NCBI GenBank assembly: GCA_017464475.1
Contig: JAFTZQ010000003.1
Location: 1 to 64,000, forward strand
DNA from: Paludibacteraceae bacterium
GTDB lineage: Bacteria > Bacteroidota > Bacteroidia > Bacteroidales > Paludibacteraceae
Length of the DNA stretch: 64,000 bases
Direction of reading: 5' to 3'
The first letter of the stretch is position 1. Each line of letters starts with the position of its first letter. A program made the position numbers and the translations under genes. This document shows positions 1 to 64,000 of this stretch, in pieces. The notes under the pieces were generated by a model. That model was given only the letters and a program-made list of their open reading frames with translations. It made no database searches and had not been told where the DNA came from.

Positions 1-44
1 ATACACACGAATAGATATTTCAAAATGGCTATAGGAAAGGTGAT

Positions 45-146
45 AGGTGAAAGGTGAAATGTGAAAGATGAAAGGTGAAAGATGAAAGGTGAAAGGTGAA
101 AGGTGAAAGATGAAAGGTGAAAGGTGAAAGATGAAAGGTGAAAGGA
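45..146 (+). repeat. 7-bp tandem repeat (GGTGAAA/GATGAAA)
   Basis: About fourteen degenerate copies of a GGTGAAA or GATGAAA heptamer run directly into the first gene. The chosen ATG at 131 is itself part of a GATGAAA unit, so the array supplies the start codon and first residues of that protein. It belongs to the same class of heptamer arrays found at many other gene starts in the window. Confidence 0.9.
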
Positions 147-1330
147 CATATAGGAAATTGTTGGGACTAATCGTCCTTGCGTTTTTCTGCTTGCAGTTTT
201 CTGTAGTCATGGCGGAGAGCGTGAAGGATCTGCAGAAGAAGCAGAAGAAGCTGCAGCAGGAGATCGAGCAGACCAACAAAATGCTGAAACAGACCAAGAA
301 AGACGAGACTGCGACGGAGAACAAGTTGCAGTTGATCGGTCAGAACATCAAGAACCAAAAGCGATTAATTTCCACGCTGGACAGCGAGATCACAGCTCTC
401 AACAGAGAAATGAACCGTCTCAGCGGTCGTCGCGATTCGTTGCAGACTGTGCTGGACGGTTACAAAGCCGACTACGCGGAGATGGTATGCAAAAGCCATT
501 ACGCCCGCATCCAGCAGTCGCCGCTTCTGTTCCTGCTCAGCAGCGACAGTTTTCAACAGTTAGCTCGTCGCGCGCGCTACCTGCAGGAGTTCGCGCATTT
601 CCGTCAGGAACAAGTGCGCCGTATTGAGCGCACCCAAGCGGAGATAGACACTCAGAACGAGTTGCTGCGAGCCAACAAAAGCGATAAACAGACGGCATTG
701 AGCACCCGCAAGAGAGAGCAGGAGAACCTCAAACGCGACGAGCGCAAGCAGCAGAAAATGCTGTCCCAACTCAAAAGCAAAGAGAAAGACCTGACCAAAC
801 AGATCAAGCAGAAGCAGAAGAAAGTGAACGAACTGAACAAGAAGATCGACGACATGGTCCGCAAACAGGCAGAGAAATCCTCCAAGACGACGCTGACCAA
901 AGAGCAAAAACTGATCGCCGGCGGATTTGAGGGGAACAAAGGACGTCTGCCTTGGCCCGTGGAGCAAGGTATGATCAGCGGACATTTCGGCAAACAGCAA
1001 CACCCTGTCTATAGCCAAGTGACCATGGACAATAAAGGAATCTATCTGCAGACCGTAGCCGGAGCGAAAGCACGCGCGGTATATAAAGGCGAAGTGACCA
1101 GTTGTTTCCTTGTGTCCAACACGTACGCCGTGATCGTTCAGCACGGTAACTACCGCACCGTCTATTCCAACCTCTCCAAACTGAACGTCAAGCAAGGCGA
1201 CAAAGTGGAGACCAAACAGGTCATCGGCACCATCTTCACCGACCCGGACCAGGACCAGAAAACAGAATTATATTTCCAGATATACAAAGATAAAAACATT
1301 CAAAATCCCGAATTATGGATTGCCAAATAA
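131..1330 (+). CDS. EnvC-like murein hydrolase activator (degenerate LytM/M23)
   Basis: Predicted exported protein of 399 residues: signal peptide (about residues 8-28), two long Lys/Gln/Glu-rich coiled coils (about 30-110 and 160-255), and a C-terminal LytM domain (about 270-399). The domain keeps the fold signature (GHFG, HG..RTVYSNL) but the zinc ligands look lost: the usual HxxxD region reads NKGIY and the final HxH reads LYFQ. This is the EnvC pattern, in which a non-catalytic LytM domain activates an amidase rather than cutting peptidoglycan itself. Its likely role is septal wall hydrolysis at the cell envelope. The 3' end overlaps the next gene by 16 bases. The start is uncertain because it lies in a heptamer array; the ATG at 131 gives a good signal peptide. 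Confidence 0.8.
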
Positions 1331-1899
1331 GAATAAAGACCGCGGCTAAGCCGCTCAAAGAGCAAAGAGTAAAGACCAAATGGCTCCGACTAATCATGTT
1401 AGTCCTTATTCCTTACTCCTTATTCCTGACTCCATCCTGCAAGACCAATAATTGGGCGGACTGGAAGACGCAGAACGAGATGTGGCTGGCGAATAACAAG
1501 CTGCAGCCGGGTGTGGAGACGTCGCCGTCCGGATTGCAATACAAGATCATCAAAGATCCGCTGAAGGACACCGGTGAAGCCACGCCGAACCCAACGGGCA
1601 CTATCGTTTGCGACTACTCGCTCAAACTCGTCAATGGGAACATCATCGAGTCTGCCAACAATGCGACGCTGAATCTGGCTAACGTGATTGCCGGCTTTGC
1701 CGAAGGATGTCACAAAGTGCACGTTCACGGCGACATCGAACTCTATATTCCGGCTTATCTGGGTTACGACAAGAACAAATACGACACGAACGACTACGGT
1801 TCAGCCGAAGGGTCCGGCACAGAAGGCACCCAGAGTTATATTCCGCCCTATTCCACCCTCATTTACACCGTGCATATATGCAGTATTATCGCCAACTAA
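1315..1899 (+). CDS. FKBP-type peptidyl-prolyl isomerase-like lipoprotein
   Basis: 194 residues. A hydrophobic stretch ends in a lipobox-like LTPSC (Cys about residue 41), so it is probably a lipoprotein. The rest fits an FKBP domain: SGLQYKIIKDP, then LKLVNGNIIESANN, then FAEGCHKVHVHGDIELYIPAYLGY, ending IPPYSTLIYTVHI. The Phe-Asp pair usual in the FKBP pocket is replaced by Ile-Glu, so isomerase activity is uncertain and a chaperone role is possible. The signal region is encoded by a run of CCTTATT/CCTTACT heptamers (1402-1428). ATG 1315 is preferred to ATG 1396, because the latter removes all positive residues before the hydrophobic core. The gene overlaps both neighbours, which suggests one operon from 131 to at least 4870. 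Confidence 0.7.
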   Translation: MDCQIRIKTAAKPLKEQRVKTKWLRLIMLVLIPYSLFLTPSCKTNNWADWKTQNEMWLANNKLQPGVETSPSGLQYKIIKDPLKDTGEATPNPTGTIVCDYSLKLVNGNIIESANNATLNLANVIAGFAEGCHKVHVHGDIELYIPAYLGYDKNKYDTNDYGSAEGSGTEGTQSYIPPYSTLIYTVHICSIIAN

Positions 1900-2375
1900 T
1901 AGGACTTTTGATCGTGCTGTTTGCGCTCTGCGGCTGCGAAGGAACGACTTTCCGCAGCAGCGTGCCGGCATACCCTGTGCGCGTGGTGATTGATACCAAG
2001 ATGGGCGCGTTTGTCCATTTCAAACCGGAGAGCACTTCGTCGTTCGTCATTGCGAACAGAGACGGGTATTTCCTAGACAATAAATGGGTCACCTCCTCGT
2101 CAGCTATGGACGCTTACGGCTACGGAGGAGTGCTGGTGTATGTCAGTTTCTTCGGCTATGTAGCCTACGATCTGGCGTGCCCCAACTGCGCAGAGAAAGG
2201 ACTCAAAAGTCCCTGCGAAGTGAACGGAGGCTTCGGAGTGTGCCCCGCTTGCGAAGAGCAATACGACCTGCTCTCCGGCACAGCTGCTCCGCAGAGAGGA
2301 ATAGCTCATGAAGCATTGCGCAAACTGACACTCGTCAATTCGGACGGACGTTTAACTATCACACAAGGGCAATGA
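1878..2375 (+). CDS. Small Cys-rich (Rieske-like) lipoprotein
   Basis: 165 residues from the ATG at 1878, which lies inside the end of the FKBP gene. A signal peptide ends in the lipobox ALCGC. The C-terminal half carries CPNC, a 17-residue spacer and CPAC, followed by EEQYDLLSGTAAP. Spacing and context resemble Rieske-like proteins (two ligand pairs, then a conserved loop ending in a GxA-P stretch), but the His ligands of a true Rieske centre are Cys here. A four-Cys metal site (zinc or iron) is therefore more likely than a classical 2Fe-2S cluster. No function is known. It overlaps the next gene through ATGA. Confidence 0.65.
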   Translation: MQYYRQLIGLLIVLFALCGCEGTTFRSSVPAYPVRVVIDTKMGAFVHFKPESTSSFVIANRDGYFLDNKWVTSSSAMDAYGYGGVLVYVSFFGYVAYDLACPNCAEKGLKSPCEVNGGFGVCPACEEQYDLLSGTAAPQRGIAHEALRKLTLVNSDGRLTITQGQ

Positions 2376-2776
2376 TCACAAAAGACGATTTACTATCCAT
2401 CGGAGTGCTCAAAAAGGCGCACGACAAAGATCTGCCGGAGTTCATCTTCGTGCAGCGAGACGGACTGTTTGTGCCCTTCTGCTCCTCCGACATCGCTGAA
2501 CTGCGGGGCGAAGAAGCGTTTGTCTTGCGAACGGACATACAGGACGCAGAGGACGGGCTGATGACATGGCAGGACTTGGTGGGCTATTCCATCGAAGATC
2601 TGAACACGGATGGTCGTCGGTATCTCGTCGGTATAATAGCATCCATTGATGAGAGCACCATCAACACCCTCGCGACCCTCGAAGACGGACGGATGTTGCC
2701 GCTGCATGAAGATTTTATATTGGACATCGACGAAGACGCACATGTGCTTCGCGTAAATTTACCATTTAAGATATGA
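2372..2776 (+). CDS. rimM: Compact RimM-like ribosome maturation factor
   Basis: 134 residues, shorter than the usual 165-180 of RimM. Recognisable RimM landmarks in order are an N-terminal SIGVLKKAH, then DGLFVPF, then the hinge LVGYSIEDL, then VGIIASIDESTINTL, then RMLPLHEDFILDID and a VNLPF end. RimM binds ribosomal protein S19 and helps assemble the head of the 30S subunit. The first beta-barrel domain is shortened by roughly 20-30 residues and the usual GLL after the LP motif is missing. Its position directly before a SpoU methyltransferase fits an RNA-maturation role. ATGA overlap with the upstream gene; the stop overlaps the next start. Confidence 0.72.
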   Translation: MITKDDLLSIGVLKKAHDKDLPEFIFVQRDGLFVPFCSSDIAELRGEEAFVLRTDIQDAEDGLMTWQDLVGYSIEDLNTDGRRYLVGIIASIDESTINTLATLEDGRMLPLHEDFILDIDEDAHVLRVNLPFKI

Positions 2777-3318
2777 GCCGCAAACTGACATCAGCCGAGA
2801 TGGGACGCATGGACGTTACCCAATACCGCGAATCGGACAAGCTGCCGCTGGTGGTAGTGCTTGATAATGTGCGCAGTCAGCACAATGTGGGTGCGGTCTT
2901 CCGCACCGCCGACGCTATGCGGATCGAACGCGTTGTGCTATGCGGCATCTGTTGCTGCCCGCCGAACGCAGAGATACACAAGACGGCGCTCGGAGCCGAA
3001 GAGAGCGTCGAATGGAGTTATTACAAAGACACGCTGGAGGCAGTGCGCGCGCTGCAGGCAGAAGGATACACTGTCTATGCCGTGGAGCAGGCACACGACT
3101 CCATCACCCTTGAAGAAGCAGCGGAACAGATTTGTCCTAAAACGGCGATCGTTTTAGGACATGAGGTCTTCGGCGTACAACAAGAAGTAGTAGATATTTG
3201 CACCCAATGTATAGAGATTCCTCAATACGGCACCAAGCACTCGATGAACGTGTCGGTGACAGCAGGCATCGTGATGTACCGCTTAGCCTCCTCTCTCCGG
3301 CAAGAGACAAGGAAGTAG
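2773..3318 (+). CDS. TrmH/SpoU family RNA 2'-O-methyltransferase
   Basis: 181 residues, a stand-alone SPOUT domain. All three SpoU motifs are visible: motif 1 NVRSQHNVGAVFRTADA (about residue 33), motif 2 AIVLGHEVFGV (about 126), and motif 3 IEIPQYGTKHSMNVSVTAGI (about 148). These form the trefoil knot that binds S-adenosylmethionine and the catalytic Arg/Asn. The substrate, tRNA or rRNA 2'-OH, cannot be told from sequence. ATGA-type overlap with rimM. The 3' end overlaps the following U32 gene by up to 121 bases. Confidence 0.88.
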   Translation: MSRKLTSAEMGRMDVTQYRESDKLPLVVVLDNVRSQHNVGAVFRTADAMRIERVVLCGICCCPPNAEIHKTALGAEESVEWSYYKDTLEAVRALQAEGYTVYAVEQAHDSITLEEAAEQICPKTAIVLGHEVFGVQQEVVDICTQCIEIPQYGTKHSMNVSVTAGIVMYRLASSLRQETRK

Positions 3319-4709
3319 CGCACGCAGCTATTCAGGCAGGGGCAGACGCTATCTATATCGGAGCGCCTGCTTTTGGTGCGCGCCAAGCGGCAGGCAACAG
3401 CATTGAGGATCTGGCAGAAGTGGTGCGCTATGCGCACACGTACGGCGTGCAAGTGCTTGTTACGGTTAACACCCTGCTGCATGACGACGAGTACCCGCAG
3501 GCGGTGCAAATGATTCACGATCTATACCGCATTGGAGTCGATGCACTCATCATTCAGGATCTGCACCTGCTGGACTTTGATTTACCTCCTATTCGTCTGC
3601 ATGCCTCTACCCAGTGCGACAACAGAACGCCCGAACAGGTGGCAAGACTGCGCGACTTGGGTTTCAAACGCGTGGTGTTGGCGCGTGAACTGAGCATAGA
3701 AGAGATCCGTGCGATCCACGAAGCGGTGCCGGAGATTGAGTTGGAAGCTTTTGTACATGGCGCGCTGTGCGTCAGCTATTCCGGACGGTGCTATATATCC
3801 GAAGTGCTCTCCGGGCGAAGCGCCAACAGAGGTGCTTGTGCGCAGTACTGCCGCATGGCGTACGACCTGCTGGACAGCGGCATGAATGAGGTGCTTGACG
3901 AAGAAGGCAAACCTATTCATCAGCGGTACTTGCTGTCCCTTCAGGATCTGGACAGAAGCGCTTATCTGGAGGAGTTGATTGACGCCGGAGTGACGACCTT
4001 CAAGATCGAAGGGCGGCTCAAAGACGCTGATTACGTGACCAATATCACCGCTTATTATCGGGAGAAGCTTTCTGCATTCAGCCATCAGCCGTCAGTTATC
4101 AGCCGTGGCTTCATCCCTAATCCGGAGAAGACGTTTCATCGCGGTGCTACGGACTATTTCTTGCATGGCAGGACACGTCCTATGGCTAATTGGGACACTC
4201 CTAAATCGACTGGAGAGTATATCGGTGAATTGCTGGAGGCACGAGGAAACACCTTGCGCGTACGGCTCAAAGAAGGAGTTGTACTGCATAACGGCGACGG
4301 TTTGACAGTCGGCAGCGAAGGCTTCTCCGTCAACGGCGTGGAAGGAAATATTATTAAGATCAACAAGAACCTCTCGCCAAGAGAGGGAGCGATGTACCGC
4401 AATCTGGACGTAGAGTTTGTGCGTTCGCTTCATTCCGAGCGGCGCATACCGGTGAACATCCTTTTCCGCGAGACGGAAGAGGGATTTGAGTTGCAATATA
4501 AAGCCATCCCTTCAGGGAAGGTATGGGTCGGCTCTTTTGCGTTTGCTCATGAGCCCGCCAAGAACCCCGAGAAAGCGATAGAGACCATCCGCACGCAACT
4601 CGCCAAATTAGGCGACACACCGTTTATTGCGCGGGAGATCAAGATTGAGAGCCAACCCTATTTTATACCGATTAGTATATTGAACGAATGGAGACGAACC
4701 GTCCTTTGA
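3198..4709 (+). CDS. U32 family peptidase-like protein (RlhA/TrhP type)
   Basis: 503 residues. The N-terminal TIM-barrel region begins LSLLSPARDKEVA and contains DAIYIGAPAFGAR. The U32 signature is present: EAFVHGALC, then SYSGRCYISEV, then GACAQYCR (Cys cluster). Family members hydroxylate RNA bases (RlhA, TrhP) or are annotated as collagenase-like peptidases; given the RimM/SpoU neighbours, an RNA-modification role is favoured. The start is odd: family homology begins near base 3282, where there is no in-frame ATG, GTG or TTG, so the nearest ATGs (3198 or 3207) add about 28 unrelated residues and overlap the SpoU gene deeply. A CAGCCRT heptamer array (4079-4106) is translated in frame. The usual Cys-rich C-terminus is encoded separately just downstream. 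Confidence 0.8.
   Translation: MHPMYRDSSIRHQALDERVGDSRHRDVPLSLLSPARDKEVAHAAIQAGADAIYIGAPAFGARQAAGNSIEDLAEVVRYAHTYGVQVLVTVNTLLHDDEYPQAVQMIHDLYRIGVDALIIQDLHLLDFDLPPIRLHASTQCDNRTPEQVARLRDLGFKRVVLARELSIEEIRAIHEAVPEIELEAFVHGALCVSYSGRCYISEVLSGRSANRGACAQYCRMAYDLLDSGMNEVLDEEGKPIHQRYLLSLQDLDRSAYLEELIDAGVTTFKIEGRLKDADYVTNITAYYREKLSAFSHQPSVISRGFIPNPEKTFHRGATDYFLHGRTRPMANWDTPKSTGEYIGELLEARGNTLRVRLKEGVVLHNGDGLTVGSEGFSVNGVEGNIIKINKNLSPREGAMYRNLDVEFVRSLHSERRIPVNILFRETEEGFELQYKAIPSGKVWVGSFAFAHEPAKNPEKAIETIRTQLAKLGDTPFIAREIKIESQPYFIPISILNEWRRTVL
4079..4106 (+). repeat. In-gene CAGCCRT heptamer array (U32 gene)
   Basis: Four degenerate CAGCCRT heptamers lie inside the U32 reading frame and encode the peptide SHQPSVISRG at about residues 294-303. 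The reading frame stays open because no frame of the repeat contains a stop. Confidence 0.85.
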
Positions 4710-4870
4710 TGACCTGCCGCTACTGCCTGCTCTTCGAGTTGGGGCATTGCCGCAAGACGAATCCTTATCCCAAAGACAAGGAGCCGCGGTACCTGCGTCT
4801 GCGTACCGGCAAAGTACTGGAGCTCCGCTTCGACTGCAAGAACTGCCAGATGTTGGTGGACGAAGCATAA
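4688..4870 (+). CDS. Split-off C-terminal Cys-rich segment of the U32 protein
   Basis: 60 residues, overlapping the end of the U32 gene by 22 bases in another frame. The sequence LMTCRYCLLFELGHC and the closing DCKNCQMLV, with two Cys pairs, resemble the C-terminal metal-binding segment that Bacteroidales U32 proteins usually carry in one chain. From memory of that family this looks like a domain detached by a frameshift, or a separately translated subunit. The ATG at 4688 is well placed for translational coupling. Programmed frameshifting, assembly error and true gene fission cannot be separated here. Confidence 0.6.
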   Translation: METNRPLMTCRYCLLFELGHCRKTNPYPKDKEPRYLRLRTGKVLELRFDCKNCQMLVDEA

Positions 4871-4895
4871 AAAGAGAAGAAAAATGGCATTCCTC

Positions 4896-4926
4896 TTGTG
4901 TATGTCATTTTTTTGTTGTAATTTTG
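4896..4926 (+). promoter_or_regulatory. Bacteroidota-type promoter
   Basis: A -7 box TAATTTTG (4919-4926) is followed by GCAGC, with a TTG element 23 bases upstream (4896). It reads into the antitoxin-like gene at 4967. Confidence 0.7.
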
Positions 4927-4966
4927 CAGCCGAAAAGGTTTAGTAACACAAAAAACGTTTAGGTTT

Positions 4967-5185
4967 ATGGTTGCCACTCAATTAAATCCGACACAATTGT
5001 ACTTGCTGCAATTATTCTCTTTCTCCCAAACGAAAGAGAGCCAATTGGATTTGCAGAACGTGCTACAGTCATATTATCGGGAAAAAGTAGCGAAACGTGC
5101 GAATGAACTATGGGACAAGTTGGATCTGGATCAGCAGAAATTAGACGAGATGTGTAGTATTCACGAACGTCTTCCGTATCAATGA
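4967..5185 (+). CDS. Antitoxin-like protein paired with a PIN toxin
   Basis: 72 residues. The N-terminus LNPTQLYLLQLFSF and the Lys/Glu-rich helical remainder ending HERLPYQ match the small antitoxins that precede PIN-family toxins in Bacteroidales. It would bind and neutralise the toxin and probably repress its own promoter, which is seen directly upstream. Its stop overlaps the start of the broken toxin gene (ATGA). Since the toxin is truncated, this antitoxin may now be an orphan. Confidence 0.65.
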   Translation: MVATQLNPTQLYLLQLFSFSQTKESQLDLQNVLQSYYREKVAKRANELWDKLDLDQQKLDEMCSIHERLPYQ

Positions 5186-5396
5186 AAATAGTCCTTGACA
5201 CTAATTGCCTGCTGCAAATCATCTTCCCGCAATCCTATCATAAAGAAGTGTGGGATGCTTTCTTTGCGCAGCAATACACGCTGTGTTTTACATAGTAAGC
5301 AACGACAAGCATTTTGACGAATTAGCAAATTATGACTATCCAAAAGTAGATGTACGTAATCTCACGGAATTTATGCTGCTTTTGCGTCGTCAATAA
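5182..5396 (+). pseudogene. Broken PIN-domain toxin
   Basis: Too short to appear as an intact gene. From ATG 5182 the frame reads MKIVLDTNCLLQIIF (PIN motif 1, with the catalytic Asp-Thr-Asn) and reaches a stop at 5293-5295 after 37 codons. In another frame from about 5289 to the stop at 5394-5396, the DNA encodes YIVSNDKHFDEL and a closing LTEFMLLLRRQ, the conserved C-terminal PIN motif. About 60-65 middle residues, including conserved acidic residues, are missing and the two halves are out of frame. An internal deletion not divisible by three explains this. The toxin should be inactive. Confidence 0.8.
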
Positions 5397-5400
5397 TAAA

Positions 5401-5700
5401 ACCGCTGGCACCGGCAGCGTAAAAAAGCGGTGCGTCACTCACTGACGTTAAACAGGAGGACATATAAAAGGCGTTTATTGACGCTTGTTTTGGTCTAACG
5501 GAATCCTGCAAAATTCACGACCCCAAAACAAGATAGTGCAATAGACGTCCCGTGGGTATGTATTATCCGTCCGCGCCCTTCACGGGCGGGAGGGTTATAT
5601 ATATTCGGGCGTGGACGTTATTGTTTATTCTTGGTTGTAGGGTCTTGCAGGAACCTCGTTAGAAGGAATAAGCGTGAATAATGTTCGCGCTTTTCTTATG
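5401..5700 (+). ncRNA. Candidate structured RNA, copy A (rod-like, with terminator)
   Basis: Largest part of the gap between the toxin remnant and the BspA-like gene. Hairpins at 5401-5431 (ACCGCT/AGCGGT) and 5471-5484 (GCGT/ACGC) are followed by one long interrupted rod. Its pairs are TCTAACG (5494) with CGTTAGA (5657), TCCTGCAA (5504) with TTGCAGGA (5645), GACCC (5519) with GGGTC (5640), CAAGA (5529) with TCTTG (5629), and CAATAgACGTCC (5539) with GGACGTTATTG (5613). It ends in a terminator-like stem (5670-5692) followed by T's. Copy B at 46498-46825 keeps the 5' hairpin and the closing stems with compensatory changes. The form recalls 6S RNA or the Rfam Bacteroidales-1 class, but the identity is unknown. 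No clear promoter was seen for this copy. Confidence 0.6.
5670..5696 (+). terminator. Intrinsic terminator of RNA copy A
   Basis: An AAGCG.GAA / TTC.CGCTT stem is followed by TTTTCTT. It closes the structured RNA about 270 bases before the BspA-like gene, so that gene needs its own promoter or read-through. Confidence 0.5.
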
Positions 5701-5739
5701 TCTGTATATGTTTGTTGATAGGCTGGATGAAAAGTCCTT

Positions 5740-5856
5740 GGTACTTGGTCCTTGGTCCCTTTGTACATTAAAGAAGTACTCTCATTAAGATAGCAGGCAA
5801 GTGGATAGTCAAAGTCCATGACCGAGCGACAAGCGGGAGACAACCGAGAGACAAAC
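5740..5856 (+). repeat. Heptamer patch and 11-bp array before the BspA-like gene
   Basis: 5740-5765 holds a short 7-bp series (TTGGTAC, TTGGTCC, TTGGTCC). 5824-5856 holds three 11-bp units: GAGCGACAAGC, GGGAGACAACC and GAGAGACAAAC. The rest of the interval up to 5969 shows no gene. Confidence 0.7.
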
Positions 5857-5969
5857 GGCACATGAAAGGGCATTAAAAATGTACTCTGATTAAGAAATAA
5901 CCAAACAGAATACAACATAATTTATCAACCATTTAAAGTTGCGCCCGACACGAATTTAGGGATTTTATT

Positions 5970-8414
5970 ATGCGAAAAAAACTATTTACATTCTTGCTTG
6001 CTATGGTTGCAAGCGTAGGAACCATGTTCGCCGCTAGCAATTACGGCACCTGTGGTGCCAACCTTACTTGGTCGCTCAACACCTCAACAGGGGTCTTGAC
6101 CATCAGCGGGACAGGAGCGATGACAGATTATATATACCAAGCCCCGTGGTATTCAAGTCGTTCATCTATTAAAACGGTCAATATAGGCAACAGCGTCACA
6201 AGCATTGGGGATGATGCTTTCTATGATTGCAGCAGTTTGACCTCTGTTACGATTCCTAATAGCGTCACCAGAATTGGAAGTCGTGCTTTCTATGAATGTA
6301 GCAGTCTGACTTCTGTAAGGATTCCTAATAGCGTTACAAACATTGGATATGAGGCTTTCTATTGCTCTGCATTGACCTCTGTATATATTTCCGACATCGC
6401 GGCATGGTGTGCGATTAGTTTTGAAAACTCCTCAGCTGACTTTCCGTGCAGTAATCCGCTATTATATGCAAATAACCTATATTTGAACGACACCTTGGTT
6501 ACAAACTTAATCATACCTAATAGTGTCACAAGCATTAGAGATTATGCTTTCATAGGTTGCAGCAGTTTGACTTCTGTAACGATTCCTAGTAGCGTCATAA
6601 GCATTGGGAAAGGAGCTTTCTATCAATGCAGCAGTTTGACTTCGGCTACTATTCCCAATAGTGTCACAAGTATTGGAGAAGAAGCTTTCTGGATGAGTAG
6701 TAGTTTAACCACCATCACTATCCCAAATAGTGTCACAAACATTGGAGATTATGCATTCGGATATTGCAGCAGCTTGACCTCTGTACACATATCAGACCTT
6801 GCTGCATGGTGTGCGATTAGTTTTGGTCGTTCTCCGTTTTATTATGCATATAGCCTCTATCTGAATGAAACTTTGGTGACGGACTTAATCATTCCCAATA
6901 GCGTCACGAGCATTGGAAAGTACGCTTTCGCTTATTGCACCAATTTGACTTCGGTGACTATTCCTCATAGTGTCACAAGCATTGGAGAAAGGGCTTTCGA
7001 TAATTGCAACGGTCTAACAGGTGTTTATATCACGGATTTATCAGCTTGGTGTGGGATAACATTTGGTGATTATAGTGCCAACCCTCTATGCTATGCGCAT
7101 AGATTGTATCAAAACAATGCACTCATAACAGATTTAGTTATACCTTATAATGTAAAAAATATTAAGAATTTTTCTTTTTATGACTGCAGCAGTATAAAGT
7201 CTGTTACAATCCCGACAAGTGTCCTTAATATTGGGGAAAGTGCATTCAAAAATTGTAGTAATTTAATTTATATACGCAGTCTATCATCAACACCTCCATC
7301 TATTACATCCTCAACTTTCTCCAATATTGCTCAAGGTGCGGAAGTATATCTATCTTTTGGCAATGGCTCTATTAGTGCATACTCCTCGGCAGAGTATTGG
7401 AAAAATTTCAACATTCATCCTTCTCTTACGCAAAAAGCAACGATATCTTCTACTTCTTGTGCAATTGTTATAATAGTAGAGGATGTGCAATTGCAATCAG
7501 TCGGTCTTAAAGGAGGTGAACAGCAGCCAGGCAATGTATTGGAATACATCGGATTGGAGCCAAACAGCGAGTATAAAGATGTTCCTGTCATTCTGACCTC
7601 AACTGAAGGACTGACAGAGACGGTGAATGTTTCTTTTAGAACTACCGCCCTTGAACTGACCACCAAGGAGTCCAAGCCGGTTTCGAACACGACGGCTATT
7701 TTGTTGGCAGAGACGAATATGTCCGATGCGGAGGTGAGTTGTGGATTTGAGTACAAGCGGAATGACGCACCGGCAGATATGGACGGAACAAAAGTGTTCT
7801 GTCCGGTAGCTTCGGGTCAAATGGCAGGGCGACTCAAGGGTCTCAAAGATGATGTTTATTATAAATATCGGGCTTTCTATCAGTCTGCGGCGGGTAATAT
7901 GTATTACGGCGACTGGCAGTATATCTTCACCGGCGATGTGGCTGTAGAGTTTGACCCGATACTCTATACGTATGGGGCGACTGTTGTTAAGGAGAACGAA
8001 GCCACTATCAGCGGTTATGCGCTCGCAGGCTCGGAGGATTTCACGGAGCAAGGTTTCGAGTACTGGGCAGAGAGCCGGGCAAACAATAGTACGAATGCTC
8101 CGCGTCGTATGCCTGCGGGACTGAACGAACACTTCTTTGTGCAGGCAAGCGGTATTGCTCTGCGTGCGACGCTGACTAATCTGGATGCCGGGACGGTCTA
8201 TAAATACCGCGTGTATGGCAAAGTTGGTGACCAGTATTACTACGGCTCGGAGCAGAGTTTCACCACCCAAGGCACATATGAAGGTGACGACTCGGAGGCG
8301 ATAGAAGAAGTACCAAGTAGTCAAGTACAAAGTACAAAGATTCTACGCGACGGACAAATATACATTCTCCGCGGAGAGAAGGTATATACTATCACAGGAC
8401 AGGAAGCGAGGTAA
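5970..8414 (+). CDS. BspA-like leucine-rich repeat surface protein
   Basis: 814 residues. Signal peptide (1-22, ending MFAAS), then about a dozen BspA/LRR_5 repeats of 23 residues (VTSIGxxAFxxCSSLTSVTIPNS) to about residue 480. Variant repeats contain ISDIAAWCAISF. Two fibronectin-like regions follow (about 530-780), and a C-terminal tail reads KILRDGQIYILRGEKVYTIT, the kind of sorting signal used by type IX secretion. It is therefore predicted to be exported and surface-anchored; related proteins bind host proteins or other bacteria. The repeats are also close DNA repeats, which invites copy-number change. The tail is preceded by an in-frame heptamer patch (8310-8338, AAGTACA-like). A single-gene unit. 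Confidence 0.88.
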   Translation: MRKKLFTFLLAMVASVGTMFAASNYGTCGANLTWSLNTSTGVLTISGTGAMTDYIYQAPWYSSRSSIKTVNIGNSVTSIGDDAFYDCSSLTSVTIPNSVTRIGSRAFYECSSLTSVRIPNSVTNIGYEAFYCSALTSVYISDIAAWCAISFENSSADFPCSNPLLYANNLYLNDTLVTNLIIPNSVTSIRDYAFIGCSSLTSVTIPSSVISIGKGAFYQCSSLTSATIPNSVTSIGEEAFWMSSSLTTITIPNSVTNIGDYAFGYCSSLTSVHISDLAAWCAISFGRSPFYYAYSLYLNETLVTDLIIPNSVTSIGKYAFAYCTNLTSVTIPHSVTSIGERAFDNCNGLTGVYITDLSAWCGITFGDYSANPLCYAHRLYQNNALITDLVIPYNVKNIKNFSFYDCSSIKSVTIPTSVLNIGESAFKNCSNLIYIRSLSSTPPSITSSTFSNIAQGAEVYLSFGNGSISAYSSAEYWKNFNIHPSLTQKATISSTSCAIVIIVEDVQLQSVGLKGGEQQPGNVLEYIGLEPNSEYKDVPVILTSTEGLTETVNVSFRTTALELTTKESKPVSNTTAILLAETNMSDAEVSCGFEYKRNDAPADMDGTKVFCPVASGQMAGRLKGLKDDVYYKYRAFYQSAAGNMYYGDWQYIFTGDVAVEFDPILYTYGATVVKENEATISGYALAGSEDFTEQGFEYWAESRANNSTNAPRRMPAGLNEHFFVQASGIALRATLTNLDAGTVYKYRVYGKVGDQYYYGSEQSFTTQGTYEGDDSEAIEEVPSSQVQSTKILRDGQIYILRGEKVYTITGQEAR

Positions 8415-8434
8415 GCAGGAAAAACATACAGGGC

Positions 8435-8587
8435 GGGCAATCGAATTGCCCTGGAAAAGAAGAAAGAAAGAGAAAGAAAGAAAGCTCGCGCAAAAATGCG
8501 CGAGAAGGGAACAACGAACAACCAGCAATCGGCGGGGGTGACCTCGCCGATTGCTGGTTAGAAGAGGGAAGCCGACTGGCAGTCGGC
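8435..8587 (+). repeat. String of four short perfect hairpins
   Basis: This intergenic stretch contains four separate inverted repeats: GGGCAAT-cga-ATTGCCC (8435-8451), CTCGCGCA-aaaa-TGCGCGAG (8485-8504), a 15-bp arm pair with a 10-base loop (8520-8534 with 8545-8559), and GCCGACTG-g-CAGTCGGC (8571-8587). The second hairpin recurs at 46978-46997 and 49530-49549. There is no gene here. The 15-bp stem could also terminate the BspA-like transcript. Confidence 0.75.
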
Positions 8588-8640
8588 ACAAGACGAAGAA
8601 TAGAGAGGAGGGGAGAGGAAGATAGAAAATCGCAGGAAAA

Positions 8641-8672
8641 TTTGCATATATCAAAAAAAAGCAGTACATTTG
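8641..8672 (+). promoter_or_regulatory. Bacteroidota-type promoter
   Basis: TTTG at 8641-8644 and a -7 box TACATTTG at 8665-8672, followed by CAGG. It drives the small gene at 8729. Confidence 0.7.
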
Positions 8673-8728
8673 CAGGCGCAACGTGTTCGGTAAAGAGAAA
8701 GAATCAAAAGATAAATAAAGGAATAGTT

Positions 8729-9085
8729 ATGAAAGCGAAATGGTCAAGTTTGGTTGAAGATCTGCGGGGACATGTGGATCAACGGCATTACGCACGGCAT
8801 ATCCCTGGAAACGGGGAATGGGCAGCCGTGTGCGAGAAGCCGGAATTAAGCAAGAAAACCAAGAAAAAGAAAGCAGCTCTGCCCCATGTGAAGGAATTTT
8901 CGGAGCTGATCGCAATATGCAAAGAGATACTCCATAACCCCGAAAAACGTGCAGTATGGCAAGCCCGATACGACGAAGCCAAGCGTCAGGCACGGAGGCA
9001 TAACAAGCCCATTCAAGGAAGGCTGTGCGATTATGTGCGGCATGAGGTGAGTGTGGCACTCAAAAAAGGCGAGGAAATCGCATAG
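8729..9085 (+). CDS. Hypothetical basic protein
   Basis: 118 residues from the ATG at 8729. That start is preferred because the promoter -7 box lies at 8665-8672, downstream of the alternative TTG at 8642. The protein is Lys/Arg/His-rich and predicted mostly helical, with a central basic patch KKTKKKKA and a C-terminal YVRHEVSVALKKGEE. It has no signal peptide or membrane segment, so it is probably cytoplasmic. No family is recognised. The charge suggests nucleic-acid contact, but that is only inference. Confidence 0.6.
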   Translation: MKAKWSSLVEDLRGHVDQRHYARHIPGNGEWAAVCEKPELSKKTKKKKAALPHVKEFSELIAICKEILHNPEKRAVWQARYDEAKRQARRHNKPIQGRLCDYVRHEVSVALKKGEEIA

Positions 9086-9139
9086 TTCCCGGTTTTTTCT
9101 CCCGCTTTTGTACCGTAGATGTACCGTCGTCGTCATAGT

Positions 9140-9194
9140 GAGCATATATTGAGCATATATTGAGCATATATTCAGCATATATTGAGCATATATT
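9140..9194 (+). repeat. 11-bp tandem array (GAGCATATATT x5)
   Basis: Five head-to-tail units of GAGCATATATT; one unit begins with C instead of G. It is one of six 11-bp arrays in the window, all intergenic. Confidence 0.95.
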
Positions 9195-9220
9195 GGTGAT
9201 AGCAGGGAATAAGGAGGGAG

Positions 9221-9280
9221 AATTGAGAATTGAGAATTGAGAATTCAAAATTGAGAATTGAGAATTCAAAATTGAAAATT
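9221..9280 (+). repeat. GAGAATT heptamer array
   Basis: About eight degenerate GAGAATT or AAAATTG heptamers end immediately before the pectinesterase start codon (9282). No other promoter-like element is visible between 9195 and 9281. Confidence 0.9.
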
Positions 9281-9281
9281 T

Positions 9282-10541
9282 ATGAATAGTTTTTTGGCAA
9301 GTATATTGGTTCTGGTGCTTCATGTGGGGCATGGGGAGCGGATCAATGACGCGCTGGATAGCGCGCGGACGGTGTATGAACAGAAGGGCGAGCGGACGAC
9401 CATTCTGGTTGAACCGGGGACGTACCGCGAGGAGATTACGATTGATGTGCCGGGTCTGACGATCAAGAATGCCAGCCGGAAGCCTTCTATCGGATTGCAG
9501 AACGGCGGCGTGGATTGCGATCAAAATGCCGTGCGGATCACTTGGTACTACGGGCACGGGTACCAATACCGGAGTATGGGAAATAGGGTCAATTACGGAG
9601 GCAGCAGGGAACGGCGATGGAATGCATCTGTGCTCGTTACTGCGCCGGATTTCACGGCAGAGAATATTATCTTCGAGAACTCATTCAATCTCTATGTCTG
9701 CGACCTTGAGGCGGCAGACAGTCTGGTGGACATCAGCCAGAGCGACATGCCGTGGACGGAGAAAGAGCGTCCGAAGAAAGTGATGCCTGTGCGTCCGAAA
9801 GAGGAAGGGAGCACGGAGGTGCAGCTGAAGAAATACCGCGAACGCGCGGCTGCTATTTCGTTTACCGAGGGGGCAAAGAATGCGCATTTGAAGAATTGCC
9901 GCGCGGTCGGAAGGCAGGACGTGCTCTACGGAGACGAAGGAGCGAGTATTTATTGGGAGAAAGGGATCTTGCAAGGCGGCGTGGATTTTATCTTCGGCGG
10001 CATGACGATGGCTGTGGATCGCGCAACGATCGTCGCCAATATCAACGGGGAGAAAGGAGATAAATGCTATATTGCAGCCGGTAGGAGTAACCCCACCCCG
10101 ACCCTCCCCTCAAGGGAGGGAGAAAAAGGGGATGACAATAGAGGATTGCTGTTTTATAAATGCCATATACGGCTGGCAACGGAGGAGGAACTATCAGCCA
10201 TCAGCCATCAGCCGTCAGCCGTCAGCCAGCAGGTATGGTTGGCACGTCCGTGGAGGACATGGGGAGAGACCGTTTGGGCATATACCACATGGGACGAGGG
10301 TGTGCTGAACGCCGAAGGCTGGCACACAGGGCTTATCCAGAAACGCCCGGAGTTCGATCCCGCTAATCCTTGCCCGCGCAGCTATGAGTATAAGTCGCAG
10401 GACAAGTCTAAAGGAAGACCAAAATGGGTCTCCGTACTCCGGAAACCCATTTTACCTGATGGCACAAAACTCAATCCACGGAGGTGGATAACCCCACCCC
10501 AACCCTCCCCTCAAGGGAGGGAGGAAAAGAGGGGGAAATGA
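9282..10541 (+). CDS. Pectinesterase-like protein interrupted by repeat-coded inserts
   Basis: 419 residues of the pectin methylesterase beta-helix family. A short hydrophobic N-terminus may act as a signal peptide. Family motifs present are VEPGTYREEI, GRQDVLYGD (usual QD active-site loop), GGVDFIFGG (with the catalytic Asp) and LARPWR (with the Arg). It would de-esterify pectin outside the cytoplasm, fitting a plant-fibre-degrading habitat. Three repeat-derived segments are translated in frame: a REP-like element at residues 270-281 (TPTLPSREGE), a CAGCCRT heptamer array at 305-317 (SHQPSAVSQQ), and a second REP-like element forming the C-terminus (TPPQPSPQGRE). Whether the enzyme tolerates them is unknown. 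It ends 6 bases before the convergent nadC. Confidence 0.85.
   Translation: MNSFLASILVLVLHVGHGERINDALDSARTVYEQKGERTTILVEPGTYREEITIDVPGLTIKNASRKPSIGLQNGGVDCDQNAVRITWYYGHGYQYRSMGNRVNYGGSRERRWNASVLVTAPDFTAENIIFENSFNLYVCDLEAADSLVDISQSDMPWTEKERPKKVMPVRPKEEGSTEVQLKKYRERAAAISFTEGAKNAHLKNCRAVGRQDVLYGDEGASIYWEKGILQGGVDFIFGGMTMAVDRATIVANINGEKGDKCYIAAGRSNPTPTLPSREGEKGDDNRGLLFYKCHIRLATEEELSAISHQPSAVSQQVWLARPWRTWGETVWAYTTWDEGVLNAEGWHTGLIQKRPEFDPANPCPRSYEYKSQDKSKGRPKWVSVLRKPILPDGTKLNPRRWITPPQPSPQGREEKRGK
10089..10122 (+). repeat. 34-nt REP-like element inside pectinesterase gene
   Basis: A conserved AACCCCACCCC head is followed by the hairpin CCCTCCC-ctcaa-GGGAGGG and AG. It is read in frame as PTPTLPSREGE. 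Confidence 0.9.
10195..10231 (+). repeat. In-gene CAGCCRT heptamer array (pectinesterase)
   Basis: Five CAGCCAT or CAGCCGT units. The reading frame stays open across them and yields a QPSAVS-like peptide. Confidence 0.9.
10490..10523 (+). repeat. 34-nt REP-like element at the end of pectinesterase gene
   Basis: Head AACCCCACCCC, hairpin CCCTCCC-ctcaa-GGGAGGG. It is translated in a different frame from the copy at 10089, giving PPQPSPQGRE, and forms the C-terminus. Confidence 0.9.
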
Positions 10542-10547
10542 TCTCTA

Positions 10548-11414
10548 TTATTTTACAGCCTTGAAGGACATGTCGAGAGATTTGTAGGAATGAGTGAGCG
10601 CTCCTACAGAGACGAAGTCCACACCCTGCTCGGCATAGGAACGGATCGTGTCAATCGTAATACCGCCGGAGGACTCAATCTCCATGTGACGTCCGGCAGT
10701 CTTTTCCCATTCGCGGATCAGAACGACCGCTTCGCGGGTCTTCTCCGGCGTGAAATTATCGAGCATGATACGGTCAGGGATATTGGTAGCGAGTGCTTCG
10801 CGGATCTCGTCGAAATTGCGGACCTCTATTTCGATTTTCAGGTTCTTGCCCTTCTCCTTACAATAATCGCGTGCACGCGTGAGAGCGGCTGTGATACCTC
10901 CGGCGAAGTCCACGTGGTTATCCTTGAGCAAGATCATGTCAAACAAGCCGATCCGATGGTTCATACCTCCACCGAGCGCGACCGCCTCTTTCTCCAGATA
11001 GCGGAGTCCGGGCGTGGTCTTGCGCGTGTCGAGGACATGGCATCCTGTGTCCTCTATGAGCGACTGATAGCGATGCGCCGTGGTAGCGACACCCGACATC
11101 CGCTGCATGATATTGAGCATTGTGCGTTCGATCTGCAGCAGGCTGAGTTCCTTGCCATAGACCTTGAAGGCAATATCGCCGGGCTTCACATGGTCGCCGT
11201 CATGCAGAAACTGCTCCACCCTGCATTCGGGATCGAAATAGTTGATGATCTCTTTCGCCACCTCAACACCGGCGAGCACACCTGTGTCTTTGATAATTAA
11301 CTGCTGGCATCCCATTTGGGTAGGAGGAATGCAACTGAGCGAGGTATGGTCGCCGTCGCGGATGTCCTCTTCGAACCAGATTGCAATCAGTTTACGTAGT
11401 TCTTGCTTGTCCAT
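10548..11414 (-). CDS. nadC: Nicotinate-nucleotide pyrophosphorylase (carboxylating)
   Basis: 288 residues from the ATG at 11414, the standard size for NadC. It converts quinolinate and PRPP to nicotinate mononucleotide, CO2 and PPi in de novo NAD synthesis. Visible family motifs are GDHTS near the N-terminus, ERTMLNIMQRMSGVAT, then DTRKTTPGLRYLEK, then GGGMNHRIGL, then DNFTPE, and ESSGGI near the end. Cytoplasmic. It is transcribed from its own promoter (11432-11464), which shares sequence with the promoter of the divergent gene at 11484. Confidence 0.96.
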   Translation of the reverse strand: MDKQELRKLIAIWFEEDIRDGDHTSLSCIPPTQMGCQQLIIKDTGVLAGVEVAKEIINYFDPECRVEQFLHDGDHVKPGDIAFKVYGKELSLLQIERTMLNIMQRMSGVATTAHRYQSLIEDTGCHVLDTRKTTPGLRYLEKEAVALGGGMNHRIGLFDMILLKDNHVDFAGGITAALTRARDYCKEKGKNLKIEIEVRNFDEIREALATNIPDRIMLDNFTPEKTREAVVLIREWEKTAGRHMEIESSGGITIDTIRSYAEQGVDFVSVGALTHSYKSLDMSFKAVK

Positions 11415-11431
11415 AATTCGAAATTTTTGTG

Positions 11432-11464
11432 CAAAAGTACAAAAATTCTTGCATATATGCAAAT
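11432..11464 (-). promoter_or_regulatory. nadC promoter
   Basis: On the minus strand a TTTGC element (11460-11464) and the -7 box TACTTTTG (11432-11439). The upstream element lies in the palindrome TTGCATATATGCAA (11449-11462), shared with the divergent promoter. Confidence 0.75.
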
Positions 11465-11479
11465 TTTTTACTAATTTTG
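11449..11479 (+). promoter_or_regulatory. Promoter divergent from nadC
   Basis: TTGC at 11449-11452 and -7 box TAATTTTG at 11472-11479. The GTG start of the next gene lies only 4 bases after the -7 box, so its transcript would be leaderless or nearly so. Confidence 0.7.
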
Positions 11480-11483
11480 CAGC

Positions 11484-12140
11484 GTGAAGCGAAAAATATA
11501 CATCTGTCTGTTGCTCTGCATAGTGTCTTTTCCGGCATTAGGTGAGACAAAATGGGATCACCTCACCCGGCGTAACGAGATCCGCTTGGGTTGGGGCGAC
11601 CAGTTATTCGAGAGTCTTATGTGGCATAATCCGACGAACATCACTACCACGATGCCGGAGAGTTTTCAGCAGACGTATCATGAGAATTACCGCCACCACC
11701 AACACATCTGGCTGGAATACCAGTACCGTTTCACCCACTGGTTTTCGTTAGGCGGTATGATGGACATGAGCGAAGTAGGCTGGGACGACGTGACTCGTAA
11801 CGGCGCGGGTGTTGAGATGAGCCGCAGCCGCGGGCATTATTTCTACAATCTGGTTTTCATGCCCACGATCCGCTTCACTTATTTTCACCATGAATATGTG
11901 AATCTGTATTCCGGTATAGGTATCGGAATGGACATCAACGGAGGTACTGAGACGAACGCCAAAGGCCAGCGCACAGAGGTGGGTGCTGCGGTCAATATCA
12001 CCGTCTTCGGCGTGAGCGCCAACTACAAGCGGTGGTTCTGGACGGTCGATTTCGGAGGCTTGTACGCGCTCAAGAATGCGAATGCGATCTATATGGCTTC
12101 GTCCAGAATTATAAATGTCGGATTAGGGGCGAGGTTTTAA
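11484..12140 (+). CDS. Outer-membrane beta-barrel-like protein
   Basis: 218 residues from a GTG start, chosen because it gives a clean signal peptide (KRKIYICLLLCIVSFPALG). The mature part shows alternating aromatic beta-strands (WLEYQYRFTHWFSLGG, YFYNLVFMPTIRFTYFHHEY, YSGIGIGMDIN) and ends VGLGARF with a terminal Phe, as outer-membrane barrels do. It probably forms a small barrel of 8-10 strands. No specific family or substrate is recognised. The start codon lies almost at the predicted transcription start, implying leaderless translation. Confidence 0.65.
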   Translation: MKRKIYICLLLCIVSFPALGETKWDHLTRRNEIRLGWGDQLFESLMWHNPTNITTTMPESFQQTYHENYRHHQHIWLEYQYRFTHWFSLGGMMDMSEVGWDDVTRNGAGVEMSRSRGHYFYNLVFMPTIRFTYFHHEYVNLYSGIGIGMDINGGTETNAKGQRTEVGAAVNITVFGVSANYKRWFWTVDFGGLYALKNANAIYMASSRIINVGLGARF

Positions 12141-12163
12141 AGTAAATAAACATAGATAAACCC

Positions 12164-12279
12164 TTTGAGTGCTTTAGAAGCGTTGCTTCTTAAACAAACA
12201 GTCATCAAAACCTGCTTGTAAGCAAGCTTCCAGACAGTTTTTGCTAACTATTTGTTTCTCTACGAGTAAAGCACTCAAA
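12164..12279. other. Candidate multi-stem element (116 nt)
   Basis: The outer arms TTTGAGTGCTTTA (12164-12176) and TAAAGCACTCAAA (12267-12279) are perfect 13-bp complements. They enclose a GAAGC-gtt-GCTTC hairpin (12177-12189) and a second stem, AAACAAACAGT (12192-12202) with ACTATTTGTTT (12247-12257, one mismatch). That stem holds a GCTTG-taag-CAAGC hairpin (12214-12227). It ends 22 bases before the lipase-like gene. It could be a 5' regulatory RNA or a small non-autonomous mobile element. Confidence 0.6.
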
Positions 12280-12301
12280 GCAATAAACCAAAATAAAGTT
12301 T

Positions 12302-13648
12302 ATGAAATACAGATACGAACATATTCTATTGCTGCTCTTGGCGGTATGGATGACAGGCTGTCAATTTCGTCAGGACGAGTATGTCAATTTCACGGAGATA
12401 CCTGCGGCAGGAGGGCTGAAATTTCAAGTCATTGGTCAGAACGAGCGGGATCTGAGTGACGGTCTTCCTTCCAACTGTTACCTGCCGGACGGCACGCCGG
12501 TGAACGAGTGGACAGGGGGCAGCGACCAGCCGTCAGAGGAGAGCGATATGCCGGGTCCGCGGCGCACGAATTCGGTCACGGGAGCCGGTATACTGCAGGA
12601 GCTGCTCAAATACGGGAACCAGAACCAAATAATAGAAGTGGTAGGCACTTACCCCAGCATAGACTTTGAAGGCAACCCGATTACGCTCTCGGGCAAAGTG
12701 ATGCTTCCCAAGAATGGAAATCCCAAACGCATGATCATAGTGAGCCACTATACCGTTTGCTCCAACGCCGAAGCGCCGAGCAGTTGTTTCTCGTTAGAGG
12801 GGGTGCTGGTTAAATCGGGGTATGGTCTTATCATCCCGGATTATATCGGTTACGGGGTTACGTCAAAGGAAGTTCACCCATACTTGGTGATGGACGTAAC
12901 GGCGCATAACGTAGTGGATATGTATCTCGCCGTCAAGCCATGGTTGGAGTCTGTCGGCAGGAGTGCGGATGACCCCAGTGTGGATCTTGTAGGCTATAGT
13001 CAAGGCGGCGCTACCACGATGGCGGTACAGTACCTGATTGAGAGCGAATACAGCGACGCGGATGACATCAATTATATTATGCTCCACCGCGTGTTCGCCG
13101 GCGGCGGTCCGTACGACATACAGGCGACCTACGAGCGTTTCGTCACAACCGACACAGCCGGTTACCCGGTTGCCGTACCATTAGTGCTGCAAGGCATGAT
13201 CAAGGGCAACAAACTGAACATGCAGTTGGAGGACATGATGCAGCCGTGGCTATGCGAACATATGGACGACTGGATCAACAGCAAGCGTTTCACGTCCGCG
13301 CAGATTAACAAACTGATCGGTACCAAGGTGACCCACAACCTGCTGACCCCGGAAGCTATGGAACAGACGTCCGAAAAAGTAGCGGAGCTATACAAGGCTA
13401 TGACGCTGAACTCCATCATCGCCTATGACTGGATCCCGAAAGCATCGGTCTATATGATGCACTCGATGGACGATGAGACGGTGCCGTACACCAACGCCAC
13501 ACATGCCCGGTCGCATTGGAAGGAAGCCAACATCACCTATAATTTCGGGCACTACGGCGGACACGTAATGACCTGCTTGCGATTTATCTATACTGTACAA
13601 GAATTACTAGCTAACGAAGAGGCAGAAAGGAGGAAATATGAGAACTAA
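12302..13648 (+). CDS. Alpha/beta-hydrolase lipoprotein (secretory-lipase type)
   Basis: 448 residues. Lipoprotein signal with lipobox WMTGC (Cys about residue 19). The alpha/beta-hydrolase core contains a nucleophile elbow VGYSQGGA (Ser about 233), an acid near MHSMDDETVPY, and a late His in HYGGHV. GYGVTS and the overall layout resemble secreted lipases and esterases of the LIP type. It is predicted to sit in the outer membrane or periplasm and hydrolyse an ester; the substrate is unknown. The multi-stem element at 12164-12279 lies in its upstream region. It overlaps the next gene by 11 bases. Confidence 0.78.
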   Translation: MKYRYEHILLLLLAVWMTGCQFRQDEYVNFTEIPAAGGLKFQVIGQNERDLSDGLPSNCYLPDGTPVNEWTGGSDQPSEESDMPGPRRTNSVTGAGILQELLKYGNQNQIIEVVGTYPSIDFEGNPITLSGKVMLPKNGNPKRMIIVSHYTVCSNAEAPSSCFSLEGVLVKSGYGLIIPDYIGYGVTSKEVHPYLVMDVTAHNVVDMYLAVKPWLESVGRSADDPSVDLVGYSQGGATTMAVQYLIESEYSDADDINYIMLHRVFAGGGPYDIQATYERFVTTDTAGYPVAVPLVLQGMIKGNKLNMQLEDMMQPWLCEHMDDWINSKRFTSAQINKLIGTKVTHNLLTPEAMEQTSEKVAELYKAMTLNSIIAYDWIPKASVYMMHSMDDETVPYTNATHARSHWKEANITYNFGHYGGHVMTCLRFIYTVQELLANEEAERRKYEN

Positions 13649-14543
13649 AATTACGTTGCTTCTTATCCTTTGCTCCTTCCTCCTTGCGTCCTGCAATACA
13701 GAGGCGTACTACGAGACGAAGGACGTAGAAGTAAAAATGAATATCACGAATGTGTCCTCGGGCTTCATTGAGTGTGAGTACTCAACCAACAAGGACGCAT
13801 ATTACCTCATTGCGATCCGAGAGCCGTGGGAGGATTTTAACCCCATAACCCACCAGAAGCAGTTCATGCAGTTAGCCCTTGACAGCGCGTACGCGGAGTA
13901 TTTGTTATGGCGGAATGATCTGCTTCACCAGCAAGAATTTACTATAGCTCCCTTCTCCAGCCACTCGCTCCAATATGGTAAAACCAGCCATTTCTTCACG
14001 GGTCTGACCCCCTACACGGACTATTGGGTATTTGCTTTCCCTGTTGATCCGGAAACAATGAGACCTGCCGGAAAACTGGTTTTGGAGAATATCAAGACTT
14101 CTATCGCCTCCACCGTAGATGTTCGTTTTGAATACCGTGTGAGGGGCTTGTGGGACTATCTCTACCCGGTGGACACGCTCGGTCACATCAATGCCCGCTA
14201 TCCCTATATTGCCATCACCAAAGACAGCCTCGAACTTACCACAGAGATTGCTGAATGGGGTACTCCGCTCCCCTTCTTCTACAACTGGGAAGAGGAAATG
14301 TTCGATTATCCCCAAACAGCCGATATTTTTTACGGCGTGAAAGCGACCGAGCATGATGACCGCCTATCGACGACCTGCGCGTTTGAAGAAGGGCACACGT
14401 ACTATACCGGCATCACCGGCTTTGACGGGCTGTTCAAACATATGGCGGTCTATAAGTTCACGTGGCACAAAGACTGCGTTTACTATTTTCAGGACACCGA
14501 TACCACTAACTTGTATATAAAGGATATGGGTAAACTATTATAA
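13638..14543 (+). CDS. Hypothetical lipoprotein
   Basis: 301 residues. The signal peptide ends in lipobox LLASC (Cys about 19). The mature protein is beta-rich with many aromatics; YFQDTDTTNLYIKD near the end and FTGLTPYTDYWVFAFPVD suggest fibronectin-III-like strands. No family can be named. The 11-base overlap with the upstream lipase-like lipoprotein suggests the two are made together and may work at the cell surface on the same substrate. Confidence 0.6.
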   Translation: MRTKITLLLILCSFLLASCNTEAYYETKDVEVKMNITNVSSGFIECEYSTNKDAYYLIAIREPWEDFNPITHQKQFMQLALDSAYAEYLLWRNDLLHQQEFTIAPFSSHSLQYGKTSHFFTGLTPYTDYWVFAFPVDPETMRPAGKLVLENIKTSIASTVDVRFEYRVRGLWDYLYPVDTLGHINARYPYIAITKDSLELTTEIAEWGTPLPFFYNWEEEMFDYPQTADIFYGVKATEHDDRLSTTCAFEEGHTYYTGITGFDGLFKHMAVYKFTWHKDCVYYFQDTDTTNLYIKDMGKLL

Positions 14544-14551
14544 CCGGTGTT

Positions 14552-15022
14552 ATGAAAATCTCCCTTCTTGTGGTAGGCAAGACCACCGATTCCCGTCTGT
14601 CCTCCCTAATGGAGGAATATATCTCGCGGCTCAAACACTATGTGCCGTTTGAGTTGGTCGTGATTCCGGATCTGAAGAACACCAAAGCGCTCAGCGAGGA
14701 GCAGAGCAAAACCGCCGAAGGCGAAGCTATCCTGCGCTATCTCACGCCGTCCATGGACGTCGTTCTGCTGGACGAACACGGACGGGAGTTCCGGTCTATT
14801 GAGTATGCCGAGTGGCTGCAAAAGAAGATGGGTTCCGGCAAGGATCTGACGCTCGTTATCGGAGGTCCGTACGGCTTCAGCGAAGCGGTTTATGCCCGCG
14901 CTAATGGCAAGGTATCGTTCTCGCAAATGACTTTCTCGCACCAGATGATACGGCTGATGGCGGTGGAACAGATCTACCGCGGAATGACTATTCTCCGCGG
15001 CGAGCCTTACCACCACGAATAA
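14552..15022 (+). CDS. rlmH: 23S rRNA (pseudouridine1915-N3)-methyltransferase RlmH
   Basis: 156 residues, full length. RlmH methylates pseudouridine 1915 in helix 69 of 23S rRNA using S-adenosylmethionine. Motifs present are LLVVGKT at the N-terminus, VVLLDEHGREF, the SAM-binding loop LVIGGPYGFSE, and the invariant end ILRGEPYHHE. A trefoil-knot SPOUT fold, cytoplasmic. It starts 8 bases after the preceding lipoprotein gene and is followed by an intrinsic terminator. Confidence 0.97.
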   Translation: MKISLLVVGKTTDSRLSSLMEEYISRLKHYVPFELVVIPDLKNTKALSEEQSKTAEGEAILRYLTPSMDVVLLDEHGREFRSIEYAEWLQKKMGSGKDLTLVIGGPYGFSEAVYARANGKVSFSQMTFSHQMIRLMAVEQIYRGMTILRGEPYHHE

Positions 15023-15050
15023 ACGCGACCTTTGGGCCGCGTTTATTCTA
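15020..15050 (+). terminator. Intrinsic terminator after rlmH
   Basis: Stem TAAACGCGaCC / GGcCGCGTTTA (15020-15030 with 15035-15045) with loop TTTG, followed by TTCTATTT. The first T belongs to the rlmH stop codon. Confidence 0.8.
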
Positions 15051-15052
15051 TT

Positions 15053-15084
15053 TACGATTGGACGATTTTCGATTGGACGATTTA
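15053..15084. repeat. Heptamer patch between rlmH and the M23 gene
   Basis: GATTGGACGATTT occurs twice (GACGATT-type heptamers), just beyond the stop codon of the convergent peptidase gene. Confidence 0.7.
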
Positions 15085-16116
15085 TTACCGTACCCGGATC
15101 TTCTGTCCGATCTGGAGTACTTTGGTCTCCTTGATCTTATTCAGCTGGCAAAGCTTGCGTACGGTTGTGCCGTAGCGTTTGGCAATGCCGGAGAGAGTGT
15201 CGCCGGATTTGACCTTGTGGTATTTCATCGCGGCTTGCTCCGCGCGCGCCTGTTTCATTGCCTTGATGCCGATCACGTACTCTTGGTCGTTCTTCAGCTT
15301 GCCAGTCGTGAAATCGATGACGTTAGCGGGGTTCATGGCTTCGCCCAAGTAGCGGATCTCGAGGTGGAGATGGCTGCCGGTGGAGCGTCCTGTGTTACCA
15401 CCCAGACCGATCACGTAGCCCGCCGGAACACGCTCATATTCATCCACGAGCGGACGACTCAAGTGACCGTAGATCGTCTCCAGACCGTTGTCATGGCGAA
15501 TGACCACATAGTATCCATAGCCGCGCGGATCCCATCCTACGATACGTACCTGACCGGGCCAAGCCGAGCGGATCGAATCGCCGATCTGTACTTTAATATC
15601 GGTGCCCTTATGCATTCTGTATCGACGCCAGCCGAACGGACTCGTCACATAGCCCGGAGCGGGAAGAACAAAACCCGCCATCGGGATATGCACATCCTCG
15701 CGCAAGCTGTCGAACAGGTTGCCGTACGGGTTCACGCGCTCGTCCGTCCAGATATGCCGGTAGAGGCTGTCCGCCGGGTGATGAGTGAAGAGCGTGCTGT
15801 CGCCGAACATGAACTGCGGTGCGAGTTTATAGACCACATCGCCGTCTTTGGTGCGGACGATGATCTTATTGGGTAGCAGCTCCATGTCACATCCGAGGAT
15901 GAGTGTATCATGCGCAAAGAGCCCTGCCAGGCACTCCGGCAGCTGCGCCGAACGAGCGTCCAGATCGTCCATTTCCTCCAGTTCGTCGCCCTCGCTGTCC
16001 ACGGCGAGCGTGTCCAAAGGCGGGTTCAGAGAGAGATCTTCGGTAAAGACATTATCGGCTCTTAATGGAAGCAGAAGCAGCAGAAGCAGAAGCCCAGTAG
16101 ATGTAATACGAGACAT
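15085..16116 (-). CDS. M23 peptidase with C-terminal LysM domain
   Basis: 343 residues from the ATG at 16116 (signal peptide with an eight-Leu core). The LytM/M23 domain (about 150-275) has intact zinc ligands: His169 and Asp173 in MHKGTD, and the pair His249/His251 in SHLHLE. A LysM domain occupies residues 300-343 ([17 protein letters not shown]). It is thus predicted to be an active peptidoglycan endopeptidase that binds the glycan through LysM, in contrast to the inactive EnvC-like protein at 131. The first 55 bases overlap the end of the upstream EF-hand gene in another frame, so expression is probably translationally coupled. Confidence 0.9.
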
Positions 16117-17708
16117 AGTATTCCTAATGCAATGAGTGTGATACCTATTCCGATGAGCCATTTCTTACCGTTGCTCATCTCGCCTTTCATTTTCGGCGCT
16201 TTGATGAACGGGAAAGCCACTTGCTCGGTGAGCGTCCGTCCGAACGGAACGGAGATGATTGCGTCGGCGTTGACAGCCCAACCGTTGGCGTTCAATACCG
16301 GCGCAAGGTTACGGCGACGCAGTTTGAGCCAAGCCATGATCATGCTCGGACCGCTGATTACCAACAAGATACAGATGAAGACGAGGATGTTCTGCCACCA
16401 TGTCAGCGCGGCTAAACCGGCAGCAACGGAAGCCAGCGCGGCTCCGATCATACCTAAAGCCATGCCGATGGCGGCAAAGATTCCGGCGAACTTAGCGATG
16501 TCGAATGCCGGTTTCTTCTCTGCTGCGGGATCAGCGGCAGCTGCATCCGCTTTAGCGGTCATGTCGTCGAATGCCTTTGCGTCTTTCTCTGCGGCGGATT
16601 TGTTGATCTTGTCCTCGACCCATTTGGAGAACTTGCGGTAAGGAGTCCAGAATGCCTGACGGATCGAGATCGGGTTCTCGATGATCTTATATACCGTAGC
16701 ATCATAGTCCAGTCCGTCGTTGTCATAGAAAACGGCGTTTTTGCCAACGCTGAGGTTCTTGATCTCGCCTTGGGTCACAGCAGCTACTATCTGCGCGGTC
16801 TTTCCGGTCTTTTGGTTCACGCAGTTGCAATAGAGGAGATACATACCGCTCAGAGGAGCCTGCGCATCGTGCTTGCCCATATCGTTCACGCGGATACAGA
16901 GGTGGCACGCGCGTTGGTCAATGATCAGCGTTCCGGCTTGGAAGGACGCGATAGTCTTGTCATTGAGGTCGTAGAAGTCCTCGAGGGTCACGAAGTTGCG
17001 CAGCAGGCGGTAGAAATCGCGGTGGAGGAGGAGCAGTTTGCGCAGCGGCATGAACTCGGCTTGCGCCGCAGCCAGAGCCTCGGCGTTAGCACCTTCGGCA
17101 GCTGCTTTGGCAGCCTCCCATTCAGCGATCTGCGCACCCATCTCTTGGAATTTCTTCTCGCCCATACCGGGTTTCGGTGTCTCCTCGGGGATCAGAGCGA
17201 GACCCAGTTTCTGCAGCTTCTCCTGCTCGAAATACGCGGCATATTCAGCACTTTTCTCTTTGTAAGCAGCGATCACGTCTGCCTCCAGCGGAGCAGCGGG
17301 AACAGTTTGTTCCTCGATGGTAACGCCGTCGATAGCAGCTTGTACGGCTGCCAGCGAGATGGTATTCTCCTTGCCGGCGATTTTCTTCGCCACTGCAGCG
17401 ATTGCTTCGTCAGCGATATTCGCGATTTCGACCTCATCTTTCTGTGCGAAGAGGGATTTCGGCTCTTTGAGGTTAGCGCAGAGCCACTCGGCGGTAGCTA
17501 CTACTTCTTTCAGACGCAGTTTACCGTCTCCGTCCATATCCATCAGACTGAGCGAGTCCGAACTGATCTCCAAGCCATTAACCGGGCAGGAGAGAACGGT
17601 CCACATTTTCTTGTCCAATTCACCCAAATGGCGGATGTCCTCCGCCGACTGAATGCGTACGCGGGTAACTCCACCCACATTCGCAAAACTCCATTTGTAC
17701 TTTGCCAT
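16062..17708 (-). CDS. EF-hand-containing membrane protein of unknown function
   Basis: 548 residues without a signal peptide. An EF-hand-like loop, [12 protein letters not shown] (about residues 56-68), is followed by an Ala/Glu-rich helical region (100-230), a conserved-looking central domain ([30 protein letters not shown]), and two hydrophobic stretches: Ala/Gly-rich plus [20 protein letters not shown] (about 405-455), and a C-terminal segment (about 515-548). It is probably an inner-membrane protein whose soluble part binds calcium or is merely EF-hand-shaped. The family is not recognised. The last 55 bases overlap the M23 peptidase gene, which hints at an envelope role. Promoter at 17747-17778. 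Confidence 0.65.
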
Positions 17709-17746
17709 AAATATCTTGGTTTTTAGTTAGTCCATATTTCGCGCTG

Positions 17747-17778
17747 CAAAGGTACTAAAAATAAATGAATTACGCAAA
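17747..17778 (-). promoter_or_regulatory. Promoter of the EF-hand gene
   Basis: Minus strand: TTTGCG (17773-17778) and -7 box TACCTTTG (17747-17754). Confidence 0.72.
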
Positions 17779-17879
17779 TATTTTTGTTATTTTTCCTAAA
17801 TCCCCCGCGATTTTAGTACTTTCATGAAATTGCCGATTATTAAGATTCGGGCGGTTATACCCGAATCTGCCTAAGAGCT

Positions 17880-17939
17880 GCGCAAGGTCAGCGCGAGGTC
17901 GGCGCGTTGAACCGACATTGGAACGAACTTAAAAAGTTC
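17880..17939. repeat. 11-bp array followed by a small hairpin
   Basis: Three 11-bp units, GCGCAAGGTCA, GCGCGAGGTCG and GCGCGTTGAAC (17880-17912). Then comes GAACTT-aaa-AAGTTC (17925-17939), just downstream of the transposase stop codon, where it may act as a weak terminator for that minus-strand gene. Confidence 0.75.
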
Positions 17940-17952
17940 CTGTTGTTAAGAA

Positions 17953-19005
17953 CTACAAAGAGCATATTTCTTCTGCCATCTGATTCATCGCGACACATTC
18001 CTCGCGCGTCACATGGCGTTTCGAGGGATCGTACTCCCACGGGCTGAGGATCAGCACACGCCCGGCAGCGACAGAGTCGAACAAGCCGTCCGACGGCTTG
18101 TAATAGTCACCAAAGCCGTTATCCACGATATAGATGATGGGATGCTCCTCCGCAAGGAGGACTACCATCCCCTCTTTCTCCTTATCGGAGATGAACGGCG
18201 AGACCATCACTGCGCCCTGTCGGGCAGCCAGCACACAGCCGTTCATATAATCGCGTAGCCGTGTATTATCGCCATGCATCGCCTCGTCAATCATTGTGCG
18301 ACGCACATGCACAGGCACATATTTCGCCGCTTGTAGCAAAGCGGCATTGCCGATGCCGCGATACATCCGCCCGGCTATCTCTATCCCCTCCTGCACGCGG
18401 AAGAATCCCGGCATGAGTTTTTTCGTAGCAAGCCGCTGGGGATTCATCTGGACATAGCGAATCATATTCTGGAGCTGCCCCTTATGAGACATCGGGCGTA
18501 TGAATGGCATTTCAGTAAAGATAGGGTCAAGATGGCGATATTCTTCTTCTCCTATACGCCCGCGAAGCGGATTATCCCGGCTCTCAGCCGGGGCAAATAA
18601 CGAAAGATTGTAGTTTTCGTCCATTGTTCCGCCTGAGAGGCGGATATAACTATAGGCTCTACCTATCTTTTTTACCGCCCGCCAGAATCCTTGTACGGCA
18701 TATCGTATCCCATGCTCCATATGGCTGCGAACATACCATATGCTATGCAGATGGTCTGGCATTAAACAATATTGCAGGATCTGTATTTCGGGGTGGAAAT
18801 CCAGAATAGTGCGCTGGCAATCCAAAACCGCATCCCCCAACTCCGTGCGTTCCACTCTCGCTTGTTTGGGGTCATTGTTTGGAATCACCAACTCACCCAA
18901 CAAAGGCTCACGCGACGGAATTGTCAGCGTGACATGATAGATACCGACTCCTTTCCATGCAGTCCTCGGCTCCTGCCAATGCCAAATATCACGGTTGGTG
19001 GGCAT
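17953..19005 (-). CDS. RAYT-like Y1 transposase with extra C-terminal domain
   Basis: 350 residues. The N-terminal two-thirds is a Y1 (IS200/RAYT) HUH nuclease: GVGIYHVTLTIP, the HUH motif LMPDHLHSIW (His85, His87), then MIRYVQMNPQR with the likely catalytic Tyr184. RAYT proteins nick and join REP hairpins in DNA. No insertion-sequence ends flank the gene, so it looks like a domesticated single-copy RAYT. The last ~105 residues (AVMVSPFISDKEKEGMVVLL to the end) are not part of Y1 domains and look like a Rossmann-type domain related to DprA or LOG proteins; that is inference. REP-like elements elsewhere in the window are candidate substrates. Confidence 0.8.
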   Translation of the reverse strand: MPTNRDIWHWQEPRTAWKGVGIYHVTLTIPSREPLLGELVIPNNDPKQARVERTELGDAVLDCQRTILDFHPEIQILQYCLMPDHLHSIWYVRSHMEHGIRYAVQGFWRAVKKIGRAYSYIRLSGGTMDENYNLSLFAPAESRDNPLRGRIGEEEYRHLDPIFTEMPFIRPMSHKGQLQNMIRYVQMNPQRLATKKLMPGFFRVQEGIEIAGRMYRGIGNAALLQAAKYVPVHVRRTMIDEAMHGDNTRLRDYMNGCVLAARQGAVMVSPFISDKEKEGMVVLLAEEHPIIYIVDNGFGDYYKPSDGLFDSVAAGRVLILSPWEYDPSKRHVTREECVAMNQMAEEICSL

Positions 19006-19020
19006 AGCGCAAGTATTTAA

Positions 19021-21858
19021 CTATTTTACCAGTTTTTGGTACATCTTGAACAACTCAGCCACGCACTCGGATTCGGTCATTTTGGTATAAAAGCCATAGG
19101 CAGCCATGACCGCGCGGTCGTTCTCTTGGTGCGCTTTGCGGAGTTCGGGCGGCATGGTCACTTCATCATAGAGATCTGCCAAAGAGGAATCCGGATATTT
19201 GGCGCGTGCATCCAAAATGGCTTGCGCTGTGCGGGTGATAAGGGCCGTAGGGTCTTTAGGGTCAGTGGGGTCTTTAGGGACGGCAGGAATGTTCGGCCAA
19301 GGGAAGTTGTTATAGACGATATTAGCGGAATATTGATAACGTGTTTCTAAGCGTCCGGCAACGACACGCATCCATGCATTATGAATGTTTGAAATAAGTA
19401 CACCAAAAGCAAATAAAGTAGCGTCTGGAACGATTAATGCAGAACCATTTACAATAATCTTCGGATTGACAAAGGCAATAGGTATGTATCTGCGCTTTTC
19501 AGAAGATACTTTGGGGATTGCCAACATATCTGTATTAGGTTGGCGTATTTCTCCAAATAAATAAGGAGTATCTGCCGCTTTTATCGTTTGTGGTCTGTCG
19601 GAAGACAAACGGAAATTGCGTGTTTGCTCTATTCTGTTCATTATAAATGCGCTTGACCGCAATTCTTTAGGAGAAACACCTTCTAACCAAAGACACCATC
19701 TTTCCTTGCCTTGTATCAATTCTGCGCCTCCGACATACGGACGTACATATTTCTCATTTTGAGGGTTTTCTTTAATTAAGGATTGTACATCTTCTTTTTC
19801 CAAAATAAGGAAACCATTATCAATAGGCATACTGCCATAACACATTTGCGGTACATTATTGAGAGGTTTTGTTCTATTCTCAATAAAGACATCCGGCGCA
19901 TCCATGAGGTAGCCGTTGATATTTGCTGCCGGGATAGATTGCATGTCGGAGATATAGATTCTTTTCGTGCTAACGCCCGAAGCAGCCGACAAGGAAAGCG
20001 GCGAATCTGATTCGCCTGTAAAAGAAGAAAAGCCAATAATGACACAATGGACGTGGGCTTTGATATCCGCCTCGGAATCCCAACGGAAAGTACGATAGGC
20101 GAAATCAAAATGAATACCATATTGCTCAAAAAGAGGCTTCCATATAGCCGCTACTTGTTCGCCTTGGGTAATCGAGTTGGTAGAAACGAAGGCTGCGCAA
20201 ATAGAAGAGTTCTTTTTCATTAGTTCAGCAGCTTTCTTATACCAACATGCTACATAATCAATGTTTCCAATACCTTTCCACTTCTTTCCAAAAATAGCAA
20301 ATACATCTTCTTTCTGCTCTTTGCTCTGCTCTTTCTTTCCTACAAAAGGCGGATTGCCCATAATATAGTTCAACTTCTCCGGCGCAATAACTTCGCTCCA
20401 GTCCATGCGGAGCGCATTGCCTTCTTTGATATTATGGTAGGCTTTGAGCGGCAACGGCTCTATATTGAACTGCACTAACTTGGCGGTCTCTTGCAGCATT
20501 TGTTGCTCGGCAATCCAAAGCGCCGTAGTGGCAACGGATACAGCAAAATCGTTAATCTCAATACCGTAAAACTGGTGAATATCCACCTTTATCGGGTTGG
20601 CAAACTCACCTATTACCGCCTGACCTTTGTTGCGCAACTTAATAACCTCGTTCTCCAACCGGCGGAGCGAGACATAACTCTCCGTGAGGAAATTACCGGA
20701 TCCGCAGGCAGGGTCAAAGAAAGTAAGAGAGGCTATCTTGTCTTGGAAAACATCGAGTTTCTGCCTCTGTTGTTTCTCCTGCGGAATGGCTTTGATGGCG
20801 TTCAGCTCATCTTTGAGTTCGTCCAAGAAAAGCGGGTCTATCACTTTATGGATGTTGGCGATAGATGTATAGTGCATACCACCCGAACGACGGGTTTCGG
20901 GGTTCAACGTGCTCTCAAAGATAGCACCGAAGATAGTCGGACTGATCTCATTCCAGTCGAAATCATCGGAGGCTTTGGACAAAATGAGTTCTTTCAGGTC
21001 TTCCGTAAACTGAGGAATAATCAGCCGTGCGTCATGGCTGAACAAACCGCCGTTGACATACGGGAAGGCTTTGAGCGCCTCGTCCATATAAGGGTCGCGT
21101 TGGTCGTTCGGCGTGTCAAGCACCTCAAACAGATCTATCAACGCACGACGCATATCTTTCGCCGGATATTGCGCCAAGTAATCATGGAAAGCCGTTTTGG
21201 AGCCGAACAGATGCGCATCCTCGGCATAGAGGCAGAACACCAGCCGCACACAGAGAATATTGAGGCTGCGAAGCGTCTCCGAGGCATCGGGTTCATGATA
21301 TTGCTTCAGCAGCCCGTCGTATATCTGAGCAACGAGTTTTCCTGCATCTTTAGAGATTTTCTCCTCTTGTTTGATATGCTCGTTTCCTTGGTCCACCAAG
21401 AACCGCAAACGGTCGTACTCTTTCTCCAAATTGGCGAGTTGTATCTTCTGCGGCTCGTCATTGGGATGTTCCAGATCATACACCCACCATTCCGCAAAAT
21501 TGCAGGTCACAATCCACCGCGGTCGCTGGCTGTTAGGCAGCGAATCGGCATAGCGTTTGGCTTGCTGGAAGGGGTTGAGGAACGTACCGTCGGACTGTTT
21601 GATTCCTTCGCCGAGGTTCTTACCCAGCGACTTTTGCTCTATCATCACTTTTGTCTCCGGGATACGCGCGTCCACAAAAGAGGTGTGATCCAGTTGCACC
21701 TGTTGTTCAAAGAGGATGAACTGCTCCGGGTGTTCGACACCGAAAACCTGATTAAGAAGGGTTAACCAATAGGTCTGGCTTTCGCCTTTCTCATAGCCTT
21801 TGCCTTGCCAGAATTCCGAAAAGGCTTTCGCTGCTTTTTGTTGCTGTATTGCAGTCAT
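19021..21858 (-). CDS. MmeI-like (type IIL) restriction-modification enzyme
   Basis: 945 residues in one chain, from the ATG at 21858. The N-terminal nuclease is a PD-(D/E)xK type with Asp63, Glu74 and Lys76 (DARIPETKVMIEQK). Then come a helical spacer, an adenine-specific DNA methyltransferase with SAM motif FDPACGSGNF (381-390) and catalytic NPPF (502-505), and a target-recognition region followed by a C-terminal helical part ending MYQKLVK. Such enzymes methylate one strand of their site and cut about two helical turns away when it is unmethylated. Length and motifs look intact. No separate specificity gene is needed. It starts 15 bases before the RAYT gene and has its own promoter. Confidence 0.88.
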   Translation of the reverse strand: MTAIQQQKAAKAFSEFWQGKGYEKGESQTYWLTLLNQVFGVEHPEQFILFEQQVQLDHTSFVDARIPETKVMIEQKSLGKNLGEGIKQSDGTFLNPFQQAKRYADSLPNSQRPRWIVTCNFAEWWVYDLEHPNDEPQKIQLANLEKEYDRLRFLVDQGNEHIKQEEKISKDAGKLVAQIYDGLLKQYHEPDASETLRSLNILCVRLVFCLYAEDAHLFGSKTAFHDYLAQYPAKDMRRALIDLFEVLDTPNDQRDPYMDEALKAFPYVNGGLFSHDARLIIPQFTEDLKELILSKASDDFDWNEISPTIFGAIFESTLNPETRRSGGMHYTSIANIHKVIDPLFLDELKDELNAIKAIPQEKQQRQKLDVFQDKIASLTFFDPACGSGNFLTESYVSLRRLENEVIKLRNKGQAVIGEFANPIKVDIHQFYGIEINDFAVSVATTALWIAEQQMLQETAKLVQFNIEPLPLKAYHNIKEGNALRMDWSEVIAPEKLNYIMGNPPFVGKKEQSKEQKEDVFAIFGKKWKGIGNIDYVACWYKKAAELMKKNSSICAAFVSTNSITQGEQVAAIWKPLFEQYGIHFDFAYRTFRWDSEADIKAHVHCVIIGFSSFTGESDSPLSLSAASGVSTKRIYISDMQSIPAANINGYLMDAPDVFIENRTKPLNNVPQMCYGSMPIDNGFLILEKEDVQSLIKENPQNEKYVRPYVGGAELIQGKERWCLWLEGVSPKELRSSAFIMNRIEQTRNFRLSSDRPQTIKAADTPYLFGEIRQPNTDMLAIPKVSSEKRRYIPIAFVNPKIIVNGSALIVPDATLFAFGVLISNIHNAWMRVVAGRLETRYQYSANIVYNNFPWPNIPAVPKDPTDPKDPTALITRTAQAILDARAKYPDSSLADLYDEVTMPPELRKAHQENDRAVMAAYGFYTKMTESECVAELFKMYQKLVK

Positions 21859-21882
21859 GTATGTATGGATATATTTTGCGAT

Positions 21883-21931
21883 TGCAAAGGTAGCAATAAA
21901 TTTTGATTTATGCAAATAAAAGTGCAATTTT
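21883..21931 (-). promoter_or_regulatory. Promoter of the MmeI-like gene (duplicated sequence)
   Basis: Minus strand: TTTGC (21912-21916) and -7 box TACCTTTG (21885-21892). The 49 bases 21883-21931 are identical to 23319-23367, the promoter of the neighbouring ATPase gene. Confidence 0.8.
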
Positions 21932-21951
21932 GCGACAAAGATACAATAAAA

Positions 21952-23247
21952 TTACATGCAAAATACTGCGTAAAAAGGTATCGATCGTATTCCTTCTTCC
22001 ATACCAAAATTCTTTTGCGAAATACGGATTGCACATTCGGGATGATAAGTTTGCCGGAACTGATTCAAACTTTTTGCGCGCGTATGCAGACCTTTCTTTA
22101 CTTCTATGGGAACGATTGCTGTGTCTTTTTGCCAAAGAAAATCCAATTCCGCAGTATTGCTATTTCGCCAATAATACAAAGGTATTTGCCGTGCAGCCAG
22201 CGCTTGCGCTACATAATTCTCCGCAATTGCTCCCATGAACGTGTTGTCTATGGGAGTTGGAGACAGAATCAAGGAAGAAGGCATACCGGACTTCATCGTC
22301 AGCAGCCCAACGTCACTCATGTATAACTTAAAATCCCCGAGTTCCATATACGCGGCAAGAGGTATGATTGCCTTCTCTACTTCCTGACATTTGAGCACGA
22401 CTCCTGCATAATGGAGCCATTCGATGGCTTCTCCGAAGATCGTTGCACTACCACCACGTTGCACTACTTTATACTGGAACTTATGGTTTTCCTTCGCCAA
22501 TTGGGCAGGAATCGAATTGTAACACGCGCGTATCTTGACGGATGTGGCAGGTGAAGCATATTTCGCCATATCAGCCACGTACTCATTTAGGATACGCTGC
22601 TGAATATCGGCTATATGCATAATACTATTAGTTTGCGCATATTCCGCGACGACTGCAGGCATTCCTCCTACCACCAAGTACTGTCGCCACATAGCCAATG
22701 CCTCCTCATGTAACGCCGAGGGCATCTTCGTGTTTTCGGTTGTATGCAATCGTATTTGTTCTGCCAACGATTGTTTCGACATTGCCCATAGGAATTCCTC
22801 AAAGTCCAAAGGAAAGAGTTGTAACTCATCCACTTTCCCAACGGGAAAAGAATATTTCTCTCTATTTATCGCCACGCCTAACATGCTGCCTGCGGCACAT
22901 ACATGATAGTCCGGGGCTTGCTCGCAAAAGGATTTCAATGCAGTTAAAGCACGTTCAGAGGCTTGAATCTCGTCCAAAATCAACAAAGTCTCTTGGGGTA
23001 AAATACGTTGAGATGAGATACTCTCCAATTGCAGAATGATGTTTTTTGGATTCAAGTCGTCTTCAAAAACGGCACGAGCACGTGTGTCAGCCTCTAAATT
23101 AAATCGAACGGTGTTGGTATAGTACTGTTTGCCAAATTCTTCCAAAATATAGGTTTTCCCCACTTGACGGGCACCATTCAAAACAAGCGGCATTCGCCCT
23201 TCTTTTGTGCGCCATTCGCACAAGGAGTCCAAAATCTTTCGTTTCAT
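21952..23247 (-). CDS. AAA+ ATPase with DUF4143 C-terminus
   Basis: 431 residues. Walker A is GARQVGKT (25-32) and Walker B is LLILDEIQ. The C-terminal DUF4143 region ends with ELDFLW...VPIEVKKG, a PD-(D/E)xK-like nuclease core. This large family is common in Bacteroidales, often beside mobile or defence genes, and its function is not settled. Here it stands next to a restriction-modification gene with a copy of the same promoter, which suggests co-regulation. Soluble, cytoplasmic. Confidence 0.85.
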   Translation of the reverse strand: MKRKILDSLCEWRTKEGRMPLVLNGARQVGKTYILEEFGKQYYTNTVRFNLEADTRARAVFEDDLNPKNIILQLESISSQRILPQETLLILDEIQASERALTALKSFCEQAPDYHVCAAGSMLGVAINREKYSFPVGKVDELQLFPLDFEEFLWAMSKQSLAEQIRLHTTENTKMPSALHEEALAMWRQYLVVGGMPAVVAEYAQTNSIMHIADIQQRILNEYVADMAKYASPATSVKIRACYNSIPAQLAKENHKFQYKVVQRGGSATIFGEAIEWLHYAGVVLKCQEVEKAIIPLAAYMELGDFKLYMSDVGLLTMKSGMPSSLILSPTPIDNTFMGAIAENYVAQALAARQIPLYYWRNSNTAELDFLWQKDTAIVPIEVKKGLHTRAKSLNQFRQTYHPECAIRISQKNFGMEEGIRSIPFYAVFCM

Positions 23248-23318
23248 AGTTTATGCATTTATTTATGAATTTATATGAAGTTTTTAGATTTTTTCATACG
23301 TAACTATCAAAAATCCGC

Positions 23319-23367
23319 TGCAAAGGTAGCAATAAATTTTGATTTATGCAAATAAAAGTGCAATTTT
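23319..23367 (-). promoter_or_regulatory. Promoter of the DUF4143 ATPase gene (duplicated sequence)
   Basis: Minus strand: TTTGC (23348-23352) and TACCTTTG (23321-23328). It is a perfect copy of 21883-21931. Confidence 0.8.
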
Positions 23368-23398
23368 TTGCTATAATGGGGGATTGACAAGGCGCAGT

Positions 23399-23472
23399 GG
23401 GGGTATTGTGGGGGTATTGTCGTCCTAAGGTGGTCGCGTGTTGGTCGGGAGATGATCCCGTGATGGTCGCGT
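23399..23472 (+). repeat. Two adjacent 11-bp arrays
   Basis: GGGGGTATTGT occurs twice (23399-23420). A second array follows at 23429-23472: GGTGGTCGCGT, GTTGGTCGGGA, GATGATCCCGT and GATGGTCGCGT. The remainder of 23248-23625 holds only promoters. Confidence 0.9.
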
Positions 23473-23551
23473 TGGCAACCCGATATTTTGTGCAGAAAAA
23501 GTTGAGATAGGGACGATTTGCCTGCAAATAGCAAAATAAAATGGATTTTCC

Positions 23552-23582
23552 TTGCATATTTGGATTTTTTGTAGTAATTTTG
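23552..23582 (+). promoter_or_regulatory. Promoter of the small lipoprotein gene
   Basis: TTGC at 23552-23555 and -7 box TAATTTTG at 23575-23582, 44 bases before the ATG at 23626. Confidence 0.72.
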
Positions 23583-23625
23583 CAGCCGCAAATTGTGTGG
23601 TACATCTGAAGAAACAGTGGAAGAT

Positions 23626-24108
23626 ATGAAAAAACAATTATTTTTATGCCTGATTGCCGTAGTGGCAATGGTAAGTTGTACACGCCCTGTTAACAATTAC
23701 TACAACACGTACGAGGTAGTAGGAGGCGGGGTAAAGAAGAAAACAGTTGATCTGACAGTCAACACCAATCAATGGGATTTTGACAAGGGCACGAACCAGT
23801 ATTTCTGCTATTTCAACGTGCCGGAGTTGACCGACAGCGTGTATAACTACGGCGAAGTGAGCGTGAACCGCGAATACAACAGCGGGACAAAGAATGCCTA
23901 CCAGGTAGCGCTGCCGGAGACGAGCTACAAAGTGGAATACGAGGTAGATGAAAATGACTCTGTCATCAACACATTCTACTATGCGCAGCATGTGGATTAT
24001 GTGTATGGTATCGGTTTCGTGGAGGTGTTCTACACGATCTCGGATTATTTCTACCCGGATGGTTTTGCACCGGAAGGGATGCTGTTCCGGTTGCAGATGA
24101 CGTATTAA
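23626..24108 (+). CDS. Hypothetical lipoprotein
   Basis: 160 residues from the ATG at 23626. The signal peptide ends in lipobox AMVSC (Cys about 18). The mature part is Tyr/Asn-rich and beta-rich, with NNYYNTYEVV after the lipid anchor and VEVFYTISDYF near the end. It resembles small Bacteroidales surface lipoproteins without a known job. It is transcribed alone from a good promoter. Confidence 0.68.
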   Translation: MKKQLFLCLIAVVAMVSCTRPVNNYYNTYEVVGGGVKKKTVDLTVNTNQWDFDKGTNQYFCYFNVPELTDSVYNYGEVSVNREYNSGTKNAYQVALPETSYKVEYEVDENDSVINTFYYAQHVDYVYGIGFVEVFYTISDYFYPDGFAPEGMLFRLQMTY

Positions 24109-24114
24109 GTCAAT

Positions 24115-24143
24115 GTACAATGTACAATGTACAATGTACAATT
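24115..24143 (+). repeat. ATGTACA heptamer array
   Basis: Four ATGTACA units directly in front of the nested-hairpin repeat. Confidence 0.9.
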
Positions 24144-24238
24144 TACAAGCATTCTAAAAGTTTTAGTACAAAATTAAAAGTCCGTACGGATTTTAAAACG
24201 TTGTACCAAACTCCGCAAGCCCTTTGTGAATTGTGAAC
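24144..24238 (+). repeat. Nested-hairpin repeat, copy 1
   Basis: A ~95-nt element with outer arms TTTAGTACAA (24162-24171) and TTGTACCAAA (24201-24210), an inner perfect palindrome TCCGTACGGA (24181-24190), and a conserved tail CTCCGCAAGCCCTTTGT. A close copy lies at 48497-48590. The start codon of the DAHP synthase gene (GTG 24226) is inside its tail. Confidence 0.85.
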
Positions 24239-25326
24239 TGCTATACATATTAGGTCCATGTGCGGCGGAGAGTCGCGAACAGGTGTTGGAGACCGCGAGG
24301 GAGTTGGCGGCTATCAGCTGTCAGCCATCAGAAGTCAGCAGTCAGCATTCAGTTCCTTTTATTTTTCGCGCGGGCGCATGGAAACCGCGCACGAGCCCGC
24401 GCACGTTTCAAGGCATAGGTGAAGAGGCACTGACATGGCTGGCGGAGGCGAAGATGCTGTATGGCATGGATGTTGCGACAGAGGTAGCGACGCCGGAGCA
24501 TGTGCGCAAAGCCATTGCCGCGGGGATGGACTACCTATGGATCGGTGCGCGGACGAGCGCAAACCCGATGGCAGTAGAAAACCTCACCCCTGCCCTCTCC
24601 TCAAGAGAGGGAGGAAAGATAAAAGGTATTCTGATCAAGAATCCGGTGAATGAGGATGCGAAGTTATGGATCGGTAATATAGAGCGGCTGGAGAAGACGG
24701 GAATACCCGTCATGGCAGTACACCGAGGCTGCGGACACCAGCCATGCTGGAGGATGGCGCACCAAGTGCGTCTGGCACGACCGGACATACCGATGTTGTT
24801 AGACCCGAGCCACATGAGCGGCGATGCAGCCAAAGTGCCGGAGCTGATGCAGATGATTCCGCAGTTAGGGTTGGACGGCGCGATGGTGGAGGTGCATTGC
24901 CATCCTGCGGAGGCGTTGTCCGACGCCAAGCAGCAGATAACGCCGGAGGAGTTAGCAGACCTCACACAACCCCACCCCGGGAGAGTTCTACGACCGTCCA
25001 CAGGACGCTCGATCGAGCAGAGCTCTTCACCCCTCAAGGGAGGGAGCCACGGGATCGAGTTGAACTGGCTAAGGGCGGAGATAGATGAGTTGGACGATAA
25101 ACTATGGGACACTATCGCGGCACGAATGGATGTGAGCCGGCGGATCGGCGAATGGAAAAAAGCGAATGGCGTTGCCCCACTCCAGCCCGAACGGTATGAG
25201 ATGATCAGAGAGAGATTAAAAAACCTCACCCCGACCCTCTCCTCAGGAGAGGGAGAGTTACGGACGGAGTTTAAGTTGGCGTTATGGGAACTGATTCACG
25301 AGGAGAGTTTGCGGCAACAAAGTTGA
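24226..25326 (+). CDS. Bifunctional DAHP synthase / chorismate mutase with four repeat inserts
   Basis: 366 residues. The N-terminal DAHP synthase domain (1-246) has ILGPCAAES, RAGAWKPRTSP, ATEVATPEH, LLDPSHMSGD and EVHCHPAEALSDAKQQ. It condenses erythrose-4-phosphate and phosphoenolpyruvate, opening the shikimate pathway. The C-terminal AroQ-type chorismate mutase (278-362) starts LRAEIDELDDKLWDTIAARM. Four segments are repeat-derived: a heptamer array (30-42), a 34-nt REP-like element (119-131), a 79-nt element in the interdomain linker (247-275), and another 34-nt element inside the mutase (333-345). The GTG start falls in the tail of a nested-hairpin repeat, and the N-terminus is about 15 residues shorter than expected. 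Confidence 0.88.
   Translation: MNCELLYILGPCAAESREQVLETARELAAISCQPSEVSSQHSVPFIFRAGAWKPRTSPRTFQGIGEEALTWLAEAKMLYGMDVATEVATPEHVRKAIAAGMDYLWIGARTSANPMAVENLTPALSSREGGKIKGILIKNPVNEDAKLWIGNIERLEKTGIPVMAVHRGCGHQPCWRMAHQVRLARPDIPMLLDPSHMSGDAAKVPELMQMIPQLGLDGAMVEVHCHPAEALSDAKQQITPEELADLTQPHPGRVLRPSTGRSIEQSSSPLKGGSHGIELNWLRAEIDELDDKLWDTIAARMDVSRRIGEWKKANGVAPLQPERYEMIRERLKNLTPTLSSGEGELRTEFKLALWELIHEESLRQQS
24315..24352 (+). repeat. In-gene heptamer array (DAHP synthase)
   Basis: CAGCTGT, CAGCCAT, CAGAAGT, CAGCAGT and CAGCATT. It is translated in frame at residues 30-42. Confidence 0.88.
24580..24613 (+). repeat. 34-nt REP-like element in DAHP synthase domain
   Basis: Head AACCTCACCCC; hairpin CCCTCTC-ctcaa-GAGAGGG, a compensatory variant of the CCCTCCC/GGGAGGG arms. 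Confidence 0.9.
24968..25046 (+). repeat. 79-nt REP-like element in the domain linker
   Basis: It begins with the AACCCCACCCC head and ends with CCTCAAGGGAGGGAG, but carries an extra ~45-nt middle (GAGAGTTCTACGACCGTCCA onward). A near-identical 79-nt copy is at 52565-52643. Confidence 0.9.
25222..25255 (+). repeat. 34-nt REP-like element in chorismate mutase domain
   Basis: Hairpin CCCTCTC-ctcag-GAGAGGG after the AACCTCACCCC head. Confidence 0.9.
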
Positions 25327-25327
25327 C

Positions 25328-25410
25328 GAATTGAGAACTGAAAATTGAGAATTGAGAATTGAGAATTGAAAATTGAGAATTGAGAATTGAAAATTGAGAA
25401 TTGAGAATTG
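25328..25410 (+). repeat. Long GAGAATT heptamer array
   Basis: Around eleven GAGAATT or GAAAATT units fill the gap between the DAHP synthase stop and the next gene. The TTG start at 25408 is the end of the last unit. Confidence 0.92.
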
Positions 25411-28254
25411 AAAAAGTTAAGGTACATATTATTTTTCTTGTGCTTCGCCGGGATGGCGAGTGCGCAGGAGGTGACGAGCATATCGGGTACGGTAGTGGAC
25501 GGCGACACAGGCGAGACGCTGCCGTTCGTGCAGATATACTTTCTCAAATCCACCACCAGCAAAGGTATGATCGCTTCGGAAATCGGCACGACATCCGATA
25601 TAGACGGTAATTTCACGATCTCAAACAGTCTGGGTTATAACACGCTGAATTTCCAGATGTTGGGTTACAAGACCGAGATGCTGACTTTGCGCAAAGGTCA
25701 GAGCCGTAAGAACGTGAAGGTCAAACTGACGCCGGATGTGTACGGTTTGCAGGATATCGTAGTGACCCCGAAGCACCGCAAACGTGACTACAAACGCAAA
25801 GGCAACCCTGCGGTTGAGTTGATCAAGAATGTGATTGCGCACAAGGACTCATTCTGCGTGACGACCGTCAATCAATACACGGCGAAGAGTTACAGCCGTA
25901 TGTCTTTTGCGCTGGACAACATCAAGGTGAACTGGAACAAGCCGTTCTGGAAAGATTTCGCTTTCGTGAAGAAATACATCGACACGACCGGCGTATATCC
26001 GAACGTGACGGTTTCCATCCGCGAGCACCTGAACACGGAGTATTACCAGCGCAAGCCGCACCGCGAGAAGAAAGTGCTGGACAAGAAACGTATTTTCGGT
26101 ATAGAGAGCGTGATCGGTTCGCAGTCCTTCCAGCAGAACATCAATGCGATCTTCAAAGACGTAGATATCAACGATAATAGCATGAACCTGCTGTTTAACA
26201 GGTTTGTCTCGCCGCTGAGTAGCACCCTCGCTGTGACCTTCTACCAATACTATATCATGGACACGATCATGGTGGACGGTTATCCCTGTATCGACTTGGC
26301 GTTCGTGCCGGTGAACTCGGAGAGTTACGGTTTCACAGGACACCTCTATATCGTCAATGACTCCACGTTCCGGCTCAAGAAATACGCGATTAACATCCCG
26401 CCGGACATCAACCTCAATTTCGTGAGCAATTTCTCAATCGAGCACAGTTACAAGCAGTTGGAGAACGGTCTATGGGCGCCGGACAGGACAAGCACCTATG
26501 CCAAATTCTATATCATCAACAACAAACGCGGTATGTTAGCCCGCCAGACCAAGATCTACACGGGCTGGGACATGGAGACGCCGATAGCCAAAGAGACGTT
26601 CTCGAACCTGACAGGTCCGGAGCCGGAGGTGAATGACTCGACCGCCGAGGTGGTATGGGAGGGTCAATGGACCGACGAGATGCGTCCTGAGCCGCTGACC
26701 AAATACGAGAGTTCGGTAGTGGACCTTGTGCGCGAGTTCACTAACACGCCGAAGTTCAACAGTCTTGCGCTTTTCGTCAATGCCGTGACGACGGAGTATA
26801 TCCCGACCCGGAAAGCTGAGTTTATGTATCTCAGTAAGTTCGATTTCGGACCGATCTACAACTTCGTAAGCTGGAACATGTTAGAGGGCGTTCGTCTGCG
26901 TGTAGGCGGCGGATCCACAGCACGGTTGCACGACCAGTTCTTCTTCCGCGGGTATGTCGCTTTCGGCACCAAAGACCTGCTGCCGAAATACAGCGCCACG
27001 TTCGTCTATACCTTCGACAAGCACAAGGATCAGCCCTACGACGGGTTACGACACCACCTGCAACTGATGGCTCAATACGACGTAGAGGAACCAGGACAGG
27101 TGAACGACGTGGTACGAAGGGACAATATATTGATGTCCATTCCGACGAGCACACCGACCATGCCATTTGCGCAGTACGTTTTCCACGCGAAGGCGGAGTA
27201 CATGAAAGAATGGCGGAACAACCTGATGCTGAAGACCACTTTCGATTTCACCAATAACCGCGCCGCGGGATCGCTCCGTTACGACCGCGTGGACTACACC
27301 CAGCATATCAACGGCACAGACACCACTTTCTCCCGCTCGCTGAGCAATATCGGTTCATACCGCAACTACGAGGGTGTGTTTGAGTTAGAGTACTCTCCGG
27401 GCTCCATGATCGGTATAGACCGCGAGGGAATCAAGAACCCATGGGGATTGGAGAAAGATGCGCCGACGATCAACCTGCGCCACACCGTAGGCTACCTGGA
27501 CGACCGCCACAACGGAGGCGTCGGATTCCTCTATAACAAGACGGAGATCATGTTTGACAAACGGTTCTGGTTCTCGGCTTTCGGTCACCTGGATCTGCGT
27601 ATCAAAACCGGCATGCTCTGGCAGAAAGCGCCGTTCACCAAGTTGCATATCCCCGAGACGAGCACCAGTATCCTATTGGGTCAGCGGAGTTTCAACCTGA
27701 TGAAACCGATGGAGTTTATGATGGACGAATACGTGTCGCTGTTCGCAACGTATTATTTCAAGGGTTGGATCCTCAACCGCATTCCGGGTATCAACAAACT
27801 GAAGCTGCGCGGCGTGGTCAGTTTCTCCGGTGTGTATGGCGGTTTGACGAAGAAAAACAACCCGTATCTGGAGACGAGCAACGGTCTGTACGATTTCCCG
27901 CACACGGCATGGGAGAACGGCATTGTGGACAATGCCTTTGACCAGCAAGGATATATCAAAGACGGCTATCGCACTTCTTCACCGATCGGCAAACTGCCGT
28001 ATATGGAGATCACCGCGGGATTTGAGAACATCCTCAAATTCATCCGTATCGACTATATCCGCCGTATCACTTACAACGACTATGAGTTGCCGTATATGAT
28101 CCAGAAGATGGAGATGGTGGACCCTCTGCATCCGACGATGGGTTACAAGCCCGCGGTGGACGAGAACGGCGACCCGGTCATGATCCATGGACGCAGGCGT
28201 ATCGCCGCATGGGGACGAAACGGAGTAAAATTAACAGTCAGAATTTCGTTATAA
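25408..28254 (+). CDS. DUF5686-type outer-membrane protein with CarboxypepD_reg domain
   Basis: 948 residues from a TTG start that is the last triplet of the heptamer array; a downstream ATG would destroy the signal peptide (ILFFLCFAGMASAQ). A carboxypeptidase-regulatory-like domain follows (about 24-115: ISGTVVDGDTGETLPFVQIY), then a large beta-rich region typical of the DUF5686 proteins of Bacteroidota, ending GVKLTVRISL. It is predicted to be a big outer-membrane barrel with a periplasmic N-terminal domain; function unknown. It is followed after 3 bases by another barrel gene, so they form an operon. Confidence 0.78.
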   Translation: MKKLRYILFFLCFAGMASAQEVTSISGTVVDGDTGETLPFVQIYFLKSTTSKGMIASEIGTTSDIDGNFTISNSLGYNTLNFQMLGYKTEMLTLRKGQSRKNVKVKLTPDVYGLQDIVVTPKHRKRDYKRKGNPAVELIKNVIAHKDSFCVTTVNQYTAKSYSRMSFALDNIKVNWNKPFWKDFAFVKKYIDTTGVYPNVTVSIREHLNTEYYQRKPHREKKVLDKKRIFGIESVIGSQSFQQNINAIFKDVDINDNSMNLLFNRFVSPLSSTLAVTFYQYYIMDTIMVDGYPCIDLAFVPVNSESYGFTGHLYIVNDSTFRLKKYAINIPPDINLNFVSNFSIEHSYKQLENGLWAPDRTSTYAKFYIINNKRGMLARQTKIYTGWDMETPIAKETFSNLTGPEPEVNDSTAEVVWEGQWTDEMRPEPLTKYESSVVDLVREFTNTPKFNSLALFVNAVTTEYIPTRKAEFMYLSKFDFGPIYNFVSWNMLEGVRLRVGGGSTARLHDQFFFRGYVAFGTKDLLPKYSATFVYTFDKHKDQPYDGLRHHLQLMAQYDVEEPGQVNDVVRRDNILMSIPTSTPTMPFAQYVFHAKAEYMKEWRNNLMLKTTFDFTNNRAAGSLRYDRVDYTQHINGTDTTFSRSLSNIGSYRNYEGVFELEYSPGSMIGIDREGIKNPWGLEKDAPTINLRHTVGYLDDRHNGGVGFLYNKTEIMFDKRFWFSAFGHLDLRIKTGMLWQKAPFTKLHIPETSTSILLGQRSFNLMKPMEFMMDEYVSLFATYYFKGWILNRIPGINKLKLRGVVSFSGVYGGLTKKNNPYLETSNGLYDFPHTAWENGIVDNAFDQQGYIKDGYRTSSPIGKLPYMEITAGFENILKFIRIDYIRRITYNDYELPYMIQKMEMVDPLHPTMGYKPAVDENGDPVMIHGRRRIAAWGRNGVKLTVRISL

Positions 28255-28257
28255 GCC

Positions 28258-29037
28258 ATGAAAAAGATCGTATTAATACTGAGTATTGCAAGCCTGTCTC
28301 TGAGTCTGGCGGCCCAGAACAAGGATAGCAAGATCCAGCAATCGCTGGAGGAAGCGAAGGCGAAGTTAGTGGAGTTCAACACCGAGCACATGATCGATTC
28401 GCTGGATCAGGAGAAACTGCCCAAGCTGGTATCCGGCGGTCTGATCGCGAACGCGAACATGAGCAATTTTATCATCACTCGCGCTCACAACACGATGAGT
28501 TCGTACATGCACGTAGGCGGCGAGTTAGGCGGATTCATGGATTTCAGGATCACCAAGCATTTCTCGATTCAGCCGCAGGTGATCTTCACCGCGCACCAGA
28601 ATTACTTCGCAGCGACCGACACAGCAAACCATTTATGGTCGTTTGGTATGGAGATCCCGGTCTATTTCCTGGGTCGATTCGGCAATATGGAAAAAGGCTA
28701 TATCCAGTTCGGAGGTGGTATATTCACCCATTTCACCTTTGCGTCCAATATCCGCAACAAATACAAGAACGTAGATGAATCAGCCGCAGTGACCTCACCC
28801 GTCACCCCGACCGACACACACGACTACAGCAAACTATACAGTCTGCACGACAATCATTTCGGTGTAGCCGTGACGGTGGGGTACGAGTTCCCGATAGGCA
28901 TTCAGATCAATGCCCACTACAAAGTCAGCCTGTCAGACATCGCAGGATTCTACAAGGAATACAAAGGTCAGGAGATCGCGGACGCCTTGATCTACCCGCA
29001 GTCCGTTTCGTTAGGAATCGGGTATAGGTGGAAATAG
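28258..29037 (+). CDS. Outer-membrane beta-barrel protein (PorT-like)
   Basis: 259 residues. Signal peptide (1-19), a short Lys/Glu-rich helix, then barrel strands (GGELGGFMDFRITKHFSIQP, YIQFGGGIFTHF, VAVTVGYEFPIGIQINAHYK) and a final SLGIGYRWK. It has the layout of PorT/OmpW-sized 8-strand barrels in Bacteroidota. It sits 3 bases after the DUF5686 gene and is probably its partner. The specific role is not known. Confidence 0.72.
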   Translation: MKKIVLILSIASLSLSLAAQNKDSKIQQSLEEAKAKLVEFNTEHMIDSLDQEKLPKLVSGGLIANANMSNFIITRAHNTMSSYMHVGGELGGFMDFRITKHFSIQPQVIFTAHQNYFAATDTANHLWSFGMEIPVYFLGRFGNMEKGYIQFGGGIFTHFTFASNIRNKYKNVDESAAVTSPVTPTDTHDYSKLYSLHDNHFGVAVTVGYEFPIGIQINAHYKVSLSDIAGFYKEYKGQEIADALIYPQSVSLGIGYRWK

Positions 29038-29072
29038 CTGTCAGCCGTCAGAAGTCAGCCGTCAGCAGCGGT
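29038..29072. repeat. CAGCCGT heptamer array between convergent genes
   Basis: CTGTCAGCCGTCAGAAGTCA and further CAGCCGT/CAGCAG units. It begins one base after the stop of the barrel gene and contains the stop codon of the convergent glycosyltransferase gene. Confidence 0.88.
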
Positions 29073-29838
29073 GGAAGAACCGATATATCGGTAAGAAATA
29101 GCGCAGCCAGCGGCGGTAGGAGGCAGGCAGGATGAAGGGTTGGATCGCCGCATTGCGGATCGAGCAAGCCACCCAATAACGCCGAATAGCCTTTCCCTCC
29201 GGATAGCGCATCAGATATGCCCTTGCTTCATTACGAGCAAGGGTATTTTTATGTACATCGCCTTTCGGATGGGTGATCGAGAGGCGGTCGTCAATCTCGC
29301 ACCGCAATCCCCAATGGCGCGCATAGAAACAAGCGACGAGGTCCAATCCCCAGCCATGCGGGTTGATGTCCAGCGGCTCCAGTTGCTTATACACCGGCGC
29401 GGCATACATGCCTAACATCCCTTCCGCAAAAGCGACGGCTCTGCGTCGTCCGCTATGGCGCGAGTACGACCATGCCACCCACGTATAAGAGTCGTCCGCA
29501 TGAGAGGGACAATAGACACCCACCCCTTCGAAAGACTCGGAGAGCAAGATATCCTTGAGCTGCATCAGCGCCTCATGCGACATCAGGACATCCGAGCAGA
29601 TAAAGAACAGATAGGGGTAATGTCCCTTGTCCGCCATGGTGATAGCATGGTGCATCATGCCAGAATAGAACACATTAGGCAGATAGACCGTGTCGCCGCC
29701 GCAGGGATCAGGTTTCTCTCCGCTGTCCGCGTCTATGATATGGCACTCAAAGAACGGACGGAGTTCCCGATAGAGAAACTCCGCATTGGCAGCTTCGCGA
29801 TAATTGAAGATACAGAAAAGGATCTCACTTGCTTGCAT
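29062..29838 (-). CDS. GT-A-like glycosyltransferase
   Basis: 258 residues. The N-terminus ILFCIFNYREAANAEFLYRE and the acidic stretch around LFFICSDVLMSHEA resemble nucleotide-sugar-binding GT-A domains. GMLGMYAAPVY and GWGLDLVACFYARH suit an acceptor site. It has no signal peptide and is probably attached to the inner face of the membrane. It overlaps the flippase-like gene by 14 bases and closes a three-gene operon (32077 to 29062). Its family is not certain, since no DxD motif is obvious. Confidence 0.6.
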   Translation of the reverse strand: MQASEILFCIFNYREAANAEFLYRELRPFFECHIIDADSGEKPDPCGGDTVYLPNVFYSGMMHHAITMADKGHYPYLFFICSDVLMSHEALMQLKDILLSESFEGVGVYCPSHADDSYTWVAWSYSRHSGRRRAVAFAEGMLGMYAAPVYKQLEPLDINPHGWGLDLVACFYARHWGLRCEIDDRLSITHPKGDVHKNTLARNEARAYLMRYPEGKAIRRYWVACSIRNAAIQPFILPASYRRWLRYFLPIYRFFHRC

Positions 29839-30907
29839 TGCGTTTACGGATTAGTTTGCTTTTTCCCAGCCACTGGGGCAGGATGATCACTCCGGCGATC
29901 AGGTAATAATAATAGGTGCAGAGACGCCAGATAGAGGTAATGACCACCGTGGACATCTTCTGGGTAATATATTCGCCCAGGAATCCGTCGAACATCACTT
30001 CGGCAAAGCCGCTGCCGCCCGGCGTAGGAACGATCATACACACAATTCCCAAGATATACTGGCGCGCGAAACACATCAAGTTATCCGCTCCGGTCAAGGG
30101 ATTGAAGATCATGATTGCCATATTAGCTATAAGGAAGCGGAAGCCCCAAATACCTATTGTCGAGAGCGCCATGCGCACCCAGTAGCCGGCAGACTCATGC
30201 TGTATCTCCCGCGCACACTGACGCAGCTCGACCGCCGTACGCAGCGCACGGTAGCGATAGCGGCGCAGGAACTTAAGCGAGAAGACAGCCCCAATGATTT
30301 TCACCAAAATAATGGACTTGCAGAACAGACCAATGAAGAGCATGGTGACCCATACGAACTTCATCACATATCCGATGATAAACGCCCAGAGATAGCCGTA
30401 TTGGAAATAGCCATCGGCAGTAAATAGTTCGCCATAAGGGATGAGCATCAGCAGGAAGGGGAAGAGGACGATCATGAACATTTCGTCCAGGAAGAGTGCT
30501 AAGATCGTCATTGACGTAGCACGACTGACCTTAATCCCCTCGCGGTGGATGAAGATGACCTCCAGCGACGAGCCTCCCGCGGCAGAAGGTGTGACCGCCG
30601 AAGTGAACTCATACAGCATCCGGATGCGGAAGAGCTGGCTGAACTTGAGCGGTGCGCCGGACATCACCCGAAGGCGGTACATGCCGGAGAAATCCTTAAA
30701 GAGCGTAAAAAGCACAACCAATAAGGCGAACACCCACCAATGGTCGGCCAGGGTGATCGGTCCCTGCGGGATGTCGTCGTGCATCTCGCGCCAGAGCATA
30801 TACCCCACTCCGATCAGACCGAACAGGATCGGCCAGATGACCATTGAAGGCTTGAAGCGCGAAGCTACAGAGCGGTTTTCGGAAACTGTATTATTAGTGC
30901 TGCTCAT
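29825..30907 (-). CDS. LPG synthase-TM / UPF0104 flippase-like membrane protein
   Basis: 360 residues with about eight transmembrane segments. Motifs typical of the AglD/MprF-TM family are present: EFTSAVTPSAAGGSSLE near residue 95, and IVPTPGGSGFAEVMFDGFL near 290. Such proteins are thought to move or hold lipid-linked substrates in the membrane. Its place between two glycosyltransferase genes suggests it handles the glycolipid they make. It starts 6 bases after the MGDG-synthase-like gene. Confidence 0.85.
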   Translation of the reverse strand: MSSTNNTVSENRSVASRFKPSMVIWPILFGLIGVGYMLWREMHDDIPQGPITLADHWWVFALLVVLFTLFKDFSGMYRLRVMSGAPLKFSQLFRIRMLYEFTSAVTPSAAGGSSLEVIFIHREGIKVSRATSMTILALFLDEMFMIVLFPFLLMLIPYGELFTADGYFQYGYLWAFIIGYVMKFVWVTMLFIGLFCKSIILVKIIGAVFSLKFLRRYRYRALRTAVELRQCAREIQHESAGYWVRMALSTIGIWGFRFLIANMAIMIFNPLTGADNLMCFARQYILGIVCMIVPTPGGSGFAEVMFDGFLGEYITQKMSTVVITSIWRLCTYYYYLIAGVIILPQWLGKSKLIRKRNASK

Positions 30908-30913
30908 CGGATG

Positions 30914-32077
30914 TCAGGCTTCGTAGTTTTGTATAAATTTCGCGATATTGACGGCGCCGTTGCCTTCATTACGGATGGCTTCCTCCGCCTCCTTATAGAT
31001 ATCGAGGATAGAAGGATCGGAGACACACTCGTTCACCCACCGTACGATCCGGTGCGACTGGGCGAAGAACCGTCCGCAGTTGAGGACCGAGGTAAAGAGG
31101 TGCATTGATTCATATTCGATATTGGATGCACAATAGAACACGCCGACAGGCACTCCCATGAGGGCGCTGTCCAGCATAGCGTTCGGTCCACCTTTGGTCA
31201 GCAGCACATCCGAAGCGCGGTTGAGTTCATAGACCTTGGGCACAAACTCATAGGGGCGCAGGTCAATCTTCGGAGCCACTTTCTCCCGGAGCTTCATCAG
31301 ACGGCGGTAGAGCCGTGTGTTCGTGCCGCAGATAGCGATCAGAGTGATCGGATGTTTGACATGCCTGAGCAATGCCATTACGACCCTGCTCATGCCTGAG
31401 CGGCCATACCCTCCTGCCGCCACCATGACGGTAAAACGGTCTTGGGGCAACTCATATTTGGTACGATAGAACGCTTTGTCCTCCGTCACGTCCATGATCT
31501 CCTTGCGGGTCACAAAAGGAACAATCATCAACTGCTTGCGGGTAAAATCATGGCGAAGCGCGTCGTGGAAAGCCAGACGACAGTTGACAACAAACTTATC
31601 CACCCGGATATTCCACCAGTTATGGACATTGTTATCGGGATCGTAGGTGACCACCTTCACATGCGGATCCACCATGTCGCGATACTGGGTTGCCAAGAAA
31701 GAAGTAAGGTAATGGGTATCTATGATAATATCCGGCTGAATCTCCCGTAGGATTTCAAAGTAAGCTTTTCGCTGGCGACGGTAGAATGTACTGACCACAA
31801 AGGGCAGAGAGTTATGAATGCCGAAGATATGGGTCGCCGCCATCTGGATATAGTTATGCCAAGGAAACGTATTCGCCCACTTGACGTCCCGGATAAACTG
31901 TTTCTCCAGTTTAAGCAAGGAAGGATGAGCCTGGAACGTATATTTGCGAACCAACTCAATATTGGGGTCGTGGAGCGCCTCAATAGCGTCCGCGATAGAG
32001 TTCGCCGTCGTAATATGTCCAAACCCCGCCTCAATATATGTCACCAGCACGCGTTTCTTGGTATGTCTTTCAGCCAT
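30914..32077 (-). CDS. MGDG synthase/UgtP-like glycosyltransferase (GT28)
   Basis: 387 residues. The N-terminal Rossmann domain starts VLVTYIEAGFGHITTANSIA, the signature of monogalactosyl-diacylglycerol synthases and UgtP. The C-terminal domain has VMVAAGGYGRSGM, and the UDP-sugar site LLTKGGPNAMLDSALMGVPV. It likely transfers a hexose to diacylglycerol or a similar lipid on the cytoplasmic face. It is transcribed from a promoter whose upstream element lies in the terminator loop of the preceding gene. Confidence 0.83.
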   Translation of the reverse strand: MAERHTKKRVLVTYIEAGFGHITTANSIADAIEALHDPNIELVRKYTFQAHPSLLKLEKQFIRDVKWANTFPWHNYIQMAATHIFGIHNSLPFVVSTFYRRQRKAYFEILREIQPDIIIDTHYLTSFLATQYRDMVDPHVKVVTYDPDNNVHNWWNIRVDKFVVNCRLAFHDALRHDFTRKQLMIVPFVTRKEIMDVTEDKAFYRTKYELPQDRFTVMVAAGGYGRSGMSRVVMALLRHVKHPITLIAICGTNTRLYRRLMKLREKVAPKIDLRPYEFVPKVYELNRASDVLLTKGGPNAMLDSALMGVPVGVFYCASNIEYESMHLFTSVLNCGRFFAQSHRIVRWVNECVSDPSILDIYKEAEEAIRNEGNGAVNIAKFIQNYEA

Positions 32078-32106
32078 AACTATTTACACAGATTTACTTT
32101 GGGCTG

Positions 32107-32138
32107 CAAAGGTACGAAAAAAATCCCACATACGCAAA
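32107..32138 (-). promoter_or_regulatory. Promoter overlapping a terminator loop
   Basis: Minus strand: TTTGCG (32133-32138) in the loop of the terminator at 32118-32155; -7 box TACCTTTG (32107-32114). Confidence 0.75.
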
Positions 32139-32155
32139 TATATGTGGGATTTTTT
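32118..32155 (-). terminator. Intrinsic terminator of the GT4 gene
   Basis: TCCCACATA (32124-32132) pairs with TATGTGGGA (32141-32149), flanked by A's and T's on both sides so that it could work in either direction. Confidence 0.8.
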
Positions 32156-32168
32156 CTCAATTAGTCAT

Positions 32169-33350
32169 TTAAAAGCCCTTTTTAGAATGTTTTATGCGAT
32201 AGGAGTTCTGAATATCCCGGTATCTGAGAATAACTTCGTCTATGACACTCTCCCACGAACGCGCGATAGTTGTGGAGGCTTTGTCTCCCACTTTCGCGAG
32301 GACATCCGGGTGCTCCATCAGCCATACCAGCCGCTCCGCGTACGCTTGTTTGTCATTGGGTGTCAGGAATCCGTTGACATCCTTCTCTATGACCTCAGCC
32401 GCTGTTGAATCCTGCAGCATGAGTGCGGGTGTGTGCATCGCTGCTGCCTCGCGCACGACAAGCGGTGCGTTGTCATAGAGGGAGGGGAAGAGGAATAGAT
32501 CCGCCGCCGCATCGATGCGTTTGAGCCGCTCGCGGTCATGGATATTGCCGAGGAGGGTGACATGATCCTGAAGCCCCAGTTCATTAATCTTCTGGCGGAT
32601 TTCCCGCACGGCGTAGCCGGTACCGACCATGAAAAGATGGAACGGCCGCTCTTTGACAAGAGACAGAGAATCGAGTATAAAGCCTATATTCTTCTCCCAA
32701 ATATGTTGTCCGACGAAGAGGAGCATCGTCTCATCCTGTGCCATGCCTAATTCCTCGCGCATCTGCGTGCGCATTTCCTTAATAAAACGCACGGGCGTAG
32801 AGAAATCGTTACCGTTCTCCACCACCTCCACGTGCCCGGTATAGCCGTACTCACGGAGGGTGGGCTCAACCGCGGCCTGCGGAATCCAGACTTCATCGGC
32901 TTTCTCAAAGAAATCCACCACCTGACGGATCAGCCAGTCCACCAATTTCTTATTGGGCACATTGTGCTCAAAATCCTGGCGGTACTTGGAGTGGAAAGTA
33001 GCCACGAGGGGTATCTCCTGCTTTCGTGCCGCACGGTAAGCCAAAGAGCCCGATGTAAAGGGGCAGTGGGCATGGACGAGGTCGAAACGCATCTTCCTCC
33101 AGTTACGCCAGAACGCCGCATCGGCGTACGGCAAACCATAGCGATACGGATGGCGGAAGGGGATAGGCACCGAGACATACCTGTTAATAGGATACGGAGC
33201 GGCGTCGATCACCTCCCCAGCCCCAGGAGCATAAGGCGTAATGACGCGCACATCATAACCCTTCTCATGCAACCAATAGGCGTAGTTTTGTGCCGTTAAT
33301 GCCACACCATCCAGAATGGGAGGGAAATTATCATTGAATATACCGTACAT
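32169..33350 (-). CDS. GT4 family glycosyltransferase (diacylglycerol glycosyltransferase-like)
   Basis: 393 residues, GT-B fold. The N-terminal NDNFPPILDGVALTAQNYA and VHAHCPFTSG are typical of GT4 enzymes acting on lipids (mannosyl- or glucosyl-diacylglycerol synthases). The nucleotide-sugar site has LFVGQHIWEKNIGFILDSL and the acid pair region LYDNAPLVVREAAAM. It presumably makes the first step of the glycolipid that the downstream operon extends and moves. It follows the giant gene by 30 bases with no promoter visible between them, so it may be co-transcribed with it. Confidence 0.85.
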   Translation of the reverse strand: MYGIFNDNFPPILDGVALTAQNYAYWLHEKGYDVRVITPYAPGAGEVIDAAPYPINRYVSVPIPFRHPYRYGLPYADAAFWRNWRKMRFDLVHAHCPFTSGSLAYRAARKQEIPLVATFHSKYRQDFEHNVPNKKLVDWLIRQVVDFFEKADEVWIPQAAVEPTLREYGYTGHVEVVENGNDFSTPVRFIKEMRTQMREELGMAQDETMLLFVGQHIWEKNIGFILDSLSLVKERPFHLFMVGTGYAVREIRQKINELGLQDHVTLLGNIHDRERLKRIDAAADLFLFPSLYDNAPLVVREAAAMHTPALMLQDSTAAEVIEKDVNGFLTPNDKQAYAERLVWLMEHPDVLAKVGDKASTTIARSWESVIDEVILRYRDIQNSYRIKHSKKGF

Positions 33351-33380
33351 GCGTGCGAATTAATTACCTATTTTTTTCTC

Positions 33381-36300
33381 TTATCGGAGCATAAACTTAC
33401 CTCCTTTGGCAATTTTCCGTGTCTTCGAATCGAAGAAAACATAGAAGTAAATATGTTCCGGTCTTGCCTTGAAATAGGCTCCTGCAGCCGAGGGCAGTGC
33501 GTCCACGAGAATCTGGTTTCCTTTCTCGTCAATCTCTACCACTACGTCCGCCGGATCGGCGACAGGAATCTCCTGTAACATCAACATGTGACCGTTGAGG
33601 TCATAGATTCCTAGCTGGATACCAATACCGATCGTGACACCTTTGTACTGGCCGTCTCCGGCATAGAGGAAAATATAGTCGTCCGTGTCCACCACAGCGG
33701 ATGCAGCCCAGTCGGCATAGACGAAATTGAGGATATAGACGATGGTCGTACCATCCTGAGCGGTACAGTATATCTCAACGCTCTTGCCATTCTCAATAAC
33801 GGTCTCCATACCTGCTTCCCACGAAGCGAGCGTGTCCACCGGCACAGCCGTGATCTCCGGAATCTGGGATCCCTGCGCAATGACGATGGTATAGGTGAGC
33901 GTGTCTCTATGATAGCCGCGAACCTCTTCGCCGTTCAACCAGATCATATCCAGATGGGCTTCCGACGAAAGCAGGATTGACTGGGAGATGGTATAAACGC
34001 CTATAGTACCATCCGGCGCGGTCACAAAGATCTGAAGCACGCCTTCGTCCATGGTGACGCTCACCGTAGCGTTCGGATCCTGCGGAATAGCGGTGATCGC
34101 CGTAGCGGACAACAATGCGGTCGAGTCGGTGCCGACCGGATAAACAATCTCGTACTCTTGTACGTCCGAATCAAATCCGGCGATCGTCATGCCATTGACC
34201 TGCAGGTCGGCAAGGTGCCAATCGGAGGAGAGGATAGGAACGAATGTCAGGGTATATTCGGACGTGGTCGTGCCATCTCCTGCGGTCACCAAGATCGTGA
34301 GTTCCAGATCACCGGTCCACGTTGTGTCCACCTGCTGCTGGTCGTCCGCTGTCACCCACGTCACCGCAGGCACTTCTTCGCCATACGGGATCGAGTTCAG
34401 GTAGTTGTACTCATCGGGCTCAAAGCCTTCTTGAAGCACATTATTCAGGAGTATAGCAGCCAGATTCGGGTTCTCCGAAGGCAGCCAAGTGAAGGTAACC
34501 GTATAAGTGCGCGTCGTCACGCCGTCCTCCGCCGTCACGGTAATTGTATTGCCCGAGATAGCCACCGTAGCAGCCGGATCTTCCGGCTCCGCTGTGATAA
34601 CCGGTTCCGGAGTACCAAACGGCAGAGCAATCGTATAGGACTCCTCGTCGGCATAGAAGGCATAGAGACCTATGCCGTCCAGCGCTATAGACGCCAGGTT
34701 GGCATTGGAGGATTTGGCTATTGTGAATATCACCGAATAGGTAGCGGTATGCACGCCGTCCTCGGCAGTCACTACTATTGAAACGGTATTGCCGGTACGC
34801 TGCACCTGCGCCGTGCTCTTGCTGTCCGAAAGAATATAATCCACCTCCGGCAGAGCATCAGTACCATGCGACAGTTCTATATTATAGTTATACTGACCGG
34901 GCTGGAAAGCGGGTATGGATGCATTGCCGACCATCAGGTCCGCCAGCGTACATACATCGGACGGAAGCACATCCACCTGAACCGTATAGGTATTCCGAGC
35001 CACGCCGTCCTCCGCCGTCACCACGAAGGTGACCGTAGCCGAAGAGCCGTTCTGCACAGTCGTCATTTCCGCTGTGGCTCCTTCGCATACCACTGCCGCC
35101 ATAGCAGGTATAGCAGAGCCGGAAGGCAGAGAGAGGGTATAGTTAAACTGATCCGATTGGAATCCCGGTATCGACACGCCATCCGCAGAGATTGAAGTGA
35201 GGTATGCCCCAGTAGCCGGCGTATGGAGGTGAACCAGCACGGAATAGCGGCTATGTGTTTTGCCATTCGCGGCAGTAGTCAGCACAAAGACCGCTACGTT
35301 CTCATCGTCTATCCTAACCGTTGTATATTGCACATCCGCATCGGGATCTTGGGCTGTAGCCTCGAACTGGTCCAAAGATTCGAGCGTAACGGTATAGTCG
35401 TAGGTCTCTGCATAGAAATCAGATATCTGCGTTTCGTTGGTCGCAATGGACGCCAGAAGCGCATTCTCCGACGGGTTGCGATGGATGATATAAGTTGTGT
35501 CGAGCGCTGCACCGGAACCGAAGACATATAGGTAATGGGTCGTGTCGGTCGTGACCATAACGACGCTGTCGAGGGCATACTCGCGGCTATAGTTTACTAT
35601 CGGCATTTCCTCCAAGTTGATCAGGCGGGCTGTGGACGATCCTACGATCGGGTTCTCCGCAGGTACGTTGGCCACAACGGCGGTGTTGCCTGCGCTCTTC
35701 TCCCATGCTACGTAATAGACTTTCTGCGCACCACTCTCAGCCGTCACACCGATCACATACGCCGTGTCGTTGCGACCGATCACAATGCTCTGGTAAGGCG
35801 AACCCTTGGTAATCTGCAGATCCATGCCGTTGAGGGTATAAGTGATCGTTGTGTTGGTTGATTGCGGACGGGTGACGGTCAGCGTATAGTCCGTGTAAGA
35901 AAGGTCCTCCGCGTAGTTGCGAATGGTCGCCGTGCGGACACCATTATTCTCCTCCGACCATGTCACTACCGGCATCTGGTCCGCTACTGCGTGCATGAAC
36001 GCAAGCGCGGGCGTTCCATAACTATCTGCGTCGATCGTAGCACTAATGTCCGTGCCGTCTATCGTTGCCGCCACGCCATTGACATTCAGACCGGAAAGAA
36101 CGGATGAATAGTTCAGACGCAGATTATCGACATACATTGTAGACAAGTGACGATTACTGGTATTTAATCCGCTAAACCAGTCTCCAACATAATAAGTGTC
36201 TAACTTTTCGGTTTGTCCCGCACTGATTAAAATATTGAGCGTCATTGGGATATAGTCTGCCGGGTATGTAAGTCCTCTTGATAAAGTGTTCCATGTTCCT

Positions 36301-39300
36301 TTAGGCATTCCGGCAAATAACATAGTATCTTTTACTTGTGCCAAGCCATTTGCATCGTAAACGAAACGCCAGCCTTTCACATTTTGATATGATTGCAGAT
36401 TATAATCAATAGATACATTATCCGGCGAGTTCCTAAATGGTATTGCATCTCCATAAGACAATGAAGATGCTATATGCGTAGCGATAGCGAAGGCGCCAAC
36501 AGTTACTTTTGGCTTTGCAAGGGACAAGAAACCGGGCATTGCCTCTCCTGACGTTAAAAGATAAGCCGTTTGCAGCTTTGCCGCAAAAGAACCATGCGTG
36601 TGTTCATTGATCTGATCCAAGCATTGCTGCGGTTCGTATGTTCCTTTGGATCCAGATGTCTCTGCGTTTATCGGAGCGTACCAACCTTTAGGATATTTTC
36701 CAGTCTTATTGGCATCCTCATTTTTGAATTGTTCCCACTCCTCGAAATCCGTTTCGAAATATATATCATTCGGATAGAAGAAAGTTACTAGATAAGTGCG
36801 TTTATACTCACCTTCTTCACCCGCCTCCACGCTCAGTTTGACCCATTTCGCATTGGCATCCTTTTCCACCTCTGCGCCGTCTTGCGCCGTGTAGGTCACG
36901 GCAGGAGTGTCATCCACGGACAGCACGTAGTTATATACATCGGGACGGAACTCGGGGATGGACACGCCCGCCACCTGAATATCCAGCAACTGCGCCGGAT
37001 CGTAGGGATAGACATTGGGCGTCAAGGTATAAACCTTGTCCTCCTCGTTCGGGTCAAGCGATTTGACCGTGATCACCGTGGGTTCCAATACGCCTCCACT
37101 GACGATTGTCACTTCCTGCTCCGGGTAGCTCTTCGCCACCGAGACGACCTCCATCGCGGTCGTGCCATAAGGCAGATCGATCGTGAAGTCCGGTCCCTGG
37201 GTCATATCCAGCGCACCTATTCCATCCAATACGATTGCCGTCAGTTCGTTCGGCAGACCGGGCAATGCCACGGTATAAGAGAAGGAGTATGTAGCCTGCG
37301 TGCCATCCTCGGCGGTCACCACTATCGTAGAGGGTTGTCCCAGAGGTGCTTCGGTGATCGTGAGTGCCTGCTCCGGCTCAGCACGCTCAACCGTCAGCGA
37401 CGGCGTAGCGGTCGTACCGTACGGCAGGACAAGGTTCGTGTAGTCGTGTATAGCGGGATCGAAGGAGAAATTGACTCCGTCAATCTCTACGGACGCCAGA
37501 TCCGTGTTGCTCGATTTGGCAACCGAGAAATCTATGGTATATGTCCGAGTGGTCGTTTTATCTTCCGCCAAGACTTTGATTCGCGTAGGACGGTTGATAC
37601 CTCCGTGCTCTACGGTGATTGTCTGACCGGTCGTTGCTGCTACAGGCATGACTGCCGGCACTTGGTAGGTGCGCCATGGCAACGGATACGTGTATGAGAG
37701 GGTCGCGGGGTCGAACGGATTGTATTTCTCGCCTCCTATGTACAGCTCCGCCAGCGTTGCGTCCGACGAAGCAGGGAAGGAATCCATCGGGAAAGCAGGA
37801 ATGACCACCTCTTCCGGCGAGTTGAGACGCACCGTATAGGTATTCGGCGTGCCCTCCTCCGGTGTGACCATAATGCGCGCAGTACCATAGGTAGAGGGCG
37901 AAACGATGGATATTTTCTGTCCCTCATTTGCCAGCACGGTCACTTGCGGCATGGTAGCACTATTCCAAACCAGCGAATAGTCCAGTTGCTCGGGAGTAAA
38001 GCCCTCTAATTCAGTACCGTTCAGATAGATCATTTGCAGGAGTGCATTCGCCGATTTCTCCACCTCGAATGCGATCATATACACCCGCGTTGAGCCGTTG
38101 CCCGCTGTAACGGTCAGACGGACTGTCATTTGCGACTGGTTGACCGCCAAAGCCACCTGCTGGTAAGTATCTCCGGGTGTATAGGTTACCGTCGGCATGT
38201 TCTTCGTGCCGGCGGGCAGAGAGATTTTATAATTCAGCGTGTCGGGATGGAAGTTCTCCAAAGGCTGTCCGTCCAGCGCTATGCCGGCTAAGGCATTATT
38301 GGTCGATTTCTCGGTCTGGAAGACCAGCCTATAAGTTGTCTTCGCGCCGCTGGCAGCGGTCACTACAATACGCGTTGTGCCGTCCACGCCGCCTTCCGTC
38401 ATTTCCACCGTCTGGTAGTTATCGCCCTTGGTGAATGCGATCGCCGGCAGGGCAGTCGTGCCTAACGGCAGGGTGACGGTATAGACCGTCTTCTCCGGAG
38501 CGAAGTCCGCTATCGGTTCGCCGTCCAGCGTTATACCCGCCAGATAGGAATAAGAAGAGGCTTCTATCTTGTAGGTGATCTTATAGGTCTTGGTGAGCGT
38601 AGAGCCGGGTATGGACACTTGGACTTGTGCACCGGAGGCAAGGGTGTTGCTGAGTAATTGGATTGTCTGCACTCCCTCCGAATAAGCCGACTGCCATGTG
38701 ATCGCCGGAGCAGCGGTCGTGCCTAGCGGCAGCGAAACGGTGTAGTTCGACTTGGTAGGTTGGAAGCCCGGCAGGAGCGAACCGTCGAGGTAGATCGCCT
38801 GCAGCGTCACGTCCGTCAATGCCGCAACCGAGAAATTGACCGTATAAGTCTGAGTCGTTGTGCCATCGCCAGCGGTCACATAGACCGTAGCCGTTCCGGT
38901 AGTAGAAGTAGCCTGGGTGATCGAAACCGTTGCGGAGCCGTCCTGCGCAGAGGCGGTTACTTGCGGCACTTCGGTCGTGCCGTACGGCAGCGCTACGTTG
39001 TACGTATTGAGGTAAGTATTGAATCCGTTCACCGTCTGACCGTTCACCTGCAGGTCCGCCAGACGGGCGTTGTTACTCGCCTGCGAGACAAACTTGATCC
39101 TATAGGTGGTAGTAGTGCTACCATCCTCCGCCCGCACGGTGATCACCGTAGGCGCGCCATCGACCTGACCATACGTGATTGTACATTCCGCATCAGTCAA
39201 ACGGCGTCCCGGGAAATTCGCTCTGCCTCCGCGCGTGTTGGTCAACGAACCCGCTCCGCGGACACAAGTGATCACCGGCATTTGGGTAACTCCCACGCCT

Positions 39301-40238
39301 AATGAACAGATCTGCTCATCGGTGTTGTTCGGATCGAAACCTTTCCATTCCTTATTGGTAGTACCATTATTCAGGTATATCTTTTGCACCTTGCTGGAAT
39401 AGACGAGCGATATATCATCCACGTCCATTGAGTTTCCGGCATTCTGACCAGAGTTAGCCCGGAAGTCCGGGTAGCGTCCGGCAGAGAGGATGACATTGCA
39501 TTTCTCCGGCACATCGTCATTCAAGTAATAAATCGGCACAACGATCCGTGTCCAGTTGGGATATGCTTTCTTCTCATAATACCATCCTTCGGCGATCTGG
39601 TTGGCTTGTACGGCAGTACCGCACTCATTGCCGTCCAGAGCCTGACGGATATCGGATTCCTCATCAATGGTATATTCCGGATGCGATCCCGACACGTCGG
39701 TACAGGAGAGGTTCTTGGCTTTGAACGAAGAAGCACGCGAAGTACCGCTCCAGGCATAGTACAGCAGGTTGAAGTTCTCATCTCCGGTATGATCTCCCGC
39801 CGCATTGTCCACCGAACTATCATAGTACCGCTTGATCCAAACGACCATCGAGTCCGGTCTGTTCGTCCAGCTAATACCGCCATACGTACCTGCCGTGGCA
39901 TCTTCAATCGATGTGAGGCTCGATACATACGCCCATGGGTGTCCCAACGAGACATACCCCGGAGATGTGGCCCCAATGCCCAACGCTCCGACAAACTGGT
40001 CCTGGATCTTGAGCGCGGAGCCGGACCTACCCGTCGTCTTATGGGCGAAATTGAATTCTACTTTCAACTGGCTTACATTGGAGAAATTCCAGTATTTAGG
40101 CTGCGCCGAACTTTTGAACTGGGCACCCGACCAGTCCTCAAACCCAGGATCGGGGAACTGATAATTATCTGCATGAGCGGCAAAAGGCATCGCCATCCAT
40201 GCTAAACAGACCAATAAAATTTTGAAAAGTTTACTCAT
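33381..40238 (-). CDS. Giant secreted protein with two PCMD domains and ~20 cadherin-like repeats
   Basis: 2285 residues. Signal peptide (1-23), a PCMD-type jelly-roll domain (about 25-285: DPGFEDWSGAQF), then about ten cadherin-like beta-sandwich repeats of 80-90 residues (LxxIxLDGxxLxxFxP, YTVxLPxGT, VTAEDGxTxTYTVxF). A second PCMD-like domain (about 1150-1375: YFETDFEEWEQF) is followed by about ten more repeats and a tail ending KIAKGGKFMLR, which looks like a type IX sorting signal. Such proteins are surface fibres or glycan-binding scaffolds in gut Bacteroidales. DNA coding the second PCMD (about 36120-36790) is visibly richer in A/T than the repeats around it. Promoter at 40303-40325. 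Confidence 0.82.
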   Translation of the reverse strand: MSKLFKILLVCLAWMAMPFAAHADNYQFPDPGFEDWSGAQFKSSAQPKYWNFSNVSQLKVEFNFAHKTTGRSGSALKIQDQFVGALGIGATSPGYVSLGHPWAYVSSLTSIEDATAGTYGGISWTNRPDSMVVWIKRYYDSSVDNAAGDHTGDENFNLLYYAWSGTSRASSFKAKNLSCTDVSGSHPEYTIDEESDIRQALDGNECGTAVQANQIAEGWYYEKKAYPNWTRIVVPIYYLNDDVPEKCNVILSAGRYPDFRANSGQNAGNSMDVDDISLVYSSKVQKIYLNNGTTNKEWKGFDPNNTDEQICSLGVGVTQMPVITCVRGAGSLTNTRGGRANFPGRRLTDAECTITYGQVDGAPTVITVRAEDGSTTTTYRIKFVSQASNNARLADLQVNGQTVNGFNTYLNTYNVALPYGTTEVPQVTASAQDGSATVSITQATSTTGTATVYVTAGDGTTTQTYTVNFSVAALTDVTLQAIYLDGSLLPGFQPTKSNYTVSLPLGTTAAPAITWQSAYSEGVQTIQLLSNTLASGAQVQVSIPGSTLTKTYKITYKIEASSYSYLAGITLDGEPIADFAPEKTVYTVTLPLGTTALPAIAFTKGDNYQTVEMTEGGVDGTTRIVVTAASGAKTTYRLVFQTEKSTNNALAGIALDGQPLENFHPDTLNYKISLPAGTKNMPTVTYTPGDTYQQVALAVNQSQMTVRLTVTAGNGSTRVYMIAFEVEKSANALLQMIYLNGTELEGFTPEQLDYSLVWNSATMPQVTVLANEGQKISIVSPSTYGTARIMVTPEEGTPNTYTVRLNSPEEVVIPAFPMDSFPASSDATLAELYIGGEKYNPFDPATLSYTYPLPWRTYQVPAVMPVAATTGQTITVEHGGINRPTRIKVLAEDKTTTRTYTIDFSVAKSSNTDLASVEIDGVNFSFDPAIHDYTNLVLPYGTTATPSLTVERAEPEQALTITEAPLGQPSTIVVTAEDGTQATYSFSYTVALPGLPNELTAIVLDGIGALDMTQGPDFTIDLPYGTTAMEVVSVAKSYPEQEVTIVSGGVLEPTVITVKSLDPNEEDKVYTLTPNVYPYDPAQLLDIQVAGVSIPEFRPDVYNYVLSVDDTPAVTYTAQDGAEVEKDANAKWVKLSVEAGEEGEYKRTYLVTFFYPNDIYFETDFEEWEQFKNEDANKTGKYPKGWYAPINAETSGSKGTYEPQQCLDQINEHTHGSFAAKLQTAYLLTSGEAMPGFLSLAKPKVTVGAFAIATHIASSLSYGDAIPFRNSPDNVSIDYNLQSYQNVKGWRFVYDANGLAQVKDTMLFAGMPKGTWNTLSRGLTYPADYIPMTLNILISAGQTEKLDTYYVGDWFSGLNTSNRHLSTMYVDNLRLNYSSVLSGLNVNGVAATIDGTDISATIDADSYGTPALAFMHAVADQMPVVTWSEENNGVRTATIRNYAEDLSYTDYTLTVTRPQSTNTTITYTLNGMDLQITKGSPYQSIVIGRNDTAYVIGVTAESGAQKVYYVAWEKSAGNTAVVANVPAENPIVGSSTARLINLEEMPIVNYSREYALDSVVMVTTDTTHYLYVFGSGAALDTTYIIHRNPSENALLASIATNETQISDFYAETYDYTVTLESLDQFEATAQDPDADVQYTTVRIDDENVAVFVLTTAANGKTHSRYSVLVHLHTPATGAYLTSISADGVSIPGFQSDQFNYTLSLPSGSAIPAMAAVVCEGATAEMTTVQNGSSATVTFVVTAEDGVARNTYTVQVDVLPSDVCTLADLMVGNASIPAFQPGQYNYNIELSHGTDALPEVDYILSDSKSTAQVQRTGNTVSIVVTAEDGVHTATYSVIFTIAKSSNANLASIALDGIGLYAFYADEESYTIALPFGTPEPVITAEPEDPAATVAISGNTITVTAEDGVTTRTYTVTFTWLPSENPNLAAILLNNVLQEGFEPDEYNYLNSIPYGEEVPAVTWVTADDQQQVDTTWTGDLELTILVTAGDGTTTSEYTLTFVPILSSDWHLADLQVNGMTIAGFDSDVQEYEIVYPVGTDSTALLSATAITAIPQDPNATVSVTMDEGVLQIFVTAPDGTIGVYTISQSILLSSEAHLDMIWLNGEEVRGYHRDTLTYTIVIAQGSQIPEITAVPVDTLASWEAGMETVIENGKSVEIYCTAQDGTTIVYILNFVYADWAASAVVDTDDYIFLYAGDGQYKGVTIGIGIQLGIYDLNGHMLMLQEIPVADPADVVVEIDEKGNQILVDALPSAAGAYFKARPEHIYFYVFFDSKTRKIAKGGKFMLR

Positions 40239-40302
40239 ATTAATTTGCTATTAAAATTTCTCATCGTTTTGGGCTGCAAAAGAGCCCATTTTTTATCGGG
40301 TG

Positions 40303-40325
40303 CAAAATTACTGCTTTTTTGTCAA
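40303..40325 (-). promoter_or_regulatory. Promoter of the giant secreted protein gene
   Basis: Minus strand: -7 box TAATTTTG (40303-40310) with TTG (40323-40325) upstream. The 202-base gap to the radical SAM gene contains nothing else recognised. Confidence 0.6.
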
Positions 40326-40440
40326 GCCCACAATAGCGTTTATTACTAAAAGATATACGATTATTAAGCCACACTCTAAAAGCGAGGCTAAAATTAGGGT
40401 TTAGGAGGTTACTATTTTTAAGAATGTCAAAATTTGAGTA

Positions 40441-41517
40441 TTATTGTCCGAGTCTATGGAGATGGCAAAGCATGAGCGAACCGTCTTCGCGGCGAAGGTG
40501 CATACCGTTGCCTTCGCAGAAGGTCCACGCCTTACAACCCTTGCAGGGTTCGGACTGCTTCATCCATGTGCGATCGCGGTAAGGTTTGAAGCCGTGTTCC
40601 CAGACGGACCAGAAGGAATCGCGGTATATATTACCTTGATAATACTTGCCGCGGATGGAGGTGCACGCAGAGATAGAGCCGTCAATGAGGATAGACGCAA
40701 TTGAGATCCCTGCGGCACATTGGTAGAGGTGGTCGCGGACACGCCCTTCGTACGTACCGAGATAGCCTTCGCATGAATAAGAGACATGGCGTCCGGCTTC
40801 GCGCTCGGAGACGATAAAATCCATAAGGTATCGGAACTGTTCGTCGGTCAGTAGGAGTTCAGGATTGGAGGCAGCGCGTCCCATCGGGTCAATGCCAAAG
40901 ACACGCCAGTCTCGCACGCCGAGCGACCAGAGCATATCGCGGATCTCCGGCAAATGGTCTATCGTGCGCTGGTTCACACACGTGACGACATCGAAGGCGA
41001 GGGAGGGAGTAGAAGTATTGTGGTCAATTATTAATTTGATGGCACGGGTGGCACCTTCGAAAGCAAGCGGGTGTTGGCGAAGCCAAACATGGTCTTTTTC
41101 TAGTCCGTCGCAAGAGACCGTAATAGAACGGAGTCCGGCGGAGACGAGTTCGTCGAAGCGCTCTTGGGTGAGTGCCAAGCCGTTTGTGACCATTCCCCAA
41201 GGGTAGCCGCGCGATTTAAGAGACCGTCCTATGTCGGCGAGGTCTTTGCGCATAAGGGGTTCGCCGCCGGAAATGATGATTAAAACTTCGTGGGGATTGA
41301 CATGCGGAGTGACCTCTGTGTCTATGACATGGAGGAAATCTTCGGCGGGCATATCGGGTGTCTCGACCGAGGCGATACAATCGCTGCCACAATGGAGGCA
41401 ATGGACATTACAACGGAGCGTGGATTCCCAAAAGAGCTGGCGAAGAGGGTGCAGTTCCTTGAGGTTACGGCGGCGGAGAGACTCCAGCCAGAGTGCTAAT
41501 TTCAGACGAAGTTTCAT
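40441..41517 (-). CDS. Radical SAM/SPASM enzyme of a rSAM/lipoprotein system
   Basis: 358 residues. The radical SAM cluster motif is CNVHCLHC (about 36-43), followed by SGGEPLMRKDL. The C-terminal SPASM region has clustered Cys (CAAGISIASILI, ISACTSIRGKYYQGN, CKGCKAWTFCEGNG) for auxiliary Fe-S clusters. Such enzymes modify peptides, for example by thioether formation or epimerisation. It resembles the enzyme of the uncharacterised rSAM/lipoprotein pair defined by TIGR04133/TIGR04134 (from memory). It is the last gene of a six-gene overlapping operon containing three small or medium lipoproteins, its likely substrates. Start and upstream stop share one base. Confidence 0.82.
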   Translation of the reverse strand: MKLRLKLALWLESLRRRNLKELHPLRQLFWESTLRCNVHCLHCGSDCIASVETPDMPAEDFLHVIDTEVTPHVNPHEVLIIISGGEPLMRKDLADIGRSLKSRGYPWGMVTNGLALTQERFDELVSAGLRSITVSCDGLEKDHVWLRQHPLAFEGATRAIKLIIDHNTSTPSLAFDVVTCVNQRTIDHLPEIRDMLWSLGVRDWRVFGIDPMGRAASNPELLLTDEQFRYLMDFIVSEREAGRHVSYSCEGYLGTYEGRVRDHLYQCAAGISIASILIDGSISACTSIRGKYYQGNIYRDSFWSVWEHGFKPYRDRTWMKQSEPCKGCKAWTFCEGNGMHLRREDGSLMLCHLHRLGQ

Positions 41518-41975
41518 TATTCAGAAGTGTTAGTTTCTAATATAAAATCGGCATTTACGAAGGCGTTATAAGGCACTTTCGCATGTTGCGAAGCGAGATA
41601 CGCGGAGTCATACGTGACCGGAAAAGATATTTGCTGCGGCAGATAGATACCAGAAGGGTCGGAAGCGTAGAGCGTGAGCGAATCCGGCTGCTCATGTCCG
41701 CGATAGCGGATGATAGTATAGGCGCCTTTCGAGTCCGTAAGGGCATAGTTATACGAAGCCGCCGGTTGCGGGTCTTTTGTTTCCAGATCGATCTGTATTC
41801 CGCTGAGCGGTTCGTTTAGTGTGTTTCGGACGACGCCGGAAATGACCATCCGCGGCAGCCCGTCCGGTTCGTGCGGACCAAAGGCGCTCGGATCGTTGCT
41901 TTTATTCGCAGCACAGCCGAAGAAGGCAAACGCTATCAGGCATAAAAGCCATGGTGTCAGAAAATGTTTTTTCAT
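41517..41975 (-). CDS. Lipoprotein with carboxypeptidase-regulatory-like domain (rSAM-associated)
   Basis: 152 residues. The signal peptide ends in lipobox FFGC (Cys about 21). A CarboxypepD_reg/Cna-B-like domain follows (about 44-130): ISGVVRNTLNEPLSGIQIDL, then YNYALTDSKGAYTII. Lipoproteins of this build occur next to the radical SAM enzyme in Bacteroidales and are presumed to be modified by it or to work with the modified product. It overlaps the upstream gene by 4 bases and the radical SAM gene by 1. Confidence 0.72.
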   Translation of the reverse strand: MKKHFLTPWLLCLIAFAFFGCAANKSNDPSAFGPHEPDGLPRMVISGVVRNTLNEPLSGIQIDLETKDPQPAASYNYALTDSKGAYTIIRYRGHEQPDSLTLYASDPSGIYLPQQISFPVTYDSAYLASQHAKVPYNAFVNADFILETNTSE

Positions 41976-42490
41976 AGCCGTTTATAGAATTTAGAGCTTG
42001 TGGTACCTAATGATGTCTCCACGCGGAGGATATATACTCCAGGCGGGAGTTCCGACCATTGGGGAATGGAGTTTCTAATATAATGTCCGTTGAGGTCGGC
42101 GAGGAGGATGTTTTTAACCTCCAGACGTCCGATAAAATTGGTTTTCCAGCAGCCGATCCGAATGGTGTACAGCCCTGTTTGCGTGATCGGGCAAGAGAGT
42201 GAATCGTAACTGAGGGCGGAGAAATATTCTTCGCTCTGCCACGAATCCGAGGTCCGCTTAATGACCACAAAGGAGACCGCGTCGGATTGGGTTTGGATGA
42301 AAAGGTTGTTTCCTGTCAGGGACGCCCGGAACTGGTTCGGGTCGGTGGGATCGGGTGTGCTGCCGGTCGGTCCGTCCATCGGCATATACGTAAAAACCGA
42401 CATCTTCAGCGGTATAGAGATCGTGTCGTTCGCCCAGATGGAGAAAGAGAGGACAGAAAGGAACACTATGAAAATGAGACGTTTAGGCAT
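41972..42490 (-). CDS. Exported protein with type IX-like tail (rSAM operon)
   Basis: 172 residues from the ATG at 42490. Signal peptide (PKRLIFIVFLSVLSFSIWAN), a Pro/Asp-rich segment (PMDGPTGSTPDPTDPNQF), then a beta-rich domain. The end reads PPGVYILRVETSLGTTSSKF, which looks like a type A sorting tail of the type IX secretion system. No enzyme motif is seen. Its first 8 bases overlap the regulator gene and its end overlaps the lipoprotein gene, so it clearly belongs to the operon. Confidence 0.65.
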   Translation of the reverse strand: MPKRLIFIVFLSVLSFSIWANDTISIPLKMSVFTYMPMDGPTGSTPDPTDPNQFRASLTGNNLFIQTQSDAVSFVVIKRTSDSWQSEEYFSALSYDSLSCPITQTGLYTIRIGCWKTNFIGRLEVKNILLADLNGHYIRNSIPQWSELPPGVYILRVETSLGTTSSKFYKRL

Positions 42491-43742
42491 GGCTGTTGGC
42501 AATCGATCGCAAGGTTTCTTGCAGTTGTTTGGCACTCACGCCAAGCCGTTTGGCTATGAGGTATTTGTCTTTTCCTATGCCGTTCTCTGCGCGGAAGAGG
42601 ATCTGCGCCATTTCGGCGTACGAGAAGCCGATGAGAACGAGCACACAAATGCGGATGTCGCGCTCCGGAAGTCCTCTCTGCTCCAGTTTGGAGACGATTC
42701 CGGACAGCAGTTTGTTGCAGAGAGCGGAGAATTGGCGGTAGTCATTCCATTGGAGCTCCGAGCGGATGTCAGGCGATTGTCGAAGAAGGCGGCATTGGGC
42801 GTCCAGCGCATTCTCGCGGCGTCGGGAACGGAGATAGAGCCACGCGGCAAAAGCCAAAAGGAGCAGTATTGCAGAGGCAATAAGCGCGAAGAGGGTTTGG
42901 GGTTTCAGAGGCGGCGAATAAGGCTCAAGGGCTTGCTGGGCAAGGAGCATGGCTTCGATCCATTCCGGGTCGTTACGTTCCAGCGAACGCTGGAGATCCG
43001 TGCGTGCGGAGGCTAAGTCGCGTATGTCGTCTGCCACAGCCGTTGAGTCACAATGGGTAAGGATATAATAGGCGTCGTCCAGATAGCGGGGATTGTCCGT
43101 CTCGGCGAGGACTTGGCGGGCATAGAAGAGCGCGGAGTCCTTGTGGTTTAGGAAAGTATATGCCTGCGCACGAAGAATGGCAAAATAGGGAGAGGACGTT
43201 GAGGAGGAGTCGAGCGCGGGCTTTGGGGTGGAAGCGAGCGCGGGCTTTGGGACGGTATAGAAGAGGACGGAGTCATATTCGCCGGCATAGAGACAAGCGG
43301 CGGCACGAGATTCGAGGACTTTGGTCTGTACGGCTTCGGAGGACGAGAGCGCGAGGGCTGAGTCGAGAAGCTGAAAGGCGGTTTGTTTGTCCGCAAGGAC
43401 TGCTTTTTCCCACGCCATATTGTTGAGCGCGAAGGCTTGCGCGAGGGTGTCTTTTGCGGCTACGAACTGATTGAGGGATTGGCGGTAGAGATCGAAGGCG
43501 AGTTCGTGCTGTTCGCCTATCCTGCACATGGTAGCCATGTTGCTGTACGCGCGTCCTTTGACGGCAAACTCATCGGACGGAACACGCACGGCGGAGAGAA
43601 AAGCCTGCATGGCTTCGACCGGCTGGTTAGCTTCGCGGAGTTGTTTTCCTTGCAGATAATACGACTCGGCTGTCGGCGAAGCACAAGCCACCGACAGCAC
43701 GAGAAAGAGAGAGAGGAATCCTATTTGACGATGCGCGCGCAT
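42483..43742 (-). CDS. Membrane-anchored TPR protein with C-terminal HTH-like domain
   Basis: 419 residues. An N-terminal signal or lipoprotein signal (LSVACAS) precedes about five TPR-like repeats (25-230: GRAYSNMATMCRIGEQHELA, AFALNNMAWEKA). One transmembrane helix (about 278-300: LFALIASAILLLLAFAAWLY) is followed by a cytoplasmic C-terminus whose last 75 residues (LPERDIRICVLVLIGFSYAE, AKRLGVSAKQLQETL) look like a LuxR-type helix-turn-helix. Bacteroidota have many such one-protein sensors: outside TPRs, inside DNA binding. It could sense the lipoprotein products and control the operon. A short PKPALAS repeat occurs near residue 170. Confidence 0.72.
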   Translation of the reverse strand: MRAHRQIGFLSLFLVLSVACASPTAESYYLQGKQLREANQPVEAMQAFLSAVRVPSDEFAVKGRAYSNMATMCRIGEQHELAFDLYRQSLNQFVAAKDTLAQAFALNNMAWEKAVLADKQTAFQLLDSALALSSSEAVQTKVLESRAAACLYAGEYDSVLFYTVPKPALASTPKPALDSSSTSSPYFAILRAQAYTFLNHKDSALFYARQVLAETDNPRYLDDAYYILTHCDSTAVADDIRDLASARTDLQRSLERNDPEWIEAMLLAQQALEPYSPPLKPQTLFALIASAILLLLAFAAWLYLRSRRRENALDAQCRLLRQSPDIRSELQWNDYRQFSALCNKLLSGIVSKLEQRGLPERDIRICVLVLIGFSYAEMAQILFRAENGIGKDKYLIAKRLGVSAKQLQETLRSIANSHA

Positions 43743-43924
43743 CAGTCGTTCACCGGCGATTGAGGGGTTTCTACGACCTCCTCCGGAGTCGGGATTCCGT
43801 ACAGCACAGGAGGATCGGGAGTGCCGTACTTAACCAAGGGTTCCTTGCAACCGCTGAGTCCCAGCAGGGACAGGATTGCCATGCCCAGGAAGGCGTTTGT
43901 GCGAGTTAAAAATTTCTTTCTCAT
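43742..43924 (-). CDS. Small rSAM-associated lipoprotein (YGxP motif)
   Basis: 60 residues. The N-terminus RTNAFLGMAILSLLGLSGC is a lipoprotein signal with the Asn-x-x-Leu pattern of the rSAM-associated putative lipoproteins (TIGR04134, from memory). After the lipid Cys comes KYGTPDPPVLYGIPTPEEVV, with two YGxP motifs in a Pro-rich tail. A short peptide with repeated Tyr-Gly-x-Pro is a plausible radical SAM substrate. It overlaps the upstream lipoprotein by 4 bases and the TPR regulator by 1. Confidence 0.75.
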   Translation of the reverse strand: MRKKFLTRTNAFLGMAILSLLGLSGCKEPLVKYGTPDPPVLYGIPTPEEVVETPQSPVND

Positions 43925-44127
43925 AATGATTCATTATTATCGGATGTGTCGTTTGCAACGGAACGGAGTTGCTGCTCCATTTTCTGCTGGTCTTTTTGGA
44001 AGTCCGGTTCGTACTGCCAATATCTTTCCGGAGCCGGACCATAGCAGGCAGCGAAGGTGAATGCCACGCCGGTAAGCAGGCAGAGTTTGATGCCGAGTCG
44101 GAGGAATGTGTCAATCAGTTTGCGCAT
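43921..44127 (-). CDS. Small lipoprotein, first gene of the rSAM operon
   Basis: 68 residues from the ATG at 44127. The signal peptide ends in lipobox TFAAC, followed by YGPAPERYWQYEPDFQ and an acidic/Gln-rich tail. YGPAP right after the lipid-bearing Cys echoes the YGxP motif of the next gene, so it may also be a substrate of the radical SAM enzyme. Promoter at 44154-44185. Confidence 0.68.
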   Translation of the reverse strand: MRKLIDTFLRLGIKLCLLTGVAFTFAACYGPAPERYWQYEPDFQKDQQKMEQQLRSVANDTSDNNESL

Positions 44128-44153
44128 AATGTCGGGGGTTTTGAAATCCGATG

Positions 44154-44185
44154 CAAAGGTAGTGCTTTTTAAAGATATATGCAAA
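44154..44185 (-). promoter_or_regulatory. Promoter of the rSAM/lipoprotein operon
   Basis: Minus strand: TTTGC (44181-44185) and -7 box TACCTTTG (44154-44161). Confidence 0.75.
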
Positions 44186-44254
44186 TTTCGGGGTTGGGAA
44201 AATAGTTGGGATTTTGTTTTTCCCTATTCGCAGAGAGGCTCTTTGCGGAGGAGA

Positions 44255-44683
44255 TCAAAGGGTTGGGGGTTCTTTGCGGAGGATGGCACGGATGAAATTG
44301 TCTATGCGGGCATAGATCGTGTAATTGCCTTTCCTGTCCTTAGGCGCAATAGGATCGGGAGTGCCTTTGAGTTGGGCATTAAAACGCGCCACATAAGAGT
44401 CCAGAAGTGCCTGTTTCTCGGGCGGGAGGGGTGTTTTGTTTCTAAGGGCATCGATGAACTCTTGGGCGAGGTGTGAGGCTTGTCCGAAAGCGGTCTGGTT
44501 CGCTCTTTCGCGCGCCAGAATGGGGTTGGCTTGGTAGTTACGGGGTCTCGGAGTGTACGCCTCCAGACGTCCCTCTCGTGCCACCGTACCATCGTAGTTG
44601 TAGAAGGTTTTGCGGCGCTCAACGAGTCCACCTCGGGCACCTCTGATTTCCTCAATGTCGGGAGTGTGTTTGATTCTAGCCAT
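44255..44683 (-). CDS. Hypothetical basic protein
   Basis: 142 residues, rich in Arg, Asn and Pro, with no signal peptide. Notable stretches are GARGGLVERRKTFYNYDG, RPRNYQANPILARERANQ and a C-terminal NYTIYARIDNFIRAIL. It is probably cytoplasmic. No family is recognised. It has its own promoters (44832 and 44894 regions) with a ~150-base leader that contains an 11-bp array and heptamers. Confidence 0.6.
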   Translation of the reverse strand: MARIKHTPDIEEIRGARGGLVERRKTFYNYDGTVAREGRLEAYTPRPRNYQANPILARERANQTAFGQASHLAQEFIDALRNKTPLPPEKQALLDSYVARFNAQLKGTPDPIAPKDRKGNYTIYARIDNFIRAILRKEPPTL

Positions 44684-44689
44684 AAAAAT

Positions 44690-44817
44690 ATTTAGAGTTT
44701 AGTCATTTAGAGTTTTGTTCATGCGAGAGTGTGGTGGATAGTGATTTGATAGCAAAGTACCCCGATTGTCACACACTTATCGCGCACTTATCTCCCACTT
44801 ATCTCGCACTTATCACG
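44690..44817. repeat. Heptamer patch and 11-bp array (CACTTATCTCG)
   Basis: 44690-44716 holds TTTAGAG-type heptamers next to the start codon of the gene at 44683. 44774-44817 holds four 11-bp units: CACTTATCGCG, CACTTATCTCC, CACTTATCTCG and CACTTATCACG. Confidence 0.9.
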
Positions 44818-44831
44818 CACTAATTCGGGCA

Positions 44832-44925
44832 CAAAGGTAGTAAAAAATTTTGGAATGCGCAAGAGTTTGACACATTTTTTTAGAAAAGTTGTGCAAAGAT
44901 AATACATTTTTTTGATATATGCAAA
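44832..44925 (-). promoter_or_regulatory. Two tandem minus-strand promoters
   Basis: TACCTTTG (44832-44839) with TTGCGC (44857-44862), and TATCTTTG (44894-44901) with TTTGC (44921-44925). Both read toward the gene at 44683. Confidence 0.65.
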
Positions 44926-45137
44926 TTTTTGGGTGAGAAAATATTAAAAAAACGGAAGAAGGGAGGAAGGTAATCCTCCCGCTCGCAGAACTCGCGGGCA
45001 CAAAACAACGCGGGCAGAAGGGCGGGAGGCGGGGAAAGGTGGAGAGAGGGGAGGAACGAACACCGATGTCGGGGAAAAGGAGGAAAAAAGAATAAAAGAA
45101 TAAAAGGAAGGGCAAAGCCCTGAACCATTCGGATAGC

Positions 45138-45224
45138 GTATATGCTCTTCGGAGTAACTCGCCCCATGCTCGACGTATTTTTGCGCACCCCACCGCAAAA
45201 ATACGCCTCCGAGAGAGCATATAC
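45138..45224. other. Long interrupted palindrome (87 bp)
   Basis: Outer arms GTATATGCTCT.CGGAG (45138-45154) and CTCCG.AGAGCATATAC (45207-45224) enclose an inner 12-bp arm pair, CGTATTTTTGCG (45174-45185) and CGCAAAAATACG (45194-45205). The preceding bases 44930-45130 are purine-rich low-complexity DNA without a gene. It could be a cruciform, a non-autonomous mobile element, or an antisense/attenuator RNA. Confidence 0.7.
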
Positions 45225-45256
45225 TAATCGTCCGCTACGCGGAGGGCTTCGAAAGC

Positions 45257-45287
45257 AAAAAAGCCCGAGCGAAAAACTCGGGCTTTT
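45257..45287. terminator. Bidirectional intrinsic terminator
   Basis: AAAAGCCCGAG (45259-45269) pairs with CTCGGGCTTTT (45277-45287). It lies 17 bases after the PEGA gene stop on the minus strand. Confidence 0.85.
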
Positions 45288-45304
45288 ACCTGTTGTGATT
45301 TCAG

Positions 45305-46417
45305 TTATTCTAAGAGATTGCGGATGTCAGAAAGCAATTTAACGTATTTTTTTAGCACTCGATCCCAATTATGATAATCCTCGTCTTTAGGAGAAGCACC
45401 GGATCTATTGTGATCTTTTTTGTAGGAAACTTGGCTTTGTAATAACATTTTATATTTTAGTTGTCCGTCACCATTATCGGGAATCTCTTTAATTTCAATA
45501 CGAGTACGGACAAACTTATCCTCAAATGTTTCCACATTCCATGCTGTGCGATACCAACCAGAAACATTGTCGTTAATCTCAAGCGTCTCAAATAATTCAC
45601 TAATGTAGTATTTTGTACGCTGAGTCACATCATCTTTACTTCTTCCTTTTCTAACCATCACCTCAAAACGTTTATTGGCGATATCTGCTCCAGGTTCAGA
45701 GGCGGCATAGGCAGCATCAATAACCAGGTCCTGAGTTAAATTATAAGAGGATACATTTTCAGAAAAATTCATTACTCGAACATATTCCAAGTAACCTTCT
45801 GCCCTAATGATTAACTGAACAGGTCTATCTTTATACACTTGAAAAGTTACTGTGTTCTTTCCTTTACCAATCAATAGACCATCCACATAAAACTCAGCAG
45901 CAGGAACATCCACCAATACATTTACATCTCTACGGTTTTGCACCATTTCTATATTATACGACATATGAATATCAGCCTGGTCATAGAAATTAATTGTTTT
46001 GGTGTATCTGTCATATCCATCCGCGGATAAAATAATGTTTTTCGATTCTCCCTTGTTGATCGTAAAATTAACGGGACTTTGCCCCATCAAACGCCCATCT
46101 ACATATATATCAGCGGTGTTCGGATGAGTAGTGAGAGAGACATCTTTCCTATTTGGTTTTAATTTAATCTCCATTGTTTTGGGCGATTTGAGATTCACCA
46201 CAAATGATTCTGAGTCATAGCCATCAGCCTGCGCAGTAAACGCGAGATCAACAATGGAGCAGGTAATACTATAAATGCCAGGCGAAACCGGCTCAAGAAC
46301 TTTGCCTTTTTGCTGCAATACGACAGCATTAGATGGAGATACTGTAATTTGTACAGTTTTAGCAAAGAGTGTAATCGAGCTGAAAACAGCTACTACAAAT
46401 AATAAAATTTTTTTCAT
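45305..46417 (-). CDS. PEGA-domain exported protein
   Basis: 370 residues. Signal peptide (1-19), then three PEGA-like units: VSPSNAVVLQQKGKVL, TTHPNTADIYVDGRLMGQSP and VDVPAAEFYVDGLLIGKGKN, each with the typical x-V-Y-V-D-G-x-x-x-G core. The C-terminal third (YISELFETLEINDNVSGW) is unassigned. PEGA proteins are cell-envelope proteins of uncertain function. The gene is clearly richer in A/T than most neighbours, which may reflect recent acquisition. Its transcript probably begins near 46825 and so carries a ~400-base leader containing structured RNA copy B and a terminator-like hairpin. Confidence 0.78.
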   Translation of the reverse strand: MKKILLFVVAVFSSITLFAKTVQITVSPSNAVVLQQKGKVLEPVSPGIYSITCSIVDLAFTAQADGYDSESFVVNLKSPKTMEIKLKPNRKDVSLTTHPNTADIYVDGRLMGQSPVNFTINKGESKNIILSADGYDRYTKTINFYDQADIHMSYNIEMVQNRRDVNVLVDVPAAEFYVDGLLIGKGKNTVTFQVYKDRPVQLIIRAEGYLEYVRVMNFSENVSSYNLTQDLVIDAAYAASEPGADIANKRFEVMVRKGRSKDDVTQRTKYYISELFETLEINDNVSGWYRTAWNVETFEDKFVRTRIEIKEIPDNGDGQLKYKMLLQSQVSYKKDHNRSGASPKDEDYHNWDRVLKKYVKLLSDIRNLLE

Positions 46418-46497
46418 AAATAAATGATTTTAGAGCCTACTCTTCTGCGGATTTTCGGCTTACTCCGTTGTTTATTAGTAATTATCGACGAACATAC

Positions 46498-46825
46498 AAA
46501 AAGCGCAGACCTCGCTGTTGATTACTCACCAAACGAGGCCTTCGCATTGCCTATAGAGTCAAATAAAACAACAGGAAACCTACGCCGATATGACAAACCG
46601 CCTTGCTCAAGATATAGCAAAGCAGGGTATAATTGTCACACCCATAGGCATCTATTGCTCACTTTGATTTTGACTCTATATTCGAAAGTTGCGAAGTTTC
46701 GTTTGGCCAAACACAAAGCGTCAATAAACGCTATTCATTATGTCTGAAAATCTACCCATACGAAGGGACATATCCCTCCAACGTAGATTTTCTTATCTCG
46801 CTCGAAAAAGCTCGAACGATTGTTT
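46498..46825 (-). ncRNA. Candidate structured RNA, copy B
   Basis: On the minus strand, from a promoter near 46832: a nested hairpin GAAAATCTAC/GTAGATTTTC (46746-46792), the hairpin AGCGT-TTATTG-ACGCT (46717-46732) and TTTGG. The closing stem is CCAAACG with CGTTTGG (plus-strand 46529-46535 with 46700-46706), then CTTCGCA with TGCGAAG (46540-46546 with 46690-46696), and TATAGAGTCAAA with TTTGACTCTATA (46552-46563 with 46669-46680). It ends with an AGCG/CGCT stem and T's (46498-46517). Closing stems at the same places in copy A (5.5 kb) have different bases that still pair. Confidence 0.6.
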
Positions 46826-46831
46826 CGGGTG

Positions 46832-46863
46832 CAAAGGTAGTGCTTTTTTTTGATATGTGCAAA
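46832..46863 (-). promoter_or_regulatory. Promoter of RNA copy B / PEGA gene
   Basis: Minus strand: TTTGC (46859-46863) and -7 box TACCTTTG (46832-46839). Confidence 0.75.
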
Positions 46864-46897
46864 TTTATTTTTGTTTTTTTGAAAAAAGAGGAAGTCA

Positions 46898-46997
46898 GGC
46901 TTTTAAAAGCCGGATAGTATCCGGCACAATGGACGTTGAGGAATCCGGCATCAGATGTCGGAACAAGGGACAAAGGGCTCGCGCAATGATGCGCGAG
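46898..46997. repeat. String of four short perfect or near-perfect hairpins
   Basis: GGCTTTTAAAAGCC (46898-46911), GCCGGAT-agt-ATCCGGC (46909-46925), TCCGGCAT-cag-ATGTCGGA (46944-46962), and CTCGCGCA-atga-TGCGCGAG (46978-46997). The last recurs with flanking bases at 49530-49549. No gene is seen from 46840 to 47480. Confidence 0.8.
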
Positions 46998-47387
46998 AAA
47001 TGCACAGAGATAAGAGGGACGGAGATTAATGGCTGAAGGTGTTGGTGAGGAAGATGAAGCGGTTTTGGAGGCGGGTGGAGGATTCAGGGCTGAGGGGGTT
47101 GCAGAGGGTGTCGTTTTTACTCTCAATCATGACGGAAGTGATGCCGACAGAGCGAAGCAGAGCCGTTTCGCTGGCGGAAAAAGAATCGTGTCTCCGTTAG
47201 CCAGACAAAGGACCAGACGATTACCGGGCGCAATGGCAACCAGACCGGATAGACCGCCCAATAAAAGTGTTTTTTTTGATATATGCAAATTTTGGAGAGA
47301 TTTTTTTTGAAATATAAGAAATGGCACAGTTTTTGCTACCGATTTATCGGTAAATTGAGCTATCGAACTATCGACAGCAAGAGAGAA

Positions 47388-47459
47388 CTCGACGCTGACG
47401 CGGCGAGAACAAGACAAAGAAAAACTCGACGCGGATGCGGCGAGAACAAGACAAAGAAA
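47388..47459 (+). repeat. Two-copy 37-bp tandem repeat upstream of moxR
   Basis: CTCGACGCTGACGCGGCGAG and the following 17 bases are repeated once with two substitutions and a divergent end. It ends about 20 bases before the moxR start. Confidence 0.85.
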
Positions 47460-47480
47460 ATTTTAAAAAAATATATAAAG

Positions 47481-48470
47481 ATGCAAGTAGATATTAGAGA
47501 ATTGCAAGAGCGCGTGGAGCGCGAGAGTTCTTTTGTGGATGCCCTGACGATGGGCATGAACCAAGTAATCGTGGGTCAGAAGCACCTCGTAGAGAGTTTG
47601 CTAATCGGTCTGCTGAGTGACGGGCATATATTGTTGGAAGGAGTGCCGGGCTTGGCTAAGACATTAGCAATCAAGACATTAAGCGATCTGATCAAGGCGG
47701 ATTTCAGTCGTATTCAGTTTACGCCGGATCTGCTGCCAGCCGACGTGCTTGGTACACAGATTTACAGCCAAAAAAGCGAAGAGTTCAAGATCAAGAGAGG
47801 TCCTATCTTCGCTAATTTTGTGTTAGCAGACGAGATCAACCGTGCTCCGGCGAAAGTGCAGAGTGCGTTGCTGGAGGCGATGCAGGAGCGTCAAGTGACG
47901 ATCGGCGAACAGACCTTCAAATTGGACGATCCGTTCCTCGTTCTGGCAACCCAGAACCCGATCGAGCAGGAAGGAACTTATCCTCTGCCGGAAGCACAGA
48001 CCGACCGTTTCATGCTGAAAGTGGTGATCGGTTACCCGAAGAAAGAGGAGGAGCAGGCGATCATCCGTCAGAACATCGCGAGCGAGAAGAAGACCGTTCT
48101 GCCGATCCTGAGCACAGCGGATATTATCAAGGCGCGCAAGGTAGTCGAGGAGGTTTACCTGGACGAGAAGATCGAGAAATATATCGTCGATATTGTGTTT
48201 GCGACCCGCCAGCCGGAAGAGTACGGACTGAAGGATTTGAAGCAGATGATCGCTTTCGGCGGTAGTCCTCGTGCGAGCATCAACCTCGCGAAGGCTGCGC
48301 GCGCGTACGCGTTTATTCATAGGAGAGGGTACGTGACGCCGGAAGATGTGCGTGCCGTTTGCTACGACGTGCTGAGACATCGAATCGGACTGACGTACGA
48401 AGCCGAGGCGAATAACATGACGACGGAGGATGTTATTACGGAAGTATTGAATACCGTTCAGGTACCTTAA
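47481..48470 (+). CDS. moxR: MoxR-family AAA+ ATPase (aerotolerance operon)
   Basis: 329 residues from the ATG at 47481. Walker A is LLEGVPGLAKT, Walker B LADEINRAP, with the sensor region LATQNPIEQEGTYPLPEAQ typical of MoxR. MoxR ATPases act with von Willebrand A-domain proteins as chaperones that mature or insert partner proteins. It is the first gene of the moxR-DUF58-(TM protein)-batABCDE cluster known from Bacteroides fragilis as the aerotolerance (bat) operon. Soluble. Confidence 0.92.
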   Translation: MQVDIRELQERVERESSFVDALTMGMNQVIVGQKHLVESLLIGLLSDGHILLEGVPGLAKTLAIKTLSDLIKADFSRIQFTPDLLPADVLGTQIYSQKSEEFKIKRGPIFANFVLADEINRAPAKVQSALLEAMQERQVTIGEQTFKLDDPFLVLATQNPIEQEGTYPLPEAQTDRFMLKVVIGYPKKEEEQAIIRQNIASEKKTVLPILSTADIIKARKVVEEVYLDEKIEKYIVDIVFATRQPEEYGLKDLKQMIAFGGSPRASINLAKAARAYAFIHRRGYVTPEDVRAVCYDVLRHRIGLTYEAEANNMTTEDVITEVLNTVQVP

Positions 48471-48496
48471 CAATTAACAATTAACAATTAACAATT
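48470..48496 (+). repeat. ACAATTA heptamer array
   Basis: Three to four ACAATTA units follow directly after the moxR stop and lead into the nested-hairpin repeat. Confidence 0.9.
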
Positions 48497-48590
48497 CACA
48501 AAGCGTCCTAATGGCTTTGGTACAAAAATAGAAGTCCTTACGGATCTTAAAACATTGTACCAAACTCCGTAAGCCCTTTGTAAATTGTAA
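48497..48590 (+). repeat. Nested-hairpin repeat, copy 2
   Basis: Outer arms TTTGGTACAA (48516-48525) and TTGTACCAAA (48555-48564) are perfect complements. Inner TCCTTACGGA at 48535-48544; tail CTCCGTAAGCCCTTTGT. About 80 percent identical to 24144-24238. TAAATTG heptamers follow up to the next start codon. Confidence 0.88.
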
Positions 48591-48614
48591 ATTGTACATT
48601 GTACATTGTAAATT

Positions 48615-49499
48615 ATGACTTCAGAAGAGTTATTACAGAAGGTTCGGAAGATAGAGATCAAGACACACGGGTTGAGTCGGAATATCTTCGCAGGCGAATA
48701 CCACAGCCAGTTCAAAGGCCGCGGTATGGCGTTTAGCGAGGTTCGCGAATATCAGCCGGGTGACGACGTTCGGTCGATCGACTGGAACGTGACCGCCCGC
48801 ATGAACCGACCCTATATCAAAGTCTATGAAGAGGAGCGCGAGTTGACGGTGATGTTGCTTGTCGATGTCAGCGGAAGCCGTAATTTTGGCACAGTAAGCC
48901 AGATGAAACGCGACACGATAGCCGAAGTAGCCGCGACACTCGCATTCTCGACCATAGAAAACAACGACAAGGTGGGCGTGATCTTCTTCAGCGACCAAGT
49001 GGAGAAATTTATTCCTCCCAAGAAAGGCAAGAGCCATGTGCTGCATATCATTCGCGAGCTGTTGAGTTTTGAGCCGGAACACCATGGGACGGATCTGAAT
49101 GCGGCTCTTCAATACCTGACGAACGCGCAGAAGAGGAGGTGCACGGCGTTTGTGATAAGCGATTTCATAGCCCCACCCCAACCCTCCCCCGTAGGGAGGG
49201 GGCACGTGGAGCCCGTAGTGATTGCGAGTCGGAAGCATGATCTGAGTGCTATACAGATATACGACAGGCGTGACGCAGAGTTGCCGGATGTGGGGTTGCT
49301 GAAAGTGAAAGACCCGGAGACGGGTGCGCGCGTTTGGACGGACACGTCTGTGGCGAGTGTGCGGAACGCTTATGCCGAGGCATGGCGGGCTCAACAGGCG
49401 GCACTCGAAGAGATGTACAACAAAACCGGCATGAACCATGTTGAGATCCGGACGGATGAAGACTATGTGAAAAAGCTGATGATGCTTTTTCACAATTGA
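48615..49499 (+). CDS. DUF58 domain protein of the bat operon
   Basis: 294 residues. The DUF58 hallmark is present: GRGMAFSEVREYQPGDDVRS, then IDWNVTARMNRPYIKVYEEE, followed by a VWA-like fold with VDVSGSRNFG (a MIDAS-like site). DUF58 proteins are regular partners of MoxR ATPases. A 34-nt REP-like element (49169-49202) is translated as APPQPSPVGRG at about residues 185-197, between strands of the VWA-like part. The start ATG directly follows heptamer repeats. Confidence 0.88.
   Translation: MTSEELLQKVRKIEIKTHGLSRNIFAGEYHSQFKGRGMAFSEVREYQPGDDVRSIDWNVTARMNRPYIKVYEEERELTVMLLVDVSGSRNFGTVSQMKRDTIAEVAATLAFSTIENNDKVGVIFFSDQVEKFIPPKKGKSHVLHIIRELLSFEPEHHGTDLNAALQYLTNAQKRRCTAFVISDFIAPPQPSPVGRGHVEPVVIASRKHDLSAIQIYDRRDAELPDVGLLKVKDPETGARVWTDTSVASVRNAYAEAWRAQQAALEEMYNKTGMNHVEIRTDEDYVKKLMMLFHN
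49169..49202 (+). repeat. 34-nt REP-like element in the DUF58 gene
   Basis: Head CCCCACCCC; hairpin CCCTCCC-ccgta-GGGAGGG with an altered loop. In frame. Confidence 0.85.
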
Positions 49500-49549
49500 G
49501 AATTGAGAATTGAGAATTGAGAATTAATGTTCGCGCAATGATGCGCGAA
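49496..49549 (+). repeat. GAGAATT heptamers and CGCGCA hairpin
   Basis: Four GAGAATT units (49496-49526) are followed by TTCGCGCA-atga-TGCGCGAA (49530-49549). The hairpin and its right flank closely match 46978-47004. Confidence 0.88.
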
Positions 49550-49558
49550 AAATGCACA

Positions 49559-50527
49559 ATGTTTAATATTTTATTAGCGATAGTAGTGAGTGCGAGTATC
49601 GACTCGACGATGCTGATGATCGGCGACCAGACGGACATGCATTTGAGCGTGACGCATGAGGCAAACGAACAAGTGGAATGGCCTGTTTTCGGCGCGCAGT
49701 TGCAGGAGGGCATTGAGATCGTTGATCGCACTTCGCCGGACACGACTACCCTGCCCGACGGACGGGTTCAGATTCACCAAGATCTGAAATTGACGAGTTT
49801 CAAGGACAGCCTTTTCTCCATCAGCCCGATCGCCATCGCCAGCGGATCAGACACTTTCTGGACAGATCCGATGGCGCTAAACGTCATTCAGCCGTTTGAG
49901 GTGGACACGACGCTCGCGATCACAGACATCAAAGATATCGAGAATGCTCCGATCTATTGGTGGGGGATTATACGTTGGATATTGATTTTGCTGCTGAGTT
50001 GCGGACTGATCGCACTCGGTTTCTGGCTGTGGCGCAAATACGACACTTATACCCGCCGCGAAGAAGAGCCGATCGATCCTGAGTTGCTGCGTCCGGCAGA
50101 CGAGGTGGCTTTGGAGAAGCTGGACGAGATCAAGGCGGCGAAGATTTGGAAGGACGGTAAGGTGAAAGAATACCAGACCGAGCTGACCGACGTCGTGCGC
50201 GAGTATATCAGCCGCCGTTTCGGCGTGCAGAGCACGGAGAAGACGAGCGAGGAGACTTTACGAGAAATGGAAACCATTCTCGTTAAGGGACAAAGTGACA
50301 AAGTACAATGTACAAAGGAGGAGGGGAAAGCGCTCTATGAGCGGCTGGCAGCCATGCTGCGGACGGCGGACCTCGTGAAATTCGCCAAATGGCACACCAC
50401 GCCGGACGAGAACGAGAGCGCTCTGACGACCGCTTATGACTTTGTGAAAGAGACAACCCCACCCCAGCCCTCCCCTCAAGGGAGGGAGGAAGGCGCTTCC
50501 TCTAACGGAAAGGAGGTACATGTATGA
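49559..50527 (+). CDS. Bat operon membrane protein (third gene)
   Basis: 322 residues from the ATG at 49559, which gives a better N-terminal signal segment than the in-frame ATG at 49517. A beta-rich extracytoplasmic part (about 20-130) is followed by one transmembrane helix (about 140-160: WILILLLSCGLIALGFWLW) and a cytoplasmic helical domain with VVREYISRRFGVQS. Proteins of this build sit between DUF58 and batA in Bacteroidota bat clusters. Two repeat-derived stretches are translated: a heptamer patch (50287-50325, residues 243-256) and a REP-like element at the C-terminus (TPPQPSPQGRE). It overlaps batA by 4 bases. Confidence 0.72.
   Translation: MFNILLAIVVSASIDSTMLMIGDQTDMHLSVTHEANEQVEWPVFGAQLQEGIEIVDRTSPDTTTLPDGRVQIHQDLKLTSFKDSLFSISPIAIASGSDTFWTDPMALNVIQPFEVDTTLAITDIKDIENAPIYWWGIIRWILILLLSCGLIALGFWLWRKYDTYTRREEEPIDPELLRPADEVALEKLDEIKAAKIWKDGKVKEYQTELTDVVREYISRRFGVQSTEKTSEETLREMETILVKGQSDKVQCTKEEGKALYERLAAMLRTADLVKFAKWHTTPDENESALTTAYDFVKETTPPQPSPQGREEGASSNGKEVHV
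50455..50488 (+). repeat. 34-nt REP-like element at the end of the bat membrane-protein gene
   Basis: Head AACCCCACCCC; hairpin CCCTCCC-ctcaa-GGGAGGG. In frame near the C-terminus. Confidence 0.9.
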
Positions 50528-51510
50528 CATTTGCTAATCCCGGATATTTATTCTTATTGCTGCTGCTGTTTCCTATCATCGGCTGGTACGGGTATGAGTT
50601 ATGGAAAGCCGACGCGAGTGTTCAGATCTCGGACACTCGAACGCTGGCGGCGCAACCCAAGAGTTGGCGGGTATGGATGCTGCATGTACCGTTTTTGCTG
50701 CGCGTGGCGGTAGTGTTCTTATTATCTCTCGCGCTCGCACGGCCGCAGTTGACCAACCGCTGGTCGTCGGAGAGCACGGAGGGAATAGACATTATGATGG
50801 CACTCGATATATCGGGTACGATGCTGGCAGAAGACCTTCGTCCGAATCGTCTGGAGGCCGCCAAACAAGTGGCGTCGGACTTCGTGATCGCCCGTCCGAA
50901 TGACCAGATCGGTCTGGTTGTTTTCGCAGGCGAGAGTTTCACACAATGTCCGCTGACGACCGACCATGCGGTACTCGTCAACCTGTTCAAATCCGTCGAA
51001 TACGGTATGATCGAAGACGGAACGGCAATCGGTCTGGGTCTGGCGAACGCAGTGAACCGCATGAAAGACAGCAAGACGAAATCGAAAGTGGTGATTCTGC
51101 TGACCGATGGTAGTAACAACCGCGGCGACATCGACCCGCAGACGGCTGCGGAGATCGCCAAGAGTTTCGACATCCGTGTCTATACGGTCGGCGTCGGCAG
51201 TTACGGTCAGACGCGCGTGCCGGTGAACACTCCGATGGGACGGCAGTACGTGACGATGGATTCGGAGTTCGACGAAGGCACTTTGCGCCGCATCGCCGAG
51301 ACGACCGGCGGTCAGTATTTCCGCGCGACGGACAACAGCAGTCTGAAACGCATCTACGAGCAGATCGACCAGCTGGAGAAGACCAAACTGCGCGTGCGGG
51401 AGTATTCGAAGCACACAGAGAACTTCGCGCCGTTCCTGTATGCGGCATTGATCTGCCTGCTGCTGGAAGTGATCATACGATATTTTGTGCTACGCACGAT
51501 TAGCAATTAG
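50524..51510 (+). CDS. batA: Aerotolerance protein BatA (VWA domain)
   Basis: 328 residues. An N-terminal helix (about 8-25), a second one (about 57-75), a VWA domain (about 85-285) with a complete MIDAS-like motif ALDISGTM, then LLTDGSNN, and a C-terminal helix (about 300-325). This two-plus-one topology is usual for BatA. It is presumed to form an inner-membrane complex with BatB and the TPR proteins BatC and BatE. The start overlaps the previous stop (ATGA). Confidence 0.92.
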   Translation: MTFANPGYLFLLLLLFPIIGWYGYELWKADASVQISDTRTLAAQPKSWRVWMLHVPFLLRVAVVFLLSLALARPQLTNRWSSESTEGIDIMMALDISGTMLAEDLRPNRLEAAKQVASDFVIARPNDQIGLVVFAGESFTQCPLTTDHAVLVNLFKSVEYGMIEDGTAIGLGLANAVNRMKDSKTKSKVVILLTDGSNNRGDIDPQTAAEIAKSFDIRVYTVGVGSYGQTRVPVNTPMGRQYVTMDSEFDEGTLRRIAETTGGQYFRATDNSSLKRIYEQIDQLEKTKLRVREYSKHTENFAPFLYAALICLLLEVIIRYFVLRTISN

Positions 51511-51540
51511 AGATTTGAAGATTTGAAAATTTGAAGATTC
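51509..51540 (+). repeat. 8-bp tandem patch before batB
   Basis: AGATTTGA-type units (GAAGATTT, GAAAATTT, GAAGATTC) fill the gap between batA and batB and end right before the batB ATG. Confidence 0.8.
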
Positions 51541-52566
51541 ATGTTTAGGTTTGCAAATATAGAGATATTATGGCTGCTGTGGACGATACTTGCTTTTGCA
51601 GTCGCCTATTACTGGTACACCAAGCGGAAGAGAAAACAGTTGGAGGAGTTCGGCGATGCGGAGCTGATGGAGCAGTTAATGCCTAACGCCAGCCGTGTAC
51701 GTCCGACGATTAAGTTTACGATCCTGATGGTGGCTCTGGCGCTACTGATTGTAGCCGCCGCACGTCCGCAATTTGGTCAGAGCGAACGCACGGAGAAACG
51801 GCAAGGTATCGAAGCCATCGTGGCATTAGATATATCCAACTCCATGCTGGCGGAGGACGTAGCGCCGAACCGTCTGGACCGCGCGAAACAGATGTTGAGT
51901 AAGTTGATGGACAACATGGTGGACGACAAAGTGGGTCTGGTGGTTTTCGCCGGTGACGCATTCGTTCAGTTGCCGATCACTTGCGACTACGTGTCTGCGA
52001 AGATGTTTCTCAATTCGATCAAGCCGGAGTTGATCAAGACGCAAGGAACGGCTATCGGCGCGGCTTTGAGCACTTCGATCCGCTGTTTCGGCGAACAGAG
52101 CGATGCGAGTCGTGCGATCATTCTGATCACCGATGGCGAGAACCATGAGGACGATGCAGTAGCCGTTGCGCAGCGCGCCAAAGAACAAGGTATCCGCGTG
52201 CTGGTAGTCGGTATCGGTAAACCCGAAGGAAGTCCTATTCCTCTGCCCGGCACCAATAATTTCATCAAAGACCGTCAAGGAAATGTAGTGGTGAGCCGTC
52301 TCAACGAAGAGATGTGCCGCGAGATCGCGCAAGCCGGAGGAGGTATCTATGTCCGCTGCGACAACACCAACACCGCCACCAAAGCCATCCAGAAAGAGCT
52401 GGACAAACTGGGCAAACAGGAGATAGAGACACAGGTCTTCACCGATTATAATGAGCAGTTTCAAAGTTTTGCTTTGATCGCATTGCTGCTGCTGGTGATC
52501 GATTTCTTTATCTTCAACCGCAAGAACAAAGCGATCACAAGGCTGGATATTTTCGGAGAAAGGTAA
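51541..52566 (+). CDS. batB: Aerotolerance protein BatB (VWA domain)
   Basis: 341 residues, same plan as BatA: two N-terminal helices, a VWA domain with ALDISNSM and LITDGENHEDD, and a C-terminal helix (FALIALLLLVIDFFIFNRKN). BatA and BatB are paralogues. The stop codon TAA is formed by the first two bases of the adjoining 79-nt REP-like element, so the end of this gene was set or preserved at the insertion point. Confidence 0.92.
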   Translation: MFRFANIEILWLLWTILAFAVAYYWYTKRKRKQLEEFGDAELMEQLMPNASRVRPTIKFTILMVALALLIVAAARPQFGQSERTEKRQGIEAIVALDISNSMLAEDVAPNRLDRAKQMLSKLMDNMVDDKVGLVVFAGDAFVQLPITCDYVSAKMFLNSIKPELIKTQGTAIGAALSTSIRCFGEQSDASRAIILITDGENHEDDAVAVAQRAKEQGIRVLVVGIGKPEGSPIPLPGTNNFIKDRQGNVVVSRLNEEMCREIAQAGGGIYVRCDNTNTATKAIQKELDKLGKQEIETQVFTDYNEQFQSFALIALLLLVIDFFIFNRKNKAITRLDIFGER

Positions 52567-52643
52567 CCCCACCCCAAGAGAGTTCTACGACCGTCCACAG
52601 GACGCTCGATCGAGCGGAGCTCTTCACCCCTCAAGGGAGGGAG
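52565..52643 (+). repeat. 79-nt REP-like element between batB and batC
   Basis: Begins AACCCCACCCC, has the same ~45-nt middle as the copy at 24968-25046, and ends CCTCAAGGGAGGGAG. It lies in the intergenic gap. Confidence 0.92.
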
Positions 52644-52661
52644 ATAAAATGAGAATTGACA

Positions 52662-53372
52662 ATGAAAAAGAATAGTATAATAGTTATTATCGCCCTTGTC
52701 CTCTGTTCGTCCGCTGTCTTTGCGCAGAAAGAAGCAGGCGATGTGCGGAAAGGGAACCGCAACTATCGGCAGCAGGAGTTCACCGAAGCAGAGGTGGATT
52801 ACAGGCGTGCGATCGAGACCAACAAGGACAGTTACGAAGCGCATTACAACCTCGGCGATGCGCTCTACAGGCAAGATAAGTATGCCGATGCGCAGGCGGA
52901 GTTTGAGACCGCGGCGAAAATGCTGGACAAGAAAACCGACAAAGAACGGTATGCCAAGTCGATGCACAACATCGGTAATTGCCATTTTGCGCAACAGCAA
53001 TACGACAAAGCGGTAGCGGCTTATCAGGAGTCGCTGCGTGCGAACCCGAAAGACAATGACACGCGATACAATCTGGTGAAAGCGATGGAGATGTTGCAGC
53101 AACAACAGCAGCAACAGCAACAGAACCAAGACAAGCAGGATCAGAAACAAGACCAGCAGCAGCAACAGCAACAACAGCAACAACAGGAGCAGAACCAAGA
53201 CCAACAGGAGCAGCAGCAAGAGCAACAACAGCAACAGCAGGAGCAACAAGACCAAATGGACAAAGAGACGGCAGAGCAGATCCTGCAAGCGCTGGAGCAA
53301 GACGAGCAAGACACACAGGAGAAATTGCAACGCCAGCAAGGGAGGAAGAGAAGAGTTGAGAAAGAATGGTAA
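52662..53372 (+). CDS. batC: Aerotolerance protein BatC (TPR, Gln-rich)
   Basis: 236 residues from the ATG at 52662. Signal peptide (1-22), three TPR units (about 25-145: YEAHYNLGDALYRQDKYADA, SMHNIGNCHFAQQQYDKAV), then a ~70-residue Gln-rich region encoded by CAG/CAA triplets, and a Glu/Gln-rich helical end. BatC is a periplasmic TPR protein of the Bat complex. The polyglutamine length probably varies between strains because the DNA is a near-perfect triplet repeat. Confidence 0.88.
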   Translation: MKKNSIIVIIALVLCSSAVFAQKEAGDVRKGNRNYRQQEFTEAEVDYRRAIETNKDSYEAHYNLGDALYRQDKYADAQAEFETAAKMLDKKTDKERYAKSMHNIGNCHFAQQQYDKAVAAYQESLRANPKDNDTRYNLVKAMEMLQQQQQQQQQNQDKQDQKQDQQQQQQQQQQQEQNQDQQEQQQEQQQQQQEQQDQMDKETAEQILQALEQDEQDTQEKLQRQQGRKRRVEKEW

Positions 53373-53382
53373 AACCATTTAC

Positions 53383-53414
53383 AATTGGACAATTTACGAT
53401 TTACGATTTATATT
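53383..53414 (+). repeat. Heptamer patch before batD
   Basis: CAATTGGACAATTTACGATT followed by CGATTTA units, running directly up to the batD ATG at 53415. Confidence 0.8.
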
Positions 53415-55274
53415 ATGAAGCATAGATTTTCCATATTATTCCTCCTCGTCGGCATCGCCCTTACGGCGTCTGCCGATGAGGTCGTTTTCAGGGCGCAAGC
53501 GCCTAAACAAGTGGTGGTAGGTCGTCCGTTTCAGTTGACCTATTCGGTTAACCAACGCAGCCGCGATCTGCGTGCGCCGGAGTTTACGGATTTTGACGTG
53601 CTGTCCGGTCCGTACACGAGCACGAGCAGCAGCACGTCGTTCGTCAACGGCAAGCGCACTTCGTCGTTCGAGCAGACGTACACGTATATGCTGATGGCAC
53701 GCACGGCAGGTACTTTCACTATCGGTCCCGCGACCATCAAAGTGGACGGCGAGAATGTTCAGTCGAACGGCGTGCGAATCCAAGTGCTGCCGGAGGATGA
53801 GGAAGCTTCTCCCCAGCCCGCCACGCAAGGAAGGGGACAGAGTACCTCCGGCAATTCAAGCAGTCAAAGCAGTCAAGGCGGGAACGTCTCTTCGGAGAAC
53901 CTCTTCGTGCGGACGATCGCATCCAAGACGCGCGTACACGAGCAAGAGGCACTGATGGTGACTTACAAGCTCTATTTTGCGAACGTGGACGTGGCGCAGC
54001 TGACCAACAACACCAAGCTGCCGGAATTCACCGGGTTCCTGAAACAAGAGTTGGAGCAAGGCGAGATCCAGACGGAGTTGGAGCATTACAACGGTCGCAA
54101 TTACCAGACAGCGGTGCTCTACCGCACGATCCTTTACCCGCAACATTCCGGCGATATCAAGATCGATCCGGCTAATTTCGAAGCCGTGCTGCGCGTGCAG
54201 GTACAACAACGTCCTCGGTCTATCTTTGACGATTTCTTCGGTTCGTACACCAACGTGACGCGCATGCTGACCGCTCCGGGTGTGACGATCCATGTAGCGG
54301 CGCTGCCGGGTGGCAAGCCGGCTGGATTCAGCGGAGGCGTAGGACGTTTCACACTCACGCCGTCGATCTCGCAGACCGAGATACAAGCCAACGAAGCCGT
54401 CACGATCCGTCTGGACATTGCCGGTTCGGGTAATATGAAACTGCTGAAGACGCCGGCAATCGACTGGCCAGAAGGATTCGAGCCCTACGATCCCAAAGTG
54501 ACCAATAATTTCAATACGACTACAGCGGGTGTGAGTGGTACCAAGTCAATCGAGTACCTCGCTATTCCGCGTTCGGCAGGCGAATATACGATTCCGGCGG
54601 TCAAGTTCAGTTATTTCGACATTGACGAGAAAGCCTACAAGACACTCTCGACGCCGGAGTACACGATCTTGGTGAAACGCGGTGCAGGAGAGCCGACGGC
54701 GAATGGCAGCCAGCCTTCCGGCGTGATCAGTTACACCCAGAAAGAGGACATCAAACAACTGGGATCCGACATTCGTTATATTGATACGAAACAGCCGTCA
54801 GCAGTCAACCGTCAGCGTTCAGCTGTCAACTATCGGTGGATCTGGCTGTGGTATGTCGTGCCTCTGATTATTGCATTGATTTTGCTCGTTGTGCTGCGCA
54901 AGCAGATCAAAGAGGCAGCCGATATTACCCGCATGCGGTATAAACGCGCCAACAAGGTAGCCCAGAAGCGTCTGAAAGCCGCTGCAGCCGCCCTGAAGGC
55001 GAACGACAAAGACCATTTCTACGAAGAGATCGAGCGCGCGGCGTGGACGTACCTGTCCGACCGTCTCTCTATCCCAACAGCAGATCTGAATAAAGAGAAT
55101 ATCGCTTCTATCCTGCGCCAGAAGGGCGTTTCGGAGGAACTGATCAAAGAGGTGATGGCAGTGCTCTCTACGGCGGAGTTTGCACGCTATGCGCCCGCTA
55201 CCGACCACGCCATGGACGACCTCTATGCAGATACAACGAACCTGATTAACAAACTGGAAAACGAAAAGATATGA
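53415..55274 (+). CDS. batD: Aerotolerance protein BatD (oxygen tolerance domain)
   Basis: 619 residues from the ATG at 53415. Signal peptide (1-20), a long BatD ectodomain of immunoglobulin-like modules (VVVGRPFQLTYSVNQRSRDL, YTYMLMARTAGTFTIGPATI, then DIAGSGNMKLL), a transmembrane helix (about 475-497: IWLWYVVPLIIALILLVVLR), and a cytoplasmic helical tail. A CAGCCGT heptamer array (54792-54833) is translated as QPSAVNRQRSAVN just before the helix. The end overlaps batE by 4 bases. Confidence 0.9.
   Translation: MKHRFSILFLLVGIALTASADEVVFRAQAPKQVVVGRPFQLTYSVNQRSRDLRAPEFTDFDVLSGPYTSTSSSTSFVNGKRTSSFEQTYTYMLMARTAGTFTIGPATIKVDGENVQSNGVRIQVLPEDEEASPQPATQGRGQSTSGNSSSQSSQGGNVSSENLFVRTIASKTRVHEQEALMVTYKLYFANVDVAQLTNNTKLPEFTGFLKQELEQGEIQTELEHYNGRNYQTAVLYRTILYPQHSGDIKIDPANFEAVLRVQVQQRPRSIFDDFFGSYTNVTRMLTAPGVTIHVAALPGGKPAGFSGGVGRFTLTPSISQTEIQANEAVTIRLDIAGSGNMKLLKTPAIDWPEGFEPYDPKVTNNFNTTTAGVSGTKSIEYLAIPRSAGEYTIPAVKFSYFDIDEKAYKTLSTPEYTILVKRGAGEPTANGSQPSGVISYTQKEDIKQLGSDIRYIDTKQPSAVNRQRSAVNYRWIWLWYVVPLIIALILLVVLRKQIKEAADITRMRYKRANKVAQKRLKAAAAALKANDKDHFYEEIERAAWTYLSDRLSIPTADLNKENIASILRQKGVSEELIKEVMAVLSTAEFARYAPATDHAMDDLYADTTNLINKLENEKI
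54792..54833 (+). repeat. In-gene heptamer array (batD)
   Basis: CAGCCGT, CAGCAGT, CAACCGT, CAGCGTT, CAGCTGT and CAACTAT, translated in frame. Confidence 0.88.
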
Positions 55275-56038
55275 TGATAAAGTTTAGAGTTGAGAGTTTA
55301 GAGTTTAGAGGATTGTGCCTTGCGGCGACACTTCTCTTATGTACGTTCTCTTATGCGCAGAGCGATTTTGAAGCAGCCAATGCCGCGTATGCGGATGGTC
55401 GGTATGATGAGGCAGCGACCCTATACCAGAGTCTATTGGACGAGCAGCCAAATGCGACCCTGTATTACAATCTCGGCAATGCGCGTTTCAAGCAGGGTGA
55501 GTTGGCACAGGCGATCCTCAATTATGAGCGCGCCCTGCGGCTTAAACCGAACTACAAGGACGCCAAATACAACTTGGCTTTTGCGCAGAGCAGGATTGTA
55601 GATAATATCCCGGAGCAGGATTTCTTCCTGTCCTCTTGGGCACGCACGGTTCGCAACCAATTAAGCGAACGTACCTGGATTCGGAGTTCTATTGCGCTCT
55701 TTATTCTGGCGCTGGCAGGGCTGCTGCTGTTCCTATTGGGACGCGCTATGTGGGTGCGCAAGACGGCATTCCATACCGCATGGATTGCCCTACTCTTCTC
55801 GCTCATCACGGGTCTCAACGCAGCTTCGCTGCATAACAGAGACACCCTGCGCAATGAAGCTATCATCACACAGGGTGTCGTCAATGCCAAGTCTTCACCG
55901 GATCGCTCCGGCACCGATCTTTTCACTCTTCACGAAGGCACCAAAGTGTCTATCCGTGAGACGATCGGCGAATGGGTCAACGTCCGCGTTGGCTCGAACG
56001 AGGGCTGGATCCGGAGCTCGAACCTTGAGAGGATCTGA
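55271..56038 (+). CDS. batE: Aerotolerance protein BatE (TPR and SH3b)
   Basis: 255 residues. The first ~14 codons coincide with TTTAGAG heptamers (KFRVESLEFRG), so the repeat forms the n-region before the hydrophobic signal (LCLAATLLLCTFSYAQ). Two to three TPRs (about 33-105), two transmembrane helices (about 140-185), and a C-terminal bacterial SH3 domain (about 195-255: VVNAKSSPDRSGTDLFTLHE) follow. It is the last gene of the bat operon. Its final 62 bases overlap the convergent lipoprotein gene. Confidence 0.9.
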   Translation: MMIKFRVESLEFRGLCLAATLLLCTFSYAQSDFEAANAAYADGRYDEAATLYQSLLDEQPNATLYYNLGNARFKQGELAQAILNYERALRLKPNYKDAKYNLAFAQSRIVDNIPEQDFFLSSWARTVRNQLSERTWIRSSIALFILALAGLLLFLLGRAMWVRKTAFHTAWIALLFSLITGLNAASLHNRDTLRNEAIITQGVVNAKSSPDRSGTDLFTLHEGTKVSIRETIGEWVNVRVGSNEGWIRSSNLERI

Positions 56039-57305
56039 CGGACGAGCCGCTCGTACGAGTGGAAGTGCTGCTCGAACGAGTAGAGGTATTGCCGGAACGA
56101 GTAGAAGAACTACTCTCACGCTTGACCGTAGTGGTACGACCTGATGCATCGGTGGTTTTCACTGTTGTGCGGGTCGTACCGCTTTTATTGACCTTGGTCT
56201 GGATGGTCGTTGAGGGAGCAGACGAACGCGTAGTAGTGGTCGTCGTGCTCGCAGAACGAGCCGAAGTACCGCCGGTCTTGGTGGAAGAGGTAGCAGTAGT
56301 AGTTGTACTAGACGATCTAGCCGAACTAGTGGTACTAGAAGAACTAGACGATCTAGTCGTACTAGTGGAACTAGATGTACTAGTTTTAGTAGTTGTACTC
56401 GTTTTCGCTTCCTCTTTAGCCGGCGATTTATTCACCTCCTGACGGAGCTGTCCGGCATTACGCACCGAGACACCGTTCGTGCTCGAAGCCGTACGAGTAA
56501 CACGCTGCTCAAACGAATCGTTCGGATGCTGGGTAGCGTAGTCATTGCGGGACGAATTACGAGTCATATTCGTATAATTCGAATAGAACACCGTCGTCGG
56601 GTACTCGCAGGTGTGGCAATAATGATGGTTCGACATATAGGTCGTCACATACGCCTGGTAGTGGTTCAGATAGATCGGTTTCGGCTGGGTGTAGTAGGAC
56701 GGGAAATAGCCATAGTGATAAGGCGAAGTCCATACTGCATAGGTCGGACGGTCGAACACATCCCAGATCGGTGGACGTTTCACGAACACCGGACGGACGA
56801 TATAGTTATATCCATACAGGTACCGATCACCTACCACCTCCACATACAGCGCGCTGGTTCTGCGCTCCGCGATGAGCGTAGCTACATCCTGGAAAACACC
56901 GGGAGCCAGACAAGCCTGGATCAACATCGTGTGGTAATAGCCGCTGTGGGTCTCGATCACACGCAGGTAATCGATCCATCCGTCGCGGTTCAGATCCAAG
57001 TTATTGATCATATACCGGCTGGAGTTGAGAATCTGCTCAAACTCACGTACCGAACGGCTCTCAGCGAATGCTGCAGCCACGGCATTGAGGTCCAGATAGA
57101 AACACGGATCGCTGTTGTAGGTGGTCACGGTAACCGTGTTCACCGTGGTGTGTTTCGGCGCAGGAGTGGTCACCGTGGTCGTATAAACGGTCTTCACCGG
57201 AGCCACCGGCTCTATCGTCGGCGCTACCGTGAAGATACTCGTCCAGCAGCCAGTCAGCATGAAGGACAGAGGAACTAAGTACAATATTCGAAGGAACTTT
57301 TTCAT
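55977..57305 (-). CDS. Lipoprotein with Ser/Thr/Arg-rich repetitive tail
   Basis: 442 residues from the ATG at 57305. Lipobox MLTGC (Cys about 20). A conserved-looking domain (about 60-255) contains an EF-hand-like stretch NLDLNRDGWIDYLRV, IQACLAPGVFQDVATLIAER and a Tyr/His-rich segment. The last ~150 residues are low-complexity Ser/Thr/Arg/Gly repeats. The domain resembles Bacteroidales proteins of unknown function. The basic, Ser/Thr-rich tail could bind cell-wall polymers or be glycosylated. The DNA here (56300-56400) is packed with CTAG. The 3' end runs 62 bases into batE on the opposite strand. Confidence 0.7.
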   Translation of the reverse strand: MKKFLRILYLVPLSFMLTGCWTSIFTVAPTIEPVAPVKTVYTTTVTTPAPKHTTVNTVTVTTYNSDPCFYLDLNAVAAAFAESRSVREFEQILNSSRYMINNLDLNRDGWIDYLRVIETHSGYYHTMLIQACLAPGVFQDVATLIAERRTSALYVEVVGDRYLYGYNYIVRPVFVKRPPIWDVFDRPTYAVWTSPYHYGYFPSYYTQPKPIYLNHYQAYVTTYMSNHHYCHTCEYPTTVFYSNYTNMTRNSSRNDYATQHPNDSFEQRVTRTASSTNGVSVRNAGQLRQEVNKSPAKEEAKTSTTTKTSTSSSTSTTRSSSSSSTTSSARSSSTTTTATSSTKTGGTSARSASTTTTTTRSSAPSTTIQTKVNKSGTTRTTVKTTDASGRTTTVKRESSSSTRSGNTSTRSSSTSTRTSGSSVRSSQGSSSGSSPRSSQRGR

Positions 57306-57317
57306 AATTAACAATGT

Positions 57318-59987
57318 TTATAATGTTTTCGCAACTTCGATTTCCTCAAATGCCTCCAGCATATCGCCTTGCTGCAGGTCGTCGTACGCCTTGAGACTCA
57401 CGCCGCACTCGGTGTTGACACCGGCTTCTTTGATATCATCCTTGACATGCTTGAGGGACGCCAGTTCCGCAGTCTTGATCACGATACCGTCGCGAATGAC
57501 ACGCACTTTGTTGCCGCGTTTGATCTTGCCTTCGCGGACGATACATCCGGCGATCGTACCCACCTTGGAGATATGGAAGGTCTGGAGTATTTCGAGGGTC
57601 GCAGTGACTTCTTCTTTGACCTCCGGCGCCAACATACCTGCCATCGCGTCCTTGATCTCGTTGATCGCGTCGTAGATGATGGAATAGATGCGGATATCCA
57701 CTTCCTCCTGCTCCGCCATCTTGCGCGCCGTACCGGTAGGACGGACGTTGAAGCCGACGATCAGGGCATCGGAAGCCGCAGCCAGCATGACATCGCTGTC
57801 GCTGATAGCACCTACGGCACCGTGGATGACGTTGACTTGGATATTCTCCGTTGAGAGTTTGATGAGCGAGTCTTTGATTGCCTCTACCGAACCGTCCACA
57901 TCGGCTTTGACGATGATATTCAGTTCCTTGAAGTCTCCGATAGCCAGACGGCGACCGATCTCCTCCAGACCGATATGTTTCTTCGTCCGGATAGACTGCT
58001 CACGCTGGAGTTGCTCACGTTTGTTAGCAATCTCGCGTGCCTCTTGCTCGGTCGGCAGGACGTTGAACTCGTCACCCGCCTGCGGCGCGCCGTTGAGACC
58101 CAAGATCGAACAAGGCTCTCCCGGGCGCACTTCGGTGATTTTCTGACCACGCTCGTTGAACATTGCTTTGATACGGCCGTGGAAGGTACCGGCAAGGACG
58201 ATGTCGCCCATGTGAAGCGTTCCGTCCTGAACCAGCAACGTAGCGACATAGCCTCGTCCTTTGTCCAGGGATGACTCGATGACGGAGCCTTTGGCACGAC
58301 GTTTGGGGTTGGCTTTCAGGTCCAGCATCTCTGCCTCCAGCAGCACTTTCTCCAGCAGTTCATAAACGCCTGTGCCTTTCTTCGCAGATATCTCCTGGCA
58401 CTGGTATTTACCGCCCCAGTCCTCTACGAGGATGTTCATGTTCGACAGCTGCTCACGGATCTTATCGGGGTTTGCACCGGGTTTATCGACCTTGTTGATC
58501 GCGAAGACCATCGGCACACCGGCAGCCTGCGCGTGGTTGATCGCCTCAACTGTCTGCGGCATGACGGCGTCGTCCGCAGCGATGATGATGATCGCTATAT
58601 CCGTCACTTTCGCACCGCGGGCACGCATGGCGGTGAAGGCAGCGTGACCCGGCGTATCAAGGAAGGTGATATGCTGGCCGTTCTTCAGCTTCACGTTGTA
58701 CGCGCCGATGTGCTGGGTAATACCACCCGCCTCACCTGCGATCACGTTCGCATTACGGATGTGGTCCAGCAGCGAGGTCTTACCGTGATCGACGTGTCCC
58801 ATGACGGTAATGATCGGGCAACGGGACTCGATGTCCTCTTCGTTCACTACCTCGTCGGCGTTGATCTCTTCCACCACGTGGGCAGCTACGTACTCGGTCT
58901 GGAAGCCGAACTCCTCTGCCACGAGGTTGATCGTCTCTGCGTCCAGACGCTGGTTGATGGACACGAACAGACCAAGGCTCATACAAGTACCAATGATCTT
59001 GTTCACCGGCACGTTCATCATGACGGCGAGGTCATTGGCGGTCACGAACTCAGTCAGTTTGAGCACTTTGGATTGCTCCTGTGCCTCCATCATCTCCAAC
59101 TCATGACGCTCACGCTCCTGCTCGCGGCGCTCGCGTTTATGCTTCGCCGTTGTGCTCTTGCTCTTCGGCTGCTGCAGACGCGTCAGCGTCTCCTTCAGTG
59201 CCTTTTCCACCTCCTCTTGAGTAGCCTCGCGAGGCTGGTTCTTCTTGCCTTTGGGTTTACCGCTTTGGTTGCGTTTGTCGGTCGGGTCCACTTTGGCACC
59301 CTTGATGCGCTCACGTCTGCGACGCTCAGCAGCCGCAGCTTGCGCTTGCGCCGCTTGTGCAGCCTGAGCCGCCTGACGCTCCTCGCGCTCTTTGCGCTTT
59401 TGCTCCTTGGTCTTCTTCGCCGGACGTGTGGACGTGTCGATAGACGCCAAATCGATCTTTCCTACCACTTTCGGTCCATCGGTCACCTCGGGCTTGCCGA
59501 GAGTGAAGATCTCGGGTTTGGACGGTTTGGGTTTGGCAGCCTGTGCTTGAGCTTGCGCCTCAGCAGCTTTGCGTGCCGCCTCTTCGGCAGCTGCTTTCTC
59601 TGCCGCTGCTTTGCGCGCTGCTTCTTCTGCTGCCGCTTTCTCTGCCCTGGCAGCTTCCGCCGCTTTGCGTGCTGCTTCTTCCGCAGCTGCTTTCTCCGCT
59701 GCCGCCTTGCGTGCCGCTTCTTCTGCCGCCGTTTTCTCTGCCTTAGCAGCCTCAGCCGCTTCTCTCTCGGCGCGAACAGCTTCTTCGCGCTCCGCCGCAC
59801 GGCGATCCGCCTCTATCTTCAGCGCCGTGTCCTTGTTGAACTCTTTCGCCAGCAGCAGATAGAGATCGTCGTCTATACGTACGTTCGGGTCGGACGCAAC
59901 AGGATGACCGTTCTTCTCGCACCATGCGGTCAGAGTAGCCATTCCGATATTTAATTCTTTACATGCTTTTATCAGTTTTATAGCCAT
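57318..59987 (-). CDS. infB: Translation initiation factor IF-2
   Basis: 889 residues. An N-terminal IF2-N fold (about 1-55) precedes a long Ala/Glu/Lys-rich repetitive linker (about 60-160, [14 protein letters not shown] units) and a Lys/Arg-rich part. The GTPase domain starts about residue 390, with G1 GHVDHGKT, G3 DTPGH and G4 NKVD. The beta-barrel and C-terminal domains end [14 protein letters not shown]-2 delivers fMet-tRNA to the 30S subunit and promotes subunit joining. It follows nusA and rimP in the conserved order. Confidence 0.98.
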
Positions 59988-60040
59988 GTCGGTTTCGACC
60001 TTCTTTCATCTCGCGTCGTACGAGGGGTTAAGGGTTAGAC

Positions 60041-61294
60041 TTAATCGTTTGCGAACTCTGCTTCGAGGATGCGGATGACCTCATCGATGGTCTCCTCCTC
60101 CAGATCGGTGCGTTTGATCAAGTCTTCCTTGCTGATCGCCAGCACCTCTTTAGCAGTATCCAGACCGGCAGCCTTAAAGGCGTCGATGACCCACTGGTCG
60201 ATTTCGTCGTTGAACTCGTCCAGATAGATATCGTCCAAGTCCTCGTCGATCTCGCGATATACCTCTACCTCATATCCGGTCAGCATACCCGCCAGTTTGA
60301 CATTGTATCCGCCCTTACCGATAGCTAGGGATACCTCGTCCGGCTGGAGGTACACTTTTGCGGTCTTGTTCTCCTCGTCGATCTCCATCGAACTGATCTT
60401 CGCGGGCGAGAGGGCACGCTGGATATAGAGGTTGATATTGGGGGTATAGTTGATGACATCGATGTTCTCGTTGCGCAACTCGCGTACGATACCATGAATA
60501 CGAGCACCCTTCACGCCGACGCATGCGCCTACCGGGTCGATGCGCTCGTCGAAGGTCTCCACCGCCACTTTGGCGCGCTCACCCGGGATACGGGCGATCT
60601 TCTTGATTGCAATCAGACCCTCTTTCACCTCCGGCACCTCTTGCTCAAACAGACGCTGCAAGAACAACGGCGCAGTACGGCTCAGAATGATCTTCGGCTG
60701 CTGGTTCTTGTTCTCCACTTGCACGACTACGGCGCGCACCATATCGCCCTTGCGGTAGAAATCCGAAGGAATCTGGTTTTGCTTCGGCAGGTAGAGCTCA
60801 TTGCCCTCTTCGTCGAGCAGCAACATCTCTTTCTTCCAAACCTGGTACAACTCGCCGGTCACAATCTGTCCCAGCATGTCTTTGTACCGCTGGTAGAGAT
60901 TCTCCTTCTGCAGCTCCAGGATCTTGGATGCCAAAGTCTGGCGGAGATTCAGGATCATACGGCGTCCGAAGGAAGCCAGCGAAACCTGATCCGTTACATC
61001 GTCTCCCACTTCCGCTTCGTCGTCCAGTACACGCGCATCGCTGAGCGAAATCTGGGTATCCGGATTCGCCACATCGCCGTCCTCCATCACCAGACGGTCG
61101 CGGTAGATTTCCAAGTCGCCCTTGTCCGGGTTCACGATAATCGTGTACTTGGCAGACGGACCGTACATCTTGAGGATCACGCTTTTGAACGAGTCCTCCA
61201 GTACTGTGATCAAGGTCTGCTTGTCAATACTCTTGTTCTCTTTGAAATCTTTGAAAATGTCAACCAAGTTGACGGTTTCTTCTTTGCTTGCCAT
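60041..61294 (-). CDS. nusA: Transcription termination/antitermination factor NusA
   Basis: 417 residues. NusA N-terminal domain (1-~130), S1 domain (about 135-205: GDMVRAVVVQVE), and two KH domains (about 210-350: RIDPVGACVGVKGARIHGIV, VSLAIGKGGYNVKLAGMLTG). A short C-terminal helical part starts VLAISKEDLIKRTDLEEETI. It binds RNA polymerase and RNA and controls pausing, termination and rRNA antitermination. It lies 4 bases after rimP. Confidence 0.98.
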   Translation of the reverse strand: MASKEETVNLVDIFKDFKENKSIDKQTLITVLEDSFKSVILKMYGPSAKYTIIVNPDKGDLEIYRDRLVMEDGDVANPDTQISLSDARVLDDEAEVGDDVTDQVSLASFGRRMILNLRQTLASKILELQKENLYQRYKDMLGQIVTGELYQVWKKEMLLLDEEGNELYLPKQNQIPSDFYRKGDMVRAVVVQVENKNQQPKIILSRTAPLFLQRLFEQEVPEVKEGLIAIKKIARIPGERAKVAVETFDERIDPVGACVGVKGARIHGIVRELRNENIDVINYTPNINLYIQRALSPAKISSMEIDEENKTAKVYLQPDEVSLAIGKGGYNVKLAGMLTGYEVEVYREIDEDLDDIYLDEFNDEIDQWVIDAFKAAGLDTAKEVLAISKEDLIKRTDLEEETIDEVIRILEAEFAND

Positions 61295-61298
61295 TATA

Positions 61299-61757
61299 TT
61301 AAAATTTTAAATCATATTTCACATATTTGGGTTCGTCGTACCTCCATGTATAGGTCACGATCTGCGTCTCTCTGCGCTTCTTGCCCTCTACCGCTACTTT
61401 CTCCACCACATCAACGCTGAACGTCTCCTCATCAACGGAAACAAGCTGTCCTTTGTACTTCTTGCCGTCCGCCAGCACCTCCACGTCGTGTCCCAAGTTC
61501 TTCTGGTACTGCATCTTGGTTTTGAAGGGAGCAGTCAGGCTCAGCGAACCCACCTCGAGCGAGTAATCCGGCTCTACGGCATCCAGCCGCTCCACGAGAA
61601 AACGGTTCAGCTCCGCGCAGAAATCCACATCCACGCCTTTCAGCCGATCCACCTCCACGAGGATATCATTCGCCGGAGAGATTTCCAGCGTCACTAATTC
61701 ATACTCCGTACCGCTCAGGTACTCTTCAATCCAAGTCTGTAATTGCTGTTTGTCCAT
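61299..61757 (-). CDS. rimP: Ribosome maturation factor RimP
   Basis: 152 residues, standard RimP size. N-terminal alpha/beta domain (VTLEISPANDILVEVDRLKG, VDFCAELNRFLVERLD, DYSLEVGSLSL) and a C-terminal SH3-like domain. It binds 30S precursors and is needed for S12 region assembly. It heads the rimP-nusA-infB operon, with promoter at 61813-61844 and a leader hairpin at 61774-61795. Confidence 0.95.
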   Translation of the reverse strand: MDKQQLQTWIEEYLSGTEYELVTLEISPANDILVEVDRLKGVDVDFCAELNRFLVERLDAVEPDYSLEVGSLSLTAPFKTKMQYQKNLGHDVEVLADGKKYKGQLVSVDEETFSVDVVEKVAVEGKKRRETQIVTYTWRYDEPKYVKYDLKF

Positions 61758-61773
61758 GTTATTTTAATAAAGC

Positions 61774-61795
61774 GAGGAGACCTTTTCGGGTCCCC
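61774..61795 (-). promoter_or_regulatory. Leader hairpin before rimP
   Basis: On the minus strand GAGGGGACC pairs with GGTCTCCTC (nine pairs, one G-U) around a CGAAAA-type loop, 17 bases before the rimP start. No T-run follows in the rimP direction, so it is more likely a regulatory or stabilising leader stem than a terminator. Confidence 0.55.
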
Positions 61796-61812
61796 TCATT
61801 CATTTCACGGTG

Positions 61813-61844
61813 CAAAGATACTGCTTTTTTTTGAATTATACAAA
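61813..61844 (-). promoter_or_regulatory. Promoter of rimP-nusA-infB
   Basis: Minus strand: TTTG (61841-61844) and -7 box TATCTTTG (61813-61820). Confidence 0.7.
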
Positions 61845-61878
61845 TAATTCAGCTCTTTTTTTCTTTTTTCCGTTATTT

Positions 61879-63777
61879 TTACGCGTGTATTGCGTTCTCC
61901 CACTCGCGCAAGACGAGCGCCGACATCACCACTACGTGGTCTTTGAGCTGCTCGACTCTCGTCAATTTATCATACGGAACGATGCATGTATGCACCCGTA
62001 CGTCTTCCATGCGCGGTTCATCTCCACGCGCCTGCCGGTACCCGAGCAGGGAGGCTTGCGCATTCCACCGGCGGTGCTCCGCTTCGGCAAGGTGCTCGAT
62101 CATATCGGGATCGGTCAGTAGCTTTCCTTTCGCCACTCCCTGGCGCTCCAGATAAGCGAAAACGGAGCGGTACATGTCGATTTGGTCGCGGGTCTTCCGG
62201 CGGTTTTTCTCCGGCAACGCCATCCATTGTTGCCGCCACTGAGGCATTCGTTCGCGCCAGTCAAGGTACTCGATCTCCCCCACGCGGCTGATATCATCGT
62301 AGAAATGTTCATTATAGAGCCCGTTGACGAACGTAGCCATATCGTCGTTCAGCAAGTCCATAGTTGCGCCTTCGTAATACGAGCCGAAAGTCTTGAGATG
62401 GGCAAACCGCACATCGTTGGCATCGAGCAGATCCTGAAGACTGCTGCGCACGGCTTGGTGCACCAACACTCGGTTGGGGTGCACCAACTCACCTTTCTCA
62501 TAGCGATAATAGACTTCTTCGGGCAGCGACAGAGCGGTCTGCATGGCATGGTCGGGCGAAGCGAAACAGACTGCGATCGTCAGCAACTGCTTCTCGTCAT
62601 CCGCCCATTTCCTGATCTCTTCCCGCACCGCAGCGTCCTCTATGTCCGCTTGTTTGAACTCCACGCGGATGTCACTCACCTGCGAAGCTATATACGGGTA
62701 TTTGGAGCGATAACTGCGCTCCAGCCGCTCCGCCTGTTTGTCGATAATCGTCACCACCGTCTGATTGCTGACATCTGAAGGCTGATGGCTCACATAGTGG
62801 CACATGCGGATCGCTTCATTGAGCAACGCTTTGCCCATGTCGTTGAATCCCACGATCGCCAGATGGACGTACCGGTCGGTGCCCTCCAGCGGCTCGTAAT
62901 CCAGCCGGTCATAAACGTACTCTCCGCCTTTTCCCCGTAACCCGTTATAACTCCATAGCAAGCGTGCCCAGTTCTCATAGAAATTATATACATGGATATC
63001 GATGGTCTGCTTGCCGTCGTGCTGTTTGTAAGCCTCCGGGATCGTCAGCCGGCTGCTGATCTGGTATGCTTCTGAGTCATTAATCATCATATAAACCGGC
63101 AGCGGCATTCCTTCGTTTTTTTCTGATTCTTTGGCGATGAGCGGGAGGACAGAAACGCTGCGGGTGTACATACTCTCCCACTCCGCCCCGTCAAGGGTCA
63201 TATATACCGCCACGGCGCGGTCCAGATTCAGGGCATGGATATGAAAAGACGAATGGGGGGAACCGGCATAGATAATCACGCGCTGCTCGATCTCTTTCGC
63301 CAGCAGAGCGCGTAACTCCGCACGGATGGCTTTCGGAGGACGGGTCGTCAAGATCACTAAAGCGCGGTTACTGTTCTCCTCTTTGCCCAATACATTGGCA
63401 ATGATAGAACCCGAATAGGCATTATATCCGATCATCACCAAATGGTCGCGCAAGCTTTTGTACCGCCGCTGTCCCAGTTGCACTTTCTGCGCCCGATGGC
63501 GGATGCCCAGCGTGATGGCGGCGAAAACGAAAGGCGTGATGATGACCGATCCGACCAGACCGAGCACGAAATGCAGTTGTTTGCTTACCCCCGCAGGGTT
63601 CGGACTCACTTTCATCAGCGAACTGAAGGTGGCACCCCAGTCGAGACCATTGACCAGCGTCACGATGATCCAAAACAAGATGACCAGCGCGAGACTGAGA
63701 ATACAAAGCGCCACATTGCTGGTCGTCTCGTTCCGCCAGATATTATGCCACCATAGGGTTATTTTTCCTTTCTTCAT
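61879..63777 (-). CDS. RyR-domain, NAD-binding-type membrane protein
   Basis: 632 residues. Two N-terminal transmembrane helices (about 20-45 and 65-90), then two Rossmann-like RCK/TrkA-type domains (about 108-250: HLVMIGYNAYSGSIIANVLG; and about 300-430: YVHLAIVGFNDMGKALLNEA). Near the C-terminus is an RyR domain (about 560-620: LAEAEHRRWNAQASLLGYRQ, HTCIVPYDKL), first known from ryanodine receptors. The plan is that of a ligand-gated ion-transport or nucleotide-sensing protein, but a pore loop is not obvious. A CAGCCAT-type heptamer array (62761-62791) is translated as SHQPSDVSNQ at about 329-339, inside the second Rossmann domain. Confidence 0.72.
   Translation of the reverse strand: MKKGKITLWWHNIWRNETTSNVALCILSLALVILFWIIVTLVNGLDWGATFSSLMKVSPNPAGVSKQLHFVLGLVGSVIITPFVFAAITLGIRHRAQKVQLGQRRYKSLRDHLVMIGYNAYSGSIIANVLGKEENSNRALVILTTRPPKAIRAELRALLAKEIEQRVIIYAGSPHSSFHIHALNLDRAVAVYMTLDGAEWESMYTRSVSVLPLIAKESEKNEGMPLPVYMMINDSEAYQISSRLTIPEAYKQHDGKQTIDIHVYNFYENWARLLWSYNGLRGKGGEYVYDRLDYEPLEGTDRYVHLAIVGFNDMGKALLNEAIRMCHYVSHQPSDVSNQTVVTIIDKQAERLERSYRSKYPYIASQVSDIRVEFKQADIEDAAVREEIRKWADDEKQLLTIAVCFASPDHAMQTALSLPEEVYYRYEKGELVHPNRVLVHQAVRSSLQDLLDANDVRFAHLKTFGSYYEGATMDLLNDDMATFVNGLYNEHFYDDISRVGEIEYLDWRERMPQWRQQWMALPEKNRRKTRDQIDMYRSVFAYLERQGVAKGKLLTDPDMIEHLAEAEHRRWNAQASLLGYRQARGDEPRMEDVRVHTCIVPYDKLTRVEQLKDHVVVMSALVLREWENAIHA
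62761..62791 (-). repeat. In-gene heptamer array (RyR protein)
   Basis: Minus strand: GAGCCAT, CAGCCTT, CAGATGT, CAGCAAT. The only in-gene copy found on the minus strand. Confidence 0.8.
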
Positions 63778-63793
63778 GTACTTCTGTTTTCAA

Positions 63794-64000
63794 TTATAGT
63801 TCTATTACATTATATACTTGGTATGGCATCGTCAGCTCCGTGTGTGTTCTCCCGTCCCTGCGGTCGAAATGCAGCAGCATACCCCGATGGTCAATACCGG
63901 CTAAAATCCACGCCGGGCATTCGGAAAACCATATCAGTCCGCATATACCATCTTTGATAAATTCGTCGGTGAATTTCTCCAGCACAATATCGCCATAGTC
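63794..64000 (-). CDS. Partial hypothetical protein (runs past window end)
   Basis: The frame is open from the stop at 63794 to the last base of the window, so the N-terminus is missing. The visible 68 residues are C-terminal: DYGDIVLEKFTDEFIKDG, then GLIWFSECPAWILAGIDHRG, ending PYQVYNVIEL. No family is recognised. It stops 16 bases upstream of the RyR-domain gene and is probably in the same operon. Confidence 0.55.
   Translation of the reverse strand, partial: DYGDIVLEKFTDEFIKDGICGLIWFSECPAWILAGIDHRGMLLHFDRRDGRTHTELTMPYQVYNVIEL

Follow-up and report, generated by a model that had tools for sequence, protein, structure and literature searches.

A recurrent structured RNA upstream of co-directional genes in Bacteroidales, a candidate pseudoknotted leader

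The window, a stretch of 64,000 nucleotides from a Paludibacteraceae genome, carries two copies, A and B, of a structured RNA element whose family is real and lies outside the Rfam families searched. Its position strongly supports a role as a cis-acting leader, and attenuation is, as read from the sequence, most likely the mechanism of that leader; taken together, we judge it rather probable that the element is a cis-acting leader RNA and a transcription attenuator of the gene behind it. The element looks like a switch that would decide expression of this gene. To our knowledge, little is known about how the many surface genes of gut and rumen Bacteroidales are co-ordinated.

Results

Copies A and B in the window

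An earlier note on the window had described copies A and B as two relatives of one structured RNA, with closing pairs at matching places, a U-run at the end and, behind each, a co-directional gene for an exported protein. Every pairing that it named is present in both copies where it had been placed, and the matching closing pairs and the terminal U-runs are found in both as well. Both regions are far more stable than shuffles. For copy A (5401-5700) the folding energy is -127.5 kcal/mol and the mean of its shuffles -84.75 (z -8.35); for copy B (46490-46740) the values are -94.7 kcal/mol and -61.59 (z -6.93), with 0 of 200 shuffles as stable in either case. The note's claim of a structured RNA holds. 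Each copy lies upstream of, and in the same direction as, a gene whose product has a signal-like start (the LRR gene from 5970 and the PEGA gene from 46417). The features are as follows.

5471-5694 (+): copy A, whole element, of a class of ~230 nt
5471-5484 (+): copy A, H1 hairpin GCGTTTATTGACGC, of which 5471-5480 doubles as the 5' strand of PX
5494-5500 (+): copy A, 5' strand of P1, TCTAACG, with its partner CGTTAGA at 5657-5663
5500-5516 (+): copy A, mini-hairpin H2 (GGAA..ATTC), whose loop, 5504-5510, is the 5' strand of P2
5504-5510 with 5646-5652 (+): copy A, P2, TCCTGCA with TGCAGGA
5539-5548 (+): copy A, 3' strand of PX, CAATAGACGT, overlapping rod strand P4
5557-5603 (+): copy A, apical hairpin M
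5608-5615 (+): copy A, 5' strand of P5, GGCGTGGA, overlapping rod strand P4
5621-5631 with 5665-5675 (+): copy A, helix S2, closing the loop that holds P3, H3 and the 3' strand of P1
5633-5638, 5641-5655 and 5657-5663 (+): copy A, inside the S2 loop, P3, H3 with the 3' strand of P2, and the 3' strand of P1, respectively
5684-5694 (+): copy A, 3' strand of P5 and U-run, a terminator-like end
5970-8414 (+): BspA-type LRR gene 3' of copy A (PF13306, 3.1e-86), signal-like N-terminus
46497-46731 (-): copy B, whole element
46718-46731 (-): copy B, H1 hairpin, with the 5' strand of PX at 46722-46731
46700-46706 with 46529-46535 (-): copy B, P1, CCAAACG with CGTTTGG
46690-46696 with 46540-46546 (-): copy B, P2, CTTCGCA with TGCGAAG
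46684-46700 and 46537-46551 (-): copy B, H2 and H3, respectively
46648-46657 and 46589-46640 (-): copy B, 3' strand of PX and apical hairpin, respectively
46561-46571 with 46518-46527 (-): copy B, 5' and 3' strands of S2
46579-46586 with 46502-46509 (-): copy B, 5' and 3' strands of P5, the latter with the U-run spanning 46497-46509
46860-46863 and 46832-46839 (-): promoter-like TTTG-N20-TACCTTTG of copy B, read by eye
46434-46468 (-): DUF805b RNA motif (RF02914; 38.8 bits, gathering score 35.6), a separate element
45305-46417 (-): PEGA-domain gene 3' of copy B (PF08308, 3e-13), signal-like N-terminus

Since TTTG-N20-TACCTTTG, which we take to be a Bacteroidetes-type promoter motif, lies upstream of copy B, this copy should give a transcript of about 330 nt, a length that the earlier note had guessed. 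Upstream of copy A, the exact TAnnTTTG was absent, by eye, from its usual place.

Scanned against Rfam, neither the element in the window (E up to 5) nor that in 20 further loci (E up to 1) matched any family; the sole match in the window above the gathering score was DUF805b, between copy B and its gene. Literature searches, whose scope did not extend to a 2017 collection of candidate bacterial RNAs, found nothing on the element, and the words Bacteroid, Porphyromonas and Prevotella are absent from the main texts of PMC11109978 and PMC8632094.

Two domains joined by kissing helices

The 183 usable copies were reduced by shared 6-mers to a non-redundant set of 106, of which 45 come from outside the genus, and this set was aligned in two halves; 14 copies had been dropped (7 near contig ends and 7 without a clear T-run), as had duplicates and copies with N. 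Covariation was assessed against a null of our own, simulated on the tree in 20 replicates, rather than with R-scape. The helix table derived from the alignment comprises P1, P2, S2, H2, M, PX, P5 and parts of P4, and the better-supported reading of it is a fold of two hairpin domains joined by the kissing pairs P1, P2 and P3, not a plain rod. The 5' domain would be closed by PX, 10 bp between GCGUUUAUUG (from the 5' hairpin) and CAAUAGAUGC, and the 3' domain by P5, 8 bp between GGCGUGGG and UCCACGCU, which ends at the U-run. P2 is a kissing interaction between the loops of two small hairpins, H2 and H3. The kissing pairs are able, on paper, to coexist with PX, S2, P5 and M.

The kissing helices covary most clearly. 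Against the null, P1 and P2 supply all of the eight top pairs, at E about 0 and with 87-99% pairing, followed at E 0.1-0.3 by one pair each of P5, PX and P3 and two further P1 pairs. Pairing with the copy's own partner compared with that of another copy (106 copies) was.91/.54 for P1,.97/.75 for P2 and.70/.44 for P3, and compensatory events on the tree numbered 129, 57 and 74, respectively, against 6.7, 2.5 and 5.0 for random partners. The best null pairs of S2, H2 and H3 reached only E 0.95, 1.45 and 5.9, so that the support for these helices rests on the other tests. Own and other-copy pairing was.96/.93 for PX,.96/.92 for P5,.92/.84 for S2,.93/.82 for H2 and.79/.76 for H3, and in slid registers the pairing of PX, P5 and S2 fell to 0.32-0.67. 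Compensatory events compared with random partners were 14/4.2 for S2, 11/1.4 for PX, 8/1.6 for P5, 11/1.8 for H2 and 10/1.3 for H3. In the 45 copies outside the genus, P5 had 5 compensatory events (1.2 random) and 11 breaks (50 random), PX had 6 events (1.0 random) and was 91% paired, and S2 had 8 (1.6 random). Taken by domain, PX+H2 had 94.8% of cells paired against 89.9 ± 0.3 in shuffles and 36-48% when slid, and P5+S2+H3 had 94.0% against 88.2 ± 0.3 and 40-52%, with 0 of 500 shuffles reaching either value; PX alone was 95.3% paired (106 copies) and P5 alone 95.6% (105 copies). An RNAalifold consensus of 21 whole copies was uninformative.

These results modify the picture of a single interrupted rod given in the earlier note. 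A long rod is indeed computed, but the helix table supports PX and P5 better than P4, the rod's middle stem, and the simple rod was therefore dropped. The 5' hairpin strand of that picture forms the longer PX, and P5 overlies its terminal stem. Covariation, which had been read from two copies, holds for P1, P2 and P3 in the 106 copies; P4 (CAATA..TATTG) stays complementary but has no compensatory excess. Two further candidates were rejected. The local hairpin T is no universal terminator: 81% of its cells are paired outside the genus and 62% within, and its 7 compensatory events outside the genus compare with 3.1 in controls (control maximum 9), which makes it type-specific at best. Locally folded ends had a mean z against shuffles of -2.88 in the genus and -0.48, hardly more stable than shuffles, outside it. 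S1, an inner stem of the 5' domain, was 70% paired and appeared in 40 of 106 isolated folds.

The rod stem and competing folds

P4 is built from two strands that also serve elsewhere, one being the 3' strand of PX and the other the 5' strand of P5. Its own and swapped pairing in the 106 copies was.88/.84 in the lower part and.83/.79 in the upper part, with 6 and 5 compensatory events against 3.3 and 4.7 for random partners (control maxima 10 and 10) and 56 and 70 breaks against 116 and 150. Outside the genus, the events were 3 against 1.8 random (lower) and 1 against 2.9 (upper). Column 3'34 pairs with both column 88 (P4) and column 3'109 (P5) within the same copies, the triples 88/3'34/3'109 being C-G-C in 45, U-A-U in 29 and U-G-C in 24 of 106; in the null its P5 pair is near significance (E 0.1), and its P4 pair, 88 x 3'34, is not significant (E about 95). 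P4 thus overlaps PX and P5 and stays complementary, with compensatory events that do not exceed the control.

Computed folds depend on the length supplied. Isolated domains keep at least half of PX in 104, of P5 in 95 and of S2 in 92 of 106 copies, and the full-length folds are rods, with upper P4 in 73, P1 in 79 and P2 in 89 of 106, retaining PX, P5 and S2 in only 7, 5 and 6. Because the folding program cannot place pseudoknots, these folds show competition for strands and not the native state, and the second state, the P4 rod, could be an artefact of this blindness. No other part of the attenuator model is as weak as the antiterminator helix. In 20 type-II copies, a three-strand tracking was observed: the 3' strand of P1 fits its P1 partner at -7.2 (swapped -3.0) and the terminator strand at -2.80 (swapped -2.19), with 0 of 200 swaps as good in each comparison. 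In addition, a hairpin within about 90 nt past the U-run, with a loop complementary to the terminator arm, occurs in 30 of the 45 copies outside the genus, compared with 12.8 ± 2.5 for swapped strands and 4.9 ± 2.5 for shuffled downstream DNA; within the genus this signal is weak (11 of 61 against 5.0 swapped and 6.9 shuffled).

Genomic context

Genes were called as ATG-started ORFs of 90 aa or more, and the next gene was judged within 900 nt, which left five copies unjudged that have no such ORF in this range and seven too near a contig end. In all 94 judged non-redundant copies, the next gene lies on the same strand (0 opposite), at a median distance of 90 nt; upstream neighbours number 55 on the same strand and 38 on the opposite one. 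In the redundant set, the next gene is on the same strand in 159 of 165 cases, opposite in 2 and missing in 4. The promoter-like TAnnTTTG lies at -130 to -55 in 62 of 101 copies (4.4 in shuffles) and between the U-run and the start codon in only 13 of 94. The distance from the U-run to the ATG is about 60-150 nt for the middle half of copies and within 30 nt in 4 of 94. At two loci of this genome (L197/L267 and L198/L273; C9 and C13), an MBOAT gene and a DegT-type gene begin immediately after the T-run, where a separate leader has no room (L267 and L273).

Among 142 distinct downstream proteins (first 330 aa), BspA-type LRR proteins were the commonest, with 16, and FHA, PEGA, MBOAT, DNA methylases, restriction enzymes, aminotransferase and glycosyltransferase, among others, occurred in one or two cases each. 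In this tally, which covers the first 25 of 66 families, no common pathway was seen, and a defence theme was rejected, restriction and methylase genes being only one or two cases each. Signal-like N-termini, scored by a home-made rule, were present in 76 of 144 distinct downstream genes against 173 of 594 background ORFs (Fisher p 1.5e-7); export of the downstream product, as noted earlier for copies A and B, is therefore not general.

Several other sequences recur around the element. The DUF805b motif is also found in locus L177 (1782-1816), and its place between element and gene suggests that the leaders are built of separate modules. A sequence close to AAAGTTGCGCCCGACACGAATTNAGGG was seen by eye shortly before start codons in the window (about 5935-5961, +, with no Rfam match there) and at L020, L044, L047, L143 and L214. 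Upstream of many copies, a further 5' hairpin, CACGCC..GGGTGGG, followed by GACATA, precedes H1; its 5' part, searched with a rough pattern, was seen in 45 of 106 copies. Toxin-antitoxin-like genes were noticed by eye just upstream of some copies (4966-5400, +, in the window, and L005, L017 and L023), and the pair in the window looks PIN-like and broken.

Family size and distribution

A search of this genome with the 14-base hairpin gave eight places; the five exact ones are all followed by the element, which is absent after the three with one mismatch. A longer pattern was present in 10 of 41 genomes (this genome included), all of one genus, and a pattern scan of titled genomes matched at least 117 stretches; the 80 titles listed are those of metagenome bins, chiefly of animal gut origin, named as Paludibacteraceae, Bacteroidales, Muribaculaceae and the like. 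Searches were extended with covariance models of the 5' half (R1, and R2 from 106 copies) and of the 3' half (R3, 105 copies); over more than 40 genomes, 10 to 28 candidates were scored per genome, and copy counts there are lower bounds. R1 matched 145 of 151 sampled genomes of the genus, including 61 of 61 of good quality, with 13 matches in this genome and at least 24 in another, the highest number. R3 gave 18 matches in this genome at E 0.001 and 20 at E 0.01. This genome carries at least a dozen copies of the element. The exact H1 pattern had served to pick most copies of the genus, and R1, built from these copies, then found the rest; the invariance of H1 and of the PX 5' strand in the genus follows from this selection. 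Four copies of this genome (L278, L279, L280 and L283) may form a divergent subgroup, in which, by eye, P1/P2 and the 3' end are kept and the first hairpin differs.

In the order, R1 matched 49 of 393 Bacteroidales genomes (27 of 206 sampled genera), R2 at E 0.001 matched 68 (40 genera; 50 genomes at 1e-6 or better) and R3 at E 0.001 matched 91 (51 genera). The two halves agree independently: of the 18 R2 matches listed for 12 genomes without a training copy, 11 are followed closely, in the same direction, by one of the 150 R3 matches listed, and 7 are not. Class-wide, R1 hit 4 of 395 genomes, each of them in Bacteroidales, and R3 matched 5 of 222, two of them with single weak matches (3e-4) outside the order, so that the weakest Bacteroidales matches may include chance ones. 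The element is almost confined to Bacteroidales, with nearly none in other orders.

Discussion

Proposed mechanism and alternatives

In the attenuator model, transcription would start at the promoter-like sequence upstream of most copies, and the RNA would fold into the two hairpin domains tied by P1, P2 and P3. Because the closing helix P5 ends directly at the U-run, this fold would act as a terminator. Alternatively, the strands of PX and P5 may pair with each other as P4. The result is the rod, which computation gives as the minimum-energy fold of the whole RNA; P5 would then be removed, and polymerase should read on. Outside the genus, the hairpin past the U-run, with its loop complementary to the 3' terminator arm, would be present only in read-through RNA. 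The sequence itself shows the architecture, the covariation, the overlap of the helices, the shared direction of element and gene and the promoter-like sequence; termination, antitermination, which way the switch turns and one ligand or trans factor that would serve every copy are suppositions of the model. For the widest form of the proposal, an order-wide class of pseudoknotted leaders with two domains, three kissing helices and a bistable terminator that places up to about 20 diverse genes per genome under one signal, we consider the chances evenly balanced.

A small RNA that stands alone, runs from a promoter to a terminator of its own, acts in trans and only happens to lie upstream of other genes would account for the promoter-like sequence, the terminal U-run and the fact that P1, P2 and P3 are complete without the gene. 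It would not predict that all 94 judged copies share the direction of a gene at a median of 90 nt, that a promoter-like sequence separates U-run and gene in only 13 of 94, that the start codon abuts the T-run in two copies of this genome or that, among the 45 copies from outside the genus, 30 carry a complement of the terminator arm past the U-run, and we regard this explanation as fairly unlikely.

It is somewhat less likely still that the leader controls translation or mRNA stability and that the U-run is an unstructured start region. Bacteroidales use A/U-rich start regions; the start codons directly after the T-run in two copies of this genome and within 30 nt in 4 of 94, together with the downstream hairpin and DUF805b-like modules near start codons, would fit such control. 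However, a GC-rich P5 stem that ends at the T-run has the form of a classical intrinsic terminator, a T-run was present in 183 of 190 copies by our own criterion (chance rate unmeasured), and in the middle half of copies the ATG lies about 60-150 nt past the U-run. Attenuation by the leader remains the preferred reading.

A mobile or recombination element (MITE or attC-like), with the palindrome acting as DNA, is very unlikely: the copies are many, scattered and often before accessory-looking genes, but G-U pairs are common in the helices, the same downstream gene retains its copy in different records (L045 and L086), and a phage or plasmid origin was rejected on zero matches in viral contigs (pattern), plasmids (copy A, blastn) and phages (copy B, blastn). 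A 6S-type regulator of RNA polymerase, the resemblance suggested in the earlier note, can be dismissed almost entirely, since its long computed rod is set against 18-20 matches in one genome, where 6S RNA would have a single or few trans-acting copies, against linkage in cis to co-directional genes, and against the lack of an RF00013 match in this genome, a negative that is weak alone, given a genome completeness of 71% and a search that was positive in only 5 of 14 control genomes.

If the leader reading is correct, one shared leader RNA, found in 61 of 61 good-quality sampled genomes of the genus and, by model, in 27, 40 or 51 of 206 sampled genera of the order, would offer a single point of control whose strands can be tested. 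In the widest form of the proposal, it would also define a leader-RNA regulon that takes in surface, sugar-coat and restriction genes as well as others, a breadth unusual among bacteria. A leader in which three loop-loop helices link two closed domains, of which one ends at a terminator, would be, as far as we know, a rare architecture.

Comparison with known systems

The element resembles 6S RNA (RF00013) in its rod-like computed fold and differs from it in family match, copy number and gene linkage. DUF805b RNA (RF02914), found beside the gene of copy B and in L177, is also a cis-regulatory leader motif; it is 35 nt long, with a sequence and structure of its own, and is not part of the element. 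Like the processive antitermination leaders (the LoaP target, EAR and put) and those of Bacteroides UpxY, the element stands before surface polysaccharide and other surface genes; compared with them, it is larger, pseudoknotted and ends in its own terminator-like stem. Control of the UpxY or LoaP type, by a NusG paralogue, was rejected on a single PF02357 match in the 71% complete genome: with one NusG gene found, a UpxY-like partner is not supported. A leader-peptide attenuator was likewise rejected, because no small ORF is conserved; an ATG-ORF of at least 8 codons occurs in 52 of 106 copies, with scattered starts.

The element comes closest to the attenuation riboswitches and leader attenuators, with which it shares the 5' leader position before a co-directional gene, the terminator-like stem before a U-run and, in the proposed model, strands shared by alternative helices. 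It differs from them in that the genes seen have no common pathway, which is unusual for a riboswitch and counts against this class, in that it has no conserved small ORF, and in its three long-range kissing helices.
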